Source: Acinetobacter sp. SAAs474 (GTDB taxonomy: Bacteria; Pseudomonadota; Gammaproteobacteria; Pseudomonadales; Moraxellaceae). From it: a DNA stretch of 64,000 nt. The notes under the pieces are model-generated. The model worked only from the letters and a program-made list of their open reading frames with translations. It did no database searches and was not told where the DNA came from. Positions 1 to 64,000 of this stretch are shown one piece after another (the first letter of the stretch is position 1; each line of letters opens with the position of its first letter). Where the stretch lies: assembly GCF_032823475.1 (NCBI RefSeq), contig NZ_CP127915.1, positions 1,798,001 through 1,862,000 of the forward strand, read 5' to 3'. Position numbers and translations under genes: made by a program.

Positions 1-52
1 AAATGGTAATCGTAGTGATGTAGAGTTTGTTTTACCTCATCAACACAGTTAA
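1..52 (+). CDS. gpsA: 3' end of gpsA (glycerol-3-phosphate dehydrogenase), partial
   Basis: Reading from base 2, sixteen codons end in TAA at 50-52 and encode NGNRSDVEFVLPHQHS. This resembles, from memory, the C-terminus of Acinetobacter NAD(P)-dependent glycerol-3-phosphate dehydrogenase, which makes the sn-glycerol-3-phosphate backbone of phospholipids. The rest of the gene lies outside the window. The identification rests on a short tail only, so it is tentative. Confidence 0.5.
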   Translation, partial: NGNRSDVEFVLPHQHS

Positions 53-92
53 ATTAAAAAAATAGATCTAGATCATTATGAGATTTGCATAT

Positions 93-120
93 TTGTCATA
101 TTCTATCTCTATACTGTATT
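93..120 (+). promoter_or_regulatory. Possible sigma70 promoter for sixA
   Basis: TTGTCA at 93-98 and TGTATT at 115-120 are 16 bases apart, in an A/T-rich gap 24 bases before the sixA start codon. Both hexamers match sigma70 boxes only partly, so this is a weak prediction. Confidence 0.35.
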
Positions 121-143
121 TAGCTTAAATAATAGGAAACGTG

Positions 144-599
144 ATGCAAATTACATTGGTTCGTCATGGTGAGGCGGCAGCAGCAGTTTTGGGAAATGAT
201 AAAACTCGCCCATTAACAACAAAGGGACATTTACAAGCAGAACATAGTGCCCAGTTTTTAAAAAATCAGTTACAACCTGATGTTTTCGTTGTCAGTCCAT
301 TATTGCGTGCACAGGAAACCTTGGCGCATCTCCAGCATTATTTTCCACAGGTACCTGTGGTGATTTGTAATGCTATTCAACCTGATGATGATGCAAAAGT
401 GGCAGTTGAGTGGCTGGCACAGCTTCCTTATGAATCTATTGTAGTTGTTTGTCATATGAATGTGATTGCCCATATCGCCTCAATTTTGACCACAGAAACA
501 TTTGATCCTTATGCTTTGGCTGAAGCACGTATCTATAAGCAAGCTGTGATTGCTGCTGGACTTTCAACTGAAGTAAAGCGCTATATCCCTACGCCATAA
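144..599 (+). CDS. sixA: Phosphohistidine phosphatase SixA
   Basis: This is a 151-residue cytoplasmic histidine phosphatase of the SixA branch of the phosphoglycerate mutase superfamily, thought to remove phosphate from phosphohistidine on phosphotransfer proteins. The N-terminus MQITLVRHGE carries the RHG signature with the nucleophile His8. A second conserved region reads VVCHMNVIAHIA, where most relatives have a GHNP-like motif, so the second catalytic histidine is present in an unusual context. The length fits the family. ATG at 144 is preferred over GTG at 141 because AGGA at 134-137 is then six bases away. It sits between gpsA and gspL on the same strand. Confidence 0.85.
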   Translation: MQITLVRHGEAAAAVLGNDKTRPLTTKGHLQAEHSAQFLKNQLQPDVFVVSPLLRAQETLAHLQHYFPQVPVVICNAIQPDDDAKVAVEWLAQLPYESIVVVCHMNVIAHIASILTTETFDPYALAEARIYKQAVIAAGLSTEVKRYIPTP

Positions 600-628
600 C
601 GTTGTATTTAAAATAATGGCGGATGATG

Positions 629-1777
629 ATGTTATATTTATGGATGCCAGAGGCCAGTCAGGCTTGGCAATGGTCAGTTGGGGGAAAATGGTATGAGGCT
701 GCCTCGATAGAGGCATTAATTCAGGCCATTCAACCTTATCGTGACACTGACACGACGGTGTTTTTCCCAAGTCGCGCGATACAAATAATTCAGCAGGATA
801 TGAGCAAAGCTCAATTCCATAAATTGGGCGCTGATGGCGTGCAGTATTTATTGGAAGAGTTTGTGACGATTCCAATTGATAGTATGCGGGTTGTGCATTA
901 TTTTAAATCACCCCATCAATTATTTGTGATGGGGATTGCTCAGCAAACTTTACAACATTTTGTACATCTCTTGGCCCTATTGCCTGTGAAGATCGTTGGG
1001 TTGTTACCTGACTTTCTGATCTTGCCTGTACCTGAGCCAAATCAAGTGGTGATTGCAGAGATCTCAGGCCGTTTGTTGATTAGAGAAAATGAATATCAGG
1101 GGTCTTCTTGTGACGATTTATCTTTATATTTAGATTTTCAAGACCAAGCTCAGCAACAACAGTATAAAATTATGGGCTTACAGCAAACAGAACAGCAGAT
1201 TTTATCGGCTTTGATCACACAGGAACGTTTAGAATCTGTCGATTATGTATTTTATACGCCTAAAAAGCCACAACAACATCCTTGGAATGTATGGCCCAAA
1301 GTTGCATCACATCAGGCTATTTCAGGATATTGGAAAGCCTGTATTGCATTGGTATTTACCCTGGTTTTTATTCAGTTAGGTTACGATGCTTTACGTTGGT
1401 TTAAATTTAATCAATTGGCCAATCAGACCGCAGCACAAGCATTAATGCAATACCAGCAGTGGTTTGGTGAAAATGCGCGTGTCAATGAGCAAAATTTAGC
1501 CAGCCAATTTGAAAGCCAATTAAGATCGGCTAAAATTGCAGATCAATCAGCAATACAATTGCTGAGTCAAGTTGGCCCGATGTTAATGCAGCGCAAAATG
1601 ATTGCAGATCAGGTTGAATATGATGCTTCAATCTTAAGTTTGCGTTTAAAAGCAGCAGATACCGATAGCTTTAATCAATTTAGTCAACAACTTAAGCAGC
1701 AGGGGCTAAAGGTCGAGTTAGGGGATATTCAGCCGGATGGTCAAGGGGTTATTGCGATGGTTAAAATACAATCATGA
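629..1777 (+). CDS. gspL: Type II secretion inner-membrane assembly protein GspL
   Basis: GspL links the cytoplasmic GspE ATPase to the inner-membrane platform of the type II secretion system. The protein has about 382 residues. It has a long cytoplasmic actin-like region (residues 1 to about 235), one hydrophobic segment around residues 238-258 (ACIALVFTLVFIQLGYDA), then a periplasmic ferredoxin-like part rich in Gln and Ala. Three ATG codons lie in a row at 623, 626 and 629; 629 gives the family-like start MLYLWMPE with GGCGGA just upstream. Its stop overlaps the gspM start by four bases (ATGA). The other secretion genes are not in the window; in Acinetobacter they are scattered. Confidence 0.85.
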   Translation: MLYLWMPEASQAWQWSVGGKWYEAASIEALIQAIQPYRDTDTTVFFPSRAIQIIQQDMSKAQFHKLGADGVQYLLEEFVTIPIDSMRVVHYFKSPHQLFVMGIAQQTLQHFVHLLALLPVKIVGLLPDFLILPVPEPNQVVIAEISGRLLIRENEYQGSSCDDLSLYLDFQDQAQQQQYKIMGLQQTEQQILSALITQERLESVDYVFYTPKKPQQHPWNVWPKVASHQAISGYWKACIALVFTLVFIQLGYDALRWFKFNQLANQTAAQALMQYQQWFGENARVNEQNLASQFESQLRSAKIADQSAIQLLSQVGPMLMQRKMIADQVEYDASILSLRLKAADTDSFNQFSQQLKQQGLKVELGDIQPDGQGVIAMVKIQS

Positions 1778-2256
1778 GAGTTTTTCAACAGTTACAGCAG
1801 CAAACGAGAGCATTGCAGCATAAGCTAGTAGATCATCTAGATCGTTTAAGCCATCGTGAAAGAATTTTGGTGATTGCGACCAGTATTTTTCTTGTGTTTA
1901 CATTGATTGGCGTGTCACTTTGGTCCATGCATCAAGCTGCAGAAAAACAGCAAATGCGTTTGAATACACTCAATCATTTAATTGTGTGGATGCAAGATCG
2001 TGTGGTTGAAATACCGCCGACAAGTGATGTTTCTGTGGGTTTAACAGAAAAAATTCAACGGGCAGCACAAACACAGGCTTTATCAGTAAGTTTGCAGGAA
2101 AATAATGGAGCTGCTCAAATTTTAGTCAATCATGCGCAATATGCTGTTTTGGCCAATTTTTTAACGCAGTTAGTACAATCTGGACTAAGTATTGAAAAGA
2201 TGGTACTAATTTCTGAGAATGGTCAGATTAAATTAACAGCAATGGTGCATGAGTGA
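1774..2256 (+). CDS. gspM: Type II secretion protein GspM
   Basis: This 160-residue bitopic inner-membrane protein partners GspL in the type II secretion platform. It has a short cytoplasmic N-terminus, one membrane segment near residues 35-53 (ILVIATSIFLVFTLIGVSLW) and a small periplasmic domain. The ATG overlaps the gspL stop in an ATGA arrangement, so the two are translationally coupled and made together. Length and topology fit GspM. Sequence conservation in this family is low, so the call relies partly on the gspL neighbour. Confidence 0.8.
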   Translation: MRVFQQLQQQTRALQHKLVDHLDRLSHRERILVIATSIFLVFTLIGVSLWSMHQAAEKQQMRLNTLNHLIVWMQDRVVEIPPTSDVSVGLTEKIQRAAQTQALSVSLQENNGAAQILVNHAQYAVLANFLTQLVQSGLSIEKMVLISENGQIKLTAMVHE

Positions 2257-2303
2257 GTACAAATATACTGCGATGAAGCATGGTTTTTTTTGCGACCACC
2301 CCC

Positions 2304-2309
2304 TATAAT
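2304..2309 (+). promoter_or_regulatory. Possible -10 element for pyrD
   Basis: A perfect TATAAT lies 34 bases before the pyrD ATG. A T-run occupies the -35 zone, with no good TTGACA match. It may be the start of the pyrD-cvpA-purF transcription unit. Confidence 0.35.
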
Positions 2310-2343
2310 ACGTTGACTTAAAAAGCAGTAGACTTTTACCGAT

Positions 2344-3345
2344 ATGTTGTATTCGCTTGTCCGCCCTCTGTTATTTTCTTTAGCACCGGAGCGTGCACAT
2401 GAGCTAACATTATCTTTATTGCAATCGACCCATAAATTTGGCTTGATGCGGCAAAATGTTCCTAAAAAACCTGTGATGTGTATGGGAATTGAGTTTCCGA
2501 ATGCGGTTGGTTTAGCTGCAGGTCTAGATAAAAATGGTGCTCATATCGATGCCCTTGCCAGTCTTGGTTTTGGTTTTATCGAAATTGGTACCATTACACC
2601 ACGTCCTCAATCCGGTAATCCTCAACCCAGATTATTTCGTTTACCTAAAGCGAAAGCGATTATTAATCGTATGGGTTTTAATAATGAGGGTGTTGATCAG
2701 CTCGTTGCCAATGTGAAAGCGGCTAAATTTAAAGGCGTATTGGGGATTAATATTGGTAAAAATGCCGATACACCTGTCGAAAATGCAGTAGATGATTACT
2801 TGATTTGCCTAGAAAAAGTCTATCAATATGCTTCTTATGTTACGGTTAATATTTCTTCACCCAATACTAAAAACTTGCGTAGTTTACAAAGTGGTGATGC
2901 ACTTACAGTATTGCTCAAGACATTAAAGCAGCGTCAGTTAGAATTGGCAGATGAATTTCATCATTATGTACCACTGGTATTAAAAGTTGCACCAGATTTA
3001 GAGCAAGAAGATATTGATTTTATTGCTGCGCAATTACTTGAGTTTAAAATAGATGGTTTAATTGTAACCAATACCACTTTATCACGTGAAGGTGTAGAAA
3101 ATTTACCTTATGCGAATGAAGCTGGTGGATTATCTGGTGCGCCAGTTTTTACCAAGAGTACACAATGTCTGGCTGCATTTGCTCAGGTACTGAATGGTGA
3201 AATCCCGTTAATTGGTGTAGGTGGAATTTTATCTGCTCAAGATGCAGTTGCTAAATGTGAAGCTGGAGCAAGTTTAGTTCAAATCTATAGTGGACTTATT
3301 TATGCAGGGCCTGAATTGGTGAAAGACTGTGTTCATGCATTATAA
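2344..3345 (+). CDS. pyrD: Dihydroorotate dehydrogenase (quinone), class 2
   Basis: PyrD oxidises dihydroorotate to orotate in pyrimidine synthesis and passes electrons to membrane quinone. The 333-residue length and the extended N-terminal helix ([20 protein letters not shown]) are typical of membrane-associated class 2 enzymes. The FMN barrel begins at [15 protein letters not shown]. The catalytic-base serine of class 2 enzymes lies in [13 protein letters not shown] (residues 171-172), and the phosphate-binding end reads IGVGGI. Two bases separate it from cvpA, and purF follows, so pyrimidine and purine genes are probably co-transcribed. Confidence 0.95.
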
Positions 3346-3347
3346 AT

Positions 3348-3926
3348 ATGAATTTTATTGATATATTTATATTGATTATTCTGCTCATTGGAGGGCTTAA
3401 CGGTTTGCGTCAAGGATTGATTAAAGCCTTTGCCAACTTGATCGGATGGGTGTTTGCTTTTATTGTCGCTGCAAAATATACACCTGTTTTGGCACCTGCA
3501 ATGATAATGTTTAGTGCTGATCCTGTCGTGCAAAAAATAGTGGCATTTGCCTTTATTGTATTATCCATTCTGGTGATGACATGGATTGTCACCTATGTGT
3601 TAAACCGTATTTTAAAGACATTGAAATTAGGTCCTTTAAATCGCTTGGCAGGTGGGGCTTTTGGTAGTCTAAAAGGTCTATTTATTGTCTTGATCACCTT
3701 ACAGGGTATAGGGCCTTGGGTGGAAAGTTCGCCATATTGGAAGCAATCAAAATGGGTGCATGCATTATTGCCTTATGCGCCATGGGCAACACAAATGTCT
3801 AAAGATGTGGCGGGTGAAGCTTTGCAACATATAAAGCCTGAGAGTACCAAAAAGACTCCAGAGCTACCTTCTGTACATCACTCTAATAGTGAAACAGAAG
3901 ATTCAACGAAAAATCCTTTTTATTAA
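3348..3926 (+). CDS. cvpA: CvpA family membrane protein
   Basis: This is a 192-residue inner-membrane protein of the CvpA (colicin V production) family, whose gene commonly sits just upstream of purF, as here. Hydrophobic segments lie near residues 3-20, 27-47, 62-85 and 102-120. The N-terminal signature FIDIFILIILLIGGLNGLRQG is family-like. The C-terminal 45 residues are hydrophilic and rich in Ser, Thr and Glu, probably a cytoplasmic tail. The molecular function of CvpA is not settled; roles in envelope homeostasis have been proposed. Confidence 0.85.
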   Translation: MNFIDIFILIILLIGGLNGLRQGLIKAFANLIGWVFAFIVAAKYTPVLAPAMIMFSADPVVQKIVAFAFIVLSILVMTWIVTYVLNRILKTLKLGPLNRLAGGAFGSLKGLFIVLITLQGIGPWVESSPYWKQSKWVHALLPYAPWATQMSKDVAGEALQHIKPESTKKTPELPSVHHSNSETEDSTKNPFY

Positions 3927-3950
3927 TCCTAGCTTGTCTGCGAGGTTGTT

Positions 3951-5492
3951 ATGTGTGGAGTTGTTGGTATAGCTGGTAAATCGCCTGTTAACCAAATGTT
4001 GTTTGATGCTTTGACGATGTTACAGCATCGTGGACAAGATGCCGCTGGAATTGTGACCTGTCACGAAGGGCGTTTATTTCTTCGTAAAGACAATGGTATG
4101 GTGCGTGATGTGTTTCATACGCGCCATATGCGTGCATTACGCGGTAATTATGGTATTGGTCATGTGCGTTACCCAACTGCAGGTTCTGCAAGTAGTGCCG
4201 AAGCACAGCCCTTTTATGTAAATTCTCCTTACGGTATTACCTTGGCACACAATGGTAATTTAACCAATGCTGAAGATATTCATGATGATCTGTTTAAAAC
4301 GGATTTACGTCATATGAATACTGATTCTGATTCAGAAGTATTGTTAAACGTATTTGCGCATGAGTTACAAAAGCGTGGTAAGTTGGTTCCTTCAGCAGAT
4401 GATATCTTTGAAGTTATTGCGCGTGTACATGAGCGTTGTCAAGGCGCTTATGCTGTTGTAGCAATGATTACAGGACAGGGGATTGTTGGTTTTCGTGATC
4501 CGAAAGGAATTCGACCATTGATTTACGGTTCTCGTGAAACAGAGCAAGGGTTAGAGTATATTATTGCATCGGAGTCAGTCGCAATTACGGCTTTAGGCTT
4601 TAAAGTTGAACGTGATTTGGCACCAGGCGAAGCGATTTTTATTAGTGCAGATGGTCAATTGTATACACAGCAATGTGCAGCTCATCCAGAATATCGTCCA
4701 TGTATTTTTGAGTATGTTTATTTTGCGCGTCCTGATGCAACCATTGATGGTATTTCTGTCTATAAAGCACGCTTAAAAATGGGTGAAAAATTAGCACAAA
4801 AGATTCTGCGTGAATGGGGTGATCAGCATGATATCGATGTGGTGATTCCAATTCCAGATACATCACGTACTTCAGCACTAGAGTTGGCAAATATATTGGG
4901 CGTAAAATTTCGCGAAGGTTTTATGAAAAACCGTTATATTGGCCGAACTTTTATTATGCCAGGTCAACAACAGCGTGAAAAATCAGTTCGTCAAAAATTA
5001 AACCCTGTTGAGCTTGAGTTTCAAGGTAAAAATGTACTGTTAGTGGATGATTCGATTGTACGTGGTACAACCTGTAACGAAATTATCCAAATGGCACGTG
5101 ACTCTGGCGCTAAAAAGGTATTCTTTGCTTCTGCTGCTCCAATGGTTAAATACCCGAATGTCTACGGTATCGATATGCCAGCAAAATCTGAATTGATTGC
5201 AGCAAATCGCAGTGTGGAAGAAATTCGTGAAATTATTGGTGCAGATCGTCTGGTATTCCAAGATCTTGATGATTTGAAAGAGGCGGTGCGTACCATTAAA
5301 GTTCCAGCTGTGACAGAGTTTGATTGTTCTGTATTTGATGGTGTTTACGTGACAGGTGGTATTGATGAACAATACCTGAATAATCTACAGAAAAAACGTA
5401 ATGATTCTGCTAAAAAAAATAAAAAAGATGGTTATATTGATGCCAATGTCGATACGGCTTCAGTTGATCTAACAGGAATTAAAGAAGAGTAA
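3951..5492 (+). CDS. purF: Amidophosphoribosyltransferase PurF
   Basis: PurF catalyses the first committed step of purine synthesis, replacing the pyrophosphate of PRPP with an amino group from glutamine. The start MCGVVGIAG gives the N-terminal nucleophile Cys2 once Met is removed. The glutaminase domain covers roughly residues 2-240. The phosphoribosyltransferase domain follows, with the PRPP loop [13 protein letters not shown] near residues 363-375. The 513-residue length is normal. The last 35 residues are a Lys/Asn-rich tail of low complexity. A strong intrinsic terminator follows at 5515, so this ends the pyrD-cvpA-purF unit. Confidence 0.96.
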
Positions 5493-5514
5493 ACATTCTT
5501 CTTGATTATCACTT

Positions 5515-5541
5515 AAAAAAGCGGGAATTTCCCGCTTTTTT
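5515..5541 (+). terminator. Intrinsic terminator after purF
   Basis: The inverted repeat AAAAAAGCGGGA / TCCCGCTTTTTT with a tiny loop gives a GC-rich stem with an A-run on the left and a T-run on the right. It should stop transcription on the + strand and could act in both directions. Confidence 0.9.
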
Positions 5542-5565
5542 AATTTATGATGTAGTGATTGAGAC

Positions 5566-7479
5566 ATGATAATTAGGGAATTTACATTGAATGATGTAAG
5601 TTACTTTGGATTGAATGATAGAACATTATTCTGGGCAATTGCGGTGTGGTTTGTTGCGCTGGTGTTGACGCTTCTGATTCTAAATGCACTATTGGGGGTG
5701 ATGGTCTACTATTTTGATCCTTCACAAGCGATATTCTGGAATGATCACAGTCTACATTTTTTGATGTTTTTATTGGGCTTGATGAGCCTGTTTTTATTAA
5801 GAGATGCTTATATCTTTAGAGATGGCGGGCATTCATTTGCAACGCATTTAAAAGCACGTCGTATTCATTTTATTGAGAGTACACCTGAAGAACATCAGGC
5901 ATTAAAAATAACCAGTGAACTGGCTGAAAAATTTTCTATTGATGCTCCTGCTTTATATGTTTTAGCCGATGAAATTGGCGTTAATGCATTTACTGCAGGA
6001 TTTCATACGCAAGATACCGTGATTATTTTAACTTGGGGTGCATTACAAAATTTAGATGAATATGAACTATATGGTTTGTTGGGTCATGAGTTTAATCGAA
6101 TTTTATCAGGTGAGACGGTTGAAAATACTCAATTAAAAATTCTATATAGTTGTTTAACTACTTTAAGTTTGATTGGCAGTAAAATTGCCAAACAAGGTTT
6201 TAATCGTAATTGTAAAGATTCTAGAAGAAAGTTTTCGACCTTATTTGTGGCTTGTGGCGGTTTTATTTGGCTCGTGGGTAGTTTGGGAATACTGATGACG
6301 CGCTTTTTTAAGTATATTACTTTAAGAGGGCGAACCTTTAAGGATGACTTGACGACGAAACAATTATTGCAAAATGATGCCAATATTCAGACCTTATTAC
6401 GTATCTCTGTACAGGCCGAAGGTTCACAAATTTATAGTGAATATTCGGAAGAAATTGCACATATGTGTTATGCCAATTCTTTAAGACCACAAAACTGGCT
6501 TAATATTCATCCGAGTATTGATAGTCGTTTATTTATGCTCAGACCTACTCTGGCACAAGAAATATCTTGGGACTGTTTAACCACACGGCATCATCTTTCA
6601 TTATTAACATTATTTAAATCATGGCAAGAATTGGATGAGGATGTGTATAAACCCTTATGGTCATCACCAAAACCTTTGCCGCTGTTACGTTTATCGCCGA
6701 TTAGTTTTGCGATTAAAGATGCCATTAAGCCGCTCAATCCTGAGGTACGCGAAAATATACAGCGTCCTGAACTGATTCAACGTGCATTTCAAACCTCAAC
6801 AGGTTCAAGAGAGGTGATGATTGCAATTTTGATGATACGCCAGTACCGTGAGTTTATTCCCGCTGATGCAAATGTCAGTCGAGCAATTGTGGATGAATTA
6901 TTACGTTTAGATGGTCGCTATCATATTAGTATTTTTCACGAAGCGTGCCGAAATATAGGCCCAATGCCTGACAGTATTGCACGTCAGTTTGTCACCAAAT
7001 TGGCCCATATCATTCAAGAAGATGGTGAAATTGGTTTATTGGATGCTTTATTGCTAGAATGTGTGAAGGATCAACTTAAACTTTTACCTCAAAGAGTACC
7101 AAAGTCCTTTATTGAGGTTAAACCGAATATTGTACGATTAATTGATGCATTACTACATGTACAGCAAATTAATAGTGAAAATCAGCTACATGTGCGAGAA
7201 GATATTTTAAAACGAATTTTAACGCCAGAAGAATTAGAGAACTATCAAGAAATTTCAGATGAACCAATTGATTTAGCTGAAGTTTTACAGGATATGGCTG
7301 GTTTGTTGTTACGAGAGCGTTTGATCATTTTAGCGGATGCTGAGCTCTGTTTGTGGAGTGATCGAATTATTACTCAAGATGAATTGGATGTCTTGGAGTT
7401 ATTGTACTGGAGATTGGGTTTTGAGACCAAAGAAATCATTGAAATTATGCATAAAAAAAATAGTTTGATTATCATTTAA
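5566..7479 (+). CDS. Degenerate M48-family peptidase homologue, membrane-anchored
   Basis: This 637-residue protein has two N-terminal membrane segments (about residues 22-48 and 66-82). Then comes a region clearly related to M48 (HtpX/Oma1-type) zinc peptidases: VNAFTAGFHTQDTVIILTWGAL, GLLGHEFNRILSG at 171-183, another membrane segment near 220-243, and LNIHPSIDSRLFMLRP. The metal site is broken. The family HExxH motif reads H174-E-F-N-R178, so the second histidine ligand is Arg. The usual third-ligand Glu of the RQREFLAD-like motif aligns with Thr257 in RGRTFKDD. It is therefore probably not a zinc protease. Roughly 250 C-terminal residues form an acidic helical domain I do not recognise. 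Confidence 0.75.
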   Translation: MIIREFTLNDVSYFGLNDRTLFWAIAVWFVALVLTLLILNALLGVMVYYFDPSQAIFWNDHSLHFLMFLLGLMSLFLLRDAYIFRDGGHSFATHLKARRIHFIESTPEEHQALKITSELAEKFSIDAPALYVLADEIGVNAFTAGFHTQDTVIILTWGALQNLDEYELYGLLGHEFNRILSGETVENTQLKILYSCLTTLSLIGSKIAKQGFNRNCKDSRRKFSTLFVACGGFIWLVGSLGILMTRFFKYITLRGRTFKDDLTTKQLLQNDANIQTLLRISVQAEGSQIYSEYSEEIAHMCYANSLRPQNWLNIHPSIDSRLFMLRPTLAQEISWDCLTTRHHLSLLTLFKSWQELDEDVYKPLWSSPKPLPLLRLSPISFAIKDAIKPLNPEVRENIQRPELIQRAFQTSTGSREVMIAILMIRQYREFIPADANVSRAIVDELLRLDGRYHISIFHEACRNIGPMPDSIARQFVTKLAHIIQEDGEIGLLDALLLECVKDQLKLLPQRVPKSFIEVKPNIVRLIDALLHVQQINSENQLHVREDILKRILTPEELENYQEISDEPIDLAEVLQDMAGLLLRERLIILADAELCLWSDRIITQDELDVLELLYWRLGFETKEIIEIMHKKNSLIII

Positions 7480-7556
7480 TATGCGATTGAAGAAACAACA
7501 GCAAGCGCTGCAATTTCCCGTTAAAATAGTATGAGACTAGACAGTAGATACATGTG

Positions 7557-8228
7557 ATGATTGGCCATCAAAGAGCAGTTTTAGCACAATTAGGGATTGA
7601 TATTTGGATCTCTAGAGATAGCGTGTGTCAAAAAGTCGCTTCTTCTCCACTATGGCGTGATCAAGTACGATCAGAAATCGTAACTCATTTGGCGGCACCG
7701 TCAGATATTAAAGCACCGATCACAGTAGATGTAGATGTTGTTGCTTCATCTATAGCATCACCTAAATCATCCATAGACATGGAAGCATTCAAGGTGGTGG
7801 ATGCCGCTCAGATACAGCAGACCGAAGCTATTGTGCGGGAACAGTCAGCTCAAGATAAAATTGCGGCATTTTCATTACAAGCGATACAATTGGTGCATAT
7901 GGTCATCGTTGTAAATAGTACCCATCTTACAGCGCAACAACAACAATTATGGGCCAATATTCAACGTGCGGCAAATGCCACATTTTTTGAGTTAAACTGG
8001 CCTTTTGCAGCAGCAGAAATGAATGATGCTGATGGTGTTGAAAATTATATTCAAGGTTTTATGGATATGATTTCGCATGATAAACAGATGATCAGCTTGG
8101 GGCCACTTCCGTATTGGAACAATCGTGAATTGATGCCACTCGCCAGTTTGCAAGATATGCTGGATCAGCCCTTGTTAAAACGAAGACTATGGAATTTTAT
8201 ACAACATCAACAAAACGTAGCAGGATAG
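7557..8228 (+). CDS. Conserved protein, possibly DNA polymerase III psi-like (HolD)
   Basis: This 223-residue protein is not firmly recognised. Its N-terminus (RAVLAQLGIDIWISRDS) resembles the start of E. coli HolD (LQQLGITQWSLRRP). Its end (LLKRRLWNFIQ) resembles HolD's RAALWQQIC, which hints at a psi subunit linking the clamp loader to SSB. A low-complexity linker of Ala, Asp, Val and Ser (about residues 45-90) separates a short N-terminal segment from the core. ATG 7557 is chosen over GTG 7554. It ends three bases before the next start, so the two are co-transcribed. The psi assignment is inference. Confidence 0.45.
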   Translation: MIGHQRAVLAQLGIDIWISRDSVCQKVASSPLWRDQVRSEIVTHLAAPSDIKAPITVDVDVVASSIASPKSSIDMEAFKVVDAAQIQQTEAIVREQSAQDKIAAFSLQAIQLVHMVIVVNSTHLTAQQQQLWANIQRAANATFFELNWPFAAAEMNDADGVENYIQGFMDMISHDKQMISLGPLPYWNNRELMPLASLQDMLDQPLLKRRLWNFIQHQQNVAG

Positions 8229-8231
8229 CAG

Positions 8232-9191
8232 ATGAAGCAAAAGGTTGTTGTTTTTAGTCAAATTGATCCAGTCATACTGGCACAGTTAAAGGCGCAGTTT
8301 AATGTCGTAGAAATTAATCCTAAATTGGGTGATGTTAATCAGCAGATTGCACATGCTGTGACAGATGCTGATGCGATGATTGGTGCTGGACGTTTACTCA
8401 ACCAAAGTAATTTAGCCAGTGCGACGCGATTAAAAGTAATTTCAAGTGTAAGTGTTGGCTATGATAATTATGATGTTGCGTATCTTAAACAACGCAATAT
8501 TGTATTGTGTCATACCCCAGGTGTATTGACTGAAACAACAGCGGATTTAGCCTTCGCTTTACTGATGAGTGCTGCACGAAAAGTGGTGTCTTTGGATGCT
8601 TGGACTAAAGCAGGGCAATGGCATAAAACGGTTGGGCCAGCACTTTTTGGCCAAGATGTTTTTGGTAAGAAACTTGGTATTATTGGTTTGGGGGACATTG
8701 GTGCAGCCATTGCACGCCGCGGTTTTTATGGTTTTAATATGCCTGTTTTGTATCATAGTCGTCATGAAAAACCTGAAATTGCTTTGCCGTTACAGGCACA
8801 ATACTGTGATTTAGATTATTTGTTACAGCATGCTGATTTTGTTGTGGTTGCAGTCGACTTAAATCCTGAATCGCAGGCATTAATTGGTTCAGCACAATTT
8901 GCCATGATGCAAAAACATACGATATTTATTAATATTTCACGTGGTGCTGTTGTGGATGAGGCTGCTTTAATTCACGCTTTAGAAACACAGCAGATTTATG
9001 CTGCTGGTTTAGATGTTTATGCAAAAGAACCTTTGCAACACAGTCCATTGTTTGCGTTAAATAATGTGGCGACTTTGCCTCATGTCGGTTCCGCTACAGC
9101 CGCAACACGTTTAAAAATGTCACAACTGGCCTATCAAAATTTAGTCGATGTATTGGCAGGTAAAACCCCTCCATATTGTGTTAATGCATAG
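8232..9191 (+). CDS. D-2-hydroxyacid dehydrogenase (GhrB-like glyoxylate/2-ketogluconate reductase)
   Basis: This is a 319-residue NAD(P)-dependent dehydrogenase of the D-isomer-specific 2-hydroxyacid family, cytoplasmic, likely reducing glyoxylate, hydroxypyruvate or 2-ketogluconate. The dinucleotide fold is marked by KLGIIGLGDIGAAIARR (about residues 142-158). NISRGAVVDEAALIHAL carries the second conserved block, and the catalytic His lies in LPHVGSAT near residue 280. Spacing to the upstream gene is three bases. The exact substrate cannot be read from the sequence. Confidence 0.85.
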   Translation: MKQKVVVFSQIDPVILAQLKAQFNVVEINPKLGDVNQQIAHAVTDADAMIGAGRLLNQSNLASATRLKVISSVSVGYDNYDVAYLKQRNIVLCHTPGVLTETTADLAFALLMSAARKVVSLDAWTKAGQWHKTVGPALFGQDVFGKKLGIIGLGDIGAAIARRGFYGFNMPVLYHSRHEKPEIALPLQAQYCDLDYLLQHADFVVVAVDLNPESQALIGSAQFAMMQKHTIFINISRGAVVDEAALIHALETQQIYAAGLDVYAKEPLQHSPLFALNNVATLPHVGSATAATRLKMSQLAYQNLVDVLAGKTPPYCVNA

Positions 9192-9307
9192 TATTTACAG
9201 TTTGAGAAGATTAAACACATAACGTAAAGGCTGAGTTTATGGATACTGCATTGATTTAAAGGTCAAATTTGTTCAATTTGGAGCTCTTTTTGTCAGGGAT
9301 GCCCAAT

Positions 9308-10489
9308 ATGAAAAAATTATGGTTTTGTTCTTCATTGATGTTGTTAGGTAGTAGTTCGTTGAGCTATGCAGCAGATTTATCGTGGGGTGATCCGCATGCC
9401 GAAGCAGGTCAGTTTAGTATTGCTGGTGCGATTCGTACCCGTTATCAACATAAAGATTTTTCCGATGATGCCAATGAGGGAACAAATGGTGATTGGAAAC
9501 TTGCGGATTTAAAGTTGGTATTGAATTATGAAAATCCAAATTGGTTAGCACAAACCGATGTCCGTTGTTATCAATATGACCGTTTATGTGATGCAGTGTT
9601 CTTACATAGTGCTTGGGTGGGATATAAACTTAATGATCAACAGACCTTGAGTGCGGGTTTACAATCAACAGATTTTGGTTTTGGTCGTTTTTGGGGAAGC
9701 AGTTATTATGAAACACTATTTAATACGCTGGGCTATGAAGATGTTCATAATTTAGGTTTAAGATATAAAGTCAAGCATCAGGATTATAGTTTTACTTTGG
9801 GTTTCTATCCAACAGATGGGGGAAATTTTAAAGGTATTTCAAAAGATTCAAGTCGTTATACTGGTAATTTTGTAGAAGCTGATGATCTGGATCAAGGTAC
9901 TCATATTAAAGAACGTAACATGTGGGTGACACGGCTTGCCAAGAATATTCAATGGGGAGCGCAGGACAGTATATCGTCTGAGATTGGGGGATCATTTTGG
10001 TATTCTGATTTAAAGAATAAAAAAACTGATTTAACAGGTCATAAGCGTAATTGGAATATATTTAGCACCACCAACTATCAGGACTGGCAACTGATGTTAT
10101 TGGCAGGTAAACAAAAAATTAACAATAAAGATCAATTGATGCGTGATAGTTCGACTTTGGGCGCATTTGATTATGCCTATAATATTGCCAATAATGGCCG
10201 CTATGGGTTGGCTGAAATAAACTATAGTTTTAAACATGAGTTTTATGGTATTACGGGAATTAAGCCATATTTATCTTATAGTCAATTCTTTAAAGATGAA
10301 GATGGATATAAAGACTCAAATCGTATTATTGGTGGAGTTGCCTTCAATTATAAACAAATTGGTATTCAAGCAGAATATATTTGGTCCCGTAATGATGCCA
10401 TGATTGGTGGAACATCGAAAGCACTTGCAGAAGGCGATAATAATGACTGGAATAAACTGTTCTATTTAGCAATTGGTTATTATTTTTAA
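9308..10489 (+). CDS. Outer-membrane porin-like beta-barrel protein
   Basis: The mature protein follows a clear signal peptide (MKKLWFCSSLMLLGSSSLSYA, cleavage before ADLSWG) and ends in LAIGYYF with the terminal Phe typical of Bam-inserted barrels. Alternating polar and aromatic strands occur throughout. About 393 residues suggests a 16-18-strand barrel such as an OprD-like specific porin. ATG 9308 is chosen because AGGGA at 9295-9299 is eight bases away and the signal peptide starts there; an in-frame upstream extension to 9269 lacks both. Its position beside the carnitine genes suggests uptake of carnitine or a related compound, which is inference. Confidence 0.75.
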   Translation: MKKLWFCSSLMLLGSSSLSYAADLSWGDPHAEAGQFSIAGAIRTRYQHKDFSDDANEGTNGDWKLADLKLVLNYENPNWLAQTDVRCYQYDRLCDAVFLHSAWVGYKLNDQQTLSAGLQSTDFGFGRFWGSSYYETLFNTLGYEDVHNLGLRYKVKHQDYSFTLGFYPTDGGNFKGISKDSSRYTGNFVEADDLDQGTHIKERNMWVTRLAKNIQWGAQDSISSEIGGSFWYSDLKNKKTDLTGHKRNWNIFSTTNYQDWQLMLLAGKQKINNKDQLMRDSSTLGAFDYAYNIANNGRYGLAEINYSFKHEFYGITGIKPYLSYSQFFKDEDGYKDSNRIIGGVAFNYKQIGIQAEYIWSRNDAMIGGTSKALAEGDNNDWNKLFYLAIGYYF

Positions 10490-10535
10490 TCCAATTTTAA
10501 ATTATGAATGCAATCTAATCATTTCGGCTTTATAC

Positions 10536-10576
10536 GAGGATTGAGGCAATAGTGTGAATTGCTGACCTCAATCCTC
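10536..10576. terminator. Inverted repeat between convergent porin and LysR genes
   Basis: GAGGATTGAGG at 10536-10546 pairs perfectly with CCTCAATCCTC at 10566-10576 around a 19-base loop. It lies between two convergent genes, so a two-way transcription stop is likely, although no clear T-run follows on either strand. Confidence 0.5.
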
Positions 10577-10590
10577 TCTATGCAATAGCA

Positions 10591-11574
10591 TTATAAAAAT
10601 ACTTTCTCTGGCGCAATAATAGGTTGATCGGTTTTGGCCAGAATAGGTTTACCTCGAGTCAAGCTATTTAAATATTGTAAACGACTTAACAATTGGGCCT
10701 GAATGAATAAAATACATGTTTTTAGCTTGGAAGAACTTCGTAGTCGAGAAGGATAAACTGCCCAAATATCAGCATCTTGCCAATAACTGGTGAGAATGTG
10801 TTGTAATTTACCATCTAATAATTCTTCCATAACATCCCAGACAGAACACAGCATAATGCCTTGGTCATCGATTACCAGTTGTTTAATGATTTCACTATTA
10901 TTTGAAGTAAATTTAGGTGCAATCGAAATTGATAAATCCTCCATGGGGCTGCGTAATTTCCATACATGGCGAGATTGATCACGTTCTTGTATTGCTAGAC
11001 AATAATGATTGGCCAGTTCATCTAAATCATCAGGTTCGCTATGGATTTGTAAATAGCGCGGTGAAGCACATAAGATCCGAAAATTGGGCAACAGCTTTTT
11101 AGCGATCATATTGGGCGAAATATCATTTCCGACAAATATATCTAAATCCAAACTGTGTTGAATTAAATCTACCGCATGATCAATGGTATTAAATTGAATA
11201 TCCAGTTCAGGATACATGGTCATTAATTTTGATAGAATGGGGGCAACATGGCTGCGACCAAAGCCAAAACTACTGACAATATCAATACGACCAGTAGGCG
11301 TATTTTGTGGATTATTAATTAAATCATTGAGTTCATCAAATTCATTTAAAATATTAGATACACGTTCTAATATCAGTTTGCCATCTTCCGTTAGGCTGAC
11401 ATGTCGTGTACTGCGATGAAAGAGTGTACAGTTTAGATTATTCTCTAAGATATTGATTCTTTTACTAACGTAAGCAGGAGAAGCCCCCAGTTCGTCTGCT
11501 GAAGCAACAAAACTTTTCCGCTTAGCGACTACGCAAAAGACCTTTAAGTCTGAAAGGTTTGGTAGATTATTCAC
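10591..11574 (-). CDS. LysR-type regulator of the carnitine locus (CarR-like)
   Basis: This 327-residue LysR regulator has an N-terminal winged helix-turn-helix (about residues 5-65, DLKVFCVVAKRKSFVASADELG) and a periplasmic-binding-protein-like effector domain from about residue 90. It is divergent from the D-malate dehydrogenase gene with 100 bases between starts, the classic arrangement for a LysR protein controlling the adjacent operon. The equivalent regulator in Acinetobacter baumannii carnitine degradation is known as CarR. The inducer (carnitine or a product) is inferred from context. Confidence 0.8.
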   Translation of the reverse strand: MNNLPNLSDLKVFCVVAKRKSFVASADELGASPAYVSKRINILENNLNCTLFHRSTRHVSLTEDGKLILERVSNILNEFDELNDLINNPQNTPTGRIDIVSSFGFGRSHVAPILSKLMTMYPELDIQFNTIDHAVDLIQHSLDLDIFVGNDISPNMIAKKLLPNFRILCASPRYLQIHSEPDDLDELANHYCLAIQERDQSRHVWKLRSPMEDLSISIAPKFTSNNSEIIKQLVIDDQGIMLCSVWDVMEELLDGKLQHILTSYWQDADIWAVYPSRLRSSSKLKTCILFIQAQLLSRLQYLNSLTRGKPILAKTDQPIIAPEKVFL

Positions 11575-11632
11575 GATTCGTGTCCATAGGATTAATGATT
11601 ACCTTGTTGATCTTTGACGCCCGAAAAAGCAT

Positions 11633-11657
11633 CTTAGCGCCTGAGGAATATGCTAAG
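11633..11657. promoter_or_regulatory. Candidate LysR operator upstream of D-malate dehydrogenase
   Basis: CTTAGC (11633-11638) and GCTAAG (11652-11657) form a perfect dyad separated by 13 bases, in the divergent gap between the LysR gene and its likely target operon. It is close to the start codon at 11675, so it could act as an auxiliary or repression site. Confidence 0.5.
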
Positions 11658-11674
11658 TAGCAAACGGAATGGAT

Positions 11675-12766
11675 ATGACAAAGATTTGGAAAATCGCAAC
11701 CATTGCTGGCGATGGAATTGGCTTAGAGGTTTTACCACAAGGGATCAAGGTAGTAAAGGCAGTCGCAGAAAAATATCAGCTCAAGCTGCAGTTTGATTGT
11801 TTTGACTGGGCCAGTTGTGATTACTATCTAACACATGGTCAAATGATGCCAGATGATTGGTTTGATATTTTAAAACAGTATGATGCTATCTTTTTTGGTG
11901 CGGTAGGTTGGCCTAGCAAAGTTCCGGATCATATTTCACTGTGGGGATCCTTACTACAATTTCGTCGTCGTTTTGATCAATATGTTAATTTACGTCCAGT
12001 ACGCTTAATGCCGGGTGTGCAGTCACCATTGGCCAATAAGCAACCAGGCGATATTGATTTTTATGTGGTACGTGAAAATAGTGAAGGCGAATATTCTGCG
12101 ATTGGGGGTAAAGCATTTGAGGGAACAGACCGTGAGTTTGTCTTACAAGAAGCAGTGTTTACTCGTCATGGTGTTGATCGAATTTTAAAATATGCGTTTG
12201 AGCTTGCTCAAGCCAGAGATGCCAAGAAACTAACGGCTGCAACCAAGTCAAATGGTGTGGCGATTAGTATGCCATATTGGGATGAACGTGTTGATGCAAT
12301 GTCTACACACTATCCTGAAGTACAAGCAGATAAGCAACATGTCGATATTCTGGCAGCAAGATTTGTATTGCAACCTGAGCGTTTTGATGTGGTGGTTGCT
12401 TCGAATTTGTTTGGCGATATTTTATCTGATTTAGGGCCAGCATGTACTGGAACAATTGGTTTAGCCGCTTCAGCTAATTTAAATCCAGAGCGAAATTTTC
12501 CTTCTTTATTTGAGCCTGTACATGGTTCAGCACCAGATATCTATGGGCAGAATATTGCCAATCCAATTGCAGCAATTTGGTCTGGCGCAATGATGCTGGA
12601 TTTTTTAGGTAATGGAAATGCTGTATTTACTCAGGCAAGTCAAGACATTATGCAGGCAATTGAGCATGTACTGGTGAACGGTCCTAAAACTGCAGATGTG
12701 GGTGGTTCTGCAAAAACGGATGAAGTGGGCGATGCAATTGCTGCATTTATCACGAGTTATGCATAA
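11675..12766 (+). CDS. D-malate dehydrogenase (decarboxylating)
   Basis: This 363-residue enzyme of the isocitrate/isopropylmalate dehydrogenase family oxidises D-malate to pyruvate and CO2 with NAD. The N-terminus WKIATIAGDGIGLEV, the substrate Arg pair in RRRFDQYVNLRPVRL, YSAIGG, and the Mg-binding SNLFGDILSDLGPA are all visible, as is FEPVHGSAPDI near the C-terminus. It is the last step of the carnitine pathway in Acinetobacter, where malic semialdehyde is first oxidised to malate. ATG 11675 is preferred over 11669 because the ACGGA ribosome site then has six-base spacing. Confidence 0.88.
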   Translation: MTKIWKIATIAGDGIGLEVLPQGIKVVKAVAEKYQLKLQFDCFDWASCDYYLTHGQMMPDDWFDILKQYDAIFFGAVGWPSKVPDHISLWGSLLQFRRRFDQYVNLRPVRLMPGVQSPLANKQPGDIDFYVVRENSEGEYSAIGGKAFEGTDREFVLQEAVFTRHGVDRILKYAFELAQARDAKKLTAATKSNGVAISMPYWDERVDAMSTHYPEVQADKQHVDILAARFVLQPERFDVVVASNLFGDILSDLGPACTGTIGLAASANLNPERNFPSLFEPVHGSAPDIYGQNIANPIAAIWSGAMMLDFLGNGNAVFTQASQDIMQAIEHVLVNGPKTADVGGSAKTDEVGDAIAAFITSYA

Positions 12767-12805
12767 CGCTTAGTCAGCAAGATTAAGTTTGATTAATAAG
12801 GATTT

Positions 12806-14443
12806 ATGAATATGGATAGCAAACCTAATAAGGTTAAAATGGATAAGCTACTCGCGAGTATAAGCTTATCTATCGTCTTCCTTTCAGTGCTTGCGCTTTC
12901 AATTTATTCGAAAGAATCAATTGCATTTGCAGAAAAGATTTTATATTGGAGTACCTCCATTTTTTCTGCACCAGTTTTGTTATTTGGTTTTTTTGCCTGT
13001 ATTTTTGTGATCGGTTTAGCATGTAGTAAATATGGACATATTAAACTGGGGGAAGGAAAGCCAGAATATCGAACGTCATCATGGATTTTTATGTTTATTC
13101 TGGCGGGGCTTGGATCTTCAACCTTGTATTGGGGGTTCTTGGATTGGGCATATTATTATCAAACACCAGGTTTGAATATTGCACCGAATACTGCGGATGC
13201 ATTGAAATATAGTGTGCCTTATACCATGTTTCATTGGACAATTAGTGCATGGTCAATTTATGCCTTAGCTTCTATTTCAGTATGTTATAGCTTCCATGTC
13301 CGTAAAAATAAAGGCTTAAGCTTAGCTGCTATTATGGAGTCTATTACGGGTTTTAAAGCGACCGGTGTGGTTGGGCGTCTAATTGATTTGATGTTTTTAT
13401 TGTGTATGTTTGGTGCATTGACGATTTCACTGGTTCTAACAGCCATTACATTTACCAATATTTTATCTGCTTTAACTGGTATTCCAAATACTTTCATGAC
13501 CAATGCAATCATCGTACTATTTGTTTCGATACTGTTTGCACTGAGTTCATATGTGGGTATGGATAAAGGAATGCAGCGTCTAAGTTCAATGGTGTGTTAT
13601 GCCGTTTTTGCTTTCGCAATTTATGTATTTTTCTTTGGTCCAACACAATTTATCTTAAATAATACCATCACCAGTGTTGGGTTAATGTTTAGTAACTTTG
13701 TCAGCATGAGCTTATTTACTGATCCACTTGGCGATGGCAAGTTTACCCGTGAATGGACAGTATTTTATTGGCTATGGTGGACATCGTATGCACCAGGTGT
13801 AGCACTTTTTGTAACACGTGTTTCAAAAGGACGTACGATTCGTGAAGTACTGTTGGCCATGGTATTAGGCGGGAGTGCGGGTATGTGGGTTTTCTTCGGT
13901 ATTATGGAAAACTACAGTATCTATCAATTTGTCCATGGTGTCGTGAATGTACCTGAAATATTGAGTGGACAAGGTGGTGAGGTCGCGATTGCTCAATTGC
14001 TTAATCTATTGCCTGGCGGCACAATCATGATGTGGATTTTCTTGGCCATCATGGTGATCTTTTTGGCAGCCCATATGGATGCTGTCGGCTATGCAGTATC
14101 GGCAACCTGCTCTAAAGGTTTGCAAGAAGGACAAGATCCATCTCCAAATATTCGTTTATTTTGGTGTGTGATGTTAACGCTCGTACCATTAGCGATGATC
14201 TTTTCAAAAGCGCCTTTAGATACCATGAAAGCGGCGACGATTGTGACTGCTTTACCATTTATTGTCATTATTTTAGTACAAACTTTTGGTTTAGTGCGCT
14301 GGTTACGTGCAGATTATGCAACATTACCTTCTTATATGATTGAAAAGGGTGAAAAGAGTGAAACCCTTAAGCAAATTCAAGAACATAATGATGCGCTCCT
14401 TCCACAAGTATTGACTTCTGAGTGTGAAAGGAAATCCGTATGA
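12806..14443 (+). CDS. BCCT-family transporter, probable carnitine importer
   Basis: This is a 545-residue inner-membrane transporter of the betaine/choline/carnitine family with about twelve hydrophobic segments. The family signature includes WTVFYWLWWTSYAPGVALFV, with the Trp-rich TM8 region, followed by TRVSKGRTIREV. It sits between D-malate dehydrogenase and the oxygenase genes, matching the carnitine transporter of the A. baumannii locus. AAGGA at 12798-12802 is only three bases from ATG 12806, so ATG 12812 could be the true start. Its stop overlaps the next gene's start. A paralogue lies at 55676. Confidence 0.88.
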   Translation: MNMDSKPNKVKMDKLLASISLSIVFLSVLALSIYSKESIAFAEKILYWSTSIFSAPVLLFGFFACIFVIGLACSKYGHIKLGEGKPEYRTSSWIFMFILAGLGSSTLYWGFLDWAYYYQTPGLNIAPNTADALKYSVPYTMFHWTISAWSIYALASISVCYSFHVRKNKGLSLAAIMESITGFKATGVVGRLIDLMFLLCMFGALTISLVLTAITFTNILSALTGIPNTFMTNAIIVLFVSILFALSSYVGMDKGMQRLSSMVCYAVFAFAIYVFFFGPTQFILNNTITSVGLMFSNFVSMSLFTDPLGDGKFTREWTVFYWLWWTSYAPGVALFVTRVSKGRTIREVLLAMVLGGSAGMWVFFGIMENYSIYQFVHGVVNVPEILSGQGGEVAIAQLLNLLPGGTIMMWIFLAIMVIFLAAHMDAVGYAVSATCSKGLQEGQDPSPNIRLFWCVMLTLVPLAMIFSKAPLDTMKAATIVTALPFIVIILVQTFGLVRWLRADYATLPSYMIEKGEKSETLKQIQEHNDALLPQVLTSECERKSV

Positions 14444-15372
14444 GTGAACAGAGTCAACCGATTTTAACCGAAGATATGCACATGTTTGATTACTGGAGTG
14501 GTGTTTATAGTCCAGCTGATCAACATATTGATTCTCTTCGCGCAGCATATGATGCATTCCAGCAGCATTATACTTTGCCACGTACAGATGACATGATCGT
14601 GGAAGATCAAGTATTGCACTTGCCTGATCATGCGATTCATTTGCGCACATTTTGTCCTGAACAGGATATGCCTGAAACAGGCTGGCCATGGATTTTTTAT
14701 ATTCATGGTGGTGGTAATGTCGTAGGCAGCGCAGATTCACATGAATATATTGCACGTCAATTAGCACGTGATCTGCAGGTTAAGGTATTTTTACCTGAAT
14801 ATGGTTTGGTACCTGAGTTTGGTTGGGATCAGGGGCAGCGTGATTGTTTAGAAGCCTATTGTATCCTGATTGCACAAGCGAGTGTATGGAACATTGCCGT
14901 AAATCAAGCGGCGATTGTTGCGGATGGTTCAGGCGTCGCTATTGCCTTGGCAGTACAGCAAGCCTTGGCATTATCTATACAACCTCAAGTACAAGCATTT
15001 ATTTTCCCATCATTTATGCCGCAACAGAATGAAGTACTGCCTTATTCCAAAGCGAGTTTGGTTTATCAAGTTGAAAATCAAGCATTAATGCAAGATTGGA
15101 CGGGTATTGCAGTACAACATGCGTCACGCACCTTCGTAAGTTTAAAAGGTGATATTGTTCCTAGTTTTGTCGCCTTGACTGAATTTGATTTATCTGCCAG
15201 TGCAAATCAGGCCCTGATCCAGCAATTAGAGCAATTAAGTTCTCAGGTTGAAGTGCATCGAGGGATGGGTTTGCGTGCCAATTGTTTACCACTATTAAGA
15301 GATTGCCCTGAAGTGGCAGCAATTTACGCTGCATTACTACAGTTTTTAAGCCCCCATTTTTTAGAAATTTAA
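14440..15372 (+). CDS. Alpha/beta-hydrolase-fold protein with degenerate catalytic site
   Basis: This 310-residue protein belongs to the hormone-sensitive-lipase-like alpha/beta hydrolases: the oxyanion motif IHGGG lies at residues 88-92. However, the nucleophile elbow GDSAGG reads A161-D-G-S164-G-V, and the C-terminal catalytic His aligns with Ala280 in GLRANCLP (the paralogue at 57343 has GLLHGGL there). The Asp equivalent (TEFDL) is still present. It is translationally coupled to the transporter (4-base overlap) and precedes cntA by 19 bases. Loss of the triad suggests a binding or structural role, or early decay of a full-length gene. Confidence 0.75.
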   Translation: MSEQSQPILTEDMHMFDYWSGVYSPADQHIDSLRAAYDAFQQHYTLPRTDDMIVEDQVLHLPDHAIHLRTFCPEQDMPETGWPWIFYIHGGGNVVGSADSHEYIARQLARDLQVKVFLPEYGLVPEFGWDQGQRDCLEAYCILIAQASVWNIAVNQAAIVADGSGVAIALAVQQALALSIQPQVQAFIFPSFMPQQNEVLPYSKASLVYQVENQALMQDWTGIAVQHASRTFVSLKGDIVPSFVALTEFDLSASANQALIQQLEQLSSQVEVHRGMGLRANCLPLLRDCPEVAAIYAALLQFLSPHFLEI

Positions 15373-15391
15373 TTTTAGTGAGGAGAACATC

Positions 15392-16534
15392 ATGAATTCA
15401 CTTGAGAAAATTCCAACTGTGCAAGCAGTGGATCGACTACCTGAAGACTTTTGTCAGGATCCGGATCAAGCCTGGACAGTGCCTAAAGTGTTCTATACAT
15501 CTAAGCAGGTTTTTGAAAAAGAAAAAGAAGATATCTTTGCAAAAAGTTGGATTTGTGTAGGACATTGCAGTGAAGTTGCCCAGCCTAATCAATATTTTAC
15601 GCGTAAAATTATTGGTGAAAATATTATTGTGATCCGTGGTAAGGATAGTGTTTTACGTGCATTTTATAATGTTTGTCCACATCGTGGTCATGAGCTATTA
15701 ACAGGTGCAGGTAAGTCGAAAAATGTGATTACCTGTCCATATCATGCTTGGACCTTTAAGCTAGATGGTTCTTTGGCTTTAGCACGTAATTGTGAAAATG
15801 TTGCTAATTTTGATAAAGAAGGCTCGAATCTTGTTGGATTGAAAGTTGAAGAGTATGCAGGATTTATTTTTATTAATATGGATCCAGAAGTAACCTGTGT
15901 GGCAGATCAACTGCCTGGATTTGCTGAAAAATTAAATGAAGCATGTAAAGTTGTTAAGGATTTAAAACTCGCAGCGCGGTTTGTGACAGATACGGCAGCG
16001 AACTGGAAAATCATTGTGGACAACTATATGGAATGTTACCACTGTGGTCCAGCGCATCCGGGTTTTTCTGATTCAGTACAAGTCGATAAATATTGGCATA
16101 CGGTCCATGATCGTTGGACGCTACAGTTTGGTTATGCACGTTCATCTGAAAAATCATTTAAATTAGATCCATCTGTTGTTGATCCATCATTTAGTGGTTT
16201 TTGGACTTGGCCAAGTACCATGTTTAATGTGCCACCTGGTGGTGATTTTATGACAGCAATCTATGAGTTTCCTGTCGATGAAGAAACGACGTTACAGCAT
16301 TATGATATTTACTTCTTAAATGAAGAGCTTACTCAAGAGCAAAAAGATCTAATTGAATGGTACAAGCATGTGTTCCGTCCTGAAGATTTAAACTTGGTTG
16401 AAAGTGTACAGCGTGGTCTAAAATCGCGTGGTTATCGTGGTCAAGGTCGTATTATGACGGACAAGCAACGCTCTGGTATCAGTGAGCATGGTATTGCTTA
16501 TTTCCAAAGTCTGGTTGCGCAACATCATCAATAA
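15392..16534 (+). CDS. cntA: Carnitine monooxygenase, oxygenase subunit CntA
   Basis: CntA is a Rieske-type oxygenase that splits L-carnitine to trimethylamine and malic semialdehyde using electrons from CntB. The 380-residue protein has the Rieske [2Fe-2S] ligands in CPHRGH and CPYHAW. The mononuclear iron site includes His217 and His222 in MECYHCGPAHPGF, with Asp332 in RPEDLNL. Glu214, three residues before His217, matches the bridging Glu of characterised CntA proteins (most Rieske oxygenases have Asp). AGGAG precedes the ATG by six bases. The aldehyde dehydrogenase and cntB follow on the same strand. Confidence 0.93.
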   Translation: MNSLEKIPTVQAVDRLPEDFCQDPDQAWTVPKVFYTSKQVFEKEKEDIFAKSWICVGHCSEVAQPNQYFTRKIIGENIIVIRGKDSVLRAFYNVCPHRGHELLTGAGKSKNVITCPYHAWTFKLDGSLALARNCENVANFDKEGSNLVGLKVEEYAGFIFINMDPEVTCVADQLPGFAEKLNEACKVVKDLKLAARFVTDTAANWKIIVDNYMECYHCGPAHPGFSDSVQVDKYWHTVHDRWTLQFGYARSSEKSFKLDPSVVDPSFSGFWTWPSTMFNVPPGGDFMTAIYEFPVDEETTLQHYDIYFLNEELTQEQKDLIEWYKHVFRPEDLNLVESVQRGLKSRGYRGQGRIMTDKQRSGISEHGIAYFQSLVAQHHQ

Positions 16535-16614
16535 TTAATTACAGCAGATCGTTGAGTTGAACCTAAGCCCATTCTTAGGTTTGGCTTGATGGTTTTATTG
16601 CGGAGTAAATAACC

Positions 16615-18066
16615 ATGTCAGCATTACAACATTATGACTTATTTCAACAATCTGCTTTTATTGGTGGACAATGGCTTGATGCACAAGATCAAGATACTGT
16701 TATTGTAACCAATCCTGCAACGGATGAGCAGATTGGTCGGATTCCCAATATGGGACAAGCTGAGGCGACTCAAGCTGTTGAATGTGCTTATCAAGCATTA
16801 CAATCATGGAAGGCTTTAACTGCTCAGGCACGTGCAGATCTTTTATTGGCATGGTATCAATTGACTTTAGCACATGCAGATGAACTTGCCCATATTATGA
16901 CGATTGAACAGGGTAAGCCATTGGCAGAAGCTTTGGGTGAAGTGAAATATGCAGCGTCATTCATTCAATGGTTTGCAGAAGAAGCCAAACGTGTTTATGG
17001 AGATATCATTCCAACCACCAATACAGCGCAACGTTTTTTGGTGACCAAAGAACCGATCGGTGTTGTTGCTGCAATTACACCATGGAATTTCCCTTTAGCG
17101 ATGATTACACGTAAGGCAGCGCCAGCATTAGCGGCAGGTTGTACGATGGTCATTAAACCTGCAAATGAAACGCCTTACTGTGCTTTAGCAATTGCTAAAC
17201 TCGCAGAGAAAGCTGGTATTCCTGCTGGTGTAATTAATGTAGTGACGGGTAAATCTGAAGCAATTGGTTCAGTCTTTACCGGTCATGAAAAAGTCAAAAA
17301 ACTTACTTTTACTGGTTCAACACCTGTTGGGCGTTTATTGATGCAGCAATGCGCCCCAACCATTAAAAAACTTGCATTAGAATTGGGTGGAAATGCACCT
17401 TTAATTGTATTTGAAGATGCTGATTTAGATAAAGCAGTTCAGGGTGCGATTTTAGCCAAATATCGTAATGCAGGACAAACCTGTGTGTGTGCCAATCGTA
17501 TCTATGTCCATAAAAATGTATATCGTGACTTCACTGAAAAATTTGTTACAGCAGTACAAGCATTAAAAGTCGGGAATGGCTTGGATGAAGGAACACAGAT
17601 TGGGCCTTTAATCAATGAAAAAGCACTGCTTAAGGCACAACATCTGATTGATGATGCATGCGCTAAGGGTGCTGTTATTGCATGTGGTGGTCAACGTCAT
17701 TCATTAGGACATAGCTTTTTTGAGCCTACGGTTTTAACACATGTTGATCAAAGTATGGATATTGTTTCTGAAGAAATTTTTGGTCCAGTGGCACCATTAA
17801 TTTGTTTTGAAAATGATGAAGATGTCATTGCTCAGGCAAATGCCACCATCTATGGTTTGGCAGCCTATATTTATACTGAAAATATTTCACGTATTTTTAA
17901 AGTTTCAGAACAATTGGAATATGGCATGGTGGGGATGAACTCTACGGCAATTTCCAATGAAGTGGTACCGTTTGGTGGTGTAAAACAATCGGGTATTGGT
18001 CGTGAAGGTTCTAAGTATGGTTTAGAGGAATTTATGACAATCAAATACTTATGTTTGGGTCTTTAA
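16615..18066 (+). CDS. NAD(P)-dependent semialdehyde dehydrogenase (malic semialdehyde, GabD-like)
   Basis: This 483-residue aldehyde dehydrogenase most resembles succinate-semialdehyde dehydrogenases. The cofactor region TPWNFPLAMITRKAAPALAAG, the catalytic Glu in LALELGGNAPLIVF and the catalytic Cys in NAGQTCVCANRIYV are intact. It lies between cntA and cntB, so its substrate is most likely malic semialdehyde, the C4 product of CntAB, giving malate. An 80-base gap separates it from cntA with a good ribosome site (GGAG) before the ATG. Confidence 0.87.
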   Translation: MSALQHYDLFQQSAFIGGQWLDAQDQDTVIVTNPATDEQIGRIPNMGQAEATQAVECAYQALQSWKALTAQARADLLLAWYQLTLAHADELAHIMTIEQGKPLAEALGEVKYAASFIQWFAEEAKRVYGDIIPTTNTAQRFLVTKEPIGVVAAITPWNFPLAMITRKAAPALAAGCTMVIKPANETPYCALAIAKLAEKAGIPAGVINVVTGKSEAIGSVFTGHEKVKKLTFTGSTPVGRLLMQQCAPTIKKLALELGGNAPLIVFEDADLDKAVQGAILAKYRNAGQTCVCANRIYVHKNVYRDFTEKFVTAVQALKVGNGLDEGTQIGPLINEKALLKAQHLIDDACAKGAVIACGGQRHSLGHSFFEPTVLTHVDQSMDIVSEEIFGPVAPLICFENDEDVIAQANATIYGLAAYIYTENISRIFKVSEQLEYGMVGMNSTAISNEVVPFGGVKQSGIGREGSKYGLEEFMTIKYLCLGL

Positions 18067-18169
18067 GCACTAGGCAGCCAATTTATTTTGCAATTCAGCT
18101 TTGTATTGTATGTTGAAAAACTTATCGGGAGGCACTGTGCCTTCTGCTGGCTGAACATGAATCTATATG

Positions 18170-18204
18170 ATGTGCTGTGATTATGAGTAGGTAATACAGC
18201 ACAT
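18170..18204 (+). repeat. Hairpin between semialdehyde dehydrogenase and cntB
   Basis: ATGTGCTGT (18170-18178) pairs with ACAGCACAT (18196-18204). There is no T-run after it, so it is more likely an mRNA-stabilising or attenuating hairpin that adjusts cntB expression than a full terminator. Confidence 0.4.
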
Positions 18205-18231
18205 ATGTTTGCTTAATATCAGGATATCAAG

Positions 18232-19191
18232 ATGACAGAAAGTTATCATATGTTTCCCGCTGTCGTCACAAAAGTGGAACAGCTGACACCATTGATTAAA
18301 CGCTTTACTTTTAAACGTCAGGATGGTGAAAATTTTCCAGCATTTACAGGAGGCAGTCATATCATTGTTAAAATGAATGATAAATTGTCGAATGCTTATT
18401 CACTGATGAGTAATGCCAAAGATTTATCCAGCTATCAAGTCTGTGTGCGTAAAGATGTCGAGGGTAAAGGTGGTTCTGTTTTTATGCATGAACAGTGCAT
18501 AGAAGGTTTTAAACTGGAGATATCATCTCCTAAAAATCTATTTGAATTGGCAGCTACGGGTGAAAAACATCTTTTAATTGCAGGCGGCATTGGTATTACG
18601 CCATTTTTGCCGCAAATGGATGAGTTAGCAGAACGAGGTGTATGTTATGAATTACATTATGCCTATCGCTCTGCTGAACATGCTGCATTATGGGATGATT
18701 TAACACAAAGTCGTCATGCTGAATGTGTGATAAACCATATTGATAGTGAAGGTGATCAGCTAGATTTAAATCAATTAATTGCCGATCAGCCATCAGGTAC
18801 GCATGTTTATGTCTGTGGGCCAAAACCGATGATTGATGCTGTGATTGATACTTGCCATCGGTATCAACTGCGCGATGAGTACATTCATTGGGAGCAGTTC
18901 GCGTCTAATGCACCTCAGCAAGGTGAGTCTTTTACGGTCATTTTAGCCAAAACCAATCAGCGTATTGAGGTTATGGCAGATCAAACCATTTTACAAGCAA
19001 TTGAATCTCTTCATATTGATGTCGAATGTTTATGTCGTGAAGGGGTATGTGGTACCTGTGAAACAGCAATTTTACAAGGTGAAGCAGAACATTTTGATCA
19101 GTATTTGGATGATGATGAAAAAGCAGCACAGCAAAGTATGATGATTTGTGTTTCTCGTGCTAAAGGTAAAGAAATTACCTTGGATCTTTAA
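18232..19191 (+). CDS. cntB: Carnitine monooxygenase, reductase subunit CntB
   Basis: CntB passes electrons from NAD(P)H through FMN to a plant-type [2Fe-2S] cluster and on to CntA. The 319-residue protein has an FMN-binding barrel (about residues 1-100), a nucleotide domain beginning HLLIAGGIGITPFLPQM and closing VYVCGPKPMIDAV, and a C-terminal ferredoxin domain with CLCREGVCGTCETAI plus a last Cys in MMICVS. The length and domain order are those of phthalate-dioxygenase-reductase-type enzymes. It is the last gene of the locus and is followed by an intrinsic terminator. Confidence 0.92.
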   Translation: MTESYHMFPAVVTKVEQLTPLIKRFTFKRQDGENFPAFTGGSHIIVKMNDKLSNAYSLMSNAKDLSSYQVCVRKDVEGKGGSVFMHEQCIEGFKLEISSPKNLFELAATGEKHLLIAGGIGITPFLPQMDELAERGVCYELHYAYRSAEHAALWDDLTQSRHAECVINHIDSEGDQLDLNQLIADQPSGTHVYVCGPKPMIDAVIDTCHRYQLRDEYIHWEQFASNAPQQGESFTVILAKTNQRIEVMADQTILQAIESLHIDVECLCREGVCGTCETAILQGEAEHFDQYLDDDEKAAQQSMMICVSRAKGKEITLDL

Positions 19192-19268
19192 GGGGCTTGA
19201 TTTGGTTGTCATCTCCTGATATTGACGCTAAAAGATGATCATCATCACATGGTATTTTGGATAGGGAT

Positions 19269-19295
19269 AAGGATTCAGGGATGAATCCTTTTTTT
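19269..19295 (+). terminator. Intrinsic terminator after cntB
   Basis: AAGGATTC (19269-19276) pairs with GAATCCTT (19283-19290), followed by a run of T. It ends the carnitine operon. Confidence 0.8.
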
Positions 19296-19421
19296 GTATT
19301 TACTCATCCAGATTGAAGTGTGATGATGTCATAGACCAAAATAGCAATCGACTATGCTTTGAATCATCAAGGTGCTATAGCAGTACCTTGAGTGATGATC
19401 AGAGCTGAATACAAAAAGCGA

Positions 19422-20834
19422 CTATGATTTTTTATGATAAAGTAAATAATAACTGAGATAACAGCCGACGATAAAAATCATACAGGCAATAAATCCTGGT
19501 CGCATTTCACTATCAAAGACCATACTGATACAGGTAATAAAACAGAAAATAAAGCCTAGAATTGGTACGAGTGGAAACAGTGGTGCAGCAAAACCTAATT
19601 CTTCTTTGCTATGGCCTTGTTTATACCATTGACGTCGGAAATTGAACTGACTTAAACAAATACTCATCCAGACAATCACCATCGTAAACGCAGCAACCCC
19701 TAATAGGTTTTTAAAGATAGTTTCAGGGGCAAATTGTTCTGATAGTAGTCCAGGTAGTGCACCAAACATGGTGACAATCACCGCAATATAGGGAATACCG
19801 CGTTTGTTGAGTTTAGCAAAAACTTGTGGTAACTGTTTTTTATATGATAATGACCACATCATACGTGATGCTGCAAATAAACCTGAATTGGCTGCTGATA
19901 ACAATGCTGTAATAATCACAAAGCGAATAATATCTTCTGCATAAGGTATACCAATTTGATTAAATACTGTGACAAAAGGACTATTACTGACGCCTTCAGC
20001 ATTTAACCCAGCCAATTGATGGGGCAGAAGTGCACTGATGACAATAATGGTCCCAACAAAAAAGATCAGTAAACGCCAAATTGATGTATTAATTGCCTTG
20101 GGTACGTTTTTGGCTGGATCTTGGGTTTCACCTGCAGCTACACCGATTAATTCCGTGCCAGAAAATGCAAAATTAACAATTAGCATGGTTGCGAAAATTG
20201 GAAACAGGCCTTCTGGAAACATGCCTTGAGCCGTGAGGTTACTGAATAAAGGCGCTGACTCATAACCTTGATAAGAGATTAAGCCAACAATTGCCATTAA
20301 ACCTAAAATAATAAAGGCAATCACGGTAATGACTTTAATTAATGCCAGCCAAAATTCTGATTCGGCAAACCAGCGTGTGGAACTCATATTCATGCTTAAT
20401 ACAAAAATGGCAAAAATGATGGTCCATAGCCACACTGAAACTTGTGGAAACCATTCTTGCATTAGTAGTGCAGCAGCGGTGAATTCTGTACCTAAGGTAG
20501 CAGACCATGTCAGCCAGTATAACCACGTCATGGTATAGCCGGTGCCTGGACCAATGTATTTAGTTGCATAAGCACCAAAAGAACCTGATTCAGGCATATG
20601 AACAGCGAGTTCGCCTAAACAGAGCATCACCATATATGCGATAAGACCACCTAAAAAATAGGAGATAATCGCACCTACTGGTCCCGTATGTGCAATGACT
20701 TCACCCGACCCTAAAAATAGACCAGTACCAATTGCGCCGCCTAGCGAAATCATGACCAGATGTCGAGTACTCATCGCGCGTTTTAATGGCGCAGAATTGC
20801 TCTGATGCGAAGCATCATTGGGAGATGAGTGCAT
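19422..20834 (-). CDS. Amino acid permease (AAT/APC family)
   Basis: This 470-residue inner-membrane transporter of the amino acid-polyamine-organocation superfamily has twelve predicted membrane segments. The start RHLVMISLGGAIGTGLFLGSG is the family's TM1 signature with the GTG substrate motif, and SYFLGGLIAYMVMLCLGELA follows. FSGTELIGVAAGETQDPAKNVPKAI is the TM6 region. The substrate cannot be read; relatives carry Lys, Pro, GABA or aromatic amino acids. It is convergent with the carnitine operon and has no operon partner. Confidence 0.82.
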   Translation of the reverse strand: MHSSPNDASHQSNSAPLKRAMSTRHLVMISLGGAIGTGLFLGSGEVIAHTGPVGAIISYFLGGLIAYMVMLCLGELAVHMPESGSFGAYATKYIGPGTGYTMTWLYWLTWSATLGTEFTAAALLMQEWFPQVSVWLWTIIFAIFVLSMNMSSTRWFAESEFWLALIKVITVIAFIILGLMAIVGLISYQGYESAPLFSNLTAQGMFPEGLFPIFATMLIVNFAFSGTELIGVAAGETQDPAKNVPKAINTSIWRLLIFFVGTIIVISALLPHQLAGLNAEGVSNSPFVTVFNQIGIPYAEDIIRFVIITALLSAANSGLFAASRMMWSLSYKKQLPQVFAKLNKRGIPYIAVIVTMFGALPGLLSEQFAPETIFKNLLGVAAFTMVIVWMSICLSQFNFRRQWYKQGHSKEELGFAAPLFPLVPILGFIFCFITCISMVFDSEMRPGFIACMIFIVGCYLSYYLLYHKKS

Positions 20835-20946
20835 GAATATCAGAAATAAAAAAATGAATGAAGGGCGTTATTTTAGAGAAAATATATATTTGTGCAATGG
20901 AAGAATTGCTAATAATTGAACATCTCTTTATTTATAAGAGCTGAAT

Positions 20947-21022
20947 TGGCGTCCCTACGGGGATTCGAACCCCGGTTACCGCCGTGAAAGGGCGATGTCC
21001 TAGGCCTCTAGACGATAGGGAC
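20947..21022 (-). tRNA. tRNA-Glu (UUC), copy 1
   Basis: The reverse strand folds as a 76-base tRNA beginning GTCCCTATCGTCTAGAGGCC, with anticodon TTC in CCCTTTCACGG, a T-arm GGGGTTCGAATCCCC and encoded CCA. It is identical to the copy at 23916. Confidence 0.95.
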
Positions 21023-21144
21023 GTTGTGAGGTGGTGCGTATATTAGGGGGTTTGCATCGGCTTGTCAATTTGCTGGTGCATAATTTTATGCTGTTTGCTT
21101 AAATAATGCATAAGATATTAAAAAGAGCGCGAATGCGCTCGTGA

Positions 21145-23664
21145 CTAAAATTTAAAACTCATATCTGCGATAAATTGACGGCCAATTTCAGATTTAAAAT
21201 AAAAATCACTATCTAAATAAACATTGTGGCGATTGGTCACATTATTGACCGTCAATCCAAAAATACCGATGACATTTTTAACAAGAGGCTGGGTATAGGT
21301 GATGCGCATGTCCCAGCGAAATACACTTGGAACACGAATATCATTGTAGGCATAAATAATCGGCAGTCCTTGATGGCTAATTTGGTCTTTCGCCGCAATA
21401 GTGCTTTTACCAATACCATCATAATCAGGTTTATAAATCAGGAAATTACTAATATTTAACCCGGGTAGATCATTCGGTGTAAAGTCCCAACTTAAACGTG
21501 CAGATAATGGTGTATTAAAATCGCTGGCTGGAATATCACTTGGATCGGTAATATTGCCATTATATAAAACGGCATTAAATTCTTTTAACTCTGTTTCATC
21601 TGCATTGTTATAGTCACGTTGAGTATTTGTATAATTCACCGCAATATTAAAGCGATGCTGTGCAGCCAGTATCTCAATTGGTCTCATATTATTAAAATTA
21701 AGCGTAATGTTTTTAGATTGATATTGTTTGCTATTGGTATAAATACGCGTCCATAGATCACTTGGATCTGGCCGTACTAAATAATATTGATCTTTATAAT
21801 CACGATGGATATATTTCAGTTGATAGGCCCAATTATTGAGTTCACCACTGATTCCGACTAACCATTCATCTGCATAAGGAAGGCTTAAATCACTACGTTT
21901 GACATTAATGGAGGATGATTTTTTAGCATTTCCCCATGCCGAATCAATATTATTTCGTGTATAGGTTGTTTTTAAATCGCCAATACCATCTTGTAAATCA
22001 AAAGAATATAAATAGCGATCATAATAACGATTCCAACCGGCTGTTAAAATAAAGTTTCGATTTGAAAAAGGCATATAATTTAATGCAGTTCGAGGTGCCA
22101 AGTTGGTCTTTTTACTAATGCTGTCATAATCTGTACGTAAGCCAAGCACGGCTTCAAATGTTTCTTTCCAGCGAATACGATCTTCTGCAAATGCGTACCA
22201 TGTATCTTGTTGAGTATCAATGTTACCTGCAGAAAATATCACTTTGGTTGTGCTGTATTGGCCATTGCTATTTTTACTGGGTACATAACTAGCATCACAG
22301 GCATCGGCGATACTGCCATCAGATCGAATACAATCTGTACCAAACTTATTGGCTTTGAAATATTGTGTAAAATCCTCTGGTCGTGACCAATTTGCTTCAA
22401 CATGTGCAAAACCTGCACCAAAATTAAAGCGATGTGTAGTGTTACCCCATGCGATCGGATTAAATATGGCATTAATATTATAGTCTATGTTTTTCTGTTG
22501 GGTATAAATGGTACCTGAAGTGCCTTCTGTTGATGCATTACTACTTACCCAGTTTTTAGCATCAGAATAGTTCCAGCTATATTGTTCAGTCGATGTGCTT
22601 TGACGTTGATTTTGTTTTTCTTGATAGCTTAAATTTTGTTTTAAACTAAAGGTATTAAATTTTTTATCAATATTTAAATTAAAAGAATGACTATCTGAGT
22701 TTTGCTGAATACCATCTGTTAATACATTGGAAAGAAATGCTAATTTTTTATCTTCAAAATATTGATAAGCAAATTTGATAGATAAATCATCAGATGGATC
22801 ATAAAATAATTCAATAATTGCATTATCGGCTTGTCGGGTTTCATTATACGGCCGTGCATCTAATAGTGTAGAGACACCATCAATCGTTGATTTTCGTTGG
22901 GTAAAACCAAGATTAATACCGAAATTTTCAGTTAATCTTCCATAATTTAAGATACTGAAACCTTGTTTATGATAATTTTTTTGTGCTTCTTTTTGTGTTG
23001 GATCCGTAAACGTTTCCTCCTCGGCCAAATCAATATAGTTAAAACGATTCCAAGATGAATGGGTATAGTCGTAGCTGAGCGTACCATGAATCTTGCCTAC
23101 AGCAGTTTTGGGTGCACATGTTTTTGCGCTAATAACACCCCCGGTAAACTGCCCATATTGTGCGCTGACATTGCTATCTAAAACTTCTAGGCTACATAAT
23201 AAATCGGTATTGATAGTGACTGCTTGTGAACTACCTGCTAATTCATTGATGCTATTTGATGAGGTATTATTGGCATAAGGGTTAATATCATTATTAATAC
23301 TCATACCATTGATTAAAAAACTATTATTATAGGGAAGGGCACCATGAATTGATAAATCTAAAGCGGTAATTTCTCCTTGATTCTGTGCTGCATTGGCATT
23401 ATTAGAAAATTGAATATTAGGATTAATTTTTAAAAATTCACTTATGGTTTTTTGGCTATTGGGTGTTTTGGTTAAATCTTCAGTTGTATAAATGGTTTTA
23501 CCAATTTCATTATTTTCTTCTGCGATCAGTTGAATTGGTATTAATGGAATAACAGGCGTTTCGATTGCTTTTGACTGTTGCACTTCTGAGTGAGCATAAA
23601 GAGATGTGCTTAAAACAGATAAAATTGCATAATTTAGCGTGGTTGGCAACAGTTTCATAAACAT
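21145..23664 (-). CDS. TonB-dependent outer-membrane receptor, Fur-regulated
   Basis: This 839-residue protein has a signal peptide (MKLLPTTLNYAILSVLSTSLYA), a plug domain (about residues 55-185, with ALDLSIHGALPYNNSFLINGM and SAQYGQFTGGVISA) and a 22-strand barrel ending in the C-terminal Phe of FIADMSFKF. No N-terminal signalling domain is evident. Two Fur-box-like sites lie directly upstream, so it probably imports a ferric siderophore or another iron source. It stands alone between two identical tRNA-Glu genes. The ligand is unknown. ATG 23658 is an alternative start. Confidence 0.85.
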   Translation of the reverse strand: MFMKLLPTTLNYAILSVLSTSLYAHSEVQQSKAIETPVIPLIPIQLIAEENNEIGKTIYTTEDLTKTPNSQKTISEFLKINPNIQFSNNANAAQNQGEITALDLSIHGALPYNNSFLINGMSINNDINPYANNTSSNSINELAGSSQAVTINTDLLCSLEVLDSNVSAQYGQFTGGVISAKTCAPKTAVGKIHGTLSYDYTHSSWNRFNYIDLAEEETFTDPTQKEAQKNYHKQGFSILNYGRLTENFGINLGFTQRKSTIDGVSTLLDARPYNETRQADNAIIELFYDPSDDLSIKFAYQYFEDKKLAFLSNVLTDGIQQNSDSHSFNLNIDKKFNTFSLKQNLSYQEKQNQRQSTSTEQYSWNYSDAKNWVSSNASTEGTSGTIYTQQKNIDYNINAIFNPIAWGNTTHRFNFGAGFAHVEANWSRPEDFTQYFKANKFGTDCIRSDGSIADACDASYVPSKNSNGQYSTTKVIFSAGNIDTQQDTWYAFAEDRIRWKETFEAVLGLRTDYDSISKKTNLAPRTALNYMPFSNRNFILTAGWNRYYDRYLYSFDLQDGIGDLKTTYTRNNIDSAWGNAKKSSSINVKRSDLSLPYADEWLVGISGELNNWAYQLKYIHRDYKDQYYLVRPDPSDLWTRIYTNSKQYQSKNITLNFNNMRPIEILAAQHRFNIAVNYTNTQRDYNNADETELKEFNAVLYNGNITDPSDIPASDFNTPLSARLSWDFTPNDLPGLNISNFLIYKPDYDGIGKSTIAAKDQISHQGLPIIYAYNDIRVPSVFRWDMRITYTQPLVKNVIGIFGLTVNNVTNRHNVYLDSDFYFKSEIGRQFIADMSFKF

Positions 23665-23683
23665 ATTGAATACAAATAAAAAC

Positions 23684-23702
23684 GATAGTGATTATCATTT
23701 AA
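23684..23702. promoter_or_regulatory. Fur box 1 upstream of the TonB receptor
   Basis: GATAGTGATTATCATTTAA matches the 19-base Fur consensus at 14 positions, and it lies 20 bases before the receptor start on the reverse strand. Confidence 0.7.
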
Positions 23703-23721
23703 AATAAGTTGATATTCAATA

Positions 23722-23740
23722 GAAATGAGAATTATTTTCA
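23722..23740. promoter_or_regulatory. Fur box 2 upstream of the TonB receptor
   Basis: The ATGAGAATTATTTTCA core is a second Fur-like site, 38 bases upstream of the first. The pair indicates iron repression of the receptor gene. Confidence 0.6.
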
Positions 23741-23915
23741 ATATTTAATTTATATCAGCTAATAAGAACAATTGAGATAATTTAGAAGATAAATTGTTGA
23801 TTTAATGGGGGTGATGATCAATTATCATCTTAGAGTAATGCGCTATATAAATACTGAGTTCAGCATTTTATGTGAACCAATAAATATTAATGATCAGCAG
23901 GAAGCTGTAACAATA

Positions 23916-23991
23916 TGGCGTCCCTACGGGGATTCGAACCCCGGTTACCGCCGTGAAAGGGCGATGTCCTAGGCCTCTAGACGATAGGGAC
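23916..23991 (-). tRNA. tRNA-Glu (UUC), copy 2
   Basis: This 76-base gene is identical over its whole length, including CCA, to the copy at 20947, and has the same orientation. The flanks differ immediately outside the gene. It lies just downstream of rnt, whose product trims tRNA 3' ends. Confidence 0.95.
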
Positions 23992-24011
23992 ATAAAGAGG
24001 AAGACGGTATC

Positions 24012-24671
24012 TTAAGGATCCGCCTTCAAGGTGTCAAGTAAATTAGGTGCAAGTTTGTTTAAAATATAGCAAAACAGTTCGGCTGTTTTTTGAGTATCAT
24101 ATAAAGCAGAATGTGCTTCTTTTCCATCAAATTCAATACCTGCTTGAATACAAGATTTTGCTAATACTGTTTGACCAAACATCACTGCACTTAAAGTCAC
24201 GGTATCAAATACCGAAAAACTATGAAATGGATTTTGATTTTTAGTTCCTGTACGGGCAATTGCTGCTTGTACAAATCCTAAATCAAAATGTGCATTGTGT
24301 CCGACCAGTACGGCATGAGTACAATTTTGTTCTCTGCGTACTGTATTGATGGCCTTGAAAATGCGCTTTAAAGCAGATTTTTCATCTTCAGCCATAGCAA
24401 CCCGTAGTGGATTAAATGGATCAATACCAATAAAATCTAAGGATCTACGGTCTAAATTGGCCCCTTCAAATGGGTTGATATGTGCATGATAGGCATCCCC
24501 AGGAACGAACTCGCCTGTCTGGTTATACACAATTGGAATCGCTGCAATTTCTAGTAATGCATCAGTCTGTGAGTTGAAACCTGCTGTTTCGACATCGACA
24601 ACAACAGGTAGAAATCCACGAAAACGCTGACCAATGATTGGTAGAGTTTCGTCTGTCACAATTTTCTCCAT
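24012..24671 (-). CDS. rnt: Ribonuclease T
   Basis: RNase T is a DEDDh 3'-5' exonuclease that matures the 3' ends of tRNA and 5S/23S rRNA. The 219-residue length is usual. The exonuclease motifs are [33 protein letters not shown] and [14 protein letters not shown], which supply the Asp/Glu/His ligands. The start overlaps the end of pyrC by 16 bases, so the two are translated from one message, and tRNA-Glu lies just downstream. Confidence 0.94.
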
Positions 24672-25690
24672 TGGATTGTTTTACCCGCATATAACGGGAT
24701 AATATTTTCGCCCGCTAAATAATCTAAACTTTCAGGAATAACCTGATCTTCTTTGACCAAAGTGATGGTCTTTGTATTACGTGGCAAGCCATAAAAATCA
24801 GCACCAAAATGACTTGCAAAACCTTCTAGACGATCGATTTTACCAACTTGATCAAAAGCTTGAGCATAAAGTTCAATTGCGGTTACTGCACTATAACAAC
24901 CTGCACAACCACAAGCATTTTCTTTGGCATTTTGTGCGTGTGGTGCACTATCTGTGCCTAAGAAAAACTTAGGATTACCACTGGTGGAAACCTCAAGCAA
25001 TGTTTGCTGATGCATTTGACGTTTTAGAATCGGCAGACAATAAAAATGTGGTTTTATCCCACCCACTAACATGTCATTACGATTAAATAATAAATGTTGT
25101 GGTGTAATGGTCGCGGCCACATTTCTGTCCTGTTCTAAGACAAAGTGTGCTGCTTCACTGGTTGTAATATGTTCAAGAACAATTTTTAATTTAGGAAACT
25201 GTCTTAATAATGGCGTAAGAATTTCATCTAAGAAGCGTTTTTCACGATCAAAGATATCGACATGATGATGAGTAACTTCACCATGAAGCAATAATGGAAC
25301 CTGATGCTCTTCTAATTGTTCAATGACTGCATAGACTTTACGGATGTCACTTACACCATTTTCAGAGTTGGTGGTTGCGCCTGCAGGATAGAGCTTAATC
25401 GCATTGACATGTTCTGAAGCTTTAATCTTTTTGACTTCATCAGGTGAAGTGTGATCTGTAAAGTATAAAACCATACGTGGATCAAAGTGAAGATCAGCAG
25501 GAACATGTGCTAAAATACGTTCGCGATAAGCTTCAGCTTCGGCAACGGTTTTAACAGGAGGAACTAAATTTGGCATACAGATTGCACGAGCAAATTGTCG
25601 AGCCAAATCTGGAACAGTTCTTTGTAGCGCTAGGCCATCACGCAAATGTGCATGCCAATCATCTGGCTGAAGGATAGTAATCGTATTCAA
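24656..25690 (-). CDS. pyrC: Dihydroorotase PyrC (type II)
   Basis: This 344-residue zinc amidohydrolase closes carbamoyl-aspartate to dihydroorotate in pyrimidine synthesis. Metal and substrate residues are visible: [10 protein letters not shown] near the N-terminus, the carboxylated Lys in [32 protein letters not shown] and [15 protein letters not shown]. The length is that of the E. coli-type enzyme. It lies upstream of and overlaps rnt. Confidence 0.95.
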
Positions 25691-26051
25691 AGCAGTTCAT
25701 ACAAATGCAAATAATATGAATGATAATCCAAATATCTAGAAAAAGATAATCGCAAATCATAAAAAAATAACCATAAAATAGGACATTAAGCAGTAAATTT
25801 TTTTTTATGAGATCGGATCAACTAAAAAAATTAAAAAAGTTAAAAAGTATTCAAAAATTTGTCTATTAATAACTAAAAAATATCACAATATTGAGCAGAT
25901 CATATCTAGGGTAAATGATGTGTTGTATTTGATTGATAATGATCAATTACACCGATTTTATTTCAGTCGATGCGCTCAGGTGTGGTTATACCTTAAATCT
26001 TATCCATAATTAATGGTATCGATGATAGGCTGATTTTATGATGGTATGGCT
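25691..26051. other. A/T-rich gap between pyrC and argG
   Basis: These 361 bases contain no plausible gene, RNA or repeat that I can support. There are A- and T-runs and a short duplicated motif around 25824-25850, but nothing with clear structure. Confidence 0.5.
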
Positions 26052-26083
26052 ATAAAAATGCCAGTCAAAAACAATGACTGGCA
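26052..26083 (-). terminator. Intrinsic terminator after argG
   Basis: On the reverse strand, ATGCCAGTC pairs with GACTGGCAT around an 8-base loop and is followed by TTTTTATA. It ends the argG transcript. Confidence 0.85.
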
Positions 26084-26130
26084 TGATATTTGTCGATGCT
26101 AATCAAGCAGCACGACAGATGAATATACGC

Positions 26131-27582
<1,452 letters not shown>

Positions 27583-27752
27583 TCATGATCCTGTTGCAGC
27601 ATAAACGATAGGTTAATTCGAAAAATCACTAAAAATACGATGCTAAATTTTGCAGCAATATGGTGTGCGACATGTTTAAAAGTTTTGTTACAGCGTGATG
27701 GTAGTGAGCAAAAAATCGATTTATGCAGCATGATATTTTTTGATAATTGTAT

Positions 27753-27767
27753 ATTGGTCTGATCAAT
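27753..27767. promoter_or_regulatory. LldR-like operator, distal
   Basis: ATTGGTCTGATCAAT is a near palindrome with one mismatch to the FadR/LldR-type core TNGTNNNACNA. It lies about 290 bases upstream of lldP, far enough for a DNA-looping site. Confidence 0.45.
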
Positions 27768-27891
27768 TTAAGGGTAAATGATTTTTTACTAATACTAAAG
27801 TCTAACATTTATTTTTGATTCGATGTTTATTGTTTAAAAAATATAAAAAACAAGAGGATATATTAATTGTATGGCTTTTAAAATGGGTTAT

Positions 27892-27906
27892 ATTGGTCGT
27901 ACCGAT
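27892..27906. promoter_or_regulatory. LldR-like operator, middle
   Basis: ATTGGTCGTACCGAT matches the LldR-type dyad with one change in the right arm. It lies about 155 bases before lldP. Confidence 0.5.
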
Positions 27907-27995
27907 TAAAATAAATTAAATTGTGTATTGCAGTTTTTTACTGCTGAAAATATCATTTTCGGCTAAATAACCGCGTATTTTTTATTTAAATCCTT

Positions 27996-28010
27996 ATTGG
28001 TATGACCAAT
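27996..28010. promoter_or_regulatory. LldR-like operator, proximal
   Basis: ATTGGTATGACCAAT is a perfect six-base-arm palindrome that matches TNGTNNNACNA. It is 50 bases before the lldP start. With the two upstream sites it suggests repression by LldR, relieved by lactate. Confidence 0.7.
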
Positions 28011-28060
28011 TTGGGGGTAAATATCTAAACTTATGAGCAAGGCATTTCAAGGAGATGACA

Positions 28061-29725
28061 ATGCTGCAAAATTGGCAACAGAACTATGATCCACTGGGTA
28101 ATATTTGGTTTTCCAGTATTATTGCATTGATTCCGATTGTATTTTTTTTCTTGGCGTTGGCTGTATTTCGTTTAAAAGGTAGTGTAGCAGGTACGATCAC
28201 TGTACTGTTGGCTTTGGCTGTATCATTATTTTTCTATGATATGCCTGTATTAATGGCATTCGCAGCATTGGTTTATGGTTTTTTATATGGTTTATGGCCA
28301 ATTGCTTGGATTATTCTAGGGGCTGTTTTTCTTTATAAGATTTCAGTTAAGACCGGACAATTTAATATTATTCGTGCTTCGATTTTATCGATCACAGAAG
28401 ATCAGCGTTTACAAATGCTTTTGGTTGGCTTTGCATTTGGTACTTTTTTAGAAGGTGCTGCTGGTTTTGGTGCACCCGTTGCAATTACGGCCGCTTTACT
28501 GGTCGGCTTAGGTTTTAAGCCGTTATATGCAGCAGGCTTATGTCTGATTGTCAATACTGCACCTGTCGCATTTGGTGCAATGGGAATTCCAATTATTGTT
28601 GCGGGACAGGTTTCTGGTGTTGATACCTTTGAAATTAGTCAGATGGTTGGTCGTCAACTACCGATTATGGTCCCGATTGTACTGTTTTGGATTATGGCGA
28701 TTATGGATGGCTGGAGAGGTGTAAAAGAAACTTGGCCAGCAGTTGTTGTCGGGGGCGGGGCTTTTGCCTTAGCACAGTATCTTACCGCAAACTTTGTTGG
28801 ACCTGAACTGCCAGATATTACCGCAGCCATTGCATCTCTAGTTGCTTTAACTGTTTTATTCCGTTTTTGGCAACCCAAACATATTTTCCGTTTTGATCAT
28901 CAAGATCACCAGAGCAACACGCATGTTACTGTAGATACTTCAATAAAATATAGCTTGGCACAAATCGCAAAAGCATGGTCTCCATTTGCAGTTTTAACTA
29001 TTATGGTCACCATTTGGAGTGTGAAACCTTTTAAAGATTTATTTGTTAAAGGTGGAGCGTTACAAGATTGGGTAGTGGCGATTCAGGTACCTTATTTACA
29101 TCAATTGGTACAAAAAATGCCACCTGTTGTGGCCAATATTCAAGACTATGATGCTGTATTTAAATTTGATTGGTTTTCAGCGACAGGAACGGCCATCATG
29201 TTTGCGGCAATCATCAGTATTACCTATTTAAAATTAAAACCGAAACAAGCATTGCAAACCTTTGCTGAAACCGTCAATGAACTAAAAACACCAATTTATT
29301 CAATTGGTATGGTATTGGCATTCGCTTTTATTGCCAATTATTCAGGTATGTCGGCAACTTTGGCATTAGCTTTGTCACATACTGGTCACGCATTTACATT
29401 CTTCTCACCATTTTTAGGTTGGGTCGGTGTGTTTTTAACGGGTTCGGACACTTCAGCCAATGCGCTGTTTTCTGCACTGCAAGCAACGACTGCTCAGCAA
29501 ATTGGTGTACCAGAAGTCTTATTAGTCGCAGCCAATACCAGTGGTGGCGTTACAGGTAAAATGATTTCACCACAGTCAATTGCAATCGCCTGCGCTGCTG
29601 TAGGTTTGGTTGGTAAGGAAGCTGATTTATTTCGCTTTACGGTAAAGCACAGTATTATTTTTACCATGATGATCGGTATCATCATTACTTTACAAGCTTA
29701 TGTGTTCCCATGGATGATTCCATAA
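28061..29725 (+). CDS. lldP: L-lactate permease
   Basis: LldP imports lactate with protons across the inner membrane. The 554-residue protein has about twelve or more hydrophobic segments. The family block [20 protein letters not shown] and the later [19 protein letters not shown] are clear. ATG 28061 is chosen over 28055 because AAGGAG at 28049-28054 then has six-base spacing. It heads lldP-lldR-lldD behind three LldR-like operators. Confidence 0.94.
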
Positions 29726-29747
29726 CACAATTAAAGGACCGTATGAA

Positions 29748-30491
29748 ATGAAAGTCTCCGACAAAGTGGTACATAATCTACGCTTATTAATTGAAAAAAA
29801 TAATATGCAGGTCGGAGCACGTTTACCTGCCGAACGAAAATTATGTGAACAACTCGGCGTCTCTCGCTCTTCTTTACGCGAAGCAATTCAACAATTAAGT
29901 AGTCAAGGGATGCTGATTAGTAAAGTGGGGGCAGGAACCTATTTACAGCAGTTACCTATCAATTGGTCACAACATCAAATTGTACAGCCATTAAGCCATT
30001 TAATTGATGAGGATCCTGAATATCGTTTTGATGTTCAAGAAGCGCGATTAATTTTAGAAGGTGGAACTGCCTGGTATGCAGCACAGCGGGCAACTGCAAA
30101 AGATTGTTCGAATATTCGACAGTGTTATGAGCAAATTTCGCATTATCAATCAATTGGCAATGATGAGGAAGCTGCACGTGCAGATGCCCGCTTTCATTTA
30201 GCAATTGCAGAAGCATCACATAATATTGTGTTGATTCAAATGATGCGTAGTTTGTTTGATTTATTAGAATTTAATGTCGTTTTAGGACGACAAAAAGTGT
30301 ATTCAGAACCCAATCGTTTTGATCAATTACAAGATCAACATTTTCAGGTAATGGATGCCATTGAGCATCAAGATCCAGAAGCTGCACAACAAGCAGTATG
30401 TGGACATATTGAGTTTGTCATTCAACAAGTGCGTTCTATCGATGAGGAACAGGCTCGTCAACAGCGTGCAAGTCGATTAAATAGGATATAA
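29748..30491 (+). CDS. lldR: Lactate-responsive repressor LldR (GntR/FadR subfamily)
   Basis: This 247-residue regulator has an N-terminal winged helix (residues 5-72, GARLPAERKLCEQLGVSRSSLREAIQQL in two stretches) and a C-terminal FCD all-helical ligand domain, with metal-binding His residues around DARFHLAIAEASHN. It lies inside the operon it probably controls, between the permease and dehydrogenase genes, and three matching operators precede lldP. It ends three bases before lldD. Confidence 0.9.
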   Translation: MKVSDKVVHNLRLLIEKNNMQVGARLPAERKLCEQLGVSRSSLREAIQQLSSQGMLISKVGAGTYLQQLPINWSQHQIVQPLSHLIDEDPEYRFDVQEARLILEGGTAWYAAQRATAKDCSNIRQCYEQISHYQSIGNDEEAARADARFHLAIAEASHNIVLIQMMRSLFDLLEFNVVLGRQKVYSEPNRFDQLQDQHFQVMDAIEHQDPEAAQQAVCGHIEFVIQQVRSIDEEQARQQRASRLNRI

Positions 30492-30494
30492 CTG

Positions 30495-31661
30495 ATGATT
30501 ATTTCTTCTGCAAATGATTACCGAGCAGCCGCGAAACGACGTTTACCGCCTTTTCTCTTTCATTATATTGATGGTGGTGCCTATGCGGAATATACCCTCA
30601 AGCACAATGTAGAAGATCTATCTAAGATTGCATTAAGACAACGTGTTTTAAATGATATGTCGCAATTAAGTCTTGAAACCAAGTTATTTAATGAAACTTT
30701 GGCGATGCCCGTAGCTCTTTCCCCTGTGGGTTTAACAGGAATGTATGCACGTCGTGGCGAAGTGCAGGCAGCAGTTGCAGCAGATCGTAAAGGAATTCCT
30801 TTTACATTATCCACCGTATCGGTCTGTCCAATCGAGGAGGTTGCACCAGCAATTCAACGACCTATGTGGTTCCAGCTTTATGTGTTGCGTGATCGCGGCT
30901 TTATGAAGAATGCCTTGGAGCGTGCTAAGGCAGCAGGCTGTTCAACCTTGGTCTTTACCGTAGATATGCCTGTACCAGGTGCACGTTATCGTGATGCACA
31001 TTCAGGTATGAGTGGGCCAAATGCAGCTATGCGCCGTTATATACAATCTTGTTTTCATCCTCATTGGGCGTGGAATGTAGGACTTTTAGGACGTCCACAT
31101 GATTTAGGAAATATTTCCACTTATTTGGGTAAACCAACGGGTTTGGAAGATTATATTGGTTGGCTAGGTAATAATTTTGATCCTTCCATTTCATGGAAAG
31201 ATCTTGAATGGATTCGTGAATTCTGGGATGGACCTATGGTCATTAAGGGAATTTTGGATCCTGAAGATGCCAAAGATGCTGTGCGTTTTGGGGCAGATGG
31301 TATCGTGGTCTCCAATCATGGTGGACGTCAACTGGATGGTGTTCTATCGACTGCACGTGCTTTGCCACCGATTGCAGATGCTGTTAAAGGTCAGATTAAA
31401 ATTCTAGCAGACTCAGGTATCCGTAATGGTTTAGATGTGGTTCGAATGCTGGCTTTGGGGGCAGATACCTGTATGTTGGGGCGTGCTTTTGTGTATGCAT
31501 TAGCTGCTGAAGGTGGTGCCGGAGTGACGAATTTACTAGATTTAATTGATAAAGAGATGCGGGTAGCAATGACCTTAACAGGGGTAAAAAGTATTGCAGA
31601 GATTGGTCCAGAGTGTTTGGTGGATTTAAATCGTGAACTCAATCATATTTCAAATTCATAG
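30495..31661 (+). CDS. lldD: L-lactate dehydrogenase (FMN, quinone-linked)
   Basis: This 388-residue flavoenzyme oxidises L-lactate to pyruvate and feeds electrons to the respiratory chain at the inner membrane. The FMN barrel motifs are [15 protein letters not shown], the active-site block [12 protein letters not shown] with the catalytic His, and [21 protein letters not shown]. In other Acinetobacter genomes dld follows directly; here it does not, and an oppositely oriented amidohydrolase gene comes next. Confidence 0.94.
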
Positions 31662-31750
31662 ATAGCCATTCTTGGATGAAGACAACCAGACATCCTTGTC
31701 TGGCATGGGGAGATTACACTTGCAAAGGGCAAGTGTTGAGGAACAACCTT

Positions 31751-32560
31751 TTACAATGATTTAAAAAATAATGTGGCCGCATTTTGACCTAAAATAAGTG
31801 CTTGTTCGTCAAGATCAGGTACAATCTGTTGAAAGCTATCTACGACACTGTGATAAGACACTAAGGATTCATGTTGAGTATGTGGCCAGTCACTACCCCA
31901 GATCATTTGTGTAAGGAAGCCTTTTGCCTTCAGTAAGGCAAAGGCTTTTTGCGCTGTTGCTATATGCTGTGGCGCATTACCCAAACGGTAATAACCCGAA
32001 ACTTTAATCCAGTGCTGCTTTGGATTTAATAAAGTTAAGAATGTTTGATAATCAGGGTCATTAATACCAAGTGTTACATCTATACGCCCAAAATGATCAA
32101 TGACAATATTGATGGGGTAATGATTTAAGATTGGTAAAACATGTATCAATATCTTTGGTGGTGCATGTAATTCAAGTTGGAAATCTAATTCAGTTAAATG
32201 TTGTAAGAGTTTAACCCATTCAGGTTGGGTAAAATCTGGTACGGTTAAACCAAATAAATTAAGACGAATCCCTACAATACCTTGTTGTTTTAATTTAACT
32301 AGCTGCGTAAGCTCGATATTTTTATCTACAACAGCAATACCTTTTAGGCGCTGTGGTGCTTGTTGAATGGCATTGAGTAAGACGTGATTATCATGACCAA
32401 AGAAACTTGGTTGTACCAATACAGCATGACTATAAGCATGTTCATCTAAATGAGCTAAAAACTGCGCAAGGCTGGCATCATACGTCGGGGTGTAGCGTGC
32501 GTTTTCAATCATTTGATCATGCTGAGAAAAAACATGTGCGTGGCTGTCAATACGGATCAT
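31751..32560 (-). CDS. Metal-dependent amidohydrolase (2-pyrone-4,6-dicarboxylate lactonase-like)
   Basis: This 269-residue TIM-barrel hydrolase is of the amidohydrolase-2 family. The N-terminal metal motif is MIRIDSHAHVF; other expected catalytic residues lie in LELHAPP, IVIDHFGRID and WGSDWPHTQHE. The last of these has the Asp that activates water. ATG 32560 is used because the barrel starts there; upstream in-frame codons overlap the transporter stop region. The transporter gene is seven bases upstream, so together they probably import and hydrolyse one carboxylate lactone or similar compound. The substrate is unknown. Confidence 0.72.
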   Translation of the reverse strand: MIRIDSHAHVFSQHDQMIENARYTPTYDASLAQFLAHLDEHAYSHAVLVQPSFFGHDNHVLLNAIQQAPQRLKGIAVVDKNIELTQLVKLKQQGIVGIRLNLFGLTVPDFTQPEWVKLLQHLTELDFQLELHAPPKILIHVLPILNHYPINIVIDHFGRIDVTLGINDPDYQTFLTLLNPKQHWIKVSGYYRLGNAPQHIATAQKAFALLKAKGFLTQMIWGSDWPHTQHESLVSYHSVVDSFQQIVPDLDEQALILGQNAATLFFKSL

Positions 32561-32567
32561 TTTAAAC

Positions 32568-33857
32568 TCACAAAATAACGTTAAGAACAATAATTGCAAT
32601 CAGTGCAGCAACAACACCTACAGGAATTGCTCTAAATAATAATTGGTTAAAAAGTGTATTTTTATCTACATGTTCTGGTAATGAAGCCATGATTAAACTA
32701 CCGCCAGAGGAGAATGGCGAGATGGATGAAGATTGAGCACCAGCAATAATACAGATGAATAACAGCATTGGATTTAAGCCTGAAGCCAGAGCAATCGCTG
32801 GAACAATCGGGAATAATGTGGGCGCAACAACACCTAAAGTACTTGAAAAAATAGACATAATTGCACTAATCAGACAAAGTAGAATGGGAATGAGCCAGAT
32901 GGGTACATGTTGAGTAAGCCATTGTGTAAGAATATCAATAATGCCTACTTTCACCCCAAGGGCTATCAGCATACCAACACCACAAATCATGATTAATGTT
33001 CCCCAAGGAACGAATGCAATCACCTTTTTTTCATCAGCGAGTTTCATCCATAAACTGATTAATGCAAATAAGATGGCAATAAATGCAATATCGATTTTTG
33101 AATTAAGAAAGTGAATCAGTGCTTGATCAGGAAAAATTAAATGCAAAATAGGGAAAATCAACACGACTGCCATCATCAGTAAAATTAAAACCAATGATTT
33201 TTTTTGTATAGTATTAAAGGGAGTTGGCTGTATTTCTTCAATTTCAATGCTGCTGCGGTTACGATTCCATAAGGTATATAAGCCTAAGACAACAATAGGA
33301 ATAATCATCGTGATCAAAAAAATACCTGTTGCATAGCTAAAGCTTGTTGAACTGGCAACCCCTGAGCTTTCCATTAGACTTCTAAAAATGATGCCACTTT
33401 GTGATGTCATAAAATTGGCACCAGCAAGCGCACCATAGTTGACGGCCATACCACCAATAATTAAGTTCATTTTAGTTTTTTGACAGAGCAATAAGGTAAT
33501 GGGTGCCATAAATGCCAAAACGGTATAAAACCCCGCACCTAAAGCAGCAATTACCGTAGAGGCTGCAAATATGGCTAAAGGCAATAAATATGGGTATTTA
33601 CGACATCGATAAAGTAAATGTTCTGCCAGACGTTCTAAGGCACCATTGGCTAAAGCAAAGTTATAAAATAAAGTCACAGCAAAAATAATAAAGAAAATTT
33701 TGACTGGCCATAATTCAGTCACTTCAGCAGGTTTCATCTCCAAACCAAAGCAGCCAATAAAATAAGCTGCAATCATGGCAAACAAACCAATATTAATTTT
33801 GGTGATATAGCCCAGTGCAATGGATAGCACGAGTGCCAATAGTATTAACGTGACCAC
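32568..33857 (-). CDS. Dicarboxylate transporter, MatC-like (ion transporter superfamily)
   Basis: This 429-residue inner-membrane protein has about eleven to twelve hydrophobic segments and the pattern of MatC/DASS-type carboxylate carriers. NYGALAGANFMTSQSGIIF and IAGAQSSSISPFSSGGSLIM are the two repeated, polar re-entrant-loop-like motifs expected for substrate and ion binding. It shares a transcription unit with the amidohydrolase and is divergent from a GntR regulator gene, with a HutC-type operator between them. Confidence 0.75.
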   Translation of the reverse strand: MVTLILLALVLSIALGYITKINIGLFAMIAAYFIGCFGLEMKPAEVTELWPVKIFFIIFAVTLFYNFALANGALERLAEHLLYRCRKYPYLLPLAIFAASTVIAALGAGFYTVLAFMAPITLLLCQKTKMNLIIGGMAVNYGALAGANFMTSQSGIIFRSLMESSGVASSTSFSYATGIFLITMIIPIVVLGLYTLWNRNRSSIEIEEIQPTPFNTIQKKSLVLILLMMAVVLIFPILHLIFPDQALIHFLNSKIDIAFIAILFALISLWMKLADEKKVIAFVPWGTLIMICGVGMLIALGVKVGIIDILTQWLTQHVPIWLIPILLCLISAIMSIFSSTLGVVAPTLFPIVPAIALASGLNPMLLFICIIAGAQSSSISPFSSGGSLIMASLPEHVDKNTLFNQLLFRAIPVGVVAALIAIIVLNVIL

Positions 33858-33894
33858 AACAAAAACTCCCAGTCAATATATAGATCTGTATATG

Positions 33895-33920
33895 ACAAGC
33901 ATAAATATGTGTAAGCTTGT
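33895..33920. promoter_or_regulatory. Inverted repeat in the divergent transporter/GntR promoter region
   Basis: ACAAGC (33895-33900) and GCTTGT (33915-33920) form a dyad in the short divergent gap. It may be part of a promoter or a second operator; support is weak. Confidence 0.3.
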
Positions 33921-33937
33921 AACATATAGACATTTAG

Positions 33938-33949
33938 TCGTATATACAT
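33938..33949. promoter_or_regulatory. HutC-type GntR operator
   Basis: TCGTATATACAT fits the HutC-subfamily operator pattern NyGTMTAKACNy at every position. It lies between the transporter gene and the HutC-type regulator gene that probably binds it. Confidence 0.65.
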
Positions 33950-34023
33950 ATATATGAGTTGCTTGGTATTAAAGCTTGATATGGTAATATTGTCAAACTT
34001 TCATTCAATAACTGTGTTTACAA

Positions 34024-34755
34024 ATGCTTGATGATATTGCATTTAAAGATCTAAAATTGCCGCGTTATGTACAAATCCGGTGGCAATTACAAAAACTTTT
34101 GGTCAATTCTAAATGGAAAGTTGATCAGCCGATTCCGAGTGAACAAGAACTTGTCAGCCAATATGGTGTATCGATTGGGACAATTCGTAAAGCTGTAGAA
34201 TGTTTAGTCGAAGATGGTTTTTTGGTGAAAATACAAGGTAAAGGGACCTTTTTAAAATATCCTGATTTTAAATTTTCCTTAATGCGTTTTTTTCGTTTAC
34301 GTGATCAGGATGGTGAGTATGTATCTCCATTGGCAGAAGTTAAAAAACTGATGCTTATTCCTGCACAGTCAGAAATTAATCAACATTTAGGTTTGGCTCC
34401 AGATGCTGAGCTTATTTATATAGAACGTGTTCGAAAACATGCAGATACCGTGCTATTAAGTGAAAAAATTTGGTTGTCTGCACAATTATTTAGCCCTTTA
34501 AAAGCAATACCATTAAAAAAAATCGGTAATTTACTGTATCCTTTTTATTATGAGCAATGTGGCCAATTCGTCATCTCCGCCCATGAACATTTATCATTTA
34601 TCATGCATCATCACGATGAATATTTAGCAACCCCGACCATTGTGCCACTGGTCAAAGTTTGTCGATGGGCAAAAAATATGGAAGGAAAGGTGATTGAATA
34701 TCGTGAGTCCTATGGTTTGGCACAAAATTTTAGTTATGAGTTAGCAATTCATTGA
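34024..34755 (+). CDS. GntR-family regulator, HutC/UTRA type
   Basis: This 243-residue regulator has a winged helix over residues 10-78 (IPSEQELVSQYGVSIGTIRKA) and a C-terminal UTRA ligand domain (about 90-240). It is divergent from the MatC-like transporter/amidohydrolase pair and a matching HutC-type operator lies between, so it most likely represses that pair until the transported carboxylate is present. Confidence 0.8.
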   Translation: MLDDIAFKDLKLPRYVQIRWQLQKLLVNSKWKVDQPIPSEQELVSQYGVSIGTIRKAVECLVEDGFLVKIQGKGTFLKYPDFKFSLMRFFRLRDQDGEYVSPLAEVKKLMLIPAQSEINQHLGLAPDAELIYIERVRKHADTVLLSEKIWLSAQLFSPLKAIPLKKIGNLLYPFYYEQCGQFVISAHEHLSFIMHHHDEYLATPTIVPLVKVCRWAKNMEGKVIEYRESYGLAQNFSYELAIH

Positions 34756-34874
34756 TACTTTTTGGTCGCTGAATGATCACTGTTGCTGTGCAATGACTGA
34801 ATCTTATCGAGATGAACTATATTTTCTAGATGCGATAAAAACTGAATAATCCATACTGTAACAATCTTTAGCGG

Positions 34875-34907
34875 AAGCTATAGGAAATCCATGATTTCTT
34901 ATAGCTT
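34875..34907. terminator. Inverted repeat between convergent genes
   Basis: AAGCTATAGGAAATC pairs with GATTTCTTATAGCTT with one mismatch and a three-base loop. It lies between the convergent GntR and amidotransferase genes and could stop transcription from either side, although no long T-run follows. Confidence 0.5.
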
Positions 34908-34957
34908 TCTGAAGAACTATTTTTCGCCATTAGCAGATAAATGAAATTATAATAAGC

Positions 34958-35662
34958 TCACATTTTATTTGAATGAATTGATTTAAACCAATCTATAAGG
35001 ACCAGTTGAGCTTGTTGTTGTAATTGTTTGCTATAACGGAGATGATCCTGACGAAGCGTCACGATATCAATGTTGGCCTGTCGTAATTCTACATGATGTC
35101 CAATCAGCCAACGTTCAAAGTGATGTGGGTCAATTTCGATATGACATTGTAAGGCTAAAATATATTGACCAATAGCAAAGGCTTGATGTGGATAATACCT
35201 AGAACTGGCCAACAGATCTGCTGAATCTGGTAAATCAAAAGTATCACCATGCCAATGTAAAACCGCACAATGATTTAAATGTCGTAGTGGTGAATGTTGA
35301 CCTTTGATGCTGAGTGTCAGTGGGCTCCAACCAATTTCTTTGCTTGGCCCTGAATAAACATGTGCGCCTAAAGCTGCTGCAATTAATTGTGCACCTAAAC
35401 AAATGCCAAGCGTAGGATGATGCTGTTTAAGGCGCAGCTTTAATTGTTGAATAAAATTGGAGAGGTAGGGGTAATCTTGAGTTTCATATACACCAATTGG
35501 TCCACCTAAAATTATAATGGGATCTGGGGTATTTAAGATATCGTCCATGTCGTCAACACCCAGTTGTCGATATCGAATCTCATAGCCCAACTGCTGCAGT
35601 ATAGGCGTAAAACTCCCCAAATCTTCAAAGGCTAAACTTTGAATTGCATAGATTATTTTCAT
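34958..35662 (-). CDS. Class I glutamine amidotransferase-like protein
   Basis: This 234-residue protein carries the class I GATase fold: oxyanion strand IIILGGPIGVYE, nucleophile Cys88 in GICLGAQLIAAAL, and the His-Glu pair in LQCHIEID (usually written HPE). It stands alone rather than fused to a synthase domain, so it may release ammonia from glutamine for a partner or hydrolyse a gamma-glutamyl compound. Its ATG overlaps the end of the upstream aminotransferase gene by four bases, pointing to a shared pathway. The substrate is unknown. Confidence 0.8.
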   Translation of the reverse strand: MKIIYAIQSLAFEDLGSFTPILQQLGYEIRYRQLGVDDMDDILNTPDPIIILGGPIGVYETQDYPYLSNFIQQLKLRLKQHHPTLGICLGAQLIAAALGAHVYSGPSKEIGWSPLTLSIKGQHSPLRHLNHCAVLHWHGDTFDLPDSADLLASSRYYPHQAFAIGQYILALQCHIEIDPHHFERWLIGHHVELRQANIDIVTLRQDHLRYSKQLQQQAQLVLIDWFKSIHSNKM

Positions 35663-36846
35663 GATGCTATCTCATGTGTAGATTGATCAAGTGTTTGACA
35701 TAGGAGATATATTTGTTGGGCTAAATATTCGATTTCTGCATCAGTAATGATAAGAGGGGGTAATAAACGAATCACTTTTCCTTGTGTAACATTTAATAAT
35801 AACGAAAATTGATCACAAGCCAATTGTGGCAGTGCATCGACAACAGTCGTCAGTTCAATACCAATCATGAGTCCAACCCCGCGTACAGAACGGATATGCT
35901 TGAGTCCGGTGAGTTGAGTTTGTAATAAATTGATTAATTTCTGACCTTTATGATAAATATCAGCAAGATACTGCTGTTCAAGTATATTTAATACGCTATA
36001 GGCCACACGACATGCTAAGGGATTGCCACCAAATGTTGAACCATGTGTTCCTGTATGAAATAAATTGCCTAATTTTTCATTGGTTAAGCATGCTCCAATC
36101 GGTAAACCATTGGCGAGCCCTTTGGCAATAGTTAAAATATCTGGGCAAATATCAGCCTGTTGATGGTAAAACCATGTGCCTGTCCGGCCCAATCCAGATT
36201 GAATTTCATCAAAGATGAGTAACCACTGTTGTTGATCACAGTATTGTCTGAGTTGTTTTAAATAGGGCAGTGACGCAATATGGATGCCTGCTTCACCTTG
36301 AATCGGTTCAAGTAAAACAGCAACCACATCAGGATCATCTTGATACTTGGTAATGGCAGTCAAGTCATTAAAAGCAACAAACTCAAATCCACTTAATAAA
36401 GGATAAAATGGTTGACGATATTCTACTTTGGCTGTTGCAGATAATGCGCCTAAGGTACGGCCATGAAAAGCATTATGCATCACAATAATTTTAGGATGTT
36501 GAATACCACGATGATGACCGTATAGACGTGCCAATTTAATAGCAGCCTCATTGGCTTCAGTACCTGAATTACAAAAGAAAGTCCGTGTTAATCCGCTAAT
36601 CTGTGCTAGTTTTTCTGCTAAACGTTCATTCCAAGCATGTTTAAATAAATTGGAAAGATGTAGGAAGCTTTGTGATTGTAATACGATTTCTTGATGAATT
36701 TGGGGATGTGCGTGTCCCAATAAAGTTACTCCAACACCTGAGATTGCATCAAAGTAACAACGGTTTTGTGTATCCCATAAATAACAGCCTTGGCCGTGTT
36801 GTAATTCAATATCTAAAGGTTGGTAGATTGGCATTAAATAACTCAT
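35659..36846 (-). CDS. Class III PLP aminotransferase (acetylornithine/ornithine type)
   Basis: This 395-residue PLP enzyme is of the ArgD/omega-amino-acid transaminase family. SGVGVTLLGHAHP, the phosphate-binding NSGTEANEAAIKLAR, FDEIQSGLGRTG and the Schiff-base Lys242 in LTIAKGLANGLPIGA are intact. Family members act on terminal amino groups such as N-acetylornithine, ornithine, putrescine or GABA. Its place between a small unknown protein and a glutamine amidotransferase, with YggS in the same unit, suggests a special pathway rather than arginine synthesis. That is inference. Confidence 0.82.
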   Translation of the reverse strand: MSYLMPIYQPLDIELQHGQGCYLWDTQNRCYFDAISGVGVTLLGHAHPQIHQEIVLQSQSFLHLSNLFKHAWNERLAEKLAQISGLTRTFFCNSGTEANEAAIKLARLYGHHRGIQHPKIIVMHNAFHGRTLGALSATAKVEYRQPFYPLLSGFEFVAFNDLTAITKYQDDPDVVAVLLEPIQGEAGIHIASLPYLKQLRQYCDQQQWLLIFDEIQSGLGRTGTWFYHQQADICPDILTIAKGLANGLPIGACLTNEKLGNLFHTGTHGSTFGGNPLACRVAYSVLNILEQQYLADIYHKGQKLINLLQTQLTGLKHIRSVRGVGLMIGIELTTVVDALPQLACDQFSLLLNVTQGKVIRLLPPLIITDAEIEYLAQQIYLLCQTLDQSTHEIAS

Positions 36847-37103
36847 GTATTGGCCTCCATGAGCTGAGCTAATGCACAGGATTGATAAATTACTTCAGTT
36901 CCTAAAAGCTGTATTTTATCTTGATGTTGCATTAGAAATCTTTTATTTTCAATACATTGATATAGTTCAAAACTGAAATCATGATAAGACTGTAAACGAT
37001 TAAAGATGATTTTAAGATCATCTAATGGATGTAGCGATGTCGTTTGAAAGTGTCCTAATAACTTGCCATGCTGATAAAGATTAAGTTGATAATTTTGCTG
37101 CAT
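36843..37103 (-). CDS. Small hypothetical protein in the PLP operon
   Basis: This 86-residue protein is not recognised. It begins MQQNYQLNLYQHGKLLGHF, has no membrane segment or signal peptide, and looks like a small alpha/beta fold. ATG 37103 is used because GGAG is eight bases upstream; a GTG nine bases earlier would overlap yggS. Its stop overlaps the aminotransferase start by four bases, so it is co-translated with it and may be an accessory subunit. Confidence 0.65.
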   Translation of the reverse strand: MQQNYQLNLYQHGKLLGHFQTTSLHPLDDLKIIFNRLQSYHDFSFELYQCIENKRFLMQHQDKIQLLGTEVIYQSCALAQLMEANT

Positions 37104-37105
37104 TT

Positions 37106-37846
37106 TTAACACTCCGGCCAGTAATATTGATCAGGCACTGTTCGAGGCCCAAAAATCGCTTGTCCAATACGAATATCTGTCGCACCTTCCTCTATAGCGA
37201 TGATAAAATCACTCGACATACCCATCGATAAACGTTGAATATTGGGGTAGGTGATTTGTAGATCATCACGTAACTGACGTAATGTTTGAAAACAACGTCT
37301 GACTTCAATCGGATTTTGACTATGGATTGCAAGTGTCATGAGCCCATTGATTTTTAAATTGGAAAATTGTTGACATTGCTCAATTAAAGACCGTGCTTGT
37401 GCTGGATTTATACCAAATTTACTCGGTTCATTTGATGTATTCACTTGAATGAATACAGCGAGTTGACGTCTTTCTATTGCAAGACGATGATTGAGTTTTT
37501 CAGCAAGTTTTAGGCTGTCTAATGCATGAAATTCATCAATGAATTTTGCAACATATTTGACTTTGTTGCTTTGTAAATGACCAATTAAAATCCAATCGAT
37601 TGCGCACTGATTTAATGCTTCATATTTCCGTTTGGCTTCTAAAACCTTATTTTCACCAAAGCGGCGCAAACCCAATTGATACGCCTGTTGGATCTGTTGC
37701 ACACTCAGTGTTTTAGTCACAGGCAAGATACGAATTTGTTCAGGATTACGTCCTGCTTTCTGGCATGCTAAATCGATTTGCTTTTGAATATTCTCAATAT
37801 TGGTTTGCAGTTCAAGCAAACTTTGCGGAGATTGATATTGATTCAC
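37106..37846 (-). CDS. YggS/PLPBP-family pyridoxal phosphate-binding protein
   Basis: This 246-residue protein is of the alanine-racemase N-terminal-like YggS family, which binds PLP and helps keep cellular PLP in balance but has no known enzyme activity. The PLP Lys is in RILPVTKTLSVQQI (near residue 45). RRFGENKVLEAKRK, WILIGHLQSNKV, LSMGMSSDFIIAIEEGAT and IRIGQAIFG follow. Most genomes keep yggS near proC or pilT; here it heads an operon of PLP-linked genes, so it may be a second, specialised copy. Confidence 0.85.
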   Translation of the reverse strand: MNQYQSPQSLLELQTNIENIQKQIDLACQKAGRNPEQIRILPVTKTLSVQQIQQAYQLGLRRFGENKVLEAKRKYEALNQCAIDWILIGHLQSNKVKYVAKFIDEFHALDSLKLAEKLNHRLAIERRQLAVFIQVNTSNEPSKFGINPAQARSLIEQCQQFSNLKINGLMTLAIHSQNPIEVRRCFQTLRQLRDDLQITYPNIQRLSMGMSSDFIIAIEEGATDIRIGQAIFGPRTVPDQYYWPEC

Positions 37847-37941
37847 TTTATGACCTAATGCAGTAAATCATCGTATTTAAGATGATGTATTTTGATCGTA
37901 ATTACAGCATCCATAGCAGTGCAATGGATGCGAGTGTCTGA

Positions 37942-38394
37942 CTAAAGAGGCATGCGGTATTCAATGACGCCCGGTTTTTCTGCAATCCAGTCATATAATT
38001 TCTGTGCAGTATGATTGACTGCTTGAGTGTGCCAATATAAACGAGCGCAGTGCTGCATTTTGGCCTGTTGCTGTACATATTCAATCAGGCGTTTTCCTAA
38101 CTGTTGACCACGTACCTCGGGTGATACATAGAGATCTTCTAAATAGCAAAAATTTTCTATGGCCCATGTTGAGCGATGAATAACATAGTGAACAAAGCCG
38201 AGAATACGTTCATGTTGTTTAATCACAGCCGCATAGATAGGGACTGTTTCATCAAAAAAACGTTGCCAAGTCATTTGTGTCACATCATCGGATAAACATA
38301 CTTGATAAAATTCTTGATAAGCTCGCCAATAATCTAACCATTGAGCATAATCTTGTTGCTGTACTGGGATAACTTGAATGACTGGATGTGACAT
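37942..38394 (-). CDS. GNAT-family N-acetyltransferase
   Basis: This 150-residue protein has the GNAT fold: ILGFVHYVIHRSTWAIENFCYLEDLYVS is its central strand region, followed by the acetyl-CoA loop RGQQLGKRLIEYVQQQA, and the end AVNHTAQKLYDWIAEK is typical of diamine acetyltransferase-like members. AAGGA lies six bases before ATG 38394. It is 95 bases upstream of yggS on the same strand and divergent from the MocR gene, so it may belong to the same regulon, perhaps acetylating an amine. Confidence 0.75.
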   Translation of the reverse strand: MSHPVIQVIPVQQQDYAQWLDYWRAYQEFYQVCLSDDVTQMTWQRFFDETVPIYAAVIKQHERILGFVHYVIHRSTWAIENFCYLEDLYVSPEVRGQQLGKRLIEYVQQQAKMQHCARLYWHTQAVNHTAQKLYDWIAEKPGVIEYRMPL

Positions 38395-38612
38395 GATGAT
38401 CCTTCCACGAATGGGTGATACTTGCAAAGCGATAAAAACAGCATAATCTTGATCTGGTGTGTCGATAAGAGACAGTTTTAATATTTTTAACAGTACCAGT
38501 TTGGCTGAATTAAAATGATCTCATCCTGATGACATTGTGATAATCAGGGCTGTATTGATTTGTTTTAAGATCGTCATACGATAAGCTTTAGCTATCTTAG
38601 AATGTAGTGATT

Positions 38613-40097
38613 ATGATGTCAGTTTCATCTTCTGCTTATTTTTCTCATTTAATTTTGCCGAAAGGAAAAATTAAAGATAATTTATACTGTGCATTACGTG
38701 ATGCAATTTTAGATGGACATTTATCTGCAGGAACGAAACTACCTTCCAGTCGTGTTTTAGCAGAAATGATGTCAATTTCACGTAATTCTGTATTGGCTGC
38801 CTTGGAGCGTTTATGTGATGAAGGATATTTACGGACTCAACCAAGCTCTGGGACTTATGTTGCTGATATTATTCCTGATCAACTGATTCAAACACAGCAT
38901 CATTCACAGCCCATTAAAGATTGTGCGACAGTAACATTAAATATTAATCCACATATTGCAACATTATTATCAGATTGGCCTCAGCAAAATTGGTCAAATA
39001 CAGTTAAAAAAGTATTTCATGTTGGCGTAGGGTGTGTTGATTTATTCCCTCATCAGCTCTGGGGAAAATTATTAGGGCGCGCTTGGCGGCAATCGTATTA
39101 TCAATTAGGACAATTACATGATCCACGTGGTTATTTACCTTTACGTCAGGCAATTGGTCAGTATGTCCGTACAACTCGGGGATTAAACTGTCATGAGGAG
39201 CAGATCATTATTGTAAATGGCACACAGCAGGCAATACATTTAGCAGCTTATGCTTTATTGCAACCACAAGATCAAGTCTGTTTGGATGAGCCTGGCTATG
39301 ATGCTGCTTTAAAAGTATTTCAAAGTTTTGCTATTCAGGTTCATCCGGTAAATAGCGATGAAGAAGGAATGAAAGTTGACGATATTATTCAGCGTTATGC
39401 TGATAGTAAATTAATTTATACCACACCTTCACATCAGTTTCCTTTAGGCGGAACATTAAGTTTAAGTCGTCGCTTGGCCTTACTTGAGTGGGCATCACAA
39501 CACCAAAAATGGATTTTTGAAGATGACTATAACAGCGAATTCCGTTATGGCACACATCCAATTCAGGCTTTACAAGGTCTCGACCAGCAACAGCGTGTGA
39601 TTTATGCGGGTACCTTTTCTAAAATGATGTTTCCCGAGTTTAAATTAGGTTTTATGGTTGTGCCTTATGCATTAATCGATGCATTGAGTTGGGCAAAGTA
39701 TTATACAGATACACGCAGTGCATATTTAGAACAGGTGGCATTAACTTCATTGATTAATGAAGGACATTATGCCAGACATGTACGTAAGGTTCGTAAAGCC
39801 TGTTATCAACGACAACAAGCCCTGATTGAAATCATTGCAGCTCATTTTAGTGATATTCTTGAAGTGCAACCGACAGATTCTGGCATTCATTTATTATGCT
39901 GGTTAAAAAGTCCATGGACCGAACAATACTTTATAGCACAATGCCAACAAGTCGGTTTGGCGGTACAGCCATTGTCACGATATTGCCAAAATCCAGATCA
40001 TCCAGCAGCAGTCTTATTTGGTTATGCTGCACATACGGTCGAGGAAATAAAAGAGGCAATGTATAAATTAAAAAATCAGATTCGCCATAAATCATGA
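38613..40097 (+). CDS. MocR/PdxR-type regulator (GntR-aminotransferase fusion)
   Basis: This protein of about 494 residues has a GntR winged helix (residues about 18-85, LPSSRVLAEMMSISRNSVLA) joined to a fold-type I aminotransferase domain (about 120-490). The PLP Lys337 lies in AGTFSKMMFPEFKLG. MocR proteins use PLP or its adduct with an amino compound as the signal. It is divergent from GNAT and the YggS-aminotransferase-amidotransferase genes, which it likely controls. ATG 38613 or 38616 is the start; a GTG at 38607 is less likely. Confidence 0.85.
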   Translation: MMSVSSSAYFSHLILPKGKIKDNLYCALRDAILDGHLSAGTKLPSSRVLAEMMSISRNSVLAALERLCDEGYLRTQPSSGTYVADIIPDQLIQTQHHSQPIKDCATVTLNINPHIATLLSDWPQQNWSNTVKKVFHVGVGCVDLFPHQLWGKLLGRAWRQSYYQLGQLHDPRGYLPLRQAIGQYVRTTRGLNCHEEQIIIVNGTQQAIHLAAYALLQPQDQVCLDEPGYDAALKVFQSFAIQVHPVNSDEEGMKVDDIIQRYADSKLIYTTPSHQFPLGGTLSLSRRLALLEWASQHQKWIFEDDYNSEFRYGTHPIQALQGLDQQQRVIYAGTFSKMMFPEFKLGFMVVPYALIDALSWAKYYTDTRSAYLEQVALTSLINEGHYARHVRKVRKACYQRQQALIEIIAAHFSDILEVQPTDSGIHLLCWLKSPWTEQYFIAQCQQVGLAVQPLSRYCQNPDHPAAVLFGYAAHTVEEIKEAMYKLKNQIRHKS

Positions 40098-40323
40098 ATA
40101 GCGCTGTATTTATCATGTTTATTATAGAATCCAGCATGCGGTTTCGTTATGCTCAGTTTTATGGTGCGTTTTTATCTCCTGATCAATTATCATAATTTTA
40201 AATTCTCTTATTTGATGATCAGTACACTTTATTAGCATATTAAAATGAGATAAATCGCTAGCGATCAGATATTGATAAGCGCATATTGGTATACAAAATG
40301 AATTAAAAGAAAAGGCTTGTGCT

Positions 40324-41295
40324 ATGGAACATATTTTACAATCGATCATTATTGTTATTCCGATTATTTTTGTATTGGCTTTTGGTTTTTTTGCTGGCCG
40401 TAAAAAAGCTTTTGGTCAAGAAGGTAATCCTTTAAATATTCTAAATGAGTTAGTTCTTACATTCGCACTTCCACCAGCATTATTTGTTGGTACAGTCACC
40501 GTTTCTCGGAGTCATTTAATTCATGAATTAGATTTATTTTTTGCACTTTTGGTTACTTTGTCAATTGCCTATCTGATTGGGCTTGGTCTTGCTAAATATA
40601 TATTTAAACGCAATATGGTTGAATCATCGATTGCTGGGTTGGCGGTTAGTTTTTCTGCAGGCCCTTTTTATGGACCAGCACTTTTAGGCAGTTTATACGG
40701 TATAGAAAGTGGTGTAGCGGTCAGTATGATTTCTGTGGTGATTAATGTAGTTATTGTGCCTTTGGCAACAATTATCATTAAAATGGACTTGGCTCAACAT
40801 GCTGAAACTAAAAGTTCAGTATTACATTTAATCACAACATCTTTATATCAGGCAGTATTTAAAACCCCATTTGTGTGGGCACCTTTAGTCGCTTTTATTT
40901 TGGTATTTTTAAATATTCAAATGCCTCATGTGGTGATTAATTCTCTTGAGCTGATTGGTAAGGCCACAGCAGGTGTAGCCGTATTTGTCGCAGGGATGAC
41001 CATTGCGGCCAATTCATTTAAAATTGATGCTGAGGTATTGGTGATTTCATTGCTTAAAAATATTGCAATGCCCTTACTTTTTATTGTCGTAGCTATTGGT
41101 TTATTCCATATGCCGCAACATACGTCCACATTTAATGAAGGATTATTATTAGCTGCTTTACCATCAGGCCCCATGATTGTATTACTGGCTACTCGTTATC
41201 AGCAATATCAACAACAAGCATCCACAATATTAGCCGTGACCACTATCGGTATGCTGCTTACTGTCACAGCATTAATTGTGATGATTGGAGGATAG
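40324..41295 (+). CDS. AEC-family transporter (auxin efflux carrier type)
   Basis: This 323-residue inner-membrane carrier has ten hydrophobic segments in two five-helix halves. NELVLTFALPPALFVGTV and LIGKATAGVAVFVAGMTIA are the half-repeats typical of the auxin efflux carrier family, whose bacterial members move malonate, malate or other organic acids. It stands 226 bases after the MocR gene and may be in the same regulon; the substrate is unknown. Confidence 0.78.
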   Translation: MEHILQSIIIVIPIIFVLAFGFFAGRKKAFGQEGNPLNILNELVLTFALPPALFVGTVTVSRSHLIHELDLFFALLVTLSIAYLIGLGLAKYIFKRNMVESSIAGLAVSFSAGPFYGPALLGSLYGIESGVAVSMISVVINVVIVPLATIIIKMDLAQHAETKSSVLHLITTSLYQAVFKTPFVWAPLVAFILVFLNIQMPHVVINSLELIGKATAGVAVFVAGMTIAANSFKIDAEVLVISLLKNIAMPLLFIVVAIGLFHMPQHTSTFNEGLLLAALPSGPMIVLLATRYQQYQQQASTILAVTTIGMLLTVTALIVMIGG

Positions 41296-41353
41296 TGAAG
41301 CGACGATCAAGAATGGATGATAAACCGGTCAAAAAGACTGAGAGCAGTAAAGT

Positions 41354-41378
41354 AATCACAGCAATTCATTTGCTGTGA
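41354..41378. terminator. Inverted repeat after the AEC gene
   Basis: ATCACAGCAA pairs perfectly with TTGCTGTGAT around a five-base loop, between the convergent AEC and CoA-transferase genes. No T-run follows, so it is a possible but not a classic terminator. Confidence 0.45.
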
Positions 41379-41532
41379 TCGTACATTGGCGAATGACATT
41401 CGTCATGTGATGTTTGAAACACTGTATAAATATAACCTATTTTGCGCTGAGTCGGTTTTTATGTATACGTTGTTATATGTGTCGATCAGATCATTTGATT
41501 AGTGAGAATATCCAGCTTGCTTTAAGCTCAGC

Positions 41533-42159
41533 TTATAATAAGCGAACACCCGTTGCCGCTTGAATCTGTTCAAGGCTGACATCTTTGGCTAGTTCAACCA
41601 GTTTAACGCCTTCAGGTGTGATATCCATGACCCCTAAGTCGGTAATAATACGACTGACGACCGCTTGGCCAGTGAGGGGTAAGCTACATTCGGCAACGAT
41701 TTTTGCACCACCATCTTTGGCACAGTGCTCCATCAGTACCACCACTTTTTGTACGCCAGCCACAAGATCCATGGCACCACCCATCCCTTTGACTTTTTTA
41801 CCTGGGATCATCCAGTTGGCGAGGTCTCCTTTTTCTGACACTTCCATCGCACCTAAAATAGCAATATTGACATGACCACCACGGATCATGGCGAAAGATT
41901 CCGAACTGGAGAAAAATGCCGCACCATCACGTGCAGTCACGGTTTGTTTACCGGCATTGATCAGATCGGCATCAACACTTGCTTGGGTTGGAAATTCCCC
42001 AATACCCAATAGACCATTTTCTGATTGTAGCCAGACATCGATATCATCGGGAATATAATTGGCCACTAAAGTCGGTAAACCAATGCCCAAGTTAACATAG
42101 AAACCGTCTTGTAATTCAAGTGCGGCACGTTGTGCCATTTCATTACGTGTCCAAGCCAT
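41533..42159 (-). CDS. scoB: 3-oxoacid CoA-transferase, subunit B
   Basis: This 208-residue subunit carries the active-site Glu of family I CoA-transferases in [12 protein letters not shown] (near residue 47). Paired with subunit A, it moves CoA from succinyl-CoA or acetyl-CoA to acetoacetate. The start is three bases after the subunit A stop. With 3-hydroxybutyrate dehydrogenase encoded nearby, acetoacetate is the most likely substrate, although 3-oxoadipate is possible. Confidence 0.85.
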
Positions 42160-42162
42160 GTG

Positions 42163-42864
42163 TTAGTCCTCTGCCTTGAGTGTCATTTGTTCAATACGTT
42201 TTTCCGGTGTTGCATTTAATACAATTCTATTGACATAAATACCCGGTAAATGGATGTCATCTGGATCCAGTTCACCAATTTCTACAATTTGTTCCACTTC
42301 AGCAATGGTGATTTTACCGGCCATGGCACATTCAGGGTTAAAGTTGCGTGCGGTTTTTCTAAAGATCAGATTGCCAGCTTTATCTGCTTTATAGGCTTTG
42401 ACTAAAGCAATGTCTGCAGTTAAAGAGGGTTCTAAAATATAGTTTTTACCATTAAATTCACGCACTTCTTTGCCTTCTGCAATCAGGGTGCCGACACCTG
42501 TTTGGGTAAAGAATGCTGGAATACCTGCACCACCTGCACGAAGCTTTTCTGCCAAAGTACCTTGAGGGGTAAGTTCAACTTCAAGCTCACCATTTAAATA
42601 TTGGCGTTCAAACTCTTTGTTTTCACCGACATAAGAGGCGATCATTTTTTTGATTTGTTTGCTGTGTAGTAATTTACCTAAACCAAAGTGATCTACCCCA
42701 GCATTGTTGGAAATACAGGTTAAGCCAGTGACGCCTGTGGCTTGTAAGGCATCAATTAAACGTTCTGGAATTCCACATAAACCAAAACCGCCCACGGCAA
42801 TGCTTTGATCATTAGCCACAATATCTGCTAAAGCCAGTTCTGCACTGGCAACAACTTTATTCAT
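42163..42864 (-). CDS. scoA: 3-oxoacid CoA-transferase, subunit A
   Basis: This 233-residue subunit has the CoA-binding family signature [19 protein letters not shown] near the N-terminus and [16 protein letters not shown] in the middle. It heads the scoA-scoB unit. The LysR gene at 43145 is upstream on the same strand with 280 bases between, which may hold the operon promoter. Confidence 0.86.
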
Positions 42865-43144
42865 CCGTATTTATCCTATTTCCTTGGTGTTGTTATACTT
42901 ATATGTAGCATTGGTTGGCTGATTTGAGAAATTGAATATTTTAAACATATAATAAGAAAAATTGATTAATCCTGATGTTTAAAATTCAATGATTAAATAC
43001 TTGATGGCTGTATCATTTACAAAGTCTGGAGCTGCTAACATGTCAAATTTCATCAGAAGTTTATGCTTGATGAATTTTAAATAGATCAGTGATAAGGTAT
43101 ATCACGAGTAATATATCTGCACGAATACTTTTTAAATCAAAATC

Positions 43145-44047
43145 TTATACGGTTGGATCGGATGAATCATGATAGTGATCAAGTAAGGTTTTAATAAATG
43201 CTGTTGAGATATTCGATAGATCAAAATCTTTTTTATAAATGACGCCAATTGGTAAATGTATATGGTCATCTGTAATGTCAATTAAAATATTTTCTTTGCT
43301 ATCAATAAATTTTTGAAAATGACGTGGTATAGCAGTGACGCCCATATTATAAGAGACAAATTGCGATAAAGAACTAATTTGATGACATTCGATTTTAAGA
43401 TCTAAGGTTATATTTCGTTCTAGGCAGTGTTGCTCAATGACATATCGGATAATTGACGGTGTTTGTAGGGTGATAAATGGATAGGAAAGCAATTCAGACC
43501 ATGTTACGCTTTTTTGTACAGCAAGCGGATGAGATTTGGCGACAAGAGCTACAAATCCCTCATTAAATAACGGTTTAAAAATCAGTTGATCATTGGGCTT
43601 GGGGGCAAAACACAGACCAATTTCAAAAATGCCTTCTTGGATATTTTCAATAATTTTTTCATTGGTAATATCATGAATAGAAAAGCTAATATTGGCATGT
43701 TGTTTGGAAAACTGATGAATTACTTCGGGTAAGATAGCATGTGTTGCAAAAGGCATTGAAGCAATATTTAACACCCCTTTATGCAGCTTAAAGCGTTGTT
43801 TAACATCTTTTTCCATATCCTGCCAATTGGCTAATAATTTTTTAGCATATGGAATTAAGGATAAGCCCTCCGTGGTAATTTCAACACGTCGAGTATTGCG
43901 TCGAAACAACTTTCCGCCCAATTCGTCTTCTAATGTTTTAATACTTAAACTTAAGGCAGATTGACTGATACACAGTTCATGAGCAGCATTGGCATAATTT
44001 AAAGTTCGTGCCAGTACCAGAAAAGCTTTAAGTTGTTTTAATGTCAT
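43145..44047 (-). CDS. LysR-type regulator of the ketone-body locus
   Basis: This 300-residue LysR protein has an N-terminal helix-turn-helix (MTLKQLKAFLVLARTLNYAN to about residue 62) and an effector domain from about residue 90. It lies between the CoA-transferase genes and the 3-hydroxybutyrate dehydrogenase side of the locus, which it probably regulates. The inducer is not evident from sequence. Confidence 0.75.
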   Translation of the reverse strand: MTLKQLKAFLVLARTLNYANAAHELCISQSALSLSIKTLEDELGGKLFRRNTRRVEITTEGLSLIPYAKKLLANWQDMEKDVKQRFKLHKGVLNIASMPFATHAILPEVIHQFSKQHANISFSIHDITNEKIIENIQEGIFEIGLCFAPKPNDQLIFKPLFNEGFVALVAKSHPLAVQKSVTWSELLSYPFITLQTPSIIRYVIEQHCLERNITLDLKIECHQISSLSQFVSYNMGVTAIPRHFQKFIDSKENILIDITDDHIHLPIGVIYKKDFDLSNISTAFIKTLLDHYHDSSDPTV

Positions 44048-44561
44048 AATAAAGTCTTACTTAAGTTATAGCGTTCAAAAGTATAGTCGATCGCTGGATG
44101 ATTGATTGAGGTTGTCATCATGCGGTGTTTTTGGATCAAAAAATATCAGATACGACAATACAGCCAGTAATTAATCATGATCGCGAGTAATATTTTCACT
44201 GGCATAAGCCGAAGCCAATTTTGATAGGATGAATATTTAAATTACGGCATGATTTTCAAATATGGCAAGCATGATTGACTATGACTTTCCCACAAGCCAT
44301 ATTAAAAAAGACATAAAATAAATTGTACTGCATCACTTAATCATTTTTAGATTAATTGATTTTATTCATTAATCAATAAATATTTTCAAATAGCCAAAAT
44401 CAATACATCGATTATAGTTGCCGATAGTCACAATGATTACGCTTTATTGTACATCCGTTATTCTTTAGACAGTAAATTGTGACACAACATGGAAAAGAAT
44501 GTTCCACGGTGCAATAAAAAGTTTTCATAAAGATAAATATACTCAGGAATGGAGTCGAGGT
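44048..44561. other. Non-coding gap upstream of the permease relic
   Basis: These 514 bases hold no gene that I can support. An inverted repeat (TTGATT at 44356, AATCAA at 44371) in A/T-rich sequence may be an operator for the LysR protein. Confidence 0.4.
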
Positions 44562-44736
44562 ATGTTGGAATTAGGCATTATTTTACTATCCTTATCACGG
44601 TGCTGTGATGACTTTACTTGCTGTTGCAGGACTTACCCATAAACAGTCTTATAAAGATATTTTTGCAATTACCATAATTAAAACGATTGCTGTTTTTGTG
44701 GCTATTGCGACATTTACTTGGTTTGGTATTGTATAA
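44562..44736 (+). pseudogene. Relic of a GntP-family (3-hydroxybutyrate) permease
   Basis: ATG 44562 opens a start-like MLELGIILLSLS. From 44593, in another frame, YHGAVMTLLAVAGLTHKQSY and KDIFAITIIKTIAVFVAIAT run to a TAA at 44734. The second part matches the C-terminus of GntP-family permeases. The middle of the gene, over 1 kb, is missing, and the two ends are out of frame. The intact gene would have supplied substrate to the adjacent 3-hydroxybutyrate dehydrogenase. Confidence 0.7.
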
Positions 44737-44799
44737 ATGAAATAAAACATGTGTTTAATTGCTATCTAAAGCGTTATAAACGAAAACAAGGAGTATAAA

Positions 44800-45585
44800 G
44801 TGAGTAAAATTTTAAATCATAAGGTTGCATTTATTACCGGTTCAGCAAGTGGAATAGGATTAGAAATTGCTAAAAAATTTGCCCAAGAGGGTGCTAAAGT
44901 TGTTATTTCAGACATGAACAGTGAAAAATGTATTGAAACAGCAGCCTTACTGAAAAATGAAGGTTTTGAGGCTTTGGCTGCACCGTGTAATGTCACTGAT
45001 GAACAGGCTTTTCAAGAGGCTATTGCACTGGCTCAACAAACATTTGGCCGTTTAGATATTTTGGTCAACAATGCTGGATTTCAGCATGTTGCTAAAATTG
45101 AGGATTTTCCAACAGAGATATATAAAAAATTATTGGATGTGATGCTGGTTGGATCTTTTATTGGTATTAAGCATGTATTACCCATCATGAAAGCACAAAA
45201 ATTTGGTCGCATTATTAATATGGCATCTATTAACGGCTTGATTGGTTTTGCGGGTAAAGCAGGCTATAACAGTGCTAAGCATGGTGTGATTGGTTTAACC
45301 AAGGTTGCAGCATTAGAATGTGCCTTAGATGGCATTACGGTTAATGCATTATGTCCGGGTTATGTGGATACACCTTTGGTCCGTGGGCAAATTGCTGATT
45401 TAGCTGCGACACGTAATGTAAGTGAAAAAAGTGCACTCGAAGATATTATTTTGGCAATGGTGCCTCAAAAACGCTTGCTGAGTGTTGAAGAGATTTCAGA
45501 TTATGCCATTTTTCTATCGAGTGACAAAGCAGCAGGGATTACTGGACAAGCAGTGGTTATGGATGGTGGATATACTGCTCAATAA
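44800..45585 (+). CDS. D-3-hydroxybutyrate dehydrogenase (SDR family)
   Basis: This 261-residue short-chain dehydrogenase oxidises D-3-hydroxybutyrate to acetoacetate with NAD. The cofactor motif TGSASGIG (near residues 13-20), NNAG, the catalytic Ser in MASINGLIGFAGKAGYNSAKHG with its YxxxK, and CPGYVDTPLV are intact. The start is GTG with AAGGAG six bases upstream. With scoAB it makes a route from hydroxybutyrate to acetoacetyl-CoA, but the permease in front of it is a relic. Confidence 0.88.
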   Translation: MSKILNHKVAFITGSASGIGLEIAKKFAQEGAKVVISDMNSEKCIETAALLKNEGFEALAAPCNVTDEQAFQEAIALAQQTFGRLDILVNNAGFQHVAKIEDFPTEIYKKLLDVMLVGSFIGIKHVLPIMKAQKFGRIINMASINGLIGFAGKAGYNSAKHGVIGLTKVAALECALDGITVNALCPGYVDTPLVRGQIADLAATRNVSEKSALEDIILAMVPQKRLLSVEEISDYAIFLSSDKAAGITGQAVVMDGGYTAQ

Positions 45586-45931
45586 TGCTTGACCCTGTTG
45601 GATTGAACGTATTGTGTGAAATTCCCCATCTATCATGCTGTGAAACGGTGTTTCTCGTTAGCTGGGGAGGGAATACACTAATCTTTTAGCTAATTTCGTA
45701 CAATTAAGCATCAATTTATGATGCTTAATCTGCGCGCTTAATGTGGTATAAAGCGTTGTTCTATATGTCCTATATTTAGGTATTGGCACCTGTTGTTTTT
45801 ATCACATTGAGCGTAAAACCTCGTCTTTTAAGACGTGGATATAAGCGAGTGACGTTAAGCAATACGACATCCTATGACGCATAGCCTCGACTTACAACGC
45901 TATACGTATTTTCTTTGTGCTATATTAAGCT

Positions 45932-47011
45932 ATGAAAACTCTTAAAATCCGCATAAAAGACAAACACGTTAAGGCGCTTAATCAATTAGCGTTAGAGGTT
46001 AATTTTGTCTGGAATTATGTAAATGATTTGAGTTTTAAGCATTTAAAAAGAAAAGGTGAGTTTCTTTCTGCATACGATATTGCTAAGTACACAAAAGGTA
46101 CATCAAAAGAATGCAATCTTCATAGTCAAACAGTGCAAGCTGTTACAGAAGAATTAGTTATACGCCGTAAACAATTTAAAAAAGCTAAATTAAATTGGCG
46201 TGTTAGTAATAAAAAATCGGCTAGACGTTCTTTAGGATGGATACCTTTTAAAAAGTCCGCTATTCGATATGCCGATGGTTTTGTTCAATATGGTAAAACT
46301 CAATTCAAACTATGGGATAGCTACGGATTAAGTAAGTACACAGTTAAAACCGGATCGTTTGTAGAAGATAGCCGTGGGCGTTGGTACGTGTGCCTTGTTG
46401 TTGACTCACCTAAACAAGATAAACCAAGTGCAACTGCAACTAAATCAATTGGTATTGATCTAGGCTTAAAGGATGTTGCTACATGCTCGGACGGTACGAT
46501 AATTAGTAATCCTAAATATTATCGTCAATATGAGCAAAAACTAGGGATTGCACAACGGGCAAAGAATAAACGCCGTGTACGTGCGATACATGCAAAGATT
46601 AAAAACAGCCGTCAAGATTACTTGCATAAGGCAAGCACTAAGCTTGTTAAAGAAAATGCAATGATTGTTGTTGGTAATTTGAGTGCTAAAAAACTTGTAA
46701 AAACTAAAATGGCTAAATCTGTTTTAGATACAGGGTTTTCAGCATTTAAAACAATGCTCAAGTATAAATGCGAGAACGCGGGAGTATTGTTTGAAGAAGT
46801 AAACGAAAGTTTCACAACCCAGATTTGTTCGTGCTGTCAGAAAATATCTAGCAATAGTCCGAAAGGTAGGGCGGATCTTGGAATAAGAGTATGGAAATGT
46901 GAATGCGGTAGTATAAATCAACGTGATTTAAACTCCGCAAAAAACATACTTCTTACGAAACAGTGTTTCTCAGGACATGAGCGTCTAGCTGTAGGAATCT
47001 CCGTCCTTTAG
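45932..47011 (+). CDS. tnpB: TnpB RNA-guided nuclease homologue
   Basis: This 359-residue protein has the TnpB layout: an N-terminal WED/REC-like part, a RuvC domain with Asp176 in SIGIDLGLKD, a zinc finger with CSCC and KCECG cysteines, and the final RuvC Asp332 in NQRDLNSAKNIL. TnpB cuts DNA guided by an RNA from the element's right end. The usual RuvC-II Glu (EDL) is absent: the site reads VVG248-NLS. Glu292 in VNESFTTQ, just before the zinc finger, is a candidate substitute, as reported for some TnpB groups. Full length suggests it is intact. Confidence 0.85.
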   Translation: MKTLKIRIKDKHVKALNQLALEVNFVWNYVNDLSFKHLKRKGEFLSAYDIAKYTKGTSKECNLHSQTVQAVTEELVIRRKQFKKAKLNWRVSNKKSARRSLGWIPFKKSAIRYADGFVQYGKTQFKLWDSYGLSKYTVKTGSFVEDSRGRWYVCLVVDSPKQDKPSATATKSIGIDLGLKDVATCSDGTIISNPKYYRQYEQKLGIAQRAKNKRRVRAIHAKIKNSRQDYLHKASTKLVKENAMIVVGNLSAKKLVKTKMAKSVLDTGFSAFKTMLKYKCENAGVLFEEVNESFTTQICSCCQKISSNSPKGRADLGIRVWKCECGSINQRDLNSAKNILLTKQCFSGHERLAVGISVL

Positions 47012-47028
47012 GTCGGAGAGGATGTCAA
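46880..47028 (+). ncRNA. Probable omegaRNA at the right end of the TnpB element
   Basis: In this family the guide RNA scaffold is made from the end of tnpB and the right end of the element. Here a strong hairpin (46998-47019) is followed by TGTCAA at the boundary, and the guide would begin at 47029. The 5' boundary is a guess; the RNA is inferred from family knowledge. Confidence 0.4.
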
Positions 47029-48399
47029 TGGATGATGCGTGTGACGGAAACGTGCTCCCTGATGATGGTCGGGGAGTAAGGCACCTTGACCAAATAGTTT
47101 TTCACGTAGCGTACCTGCAGTATATTCTTTGGGATAGATACCACGATGTTGTAACTCTGGAATCAGAAACTCGACAATATCTTCAAAAGATTGATGGGCC
47201 AAAATATAAGCCAAGTTAAAGCCATCGATACCTGTATATTCAATCCACTGTTGTAGATGATCTGCAACAGTCGTTGCTGAACCGACGATCACAGGTCCAT
47301 TGCCACCAATACTGGTCCAACGTGCGATTTCTTCAATCGTCCAGATTTTATTCTGATCTGCTTCCACATAGGATTGCAGCATAGACTGAATGGCATTGGT
47401 TTGAATATATTCAACATGATCTGTTGATTTAAATTGTGAAAAATCAACTCCAGACCAGCCAGAAGCCAATGTTAAACCACCATCATAACTTGCATATTGT
47501 TGATATTCTTTAAATTTGGCTTGAGCTTTTTCATCTGTTTCATCCACTACAATGGCTAACATGGTATAAATTAAAACCGCGTGAGGATCTTTACCCACTT
47601 CAATCAGATTATGACGAATGCCTTCAGCGAGTTTTTTTACGGCGTTTTGGGTGGGTGCAGAAATAAATACACATTCAGCATGCTGACTGGCAAATTTTTG
47701 CCCTCGTGCAGATGCACCTGCTTGGTATAAAACAGGAGTACGTTGAGGAGAGGGCTCACAAATATGAATACCAGGTACAGAAAAATATTGTCCTTCATGA
47801 TGAATTGGATGAACTTTGCGATAATCTGCAAAAATCCCCTGTTGTTTATCTCTTAATACCGCATCATCTTCCCATGAACCCTCCCATAATTTATAGAGTA
47901 CTTCTAAATACTCATCGGCAATATCATAACGATGATCGTGTCCTACCTGTGTTTTTAAGCCCAGATTTTTAGATCCACTTTCTAGATAAGAGGTCACAAT
48001 ATTCCAGCCTGCACGACCTTTGGTAAGGTGATCCAAAGTACTCATACGACGTGCAAAAGGATAAGGGTGTTCAAAAGAAATCGAGGTCGTGACACCAAAA
48101 CCTAGATGTTGAGTGACGGCTGCCATTGCAGGTACAATTTGTAATGGATCATTGACTGGAACCTGAATGGCGCCCGTTAAAGCATGTTGTGCTGATCCAT
48201 GATACACATCATAAACACCTAGTACATCAGCAATAAAAACACCATCAAATCGTCCGCGCTCTAAAAGTTTAGCCAGATCAGTCCAGTATTCTAAATCTTT
48301 ATATTCTGTAGAGCGATCCAAGGGATGGCGCCATAATCCAGGGGATTGGTGGGCAATACAGTTCATTTCAAAAGCATTAAATCGAATTGGTTTAGCCAT
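47008..48399 (-). CDS. Flavin-dependent monooxygenase, NtaA/SnaA/DszA type
   Basis: This 463-residue luciferase-like monooxygenase uses reduced FMN. Motifs include FNAFEMNCIAHQSPGLWRHP, GVTTSISFEHPYPFARRMST, GRAGWNIVTSYL and YQAGASARGQKFASQHAE, all typical of the NtaA/SnaA/DszA group acting on organosulfur or amino-polycarboxylate compounds. The start ATG 48399 replaces a longer A/T-rich extension. The TnpB element sits at its 3' end and supplies the last few codons and the stop (TTGACATCC reversed gives the end of the frame). It is divergent from two DszC/SfnB-like genes. Confidence 0.82.
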   Translation of the reverse strand: MAKPIRFNAFEMNCIAHQSPGLWRHPLDRSTEYKDLEYWTDLAKLLERGRFDGVFIADVLGVYDVYHGSAQHALTGAIQVPVNDPLQIVPAMAAVTQHLGFGVTTSISFEHPYPFARRMSTLDHLTKGRAGWNIVTSYLESGSKNLGLKTQVGHDHRYDIADEYLEVLYKLWEGSWEDDAVLRDKQQGIFADYRKVHPIHHEGQYFSVPGIHICEPSPQRTPVLYQAGASARGQKFASQHAECVFISAPTQNAVKKLAEGIRHNLIEVGKDPHAVLIYTMLAIVVDETDEKAQAKFKEYQQYASYDGGLTLASGWSGVDFSQFKSTDHVEYIQTNAIQSMLQSYVEADQNKIWTIEEIARWTSIGGNGPVIVGSATTVADHLQQWIEYTGIDGFNLAYILAHQSFEDIVEFLIPELQHRGIYPKEYTAGTLREKLFGQGALLPDHHQGARFRHTHHPLTSSPT

Positions 48400-48751
48400 A
48401 ATATGATTCAAAATATATTCAGTAATTAATTGATAATAAGGATGGAGAATTAATATTTTTAATAATAAAAATAACAATATTTATTAAATAATTTTTTAAT
48501 AATAATTTATGCAGTACTTATGATGAATAATGCTGATGATATAGTTTAATATTTGATTTTTATATAAAAATTAATAATAAATAAATCATGATTTTAATAT
48601 AAATTAGGGTTTATATTGAAATGTGATTTTTAAATCAGAAAATCACTAAAGTATTTTAGATTAAATGATTTGATTCTATTATTTATATATAAGTCTTCTA
48701 GAAAAAAGATGCTAGTTTAAAGGTAACTTTAATAATTGAGAGTATTCAGCC
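48400..48751. promoter_or_regulatory. Divergent A/T-rich promoter region of the sulfur-scavenging genes
   Basis: This 352-base gap separates the DszA-like gene (reverse) from the SfnB-like gene (forward) and is extremely A/T-rich. It must hold both promoters. No clear operator could be assigned. Confidence 0.5.
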
Positions 48752-49999
48752 ATGACATCTGGCATCGAAATTAAATTAACTGATGCGCAAAATATTCCAT
48801 ATGATTTCTATCAAAATGATACTTTAGCACATGTCATTCATTCAGATGCAGAAGCAATTAAAATTGCAAAACAGCTTGCAGAGGTATTTAAAAAAGAAGC
48901 TTCTAAACGTGATCATGAACGTTTATTACCACTACAAGAGGTACAACAATATTCGGCATCTGGTTTATGGGGCATAACTATTCCAAAACAATTTGGGGGT
49001 GCTGGTGTTAGCTATATTACTTTGGCCGAAGTGGTAAAGATCATTTCAAGTGTAGATTCATCTTTGGGACAAATTGCTCAAAATCATTGGGCATTTATTG
49101 AGCATATTCGACTGGATGCCACTCCAGCACAGCAACAATTTTTCTTTGATCAAGTATTACAAGGTCAGCGTTTTGGTAATGCCTTTTCAGAAAAAGGTTC
49201 TAAAACTGTGGCTGAGTTAAGCACCCAAATTGAATTCTATCCTGATCACGCTATCGTTGATGGTCAGAAATTTTTTGCAACAGGTGCATTACTGGCACAT
49301 TGGATTCCGGTGGTGGCCGTCAACAATGGTCAAGCCTACGCCGCTTTAGTACCACAGCATAGCCCAGGACTAAATATTATTAATGATTGGAGTGGATTTG
49401 GTCAGCGTACCACAGTGAGTGGTTCAGTGCAGTTAGAGCATGTGCGTGTGGATTTGAATCATATCATTCCTATTTATCAAGCATTTGAACGTCCAACAGC
49501 TGCAGGCGCTATTTCACAATTTATTCAATCTGCTGTTGATGCCGGCATTGCACGTGGTGCCATTCAAGAAACCATTGATTATGTACGTCAATACGCACGT
49601 CCTTGGATTGATTCTGGTTTGGATCATGCAACAGCAGATCCTTATACCATTGCAAATATTGGGGAATTAAAAATTAAGTTACGTGCTGCGGAAGCCGTAC
49701 TTGATTTGGCTGGAGCTGCAATTGATCGAGCAATCGAAAATCCAACCGAAGAAAATGTTTCAGAAGCCACATTATTAACGGCTGAATCAAAAGTATTAAC
49801 CACAGAAATTGCCTTATTAGCAGCCAACAAATTATTTGAACTTTCTGGAACACGTTCTACCTTATCAGAACTTAATTTAGATCGTTATTGGCGTAATGCA
49901 CGTACACATACGTTGCATGATCCTGTCCGTTGGAAACTTAATCTTGTCGGAAATTATTACTTAAATAATATCACACTACCACGTCATGCATGGAGCTAA
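48752..49999 (+). CDS. SfnB-like acyl-CoA-dehydrogenase-fold flavoprotein
   Basis: This 415-residue flavoprotein has the acyl-CoA dehydrogenase fold: an N-terminal helical domain, the block FGGAGVSYITLAEVVKIISS, the central NAFSEKGSKTVAEL region, and a C-terminal helical domain with LDRYWRNARTHTLHDPVRWK. That last motif is typical of SfnB/DszC monooxygenases rather than fatty-acid enzymes. SfnB works in the use of dimethylsulfone and related sulfur sources. It overlaps a second paralogous reading frame's leader region, and the next gene starts ten bases later. Confidence 0.8.
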   Translation: MTSGIEIKLTDAQNIPYDFYQNDTLAHVIHSDAEAIKIAKQLAEVFKKEASKRDHERLLPLQEVQQYSASGLWGITIPKQFGGAGVSYITLAEVVKIISSVDSSLGQIAQNHWAFIEHIRLDATPAQQQFFFDQVLQGQRFGNAFSEKGSKTVAELSTQIEFYPDHAIVDGQKFFATGALLAHWIPVVAVNNGQAYAALVPQHSPGLNIINDWSGFGQRTTVSGSVQLEHVRVDLNHIIPIYQAFERPTAAGAISQFIQSAVDAGIARGAIQETIDYVRQYARPWIDSGLDHATADPYTIANIGELKIKLRAAEAVLDLAGAAIDRAIENPTEENVSEATLLTAESKVLTTEIALLAANKLFELSGTRSTLSELNLDRYWRNARTHTLHDPVRWKLNLVGNYYLNNITLPRHAWS

Positions 50000-50009
50000 G
50001 GAGGATAAA

Positions 50010-51266
50010 ATGAGTATATTTCAGCAACAAGAATTATCGTTAGGCGGAAATTATGAACAAGTTGCCAGTCAGTTTAGACCTATTTTTCAGCGTATTGCTG
50101 ATGGTGCATTAGTACGAGAGAAACAACGTATTTTACCGCTTGAACAAATTCAATGGTTAAAACATGCTGGTTTTGGTGCTGTTCGTGTGCCAGTCACATT
50201 TGGTGGTGGTGGGCTATCACAGCAACAGCTATTTCAGTTATTAATTGAATTGGCAGAGGCTGATTCTAATATTGTACAGGCATTACGAGGACATTTTGCA
50301 TTTGTGGAAGACCGCTTAAATGCACATAAAACCAAGGATCAAACACTTTGGTTTCAGCGTTTTGTGCGAGGTGATCTGGTAGGAAATGCATGGACAGAAA
50401 TTGGTGATGTAGCATTGGGGCAGGTCATCACACGTATTACAGAAACTGATCAAGGCCAATATGTCGTTAATGGAAAAAAATATTATGCGACAGGAACTAT
50501 TTTTGCAGACTGGATTGATTTATTTGCTGTAGATGAAAGCCGTAATGAACATGTGATTGCGGCTGTTGCAACCGATCATGATGGCATTCAAATTCATGAT
50601 GATTGGGATGGTTTTGGACAAAAAACGACAGGGAGTGGTAGCTTAAATATTGATAACGTTCCGATTGAACGAGATCATATTTTACCTTTTGATCAACGAT
50701 TTAAATATCAAACAGCTTTTTATCAAGTGGTTCATTTGGCAACTCTAGCTGGCATTGCTCATGCCGCAGTAACAGCATTTAGTGAAGAAGTTCGTCAGCG
50801 TACCCGTATCTATAGTCATGGAAATTCTACACAGGTACGTGATGATGCACAAATTTTACAGGTAATTGGTAAGGCTGCTGCGCAAGCTTATGCTGCCCAA
50901 GCAATTACCTTAAAAGCGGCAGAGGCTCTAGATCAAGCATATCTGTTACATTTTACAGGTGATGATATTACAGTATTAAATGCCAATGATCGGGCAGAGC
51001 TTGAATCTGCACAAGGGCAAGTCGTGATTGCGGAGTTAGTATTAAATTTAAGTACAGAACTCTTTAATGCACTTGGTGCATCTGCAAGTACTGTTGAAAA
51101 ACAATTGGATAGGTTCTGGCGTAATGCACGTGTGATTTCCTCACATAATCCACTGGTTTATAAGCAGAAAGTGATTGGTGACTGGATTGTAAATCGAGCA
51201 GCATTACCCTATGTATGGCAAATTGGCCGCAGTCCAGCATATACAGATCAAAATAAAGTTGCTTAA
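50010..51266 (+). CDS. DszC-like monooxygenase, acyl-CoA-dehydrogenase fold
   Basis: This 418-residue flavoprotein is a paralogue of the preceding gene: FGGGGLSQQQLFQLLIELAEA, the flavin region GNAWTEIGDVALGQ, GFGQKTTGSGSLN, and LDRFWRNARVISSHNPLVYK. Relatives oxygenate organosulfur compounds with reduced flavin from a separate reductase, which is not encoded nearby. ATG 50010 is chosen because AAGGAGG lies about seven bases upstream; an in-frame codon at 49986 is inside the previous gene. Confidence 0.8.
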   Translation: MSIFQQQELSLGGNYEQVASQFRPIFQRIADGALVREKQRILPLEQIQWLKHAGFGAVRVPVTFGGGGLSQQQLFQLLIELAEADSNIVQALRGHFAFVEDRLNAHKTKDQTLWFQRFVRGDLVGNAWTEIGDVALGQVITRITETDQGQYVVNGKKYYATGTIFADWIDLFAVDESRNEHVIAAVATDHDGIQIHDDWDGFGQKTTGSGSLNIDNVPIERDHILPFDQRFKYQTAFYQVVHLATLAGIAHAAVTAFSEEVRQRTRIYSHGNSTQVRDDAQILQVIGKAAAQAYAAQAITLKAAEALDQAYLLHFTGDDITVLNANDRAELESAQGQVVIAELVLNLSTELFNALGASASTVEKQLDRFWRNARVISSHNPLVYKQKVIGDWIVNRAALPYVWQIGRSPAYTDQNKVA

Positions 51267-51453
51267 GCTTGAGTATCAATTGTATTGATTACAATGACTG
51301 ATCTAAACTTTAATTTAAGCTGATCATGATATGAATGATCGACTTCTTTTTAGAATCTAATTCAGATTGACACAGGATATTTGGCAATAAACACACTTGT
51401 TAACTGTGGATATTCTTGTGATATAAAGTTGAGTAAACCAAGTGAATTGATAC

Positions 51454-51485
51454 CCAAAACCCCGATAGTATGGTCGGGGTTTTGG
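51454..51485 (-). terminator. Terminator downstream of a small membrane peptide gene
   Basis: CCAAAACCCCGA pairs perfectly with TCGGGGTTTTGG around an eight-base loop. On the reverse strand it follows the stop codon of the candidate 38-residue peptide by four bases. The DszC-like gene also ends upstream on the + strand, so it may serve both. Confidence 0.7.
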
Positions 51486-51489
51486 CTGT

Positions 51490-51606
51490 TTAGAACAAGC
51501 TATATGTGAAAGATCGATAAGTCATCGTGGATAATATTAAACTGATGATCAGATTTGCACTCAAGATAATGGTCAGTAGATAGAGATATTCAAGATATGT
51601 TTTCAT
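51490..51606 (-). CDS. Candidate 38-residue single-span membrane peptide
   Basis: On the reverse strand, ATG 51606 opens MKTYLEYLYLLTIILSANLI then ISLILSTMTYRSFTYSLF and stop. Residues about 6-27 form one hydrophobic helix and the C-terminus is short and polar. GAGGG lies six bases upstream, and a perfect terminator follows within four bases, so ribosome site, frame and terminator form a compact unit. I do not recognise it. It could be a small regulatory membrane protein or a type I toxin. ATG 51609 is an alternative start. Confidence 0.5.
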   Translation of the reverse strand: MKTYLEYLYLLTIILSANLIISLILSTMTYRSFTYSLF

Positions 51607-51808
51607 CATTAACCCTCTATTTTTATTAATTTTTATTTCATTACCACCATTTAATCATCCTATATTATTGTATAAAAATCAAGCAAATTATTAAGTAATA
51701 AATTTCAAGGTTTAATTACGATTCTTATTAAATATTACTCTATTTCTATGACCTAATCTTCATGATTAATCCTTCAAAATACCGAATAATATTTCTATCG
51801 AATACCTC

Positions 51809-51862
51809 AAGCTATTCATTTGGCGAATAGCTTTTAAGCCATATTCCCCCCAGAATATGGCT
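51809..51862 (+). terminator. Two consecutive hairpins, second with T-run
   Basis: AAGCTATTC (51809) pairs with GAATAGCTT (51825). Immediately after, AGCCATATTC (51837) pairs with GAATATGGCT (51853) around a C-rich loop and is followed by CTTTTTAT. The second is a good intrinsic terminator on the + strand. No gene of recognisable size lies just upstream, so a small RNA may end here. Confidence 0.6.
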
Positions 51863-51930
51863 CTTTTTATACTGTACTAGAGCAATAGAAATTCGATTAA
51901 TTTTTGAAAGGGCAGCGATCGGATCTATAT

Positions 51931-52215
51931 TTAAAAAAAAGAACCTACATACTCTCCCGAAATATGTAGGTTCTGATGATTTCTTTTATTATTGTTACGC
52001 TGAATTTTTAGTTGTTATTATGTAGTTTTAGTTGTTTTAATGTATTTGTTTTTATTTTTCTTGTGTATTTATTATGCACTTTTTTTTAAAAAATTAAAGT
52101 TATAGTGAAAATTTTATTTAGAAATACCAACTTGATTGCTATGATATTAAGTATTTGTTTTTTAATTATTATTTATGGGTTATATCCTTACTAAATTATA
52201 CCGATAGGTAAAATA
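51931..52215 (-). repeat. Tandem non-coding element, copy 1 (small-RNA-like)
   Basis: This ~285-base segment is repeated at 52607. Shared blocks include GCTGAATTTTT, TTATTATGCACT, AATTAAAGTTATAGTGAAAA, ATTTGTTTTTTAATTATTAT and a TACC-N4-GGTA dyad. On the reverse strand a TATAAT (52200-52195) starts the unit. A hairpin GAACCTACATA/TATGTAGGTTC (51941-51973) followed by eight T ends it, so a transcript of about 250 bases is possible; a nearer CATAAT box would give about 110. Tiny hydrophobic frames exist on the + strand but are not kept in register between copies, so an RNA role is favoured. Confidence 0.5.
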
Positions 52216-52606
52216 TATCATAAATTTACCTATAGAATCAGTAGAATATTTTATTTAAATTTAATTAATAATGGTGGTGAGTTTGATTTGTATTTGATTG
52301 ACAATATATCGATGAAAATAAGATAGATGAATTAATCGAAATAGATAAACCCCATTATATGAGTGACGATTAAAATGTGGGGGCATGACTTAAAGATTAC
52401 GATCTCGCTAATGATCCCTCATTTTAGCTTGGCTATAGCGGAAAATTTGATCTGTGTGATACCAGCGATGTTTGCTCAAAAATAAATTAAACCAAAGCTT
52501 GATCAAAAAACCTTATTTAAGGTGGAAAAATATCATATGATGAGATATGATCATTAAATATATTCAATACGCTGAATTTTTTTACCCAGTCTTATTTTGG
52601 GGTAAT
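52216..52606. other. Spacer between the two tandem elements
   Basis: Apart from a dyad ATAGGTAAA/TTTACCTAT at 52204-52233 beside the copy 1 promoter, I see no gene, RNA or repeat that can be supported in these 390 bases. Confidence 0.4.
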
Positions 52607-52875
52607 TTAAAAAAACCTACATACCCTCCCAAAGTATGTAGGTTTTTTTTGTTCTTATCGCGCTGAATTTTTTAGTTGTTATTGATGAGTTTTTTTTTAT
52701 TGATATATTCTTTTTTATTATTATTTGTGATTATTATGCACTATTTTTTTAAAAATTAAAGTTATAGTGAAAATTTTATTTTAAAATACCAACTAAAATG
52801 ATTGTATATTAAATATTTGTTTTTTAATTATTATTTTAGTTATTTAAGCTTTTAATTATACCGAATGGTAAAATA
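52607..52875 (-). repeat. Tandem non-coding element, copy 2 (small-RNA-like)
   Basis: This is the second copy of the element at 51931, with the same block order. The hairpin here is longer: the arm ACCTACATAC (from 52615) pairs with GTATGTAGGT (from 52634), extended by A- and T-runs that make it a terminator in both directions. The loop contains CCTCCC, or GGGAGG on the other strand. The reverse-strand TATAAT (52860-52855) and the TACC-N4-GGTA dyad are kept. Confidence 0.5.
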
Positions 52876-53099
52876 ATTGGTTGATTTTTGCTCTTATTTT
52901 TATTGTACATTTACTGGATTTACTTTTGATACCGATTCAATCGCGTCATGATGCAAACTACAGAGAGTAAGATCATTATTGATATATGCTTTTTTCGCTA
53001 AAGAAATCATAATAATTGATTGTGACTTGCTAAAAGATTGCCAAATTCATACAGTTAATAAAATTGAAAGATCATTTTATAAATATATGGATTTTTGGT

Positions 53100-54815
53100 A
53101 TGTCAAAGTTCAGTTGCGATCGTTTTTTTATGCAATGTTTAGATCAATTACGTAAAATTGTGGGAAAGTCACATGTTTTTACTGATGATCAGCAGACGCG
53201 CCAATATCGACAAGGACGACGTTTTGGTGATGGTGATGTTTTTGCTGTTGTTTGTCCCGGTACATTGTTAGAACAATGGCAAGTTTTACAAGTTGCGATC
53301 AAAACAGATTGTATAGTTATTATGCAAGCCGCTAATACCGGTTTAACAGGGGGATCAACACCTTATGGTGATGATTATGATCGTCCAGTAATCATTATCA
53401 GTACATTGCGTTTAAAAGGTATTCAGGTCATTCAGAATGGGCATCAGGTCATTTGTCTGCCCGGTGCTACGCTCGATTATTTAGAACAATCTTTAAAACC
53501 TTATCATCGTGAACCGCATTCAGTAATTGGTTCATCGTGTATTGGTGCATCTGTTTTAGGTGGTGTTTGTAATAATTCTGGTGGCGCACTGGTGAGACGT
53601 GGTCCAGCTTATACCGAATTGGCCTTGTATGCACAGGTGGATCAACAGGGAGAGTTACAACTGATCAATCATTTAGGGATTGATTTAGGTCATCACCCTG
53701 AAGAAATTTTAACTCGTCTTGAAAAAGGCGATTATCAAGATACTGATATTGAATCTGATCCAGATAAACATGCTTCAGATAATCGTTATGCTCATGATGT
53801 TAGACAAGTCGATGAAGACAGCCCAGCGCGTTTTAATGCGGATCCTTCACGTTTGTTTGAAGCATCTGGATCAGCAGGTAAAATCTGTATTTTTGCAGTA
53901 CGTCTGGATACTTTTGAAAAAGTAGAGAGTAATGTTTTCTATATCGGGAGTAATGATGCAAAAGATTTGACAGAGATTCGACGTTATTTACTGACCTCGC
54001 TACCCAGTTTACCGATTGCGGGTGAGTATATTCATCGCGATGCATATAAGATTGGTGAAAAATATGGTAAGGATACATTTTTATTTATAGAAAAATTTGG
54101 GACCAGTAATGTACCCAAAGCTTTTGCGTATAAAGATCGAGTAGATGGCTTTTTAGAGAAATTTAAAATCAAAGGCTTAACAGATAAGATATTGCAAATG
54201 TTGACCTTTTTTCTACCTAGTCATTTACCGCCGCGTATGACTGCATTTCGTGATCAATATGAACATCATTTAATTTTACGTGTAGAAAAAAACAGTCAAT
54301 TACAGACTGAACAATTTTTACAGCAATATTTTGCCAATCATGCTGAAGGTGATTATTTTGCCTGTGATGAAGAAGAGGGCCGTAAAGCTTTTTTACATCG
54401 TTTTGCTATAGCAGGGGCAGCAATTCGTTATCGTGATACTCATCGTCATGACGTTGAAGATATTGTGGCATTAGATATTGCATTACGTCGTAATGACCGT
54501 GATTGGGTGGAGCAATTACCAGCAGAAATGGAAAGCCAGATTTTACATAAACTTTATTATGGTCATTTCTTCTGTCATGTGTTTCATCAAGATTATATTG
54601 TTAAAAAAGGTGTTGATCCTTTAAAAATGGAGCATCAAATGTGGAAATTATTAGATGCACGTCGAGCAGAATATCCAGCAGAACATAATGTTGGACATCT
54701 CTATATTGCTAAACCATCACTGGCCCATTTTTATCAGAAACTTGATCCAACCAATAGTTTTAATGTTGGTATTGGCCATACTTCAAAATTAAAATACTGG
54801 AAACAAAATCCTTAA
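53100..54815 (+). CDS. dld: D-lactate dehydrogenase (quinone), FAD-dependent
   Basis: This peripheral membrane flavoenzyme of about 571 residues oxidises D-lactate to pyruvate. The FAD-binding part has MQAANTGLTGGSTPYGDDYD and VIGSSCIGASVLGGVCNNSG; the long C-terminal cap and membrane-binding domains end in NVGHLYIAKPSLAHFYQKLD. The length matches the E. coli-type Dld. In relatives it is the last gene of lldPRD-dld, yet here it is 21 kb from lldD with its own upstream region. ATG 53100 is preferred over a TTG at 53064. Confidence 0.92.
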   Translation: MSKFSCDRFFMQCLDQLRKIVGKSHVFTDDQQTRQYRQGRRFGDGDVFAVVCPGTLLEQWQVLQVAIKTDCIVIMQAANTGLTGGSTPYGDDYDRPVIIISTLRLKGIQVIQNGHQVICLPGATLDYLEQSLKPYHREPHSVIGSSCIGASVLGGVCNNSGGALVRRGPAYTELALYAQVDQQGELQLINHLGIDLGHHPEEILTRLEKGDYQDTDIESDPDKHASDNRYAHDVRQVDEDSPARFNADPSRLFEASGSAGKICIFAVRLDTFEKVESNVFYIGSNDAKDLTEIRRYLLTSLPSLPIAGEYIHRDAYKIGEKYGKDTFLFIEKFGTSNVPKAFAYKDRVDGFLEKFKIKGLTDKILQMLTFFLPSHLPPRMTAFRDQYEHHLILRVEKNSQLQTEQFLQQYFANHAEGDYFACDEEEGRKAFLHRFAIAGAAIRYRDTHRHDVEDIVALDIALRRNDRDWVEQLPAEMESQILHKLYYGHFFCHVFHQDYIVKKGVDPLKMEHQMWKLLDARRAEYPAEHNVGHLYIAKPSLAHFYQKLDPTNSFNVGIGHTSKLKYWKQNP

Positions 54816-54924
54816 TCTGACTACAAATATCATTTTATTTGACTGTCTTGCAATACAGCATAAAATCTCACGGATTTTTTGAAATCTTGATGCTATTACG
54901 CCTTGATCACAACCAGTGTAATAG

Positions 54925-55073
54925 CATCTTTGTCATCTTTGTCATCTTTGTCATCTTTGTCATCTTTGTCATCTTTGTCATCTTTGTCATCTTTGTCATC
55001 TTTGTCATCTTTGTCATCTTTGTCATCTTTGTCATCTTTGTCATCTTTGTCATCTTTGCCATCTTTGCCATCT
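54925..55073. repeat. 9-bp minisatellite, 16 units
   Basis: Fourteen perfect tandem copies of CATCTTTGT are followed by two of CATCTTTGC and a partial unit. The tract is a multiple of three bases and is open in several frames, but no convincing start or ribosome site precedes any of them. It probably changes length by slippage and lies in the gap after dld. Confidence 0.95.
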
Positions 55074-55082
55074 ACTTTTTAC

Positions 55083-55110
55083 TTGATGATCTTATGCTTA
55101 AGATCATCAA
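55083..55110. terminator. Perfect inverted repeat after the minisatellite
   Basis: TTGATGATCTT (55083-55093) pairs with AAGATCATCAA (55100-55110) around a six-base loop. It may end the dld transcript, although the T-run is missing. Confidence 0.45.
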
Positions 55111-55675
55111 ACGATTTGCTTTAGCATCTATTTATTTGATTATTCACGATCTGTGTCTATTATCTTGATGGTTTATTGCTTGATCAAATTCTGTTTAAAA
55201 AGCATGCTGTGTCAACAGTAAAATCGTGCTGCTGATGGAACAGCATGAAGCACAAATATAACATGATGAGGTGTCTAATCTCATTGGTAGACATCAATTC
55301 CTTCTATGGCTAATCATATTAATTATAGAATGCTGTATAGATATATAAATACATTATGTATTTGTATATAAAGGTTTTTTATATTTGAATGACATGGGAA
55401 TTTAATTTTTAAAATCTATTGAATCGGATGGGTTTGTTATGACTCATAGGATCGTCATGTCTGAAAATTGTTGTTTAATACTCGTAGATACACTGAATAG
55501 ATTGAGCTGAATATTGCTTGATCGTGATGGTACTGTTTTTGATATCAGGTCTAGCTGAATTTAAGACCAAAACTAGAGGAAATATTAAGTGTTATAAAAT
55601 GGGAGATGCCCTTGCATCATTGATTAAAAGCATGGAATGCCTGTTGGTTGAAGGTTATTTCATCAAAATGGATTT
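55111..55675. other. Upstream region of the second BCCT-hydrolase-cntA module
   Basis: These 565 bases hold no gene I can support. A short inverted repeat CATGCTGT/ACAGCATG (55203 and 55240) is the only structure noted. Unlike module 1, there is no regulator gene. Confidence 0.4.
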
Positions 55676-57346
55676 ATGGACATGGAAAACACAACAACAA
55701 AAATATATACCGATAAAGTACTGGCAATCAGTAGTTTGGCGTTTGTATTTCTTATGGTCGCTGGATTAGCAATTTATCCAGCGGCATCGATTGAATTTGC
55801 TGCAAAGTTAATGGAGTGGGTGACTCAAGTTTTTACTACACCAGTACTATTATTTACTTTGCTATCTATCATATTTACTTTAACAATTGCATTTAGCAAA
55901 TATGGCAAGATTAAGCTCGGTGAGGGAAAACCAGAATATAGTACACCGTCATGGATTTTTATGTTTATTTTATCTGGATTTGGTTCTTCATGTTTATATT
56001 GGGGATTTCTAGATTGGGCATATTATTATCAAACACCGGGTCTAAGTTTAGCACCATCATCTGCTGAAGCACTAAAATTTAGTGTTGCATACTCATTTTT
56101 TCATAATGGCGTCAGTGCATGGTCTATCTATGCTTTAGCTGCGATATCGCTTTGTTATAGTTATCATGTTAGAAAAAATAAGGGATTGAGTTTAGCATCA
56201 ATTATTGAAGCGATTACTGGATTTAAGGCAACAGGGCCAGTGGGACGTTTTGTTGATGTTTTATTTTTACTGTGTATGTTTGGTGCACTGACGATTTCAC
56301 TGGTATTGACTGCGGTAACATTTACAAAAATTTTATCAATATTGACGGGTATTCCGGATTCATTTACCACAAAGGTTGTGGTGATTTTATCTGTTGCTGT
56401 GCTATTTGCATTGAGTTCATATGTAGGTATGGATAAAGGAATGCAGCGTCTTAGTCATATTGTTTGTATTGGTGTTGTTGCACTTGCTGCATATGTACTT
56501 TTCTTAGGACCAACTACTTTTATTGCCAATAATTCAATCATGAGCTTAGGTCTAATGGGCTCTAATTTTCTTGAAATGAGTTTATTTACCGATCCAATGG
56601 GCGATGGCAAATTTACACGAGAATGGACAGTATTTTATTGGCTATGGTGGATTTCTTATGCACCAGGTGTTGCATTATTTGTCACACGTGTATCCAAAGG
56701 TCGAACCATTAAGGAAGTCATTCTGGCCATGATTTTAGGCGGCAGTTTTGGCATCTGGTGTGTATATGGTGCCTTTGAAAGCTATAGTGTTTATAGTTTT
56801 ATACATGGACTGGTTGATGTTCCACAAATATTAAGTCAACAAGGTGGTGAAGTTGCAATTGGCCAATTATTAAGTCAATTACCTGCTGGTCAATGGGTGA
56901 TGTGGGCTTTTTTAATCATCATGGTGGTATTTTTAGCAGCACATATGGATGCTGTTGGTTATGCGGTAACAGCAACATGTACTCGTGGCTTGGAAGAGGG
57001 TAAAGATCCTTCCCCGAATGCGCGTTTATTTTGGTGCATTATGTTGACTTTAGTCCCAATTGCCATGATCTTTTCAAAAGCACCTTTGGAAACCATGAAA
57101 ACGGCAACCATTGTGACGGCATTGCCTTTTATTGTCATTATTTTGATTCAAACTTATGGCTTTGTAAAATGGCTTATTGAAGATTATTCAAAGATTCCTG
57201 CACATATTATTGAGCAACAAAATACAGAAGTCGCATCTGATTCATCTCTCGTTCATGTCGATATAGATCCCCCTTTGAATACACCTCAAGTATCGCGGCT
57301 TAACTTGGTGGATAAAAATGGTATTTATAAGAGGGACTCAATATGA
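55676..57346 (+). CDS. BCCT-family transporter, paralogue of the carnitine importer
   Basis: This 556-residue transporter is closely similar to the one at 12806 along its whole length, for example WTVFYWLWWISYAPGVALFV, TRVSKGRTIKEV and the shared FLDWAYYYQTPGL. It differs mainly at the ends: the C-terminal tail is longer and divergent. It begins a second BCCT-hydrolase-cntA module in the same order as the first. Either ATG 55676 or 55682 could be the start; no strong ribosome site is seen. The substrate may be carnitine or another quaternary amine. Confidence 0.85.
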   Translation: MDMENTTTKIYTDKVLAISSLAFVFLMVAGLAIYPAASIEFAAKLMEWVTQVFTTPVLLFTLLSIIFTLTIAFSKYGKIKLGEGKPEYSTPSWIFMFILSGFGSSCLYWGFLDWAYYYQTPGLSLAPSSAEALKFSVAYSFFHNGVSAWSIYALAAISLCYSYHVRKNKGLSLASIIEAITGFKATGPVGRFVDVLFLLCMFGALTISLVLTAVTFTKILSILTGIPDSFTTKVVVILSVAVLFALSSYVGMDKGMQRLSHIVCIGVVALAAYVLFLGPTTFIANNSIMSLGLMGSNFLEMSLFTDPMGDGKFTREWTVFYWLWWISYAPGVALFVTRVSKGRTIKEVILAMILGGSFGIWCVYGAFESYSVYSFIHGLVDVPQILSQQGGEVAIGQLLSQLPAGQWVMWAFLIIMVVFLAAHMDAVGYAVTATCTRGLEEGKDPSPNARLFWCIMLTLVPIAMIFSKAPLETMKTATIVTALPFIVIILIQTYGFVKWLIEDYSKIPAHIIEQQNTEVASDSSLVHVDIDPPLNTPQVSRLNLVDKNGIYKRDSI

Positions 57347-58305
57347 CGATACAGTTTGATCAGCAAAAATATCAACTGAGTGAAGCAATGCAACAGTTTG
57401 TGTATTGGCATAGTGTATATGTTGCAGCAGATAGCGAAATGGATTCAATACGTGCAGCATATGATCAGCTTTGTGTATTGTATACGCCAGAGCGTAATGA
57501 AAATATTGAAATTGTTGATCATGTGGTGATTACAAGCACAGTGGCTATTCCTATACGAATTTATTATCCAAAATCGTCTACAAGACCACAACATGGCTGG
57601 CCATGTGTCATGTATTTACATGGTGGTGGCTGGATGTTGGGTGGTTTAGATTCTCATGAGTTTTTGCTAAGAAGTATGTGTGAAGATTTAAATGTCGCAG
57701 TACTGAGTGTTGATTATCGTCTGGCACCAGAACATCGATTTCCCGCTGCATACCTAGATAGTGAAGCCGTTTATTTATGGCTAAAAGCACAAGCGACAAG
57801 TTGGTATATAGATCCATCAAAGATTATTGTTGCTGGAGATAGTGCAGGCGGAAATTTGGCTGCAGCACTTGCGATACAGTTACAACATATGGATATTCAA
57901 GCGCAAGGTTTGGTTTTGATTTACCCTGTATTATGCACCAATCGGCATCGGGATCAAAATCTTTAATATGCAGATGCCCCTTTGCTTTCACTACAGGATA
58001 TTGAATATTTTTACAATCAATATGCACCACATCCAAATGATGATCTTGATGTGAGATTAGCACCGCTCGTGGCGACTGATCTAGCAAACATGCCACCAAG
58101 TTTTATTGCTGTTGCTGAATATGATCCCTTATGTCACGAAGGGCAGATTTTTGCCGCAAAACTAGATCAAGCAGGTGTAAATACCACCTTATATATTGCA
58201 CAAGGATTACTGCATGGTGGCTTAAAAGTATTTCACCAGAGTGAAGAAGCACAATACCTATATCAAAAGATCAAACAATCAATTCAAAACATGCTGTTGA
58301 GTTAA
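57343..58305 (+). pseudogene. Alpha/beta hydrolase with in-frame stop codon
   Basis: A frame of 320 codons is interrupted only by TAA at 57964-57966 (codon 208). On either side the protein is well kept: YLHGGGWMLGG, the nucleophile Ser167 in VAGDSAGGNLAAAL before the stop, and AEYDPLCHEG and His291 in GLLHGGLK after it. The first part alone would have the Ser but lack the Asp and His of the triad. It is a paralogue of the gene at 14440, and its start overlaps the transporter stop by four bases. A fresh nonsense mutation is the simplest reading; readthrough or sequencing error are alternatives. Confidence 0.8.
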
Positions 58306-58342
58306 ATTGAACGATTTAAAACATATAAATGGAGTTTATAAT

Positions 58343-59485
58343 ATGAATGCAAATATTAATGTTCAAGATACTGATAAAATTGAAGTACTGCCGGATGACT
58401 TTTGTCAAAATGAAGCAGAAGCCTATACTTTTCCTCAAGCATTTTATACGTCAAAAGGTGTTTTTGAGCGCGAAAAAAATACTATTTTTACGAAAAGCTG
58501 GATTTGCGTAGGGCATGGCAGCGAAGTTGCCAAACCGAATGATTATATTACTCGAAAAGTAATTGGCGAAAATATCATTATTATTCGGGGGCGTGATGAA
58601 ATTTTACGTGCATTTTATAATGTTTGTCCGCATCGTGGTCATGAATTACTTGCTGGTTCAGGCAAGGCCAAAAATGTCATTACATGTCCTTATCATGCAT
58701 GGACTTTTAAATTGGATGGCTCTTTGGCACTTGCGCGCAATTGTGAGCATGTAGCAAATTTTGATAAAGAAAACTCTAATTTGGTCAGCTTAAAAGTTGA
58801 AGAGCATGCTGGATTTATTTTTATAAACATGGATCCTGAAGCAACGTGTGTTGCTGATCAGTTACCGGGTTTTGCAGACAAGTTGCATCAAGCTTGCCCC
58901 ATCGTAAAAGATTTAAAAATAGCGGCACGTTTTGTAACAGAAACACCCGCAAATTGGAAAGTGATTGTTGATAATTATATGGAGTGTTATCACTGTGGCC
59001 CAGCACATCCTGGATTTTCAGATTCAGTACAAGTGGATAAATACTGGCATACATTTTATGAAAATTGGACACTTCAATTTGGTTATGCACGCTCTTCAGA
59101 AAAATCATTTAAATTAGATCCAGCGATTAAAGATCCGTCATTTAGCGGATTTTGGGTTTGGCCATGTACCATGTTTAATGTACCGCCAGGCGGTGATTTT
59201 ATGACCGTTATTTATGAATTACCTGTCGATGAAGAAACAACATTGCAAAACTATGAAATTTATTTTTTAAATGAAGAGTTAACGCAAGCACAAAAAGAGT
59301 TAATTGAATGGTACCGGACGGTATTTCGCCCAGAAGACTTAAATTTGGTTGAGAGTGTACAACGTGGTCTGAAGTCACGTGGTTATCGTGGACAAGGACG
59401 TATTATGACGGATCAACAACGCTCAGGAATTTCAGAACATGGTATTGCATACTTTCAGAATTTAGTTGCAAAAAATATAAAATAA
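58343..59485 (+). CDS. CntA-like Rieske oxygenase, second copy
   Basis: This 380-residue protein is the same length as CntA at 15392 and very similar throughout. It keeps both Rieske motifs (CPHRGH, CPYHAW), the iron ligands in MECYHCGPAHPGF and the bridging Glu214. ATG 58343 is chosen over an upstream TTG because GGAG lies eight bases before it and it gives the same length as CntA. No second reductase (cntB), aldehyde dehydrogenase or regulator is present in this module, so it would need CntB from the first locus. Its substrate may be carnitine or a related betaine. Confidence 0.88.
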   Translation: MNANINVQDTDKIEVLPDDFCQNEAEAYTFPQAFYTSKGVFEREKNTIFTKSWICVGHGSEVAKPNDYITRKVIGENIIIIRGRDEILRAFYNVCPHRGHELLAGSGKAKNVITCPYHAWTFKLDGSLALARNCEHVANFDKENSNLVSLKVEEHAGFIFINMDPEATCVADQLPGFADKLHQACPIVKDLKIAARFVTETPANWKVIVDNYMECYHCGPAHPGFSDSVQVDKYWHTFYENWTLQFGYARSSEKSFKLDPAIKDPSFSGFWVWPCTMFNVPPGGDFMTVIYELPVDEETTLQNYEIYFLNEELTQAQKELIEWYRTVFRPEDLNLVESVQRGLKSRGYRGQGRIMTDQQRSGISEHGIAYFQNLVAKNIK

Positions 59486-59856
59486 TTGAGAAATGAATAA
59501 TCGACAGTGCCTATTAGAATGATTACGATCATCTGTTTGGCTAAAATCAAGCAAAGATGGTTTAACATTTAGAAATAGTTGAATGATTATTGAATTTTAT
59601 CACGTGATTTTAAAAACTTTAGCACTGTGATGAGGATCATCGTAAATAGCTTTGATTTATTGATGATCATGAGTGAATCGATCAACAATCGAGTGAAAAT
59701 TGCAGTTGCAGTACACTTGATTGTTGAGCTGATTTATCTGCGTTAAGCTTTCAGATATATTATGTGAAACATTTTGTATTTTAAATAAATTTTTTATCGC
59801 TTTAAATGTGATGATTCGGTACATTAAAAGAAAATATAACGATCATAAAATAATAT
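59486..59856. other. Gap between the second cntA and cas1
   Basis: I see no gene, RNA or clear repeat in these 371 bases. Several TGAT/ATCA-rich stretches occur, and the region just before 59857 should hold the cas1 promoter. Confidence 0.4.
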
Positions 59857-60969
59857 ATGGAACAACTTAATCCTTCAGACTTAAAAGCCATTTTACATTC
59901 TAAACGTGCCAATATTTATTATCTTGAGCATGCTAGAGTGATGCAAAAAGATGGTCGTGTTTTATATCTAACCGAAGCAAAAAATGAAAATCAATATTGG
60001 AATATTCCGATTGCTAATACCACAGTAATTATGCTTGGTACAGGAACTTCAATTACCCAAGCCGCTATGCGTATGCTGGCCAGTGCAGGTGTATTGGTTG
60101 GTTTTTGTGGCGGTGGTGGCACGCCATTATTTATGGGCTGTGAAATTGAATGGATGACACCACAAAGTGAATATCGGCCAACAGAATATATGCAAGGCTG
60201 GATGCAATTTTGGTTTGATGAACAACAGCGTTTAGCGGTTGCCAAACAATTTCAGCTTGCCAGAATTGAGTTTATTGAAAAAGTTTGGAGTAAAGATCGG
60301 GATTTAAAAGCATATGGTTTTTATATAGATGATTTGGATATACATCATGCTTTAGATGGATTTGCAAAAAAGATTTCTCACTTCACTAAAGTCGGAGATT
60401 TATTACTTGCAGAAGCAGTAATGACAAAACAGCTTTATAAAATTGCTGCAACCCATACAGCGCTTAAAGATTTTAGCCGTAACCCAGAACAAGGTGATTT
60501 GGCTAATGACTTTTTAAATCACGGCAATTATCTTGCCTATGGACTCGCTGCAACCACACTTTGGGTACTTGGTATCCCGCATGGTTTTGCTGTGATGCAT
60601 GGCAAAACACGTCGTGGTGCTTTGGTATTTGATGTAGCGGACCTAATTAAAGATGCCGTGGTTTTACCCTATGCCTTTATTTGTGCTAAAGAAAAAATGA
60701 CTGAGCAAGAATTCCGTCAACAAATCTTACAAAAATTTACCGAGCATAGGTGCAGCTTAGAAAATGTAAAAGAAAGAATTAGACGCATTAAATCCGTTCA
60801 CTGCCTCATAGGCAGCTTAGAAAGTGTCGCTTCCATATCCTGTCCTGTATGCATTGTTCACTGCCTCATAGGCAGCTTAGAAATTTGCAAAAGGGTACAA
60901 CGGCCCAGCGTACGCGTTCACTGCCTCATAGGCAGCTTAGAAAAACAACAGATGGATCGGTTGACTTAA
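59857..60969 (+). CDS. cas1: Type I-F Cas1, C-terminally truncated and fused into the CRISPR array
   Basis: Cas1 is the integrase that inserts new spacers. Residues 1-299 are a typical I-F Cas1: LKAILHSKRANIYYLEHARV, IPIANTTVIMLGTGTSITQA, GVLVGFCGGGGTPLF, and the metal ligands Glu186, His248 (VMHGKTRRG), Asp259 and Asp262. The native sequence stops at about Cys299 (base 60753), where the DNA becomes the 3' part of a CRISPR repeat. The frame then runs through three repeats, adding VHCLIGSLE three times, to a stop at 60967. Native family members have roughly 20-25 more residues. cas2-3 and csy1-4, which normally follow, are absent. Confidence 0.9.
   Translation: MEQLNPSDLKAILHSKRANIYYLEHARVMQKDGRVLYLTEAKNENQYWNIPIANTTVIMLGTGTSITQAAMRMLASAGVLVGFCGGGGTPLFMGCEIEWMTPQSEYRPTEYMQGWMQFWFDEQQRLAVAKQFQLARIEFIEKVWSKDRDLKAYGFYIDDLDIHHALDGFAKKISHFTKVGDLLLAEAVMTKQLYKIAATHTALKDFSRNPEQGDLANDFLNHGNYLAYGLAATTLWVLGIPHGFAVMHGKTRRGALVFDVADLIKDAVVLPYAFICAKEKMTEQEFRQQILQKFTEHRCSLENVKERIRRIKSVHCLIGSLESVASISCPVCIVHCLIGSLEICKRVQRPSVRVHCLIGSLEKQQMDRLT
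60752..60763 (+). repeat. Partial CRISPR repeat at the cas1 junction
   Basis: GCAGCTTAGAAA is the last 12 bases of the CRISPR repeat. It is followed by a normal 32-base spacer and then the first full repeat at 60796, exactly in phase with the array. The preceding CATAGGT comes from cas1 and resembles the repeat's own CATAG, suggesting microhomology at the break. Confidence 0.85.
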
Positions 60970-62864
60970 CAACAAGTTCACTGCCTCATAGGCAGCTTAG
61001 AAAACCAACAATTGATGGATCAGTGGATTTCACTAGTTCACTGCCTCATAGGCAGCTTAGAAATGTTGATGAAAAGAAATGGCCGATGCCTGCCCGTTCA
61101 CTGCCTCATAGGCAGCTTAGAAAATTGATAAACACGGCAACTTTACAACCATGATGTTCACTGCCTCATAGGCAGCTTAGAAATTGGGATGACGGATCAT
61201 GCGGGTTTACGCTTGGTTCACTGCCTCATAGGCAGCTTAGAAAACTTCAAGGATCTGGTGATCAAAACTTTGCCAGTTCACTGCCTCATAGGCAGCTTAG
61301 AAATTACCGCCTGACATACTTACTATGTTTCTTGTGTTCACTGCCTCATAGGCAGCTTAGAAATGATGCAATCCAATCTTGAACTATAGAGAGTGGTTCA
61401 CTGCCGCATAGGCAGCTTAGAAATCTAGGCCCATTTCTACAAGCAATAGATTGATGTTCACTGCCTCATAGGCAGCTTAGAAATCTGTGTGCAGGGAAAG
61501 ATGCACCTAGTAGAGGTTCACTGCCTCATAGGCAGCTTAGAAAGATATTTATAATGATATTCAAATTATTAATACGTTCACTGCCTCATAGGCAGCTTAG
61601 AAATTGGGATGACGGATCATGCGGGTTTACGCTTGGTTCACTGCCTCATAGGCAGCTTAGAAAACTTCAAGGATCTGGTGATCAAAACTTTGCCAGTTCA
61701 CTGCCTCATAGGCAGCTTAGAAAGATATTTATAATGATATTCAAATTATTAATACGTTCACTGCCTCATAGGCAGCTTAGAAAGTATGGTAAGCGTACTT
61801 TTGATGTGACTTTTGGTTCACTGCCACATAGGCAGCTTAGAAAACGACTAGCTGATTCTAATGTTATATAAAGTTGTTCACTGCCACATAGGCAGCTTAG
61901 AAAGTAAAAATCTATGCGTCATAGAAGACGATGTGGTTCACTGCCTCATAGGCAGCTTAGAAATTAACAATTAGATAGATCGCATCATGAATCAGGTTCA
62001 CTGCCTCATAGGCAGCTTAGAAATTTTTAGTCAAGTATGGATGTGATTCGCACGGGTTCACTGCCTCATAGGCAGCTTAGAAAGTGACCGATGTAAATCA
62101 CGCTCTGCTCGATCAGTTCACTGCCTCATAGGCAGCTTAGAAATCAGTCAATCATGCGTACCAAAGATGAAGTTGGTTCACTGCCTCATAGGCAGCTTAG
62201 AAATTTCAGTTTTGCTTCTTTCTCAAAAAAGGATAGTTCACTGCCTCATAGGCAGCTTAGAAAACCATCCGACAGCTTTACATTACTACCTTCTGGTTCA
62301 CTGCCTCATAGGCAGCTTAGAAACATCCCAAATATCAGCATCGCAGCATCACGTTGTTCACTGCCTCATAGGCAGCTTAGAAAGCCTTTAGATTTGACAG
62401 GTGGGAAAAATCAGAGTTCACTGCCTCATAGGCAGCTTAGAAAACAGAACGTATTCAGCGTTGGTCGTCAATTGTGTTCACTGCCTCATAGGCAGCTTAG
62501 AAAATTTTTCGCTCATAATCGAGTTTAAGTTCTTCTGTTCACTGCCTCATAGGCAGCTTAGAAACGCACGTTGTGCTTGTCCTCCTTCAGAGGTACAGCG
62601 TTCACTGCCTCATAGGCAGCTTAGAAAAGAAACTGATTGCACGAAATACACCAGCTAATGTTCACTGCCACATAGGCAGCTTAGAAATAAAGACGGCATC
62701 GTGATGAATTTTAGACAGTGTTCACTGCCACATAGGCAGCTTAGAAAACCAGAATTTGGATTACATAAGTCAGGATATTGTTCACTGCCACATAGGCAGC
62801 TTAGAAACATTGTTTAGCCCCAACTTTAGCTCTCGCATCGTTCACTGCCATTATAGGCAGCTTA
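60796..62864 (+). CRISPR. Type I-F CRISPR array, 34 full repeats plus a degenerate last one
   Basis: Repeats are 28 bases (GTTCACTGCC-TCATA-GGCAGCTTAGAAA), with a CTGCC/GGCAG stem. Twenty-nine start every 60 bases from 60796 to 62476, then at 62537, 62600, 62660, 62720, 62780, with a degenerate repeat at 62840. Spacers are 32 bases, except 33 at 62504 and 35 at 62565. Repeat position 11 varies: G at 61396, A at 61816, 61876, 62660, 62720 and 62780. The decayed last repeat marks the trailer end, so the leader should be at the left, where cas1 now abuts. Including the spacer before 60796, 35 spacers are kept. Confidence 0.98.
61184..61755 (+). repeat. Internal spacer duplications in the array
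   Basis: The spacers at 61184 and 61604 are identical, as are those at 61244 and 61664, and those at 61544 and 61724. The order is A-B-C-D-E-F-G-A-B-G. This fits a tandem duplication of A to G followed by loss of C to F from the second copy, through recombination between repeats. Confidence 0.95.
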
Positions 62865-63056
62865 TCATATTGTATTTATAGTTTATTTTTTTAATGATAA
62901 TCAATCAGTGATTGGTTTTTATGGCGATATATTTTAATTTTTTAACGCTATAAAGATGTTTAGCCAGCGTGTAATTTTGTTTATTCAATGTTAATTATGA
63001 ATTAAGTTAATCTTAATTCATGTAGGCTTTATCTCTATCAATAAAGGTCTAGATAA
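62865..63056 (+). other. Array trailer and promoter region of the dioxygenase gene
   Basis: These A/T-rich bases follow the degenerate last repeat. No further repeat is seen. AAAGG at 63043-63047 is the likely ribosome site for the next gene. It is the trailer, not the leader, judged from repeat decay. Confidence 0.5.
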
Positions 63057-63968
63057 ATGCATATTGTTGTATCAGATTTAATGTCTAAGCAATGGAAGTT
63101 AGAATTAATAAAAATAAATATTAAAAATCAGATTATTACAAATGATGCGCTGAATCTTAGTGCTCAATTGGCTAAAAAATATTTAAGTTTAAGTACACTC
63201 TCTGATGAAATTAAATATGGTGCTGGATTTTTAGAACTATATAATGTTCCTATTGATTCAGATATATATTCACCACCATCAAATGCTGAAAGGCCCTATG
63301 CAAAAGGTTATATTTCAGAGCTTGTATTATTAGGAATAACCAAAGCATTAGGCTTTCATCCTTTTTCTTATTTAGAAGAAAAACAAGGTGTATTTATTCA
63401 TGAAATTACACCTACACACTATGATAATAATCAAAAAATTTCGAGTGAAGGGATACAAGAATTTGATTTTCATACGGATGGTGCTTACTTAGACAGATAT
63501 ATAAGACCTCATATATTAGTCTTATTATGTTTAATTGATGAGTTAAATACGGATACAAAGCTTATAAAAGTTGATGATATTATTCAAAAAATATCGGATA
63601 AAAATAAAGCTATTTTATCTGAAGCTAGATTTATACATTTGGCCCCCGAAACATTTAAAGTAAAACATAATGCAAATAGAAGTTCTGTCATTGATTTAGT
63701 TAATGGCTATTATGAAATGAAAATGGCATTTCACCAGATACAGCCTATAGATGACGATGCTAAAATTGCTTTGCAAGAACTAAAAAAAATCATGGATTGT
63801 CATTTTATTATAAAAAATTGGAAACCTGGAAATTTACTGATATTAAATAATTTAAGATATTTGCATGGAAGAGGCGAGATTAAAGGAAAACGTTGGTTAC
63901 AGCGTTGTTATGGTTCATCTATTATTCCGAGTTTAACTCGACTTAATTTAGACCGATTTATTGAATGA
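63057..63968 (+). CDS. TauD-like Fe(II)/2-oxoglutarate dioxygenase
   Basis: This 303-residue protein looks like a TauD/clavaminate synthase-type oxygenase. The iron facial triad is His139 and Asp141 in FDFHTDGAYLDRY, and His270 in NNLRYLHGRGEIKG. The Arg that binds 2-oxoglutarate is probably in WLQRCYG near residue 284. Relatives hydroxylate free amino acids such as Arg or Asn, or act in taurine use and in antibiotic synthesis. It is a lone gene beside the array at the window edge, lower in GC than most neighbours, so the substrate is unknown and recent transfer is possible. Confidence 0.75.
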   Translation: MHIVVSDLMSKQWKLELIKINIKNQIITNDALNLSAQLAKKYLSLSTLSDEIKYGAGFLELYNVPIDSDIYSPPSNAERPYAKGYISELVLLGITKALGFHPFSYLEEKQGVFIHEITPTHYDNNQKISSEGIQEFDFHTDGAYLDRYIRPHILVLLCLIDELNTDTKLIKVDDIIQKISDKNKAILSEARFIHLAPETFKVKHNANRSSVIDLVNGYYEMKMAFHQIQPIDDDAKIALQELKKIMDCHFIIKNWKPGNLLILNNLRYLHGRGEIKGKRWLQRCYGSSIIPSLTRLNLDRFIE

Positions 63969-64000
63969 TTTTTATCAATGTGTACTAAATTTTAAATTAT

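What the first reader, a model, noticed from the sequence alone, without database searches (positions are those of the whole stretch)
60738..60969. Cas1 truncated by direct fusion into a CRISPR array: a one-step loss of the I-F effector and leader
In type I-F loci the order is cas1, cas2-3, csy1-4, leader, array. Here cas1 runs in frame into the 3' half of a repeat, followed by an exact 32-base spacer and a regular array. CATAGG is shared by the cas1 side and the repeat, so one deletion by microhomology removed about 8-9 kb, including cas2-3, csy1-4 and the leader. What is left is an integrase with all four metal ligands but no C-terminal tail, and an array that can only be transcribed by readthrough from cas1. 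The array might still serve a second I-F system in trans.
Basis: partly seen in the sequence, partly recalled or inferred. Interest (0 to 1): 0.78.

Follow-up and report, generated by a model that had tools for sequence, protein, structure and literature searches.

The report
Deletion scar of a CRISPR-Cas locus
In this Acinetobacter genome a bacterial immune locus has lost its whole cutting machinery, leaving a clipped cas1 gene joined straight to the stored phage memories, and the same kind of scar turned up at several other places in the genus.

Summary
Confirmed: cas1 runs natively to codon 299 (60753), then in phase into the last 12 bases of a type I-F repeat, an exact 32-base spacer and an array of 35 spacers. 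No leader, cas2-3 or effector gene lies between. The genome (99.99% complete) gives no match for Cas3, Csy3 or Csy4 and holds one I-F array, so nothing in trans was found. Corrections: CATAGG is not the join (TG stands between it and CAGC; only GC is shared), and the lost Cas1 end is not a spare tail (three residues invariant in 34 of 34 intact homologues aligned). Intact relatives put the loss at about 5.8 kb (I-F2) or 7.4-8.3 kb (I-F1, one 9.1), plus unknown spacers. Not unique: of 175 Acinetobacter genomes 14 carry a cas1 stub, 10 of them joined to repeat-spacer DNA, at nine junctions and eight or more loci; one has an intact sister locus with both flanks matching. Genus-wide searches showed no Cas3 or Csy4 stub of that kind; Csy1-3 were not searched genus-wide. 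Best reading: a recent deletion in an ordinary I-F locus, a memory without effector. Why the effector goes as a block is open.

The parts
59857..60753 (+). cas1 (type I-F), native codons 1-299, truncated
   Evidence: Pfam Cas_Cas1 E 1.1e-13; PDB Cas1 chains E down to 1.4e-110; native to codon 299 against intact homologues
60752..60763 (+). last 12 bases of an I-F repeat; the GC at 60752-60753 is shared by cas1 codon 299 and the repeat (the join)
60764..60795 (+). first spacer, exactly 32 bases
60796..62868 (+). I-F array: 34 canonical 28-base repeats and a degenerate terminal repeat (62840-62868); 35 spacers in all with the first, 32 distinct (8=15, 9=16, 14=17)
59857..60969 (+). read-through ORF, 370 aa: 299 Cas1 residues plus 71 coded by repeats and spacers

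Best explanation
[quoted passage not shown] One deletion, or a few with the same net result, joined cas1 codon 299 to the 3' end of a repeat inside the array. It removed cas2-3, the effector genes, the leader and an unknown number of recent spacers. What remains is a Cas1 without its conserved C-terminal block and without its Cas2-3 partner, so very probably unable to integrate spacers, and an array whose repeats can still form the hairpin but which has no Cas6f, no interference complex and no leader. Shown: the anatomy, the absence of Cas3, Csy3 and Csy4 matches from the genome, and recurrence of the same kind of scar. Inferred: illegitimate end joining with few shared bases, recency, and loss of function. 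The array is a stored memory that could act only if an I-F effector were acquired again.
For: Exact anatomy. No Csy3, Csy4, Cas3 or leader match and no second array in the genome. Intact relatives keep cas1 - cas2-3 - effector - conserved leader - array. Ten of 14 stub-bearing Acinetobacter genomes have the stub joined to repeat-spacer DNA, at nine different junctions. Before/after pair: scars L067/L068 match the intact I-F2 locus L080 over about 3.1 kb upstream (94-96%) and 1.87 kb downstream (91-94%), with about 11.6 kb of L080 missing. The window's cas1 stub has no stop or frameshift and no visible relaxation (median pN/pS 0.101 against 0.078-0.107 for the 18 intact genes compared), and its repeats are nearly uniform, so the event looks recent.
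Against: No sequencing reads could be inspected, so an assembly collapse is not formally excluded. No fetched intact locus shares the window's own flanks, so its before state was not seen. The cas1 tree does not say whether an I-F1 or I-F2 effector was lost. Cas7fv, Cas5fv, Csy1 and Csy2 were not searched for one by one in this genome.
Confidence: 0.88

Rival explanations
1. Assembly collapse: the cas genes are present but were dropped between cas1 and the array.
For: CRISPR arrays are repetitive, and no reads were available here.
Against: Csy3, Csy4 and Cas3 give no match anywhere in the 99.99% complete assembly. The join is inside a 3.3 Mb contig. Like scars exist in other species, one with an intact sister locus.
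Confidence: 0.05
2. A live minimal arrangement: the array is kept on purpose behind cas1 and used with an effector supplied in trans, for example by I-F plasmids that circulate in Acinetobacter.
For: Repeats are near uniform and differ at two positions of the loop region from those of an I-F2 plasmid (L009); cas1 shows no visible relaxation.
Against: No effector match in this genome. Of the nine other genomes with array-joined stubs, eight keep at most four recognisable repeats and one, G022, eleven, which looks like decay and not upkeep. The leader is gone.
Confidence: 0.06
3. Anti-cas memory, as proposed for orphan I-F arrays of E. coli: a spacer against cas genes drove their loss or now bars their return.
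For: Proposed for E. coli and Salmonella (passages of PMC2886076 and PMC3630108). The AT-rich spacer 14 (=17) matches 19 of 20 bases in two Ignatzschineria loci downstream of cas1 at E 0.007 for one spacer, which over 35 spacers is near chance.
Against: 35 of 35 spacers tested against about 232 kb of intact Acinetobacter I-F cas DNA from 29 loci: best ungapped matches 18-23 of about 32, mean 21.1; shuffled spacers 19-24, mean 20.8. The lost leader-side spacers cannot be tested.
Confidence: 0.05
4. Deletion anchored at the array and run through the operon by the system's own Cas2-3 during self-targeting, rather than plain illegitimate recombination.
For: In the array-joined scars no cas gene other than the cas1 stub was recognised in the stretches fetched; I-F self-targeting does cause large deletions (PMC3630108 passages).
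Against: No self-match above chance for the remaining spacers in the rest of the 64 kb window (best 22 of 32); the rest of the genome was not tested. In the passages read the mapped deletions cover the targeted island; deletion of cas genes after self-cas targeting is mentioned there as a theory.
Confidence: 0.08

Closest known systems
[quoted passage not shown]
   Same: Cas1 up to 92% identical in protein, same repeat family, same gene order as inferred ancestor
   Different: No cas2-3, effector, leader or Cas1 C-terminus
A. baumannii Naval-82 partial I-Fb locus (PMC4338279, passages read)
   Same: Internal deletion of a type I-F operon in Acinetobacter
   Different: There the loss runs from cas3 into csy3, and the counts in the tree legend imply that csy4 is kept; here the join is cas1 to array and no effector gene was found
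Orphan and degraded CRISPR loci of Escherichia, Shigella and Salmonella (PMC2886076, passages read)
   Same: Arrays left after total or partial cas loss, with cas pseudogenes in some
   Different: The type I-F orphan arrays there hold cas-matching spacers; none was found here. No cas1-array fusion is described in the passages read

Membership tests
[quoted passage not shown]
   truncated at codon 299
[quoted passage not shown]
   0 matches in the own genome
[quoted passage not shown]
   0 matches for PF09615 and PF09618. Csy1, Csy2 and the I-F2 proteins Cas7fv and Cas5fv were not searched for on their own in this genome; the Cas6f and Cas3 searches do detect I-F2 loci
[quoted passage not shown]
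   Leader alike in six of six intact loci printed; a 25-base pattern from it has no match in the own genome at up to 2 mismatches
[quoted passage not shown]
   (33 of 35 spacers are 32 bases, one 33, one 35); hairpin -8.2 kcal/mol
Orphan array with anti-cas spacers | At least one spacer that matches I-F cas genes | tested here: not met
   0 of 35 beyond shuffled controls
Degraded CRISPR-Cas locus (deletion remnant) | Remnant of a cas gene next to an array, with the rest of the operon gone and intact homologues elsewhere | tested here: met
Degraded CRISPR-Cas locus (deletion remnant) | No crRNA or interference activity | not testable with these tools
   Needs RNA-seq and a phage or plasmid assay

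The most novel reading that the evidence does not exclude
In Acinetobacter the loss of type I-F systems is not random decay but a directed, all-or-none route: viable deletions run from inside (or upstream of) cas1 into the array and take the whole effector at once, because partial loss is selected against. One candidate cause is a CRISPR-regulated toxin: creTA-like repeats lie between cas1 and cas3, or between cas3 and the effector genes, in 15 of 42 loci, with similar gaps in two more, and a cell that loses the effector but keeps the toxin would die. Against it: the one before/after pair (L080 to L067/L068) shows no such gap in the intact locus, and at least three partial operons exist (L047, L198, L199).
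Probability: 0.2. Interest if true: 0.68.

Novelty: new member of a known kind. Interest (0 to 1): 0.42.

Why it matters
How bacteria lose adaptive immunity is usually inferred from absence. Here a set of scars in different states of decay, with the window the best preserved one seen, records such losses with near base-exact endpoints in one genus, with an intact sister locus in one case. That makes it testable whether I-F loss is random deletion or is shaped by addiction modules or self-targeting.

Tried and rejected
CATAGG microhomology: rejected by two extra bases. Hot spot by repeat-like sequence at the cas1 3' end: the window and G059 break within about ten bases of each other, but that stretch reaches the gene's top repeat-likeness in only 2 of 27 intact genes (L009, L084), and the two junctions differ. 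Anti-cas spacers: not supported (the first spacer was cut 3 bases short, whole). Spacer origin: six phage records with weak matches, the best (E 3e-4) being repeat-like DNA in a cas1-cas3 gap and not a protospacer; 31 plasmid records, the strong ones other arrays; 4 of 35 spacers scanned as exact 22-mers in IMG/VR, 0 hits. Promoter scan: 11 sites against 10.3 expected, uninformative. Lost subtype by cas1 tree: unresolved, I-F1 and I-F2 are interleaved. Ancestral site by the downstream gene: 11 other genomes match, seven at 48-53% identity, none listed near a cas1 match. Scars outside the genus: in 369 class genomes (own included) three stubs lie inside contigs (G377, G481, G283) and none of the three is joined to repeats; G240, G277 and G480 end at contig edges; G494 has a broken cas1 with an array about 9 kb on and was not taken further. 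creTA as the general cause: weakened by L080. E. coli comparison: one orphan array with no cas match in 28 kb, not pursued.

Full report
What is there. cas1 starts at 59857 and is a clear Cas1. It is native through Arg298-Cys299 (60748-60753). The last 12 bases of a type I-F repeat (60752-60763), a 32-base spacer (60764-60795) and a regular array to 62868 follow directly. The array has 34 canonical repeats, a degenerate last repeat that marks the trailer end, and 35 spacers of which 32 are distinct. The ORF runs on to 60969, giving 71 array-coded residues.

The join. The repeat reads CATAGGCAGC but the window reads CATAGGTGCAGC. The TGC is the cysteine codon of cas1 (most intact genes printed have TGT or TGC there), so the bases shared at the join are GC. 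The scars whose array side can be read have overlaps of about one to four bases, by eye. That fits illegitimate joining, which is an inference.

What was lost. In intact Acinetobacter relatives the distance from cas1 codon 298 to the first repeat is 5.75-5.80 kb in I-F2 (I-Fv) loci and 7.4-8.3 kb in I-F1 loci, with one at about 9.1 kb (L086) (for loci with the second repeat type the distance is worked out from the positions printed there; loci without a detected array, L047 and L073 with damaged genes, and L084 and L094 with a repeat between cas1 and cas3 are left out). The cas1 tree mixes both subtypes around the window's gene, so the subtype lost is unknown. The leader, alike in six of six intact loci printed, has no match in this genome by a 25-base pattern at up to 2 mismatches. 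Csy3, Csy4 and Cas3 have no match in this genome; Csy1, Csy2, Cas7fv and Cas5fv were not searched singly. A loose repeat pattern finds this array plus four scattered sites with 3 mismatches. So the suggestion that the array serves a second system in trans finds no support in this assembly.

State of the remnant. The four putative ligands (E186, H248, D259, D262; roles recalled) lie in columns invariant in 35 of 35 sequences, window included. The lost part holds M303, F304 and K308, invariant in 34 of 34 intact homologues from several genera (34 chosen out of 77 usable ones), and L300, D301 and V307, nearly so. The truncated protein is therefore probably not a working integrase, and it lacks Cas2-3. 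cas1 shows no visible relaxation (median pN/pS 0.101; 18 intact genes 0.078-0.107), which with the near-uniform repeats points to a recent event. Spacers match cas genes no better than shuffled spacers (35 of 35 tested), and no convincing phage was found (4 of 35 in IMG/VR).

Recurrence. A cas1 search of 175 Acinetobacter genomes, this one included, gave 83 with a match. Fourteen carry a cas1 stub in a stretch that could be read: own, G001, G018, G022, G029, G059, G072, G080, G108, G111, G113, G125, G126, G137 (G029 and G080 also have a full cas1 of a more distant type). I set aside G130 (contig ends in cas1), and G088 and one copy in G146 (frameshifted but otherwise complete loci). In 10 of 14 the stub is joined directly to repeat-spacer sequence: own, G001, G018, G022, G059, G108, G111, G113, G125, G126. 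In G022 the repeat is of the other Acinetobacter type, as in syntenic intact relatives, and about 7.5 kb lies between that repeat and the rest of its array. G137 has about 2 kb of other DNA and then one repeat; G029, G072 and G080 show no repeat next to the stub. G125 and G126 share both flanks and are taken as one event, as are the stubs of G029 and G072, which share upstream DNA; G108 and G111 share flanks but differ in junction, so one could be a later step of the other. That gives nine junctions at eight or more loci. Stub ends lie at cas1 nucleotides of about 90, 112, 149, 203, 336, 344, 580, 893 and 896-900 (those of G113 and G108 less exactly).

A before and after. Scars L067 (G125) and L068 (G126) align with the intact I-F2 locus L080 over about 3.1 kb upstream (94-96%) and 1.87 kb downstream (91-94%); about 11.6 kb of L080 is replaced by some 70 bases holding one repeat. 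This shows the deletion in a case other than the window. The window's flanks matched none of the loci compared.

Are the endpoints random? A genus-wide search with the I-F1 Cas3 showed no cas3 stub standing for the operon; short matches belong to I-F2 loci with long open frames, to contig edges, or to loci with other damage such as G017. Genus-wide Csy4 matches reach at least profile position 174 of 181 except G168 (1-159) and a frameshifted copy in G146; two have one stop. Csy1, Csy2 and Csy3 were not searched genus-wide. Fourteen repeat-bearing stretches fetched away from known cas loci had no cas similarity (L185-L197 and L201). Partial operons do exist: L047 (csy1-3 not detected), L198 (cas1 gone, cas3 start damaged) and L199 (only cas6f left). 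If left ends were uniform over a 6.7-8.4 kb operon, nine of nine in the 0.96 kb of cas1 would have a chance of about 3e-9 to 3e-8. I do not lean on that number: the set was found through cas1, decay and selection act afterwards, and the events may be fewer than nine. It does suggest that whole-effector loss is favoured. creTA-like repeats in 15 of 42 loci offer one reason, but the one intact sister of a scar (L080) shows none.

Comparison with print. Degraded and orphan type I-F loci are known: partial deletion in A. baumannii Naval-82 (passages of PMC4338279), total and partial cas loss and anti-cas spacers in Escherichia and Salmonella (passages of PMC2886076 and PMC3630108), orphan arrays in the Acb complex (passages of PMC11035748). 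I did not see cas1-array fusion scars described in these passages or in the listings of searches; the library is open-licence only and most papers were seen as listings. I file the finding as a new member of a known kind, degraded CRISPR-Cas loci, with the recurrence as its interesting part.

Noticed in passing
L044, L053, L081, L084, L090, L094 (cas1-cas3 gap): I-F loci of other Acinetobacter carry a creTA-like module between cas1 and cas3: degenerate repeats about 26 bases apart and, in the five printed (not L090), a small ORF upstream (short hydrophobic peptide, or about 75 aa in L081 and L094), read by eye. The published Acinetobacter creTA sits between cas3 and csy1 (PMC10097628 passages).
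   Followed up: partly
L209 (CAKLQF020000007.1, 174 kb, called Acinetobacter phage MD-2021a): A record filed as phage has annotated I-F cas1 and CRISPR helicase genes with repeat-like sequence between them; probably a bacterial contig, or else a phage with a type I-F system.
   Followed up: no
window 54925-55073: A 9-base tandem repeat (CATCTTTGT, 16.6 copies, 99% matches) inside a short ORF coding (VIF)n; looks like a slippage locus.
   Followed up: no
window 57343-58305: An esterase-like gene (judged by eye) appears split into two ORFs (207 aa and 107 aa), perhaps a frameshift or pseudogene.
   Followed up: no
L200 (G049:C2): A second I-F1-type operon with csy1-4 whose Cas3 match starts at residue 104-108, lacking the N-terminal Cas2 part; the only cas1 match of that genome is on another contig: perhaps an interference-only I-F locus.
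   Followed up: no
window 61184-61755: Spacer duplications inside the array (8/9 repeated as 15/16; 14 repeated as 17), a sign of repeat recombination.
   Followed up: partly
L062 and L063: cas1 stubs at loci with no shared flanks end after the same nucleotide (149), one before foreign DNA and one before a repeat; chance or a weak hot spot.
   Followed up: no
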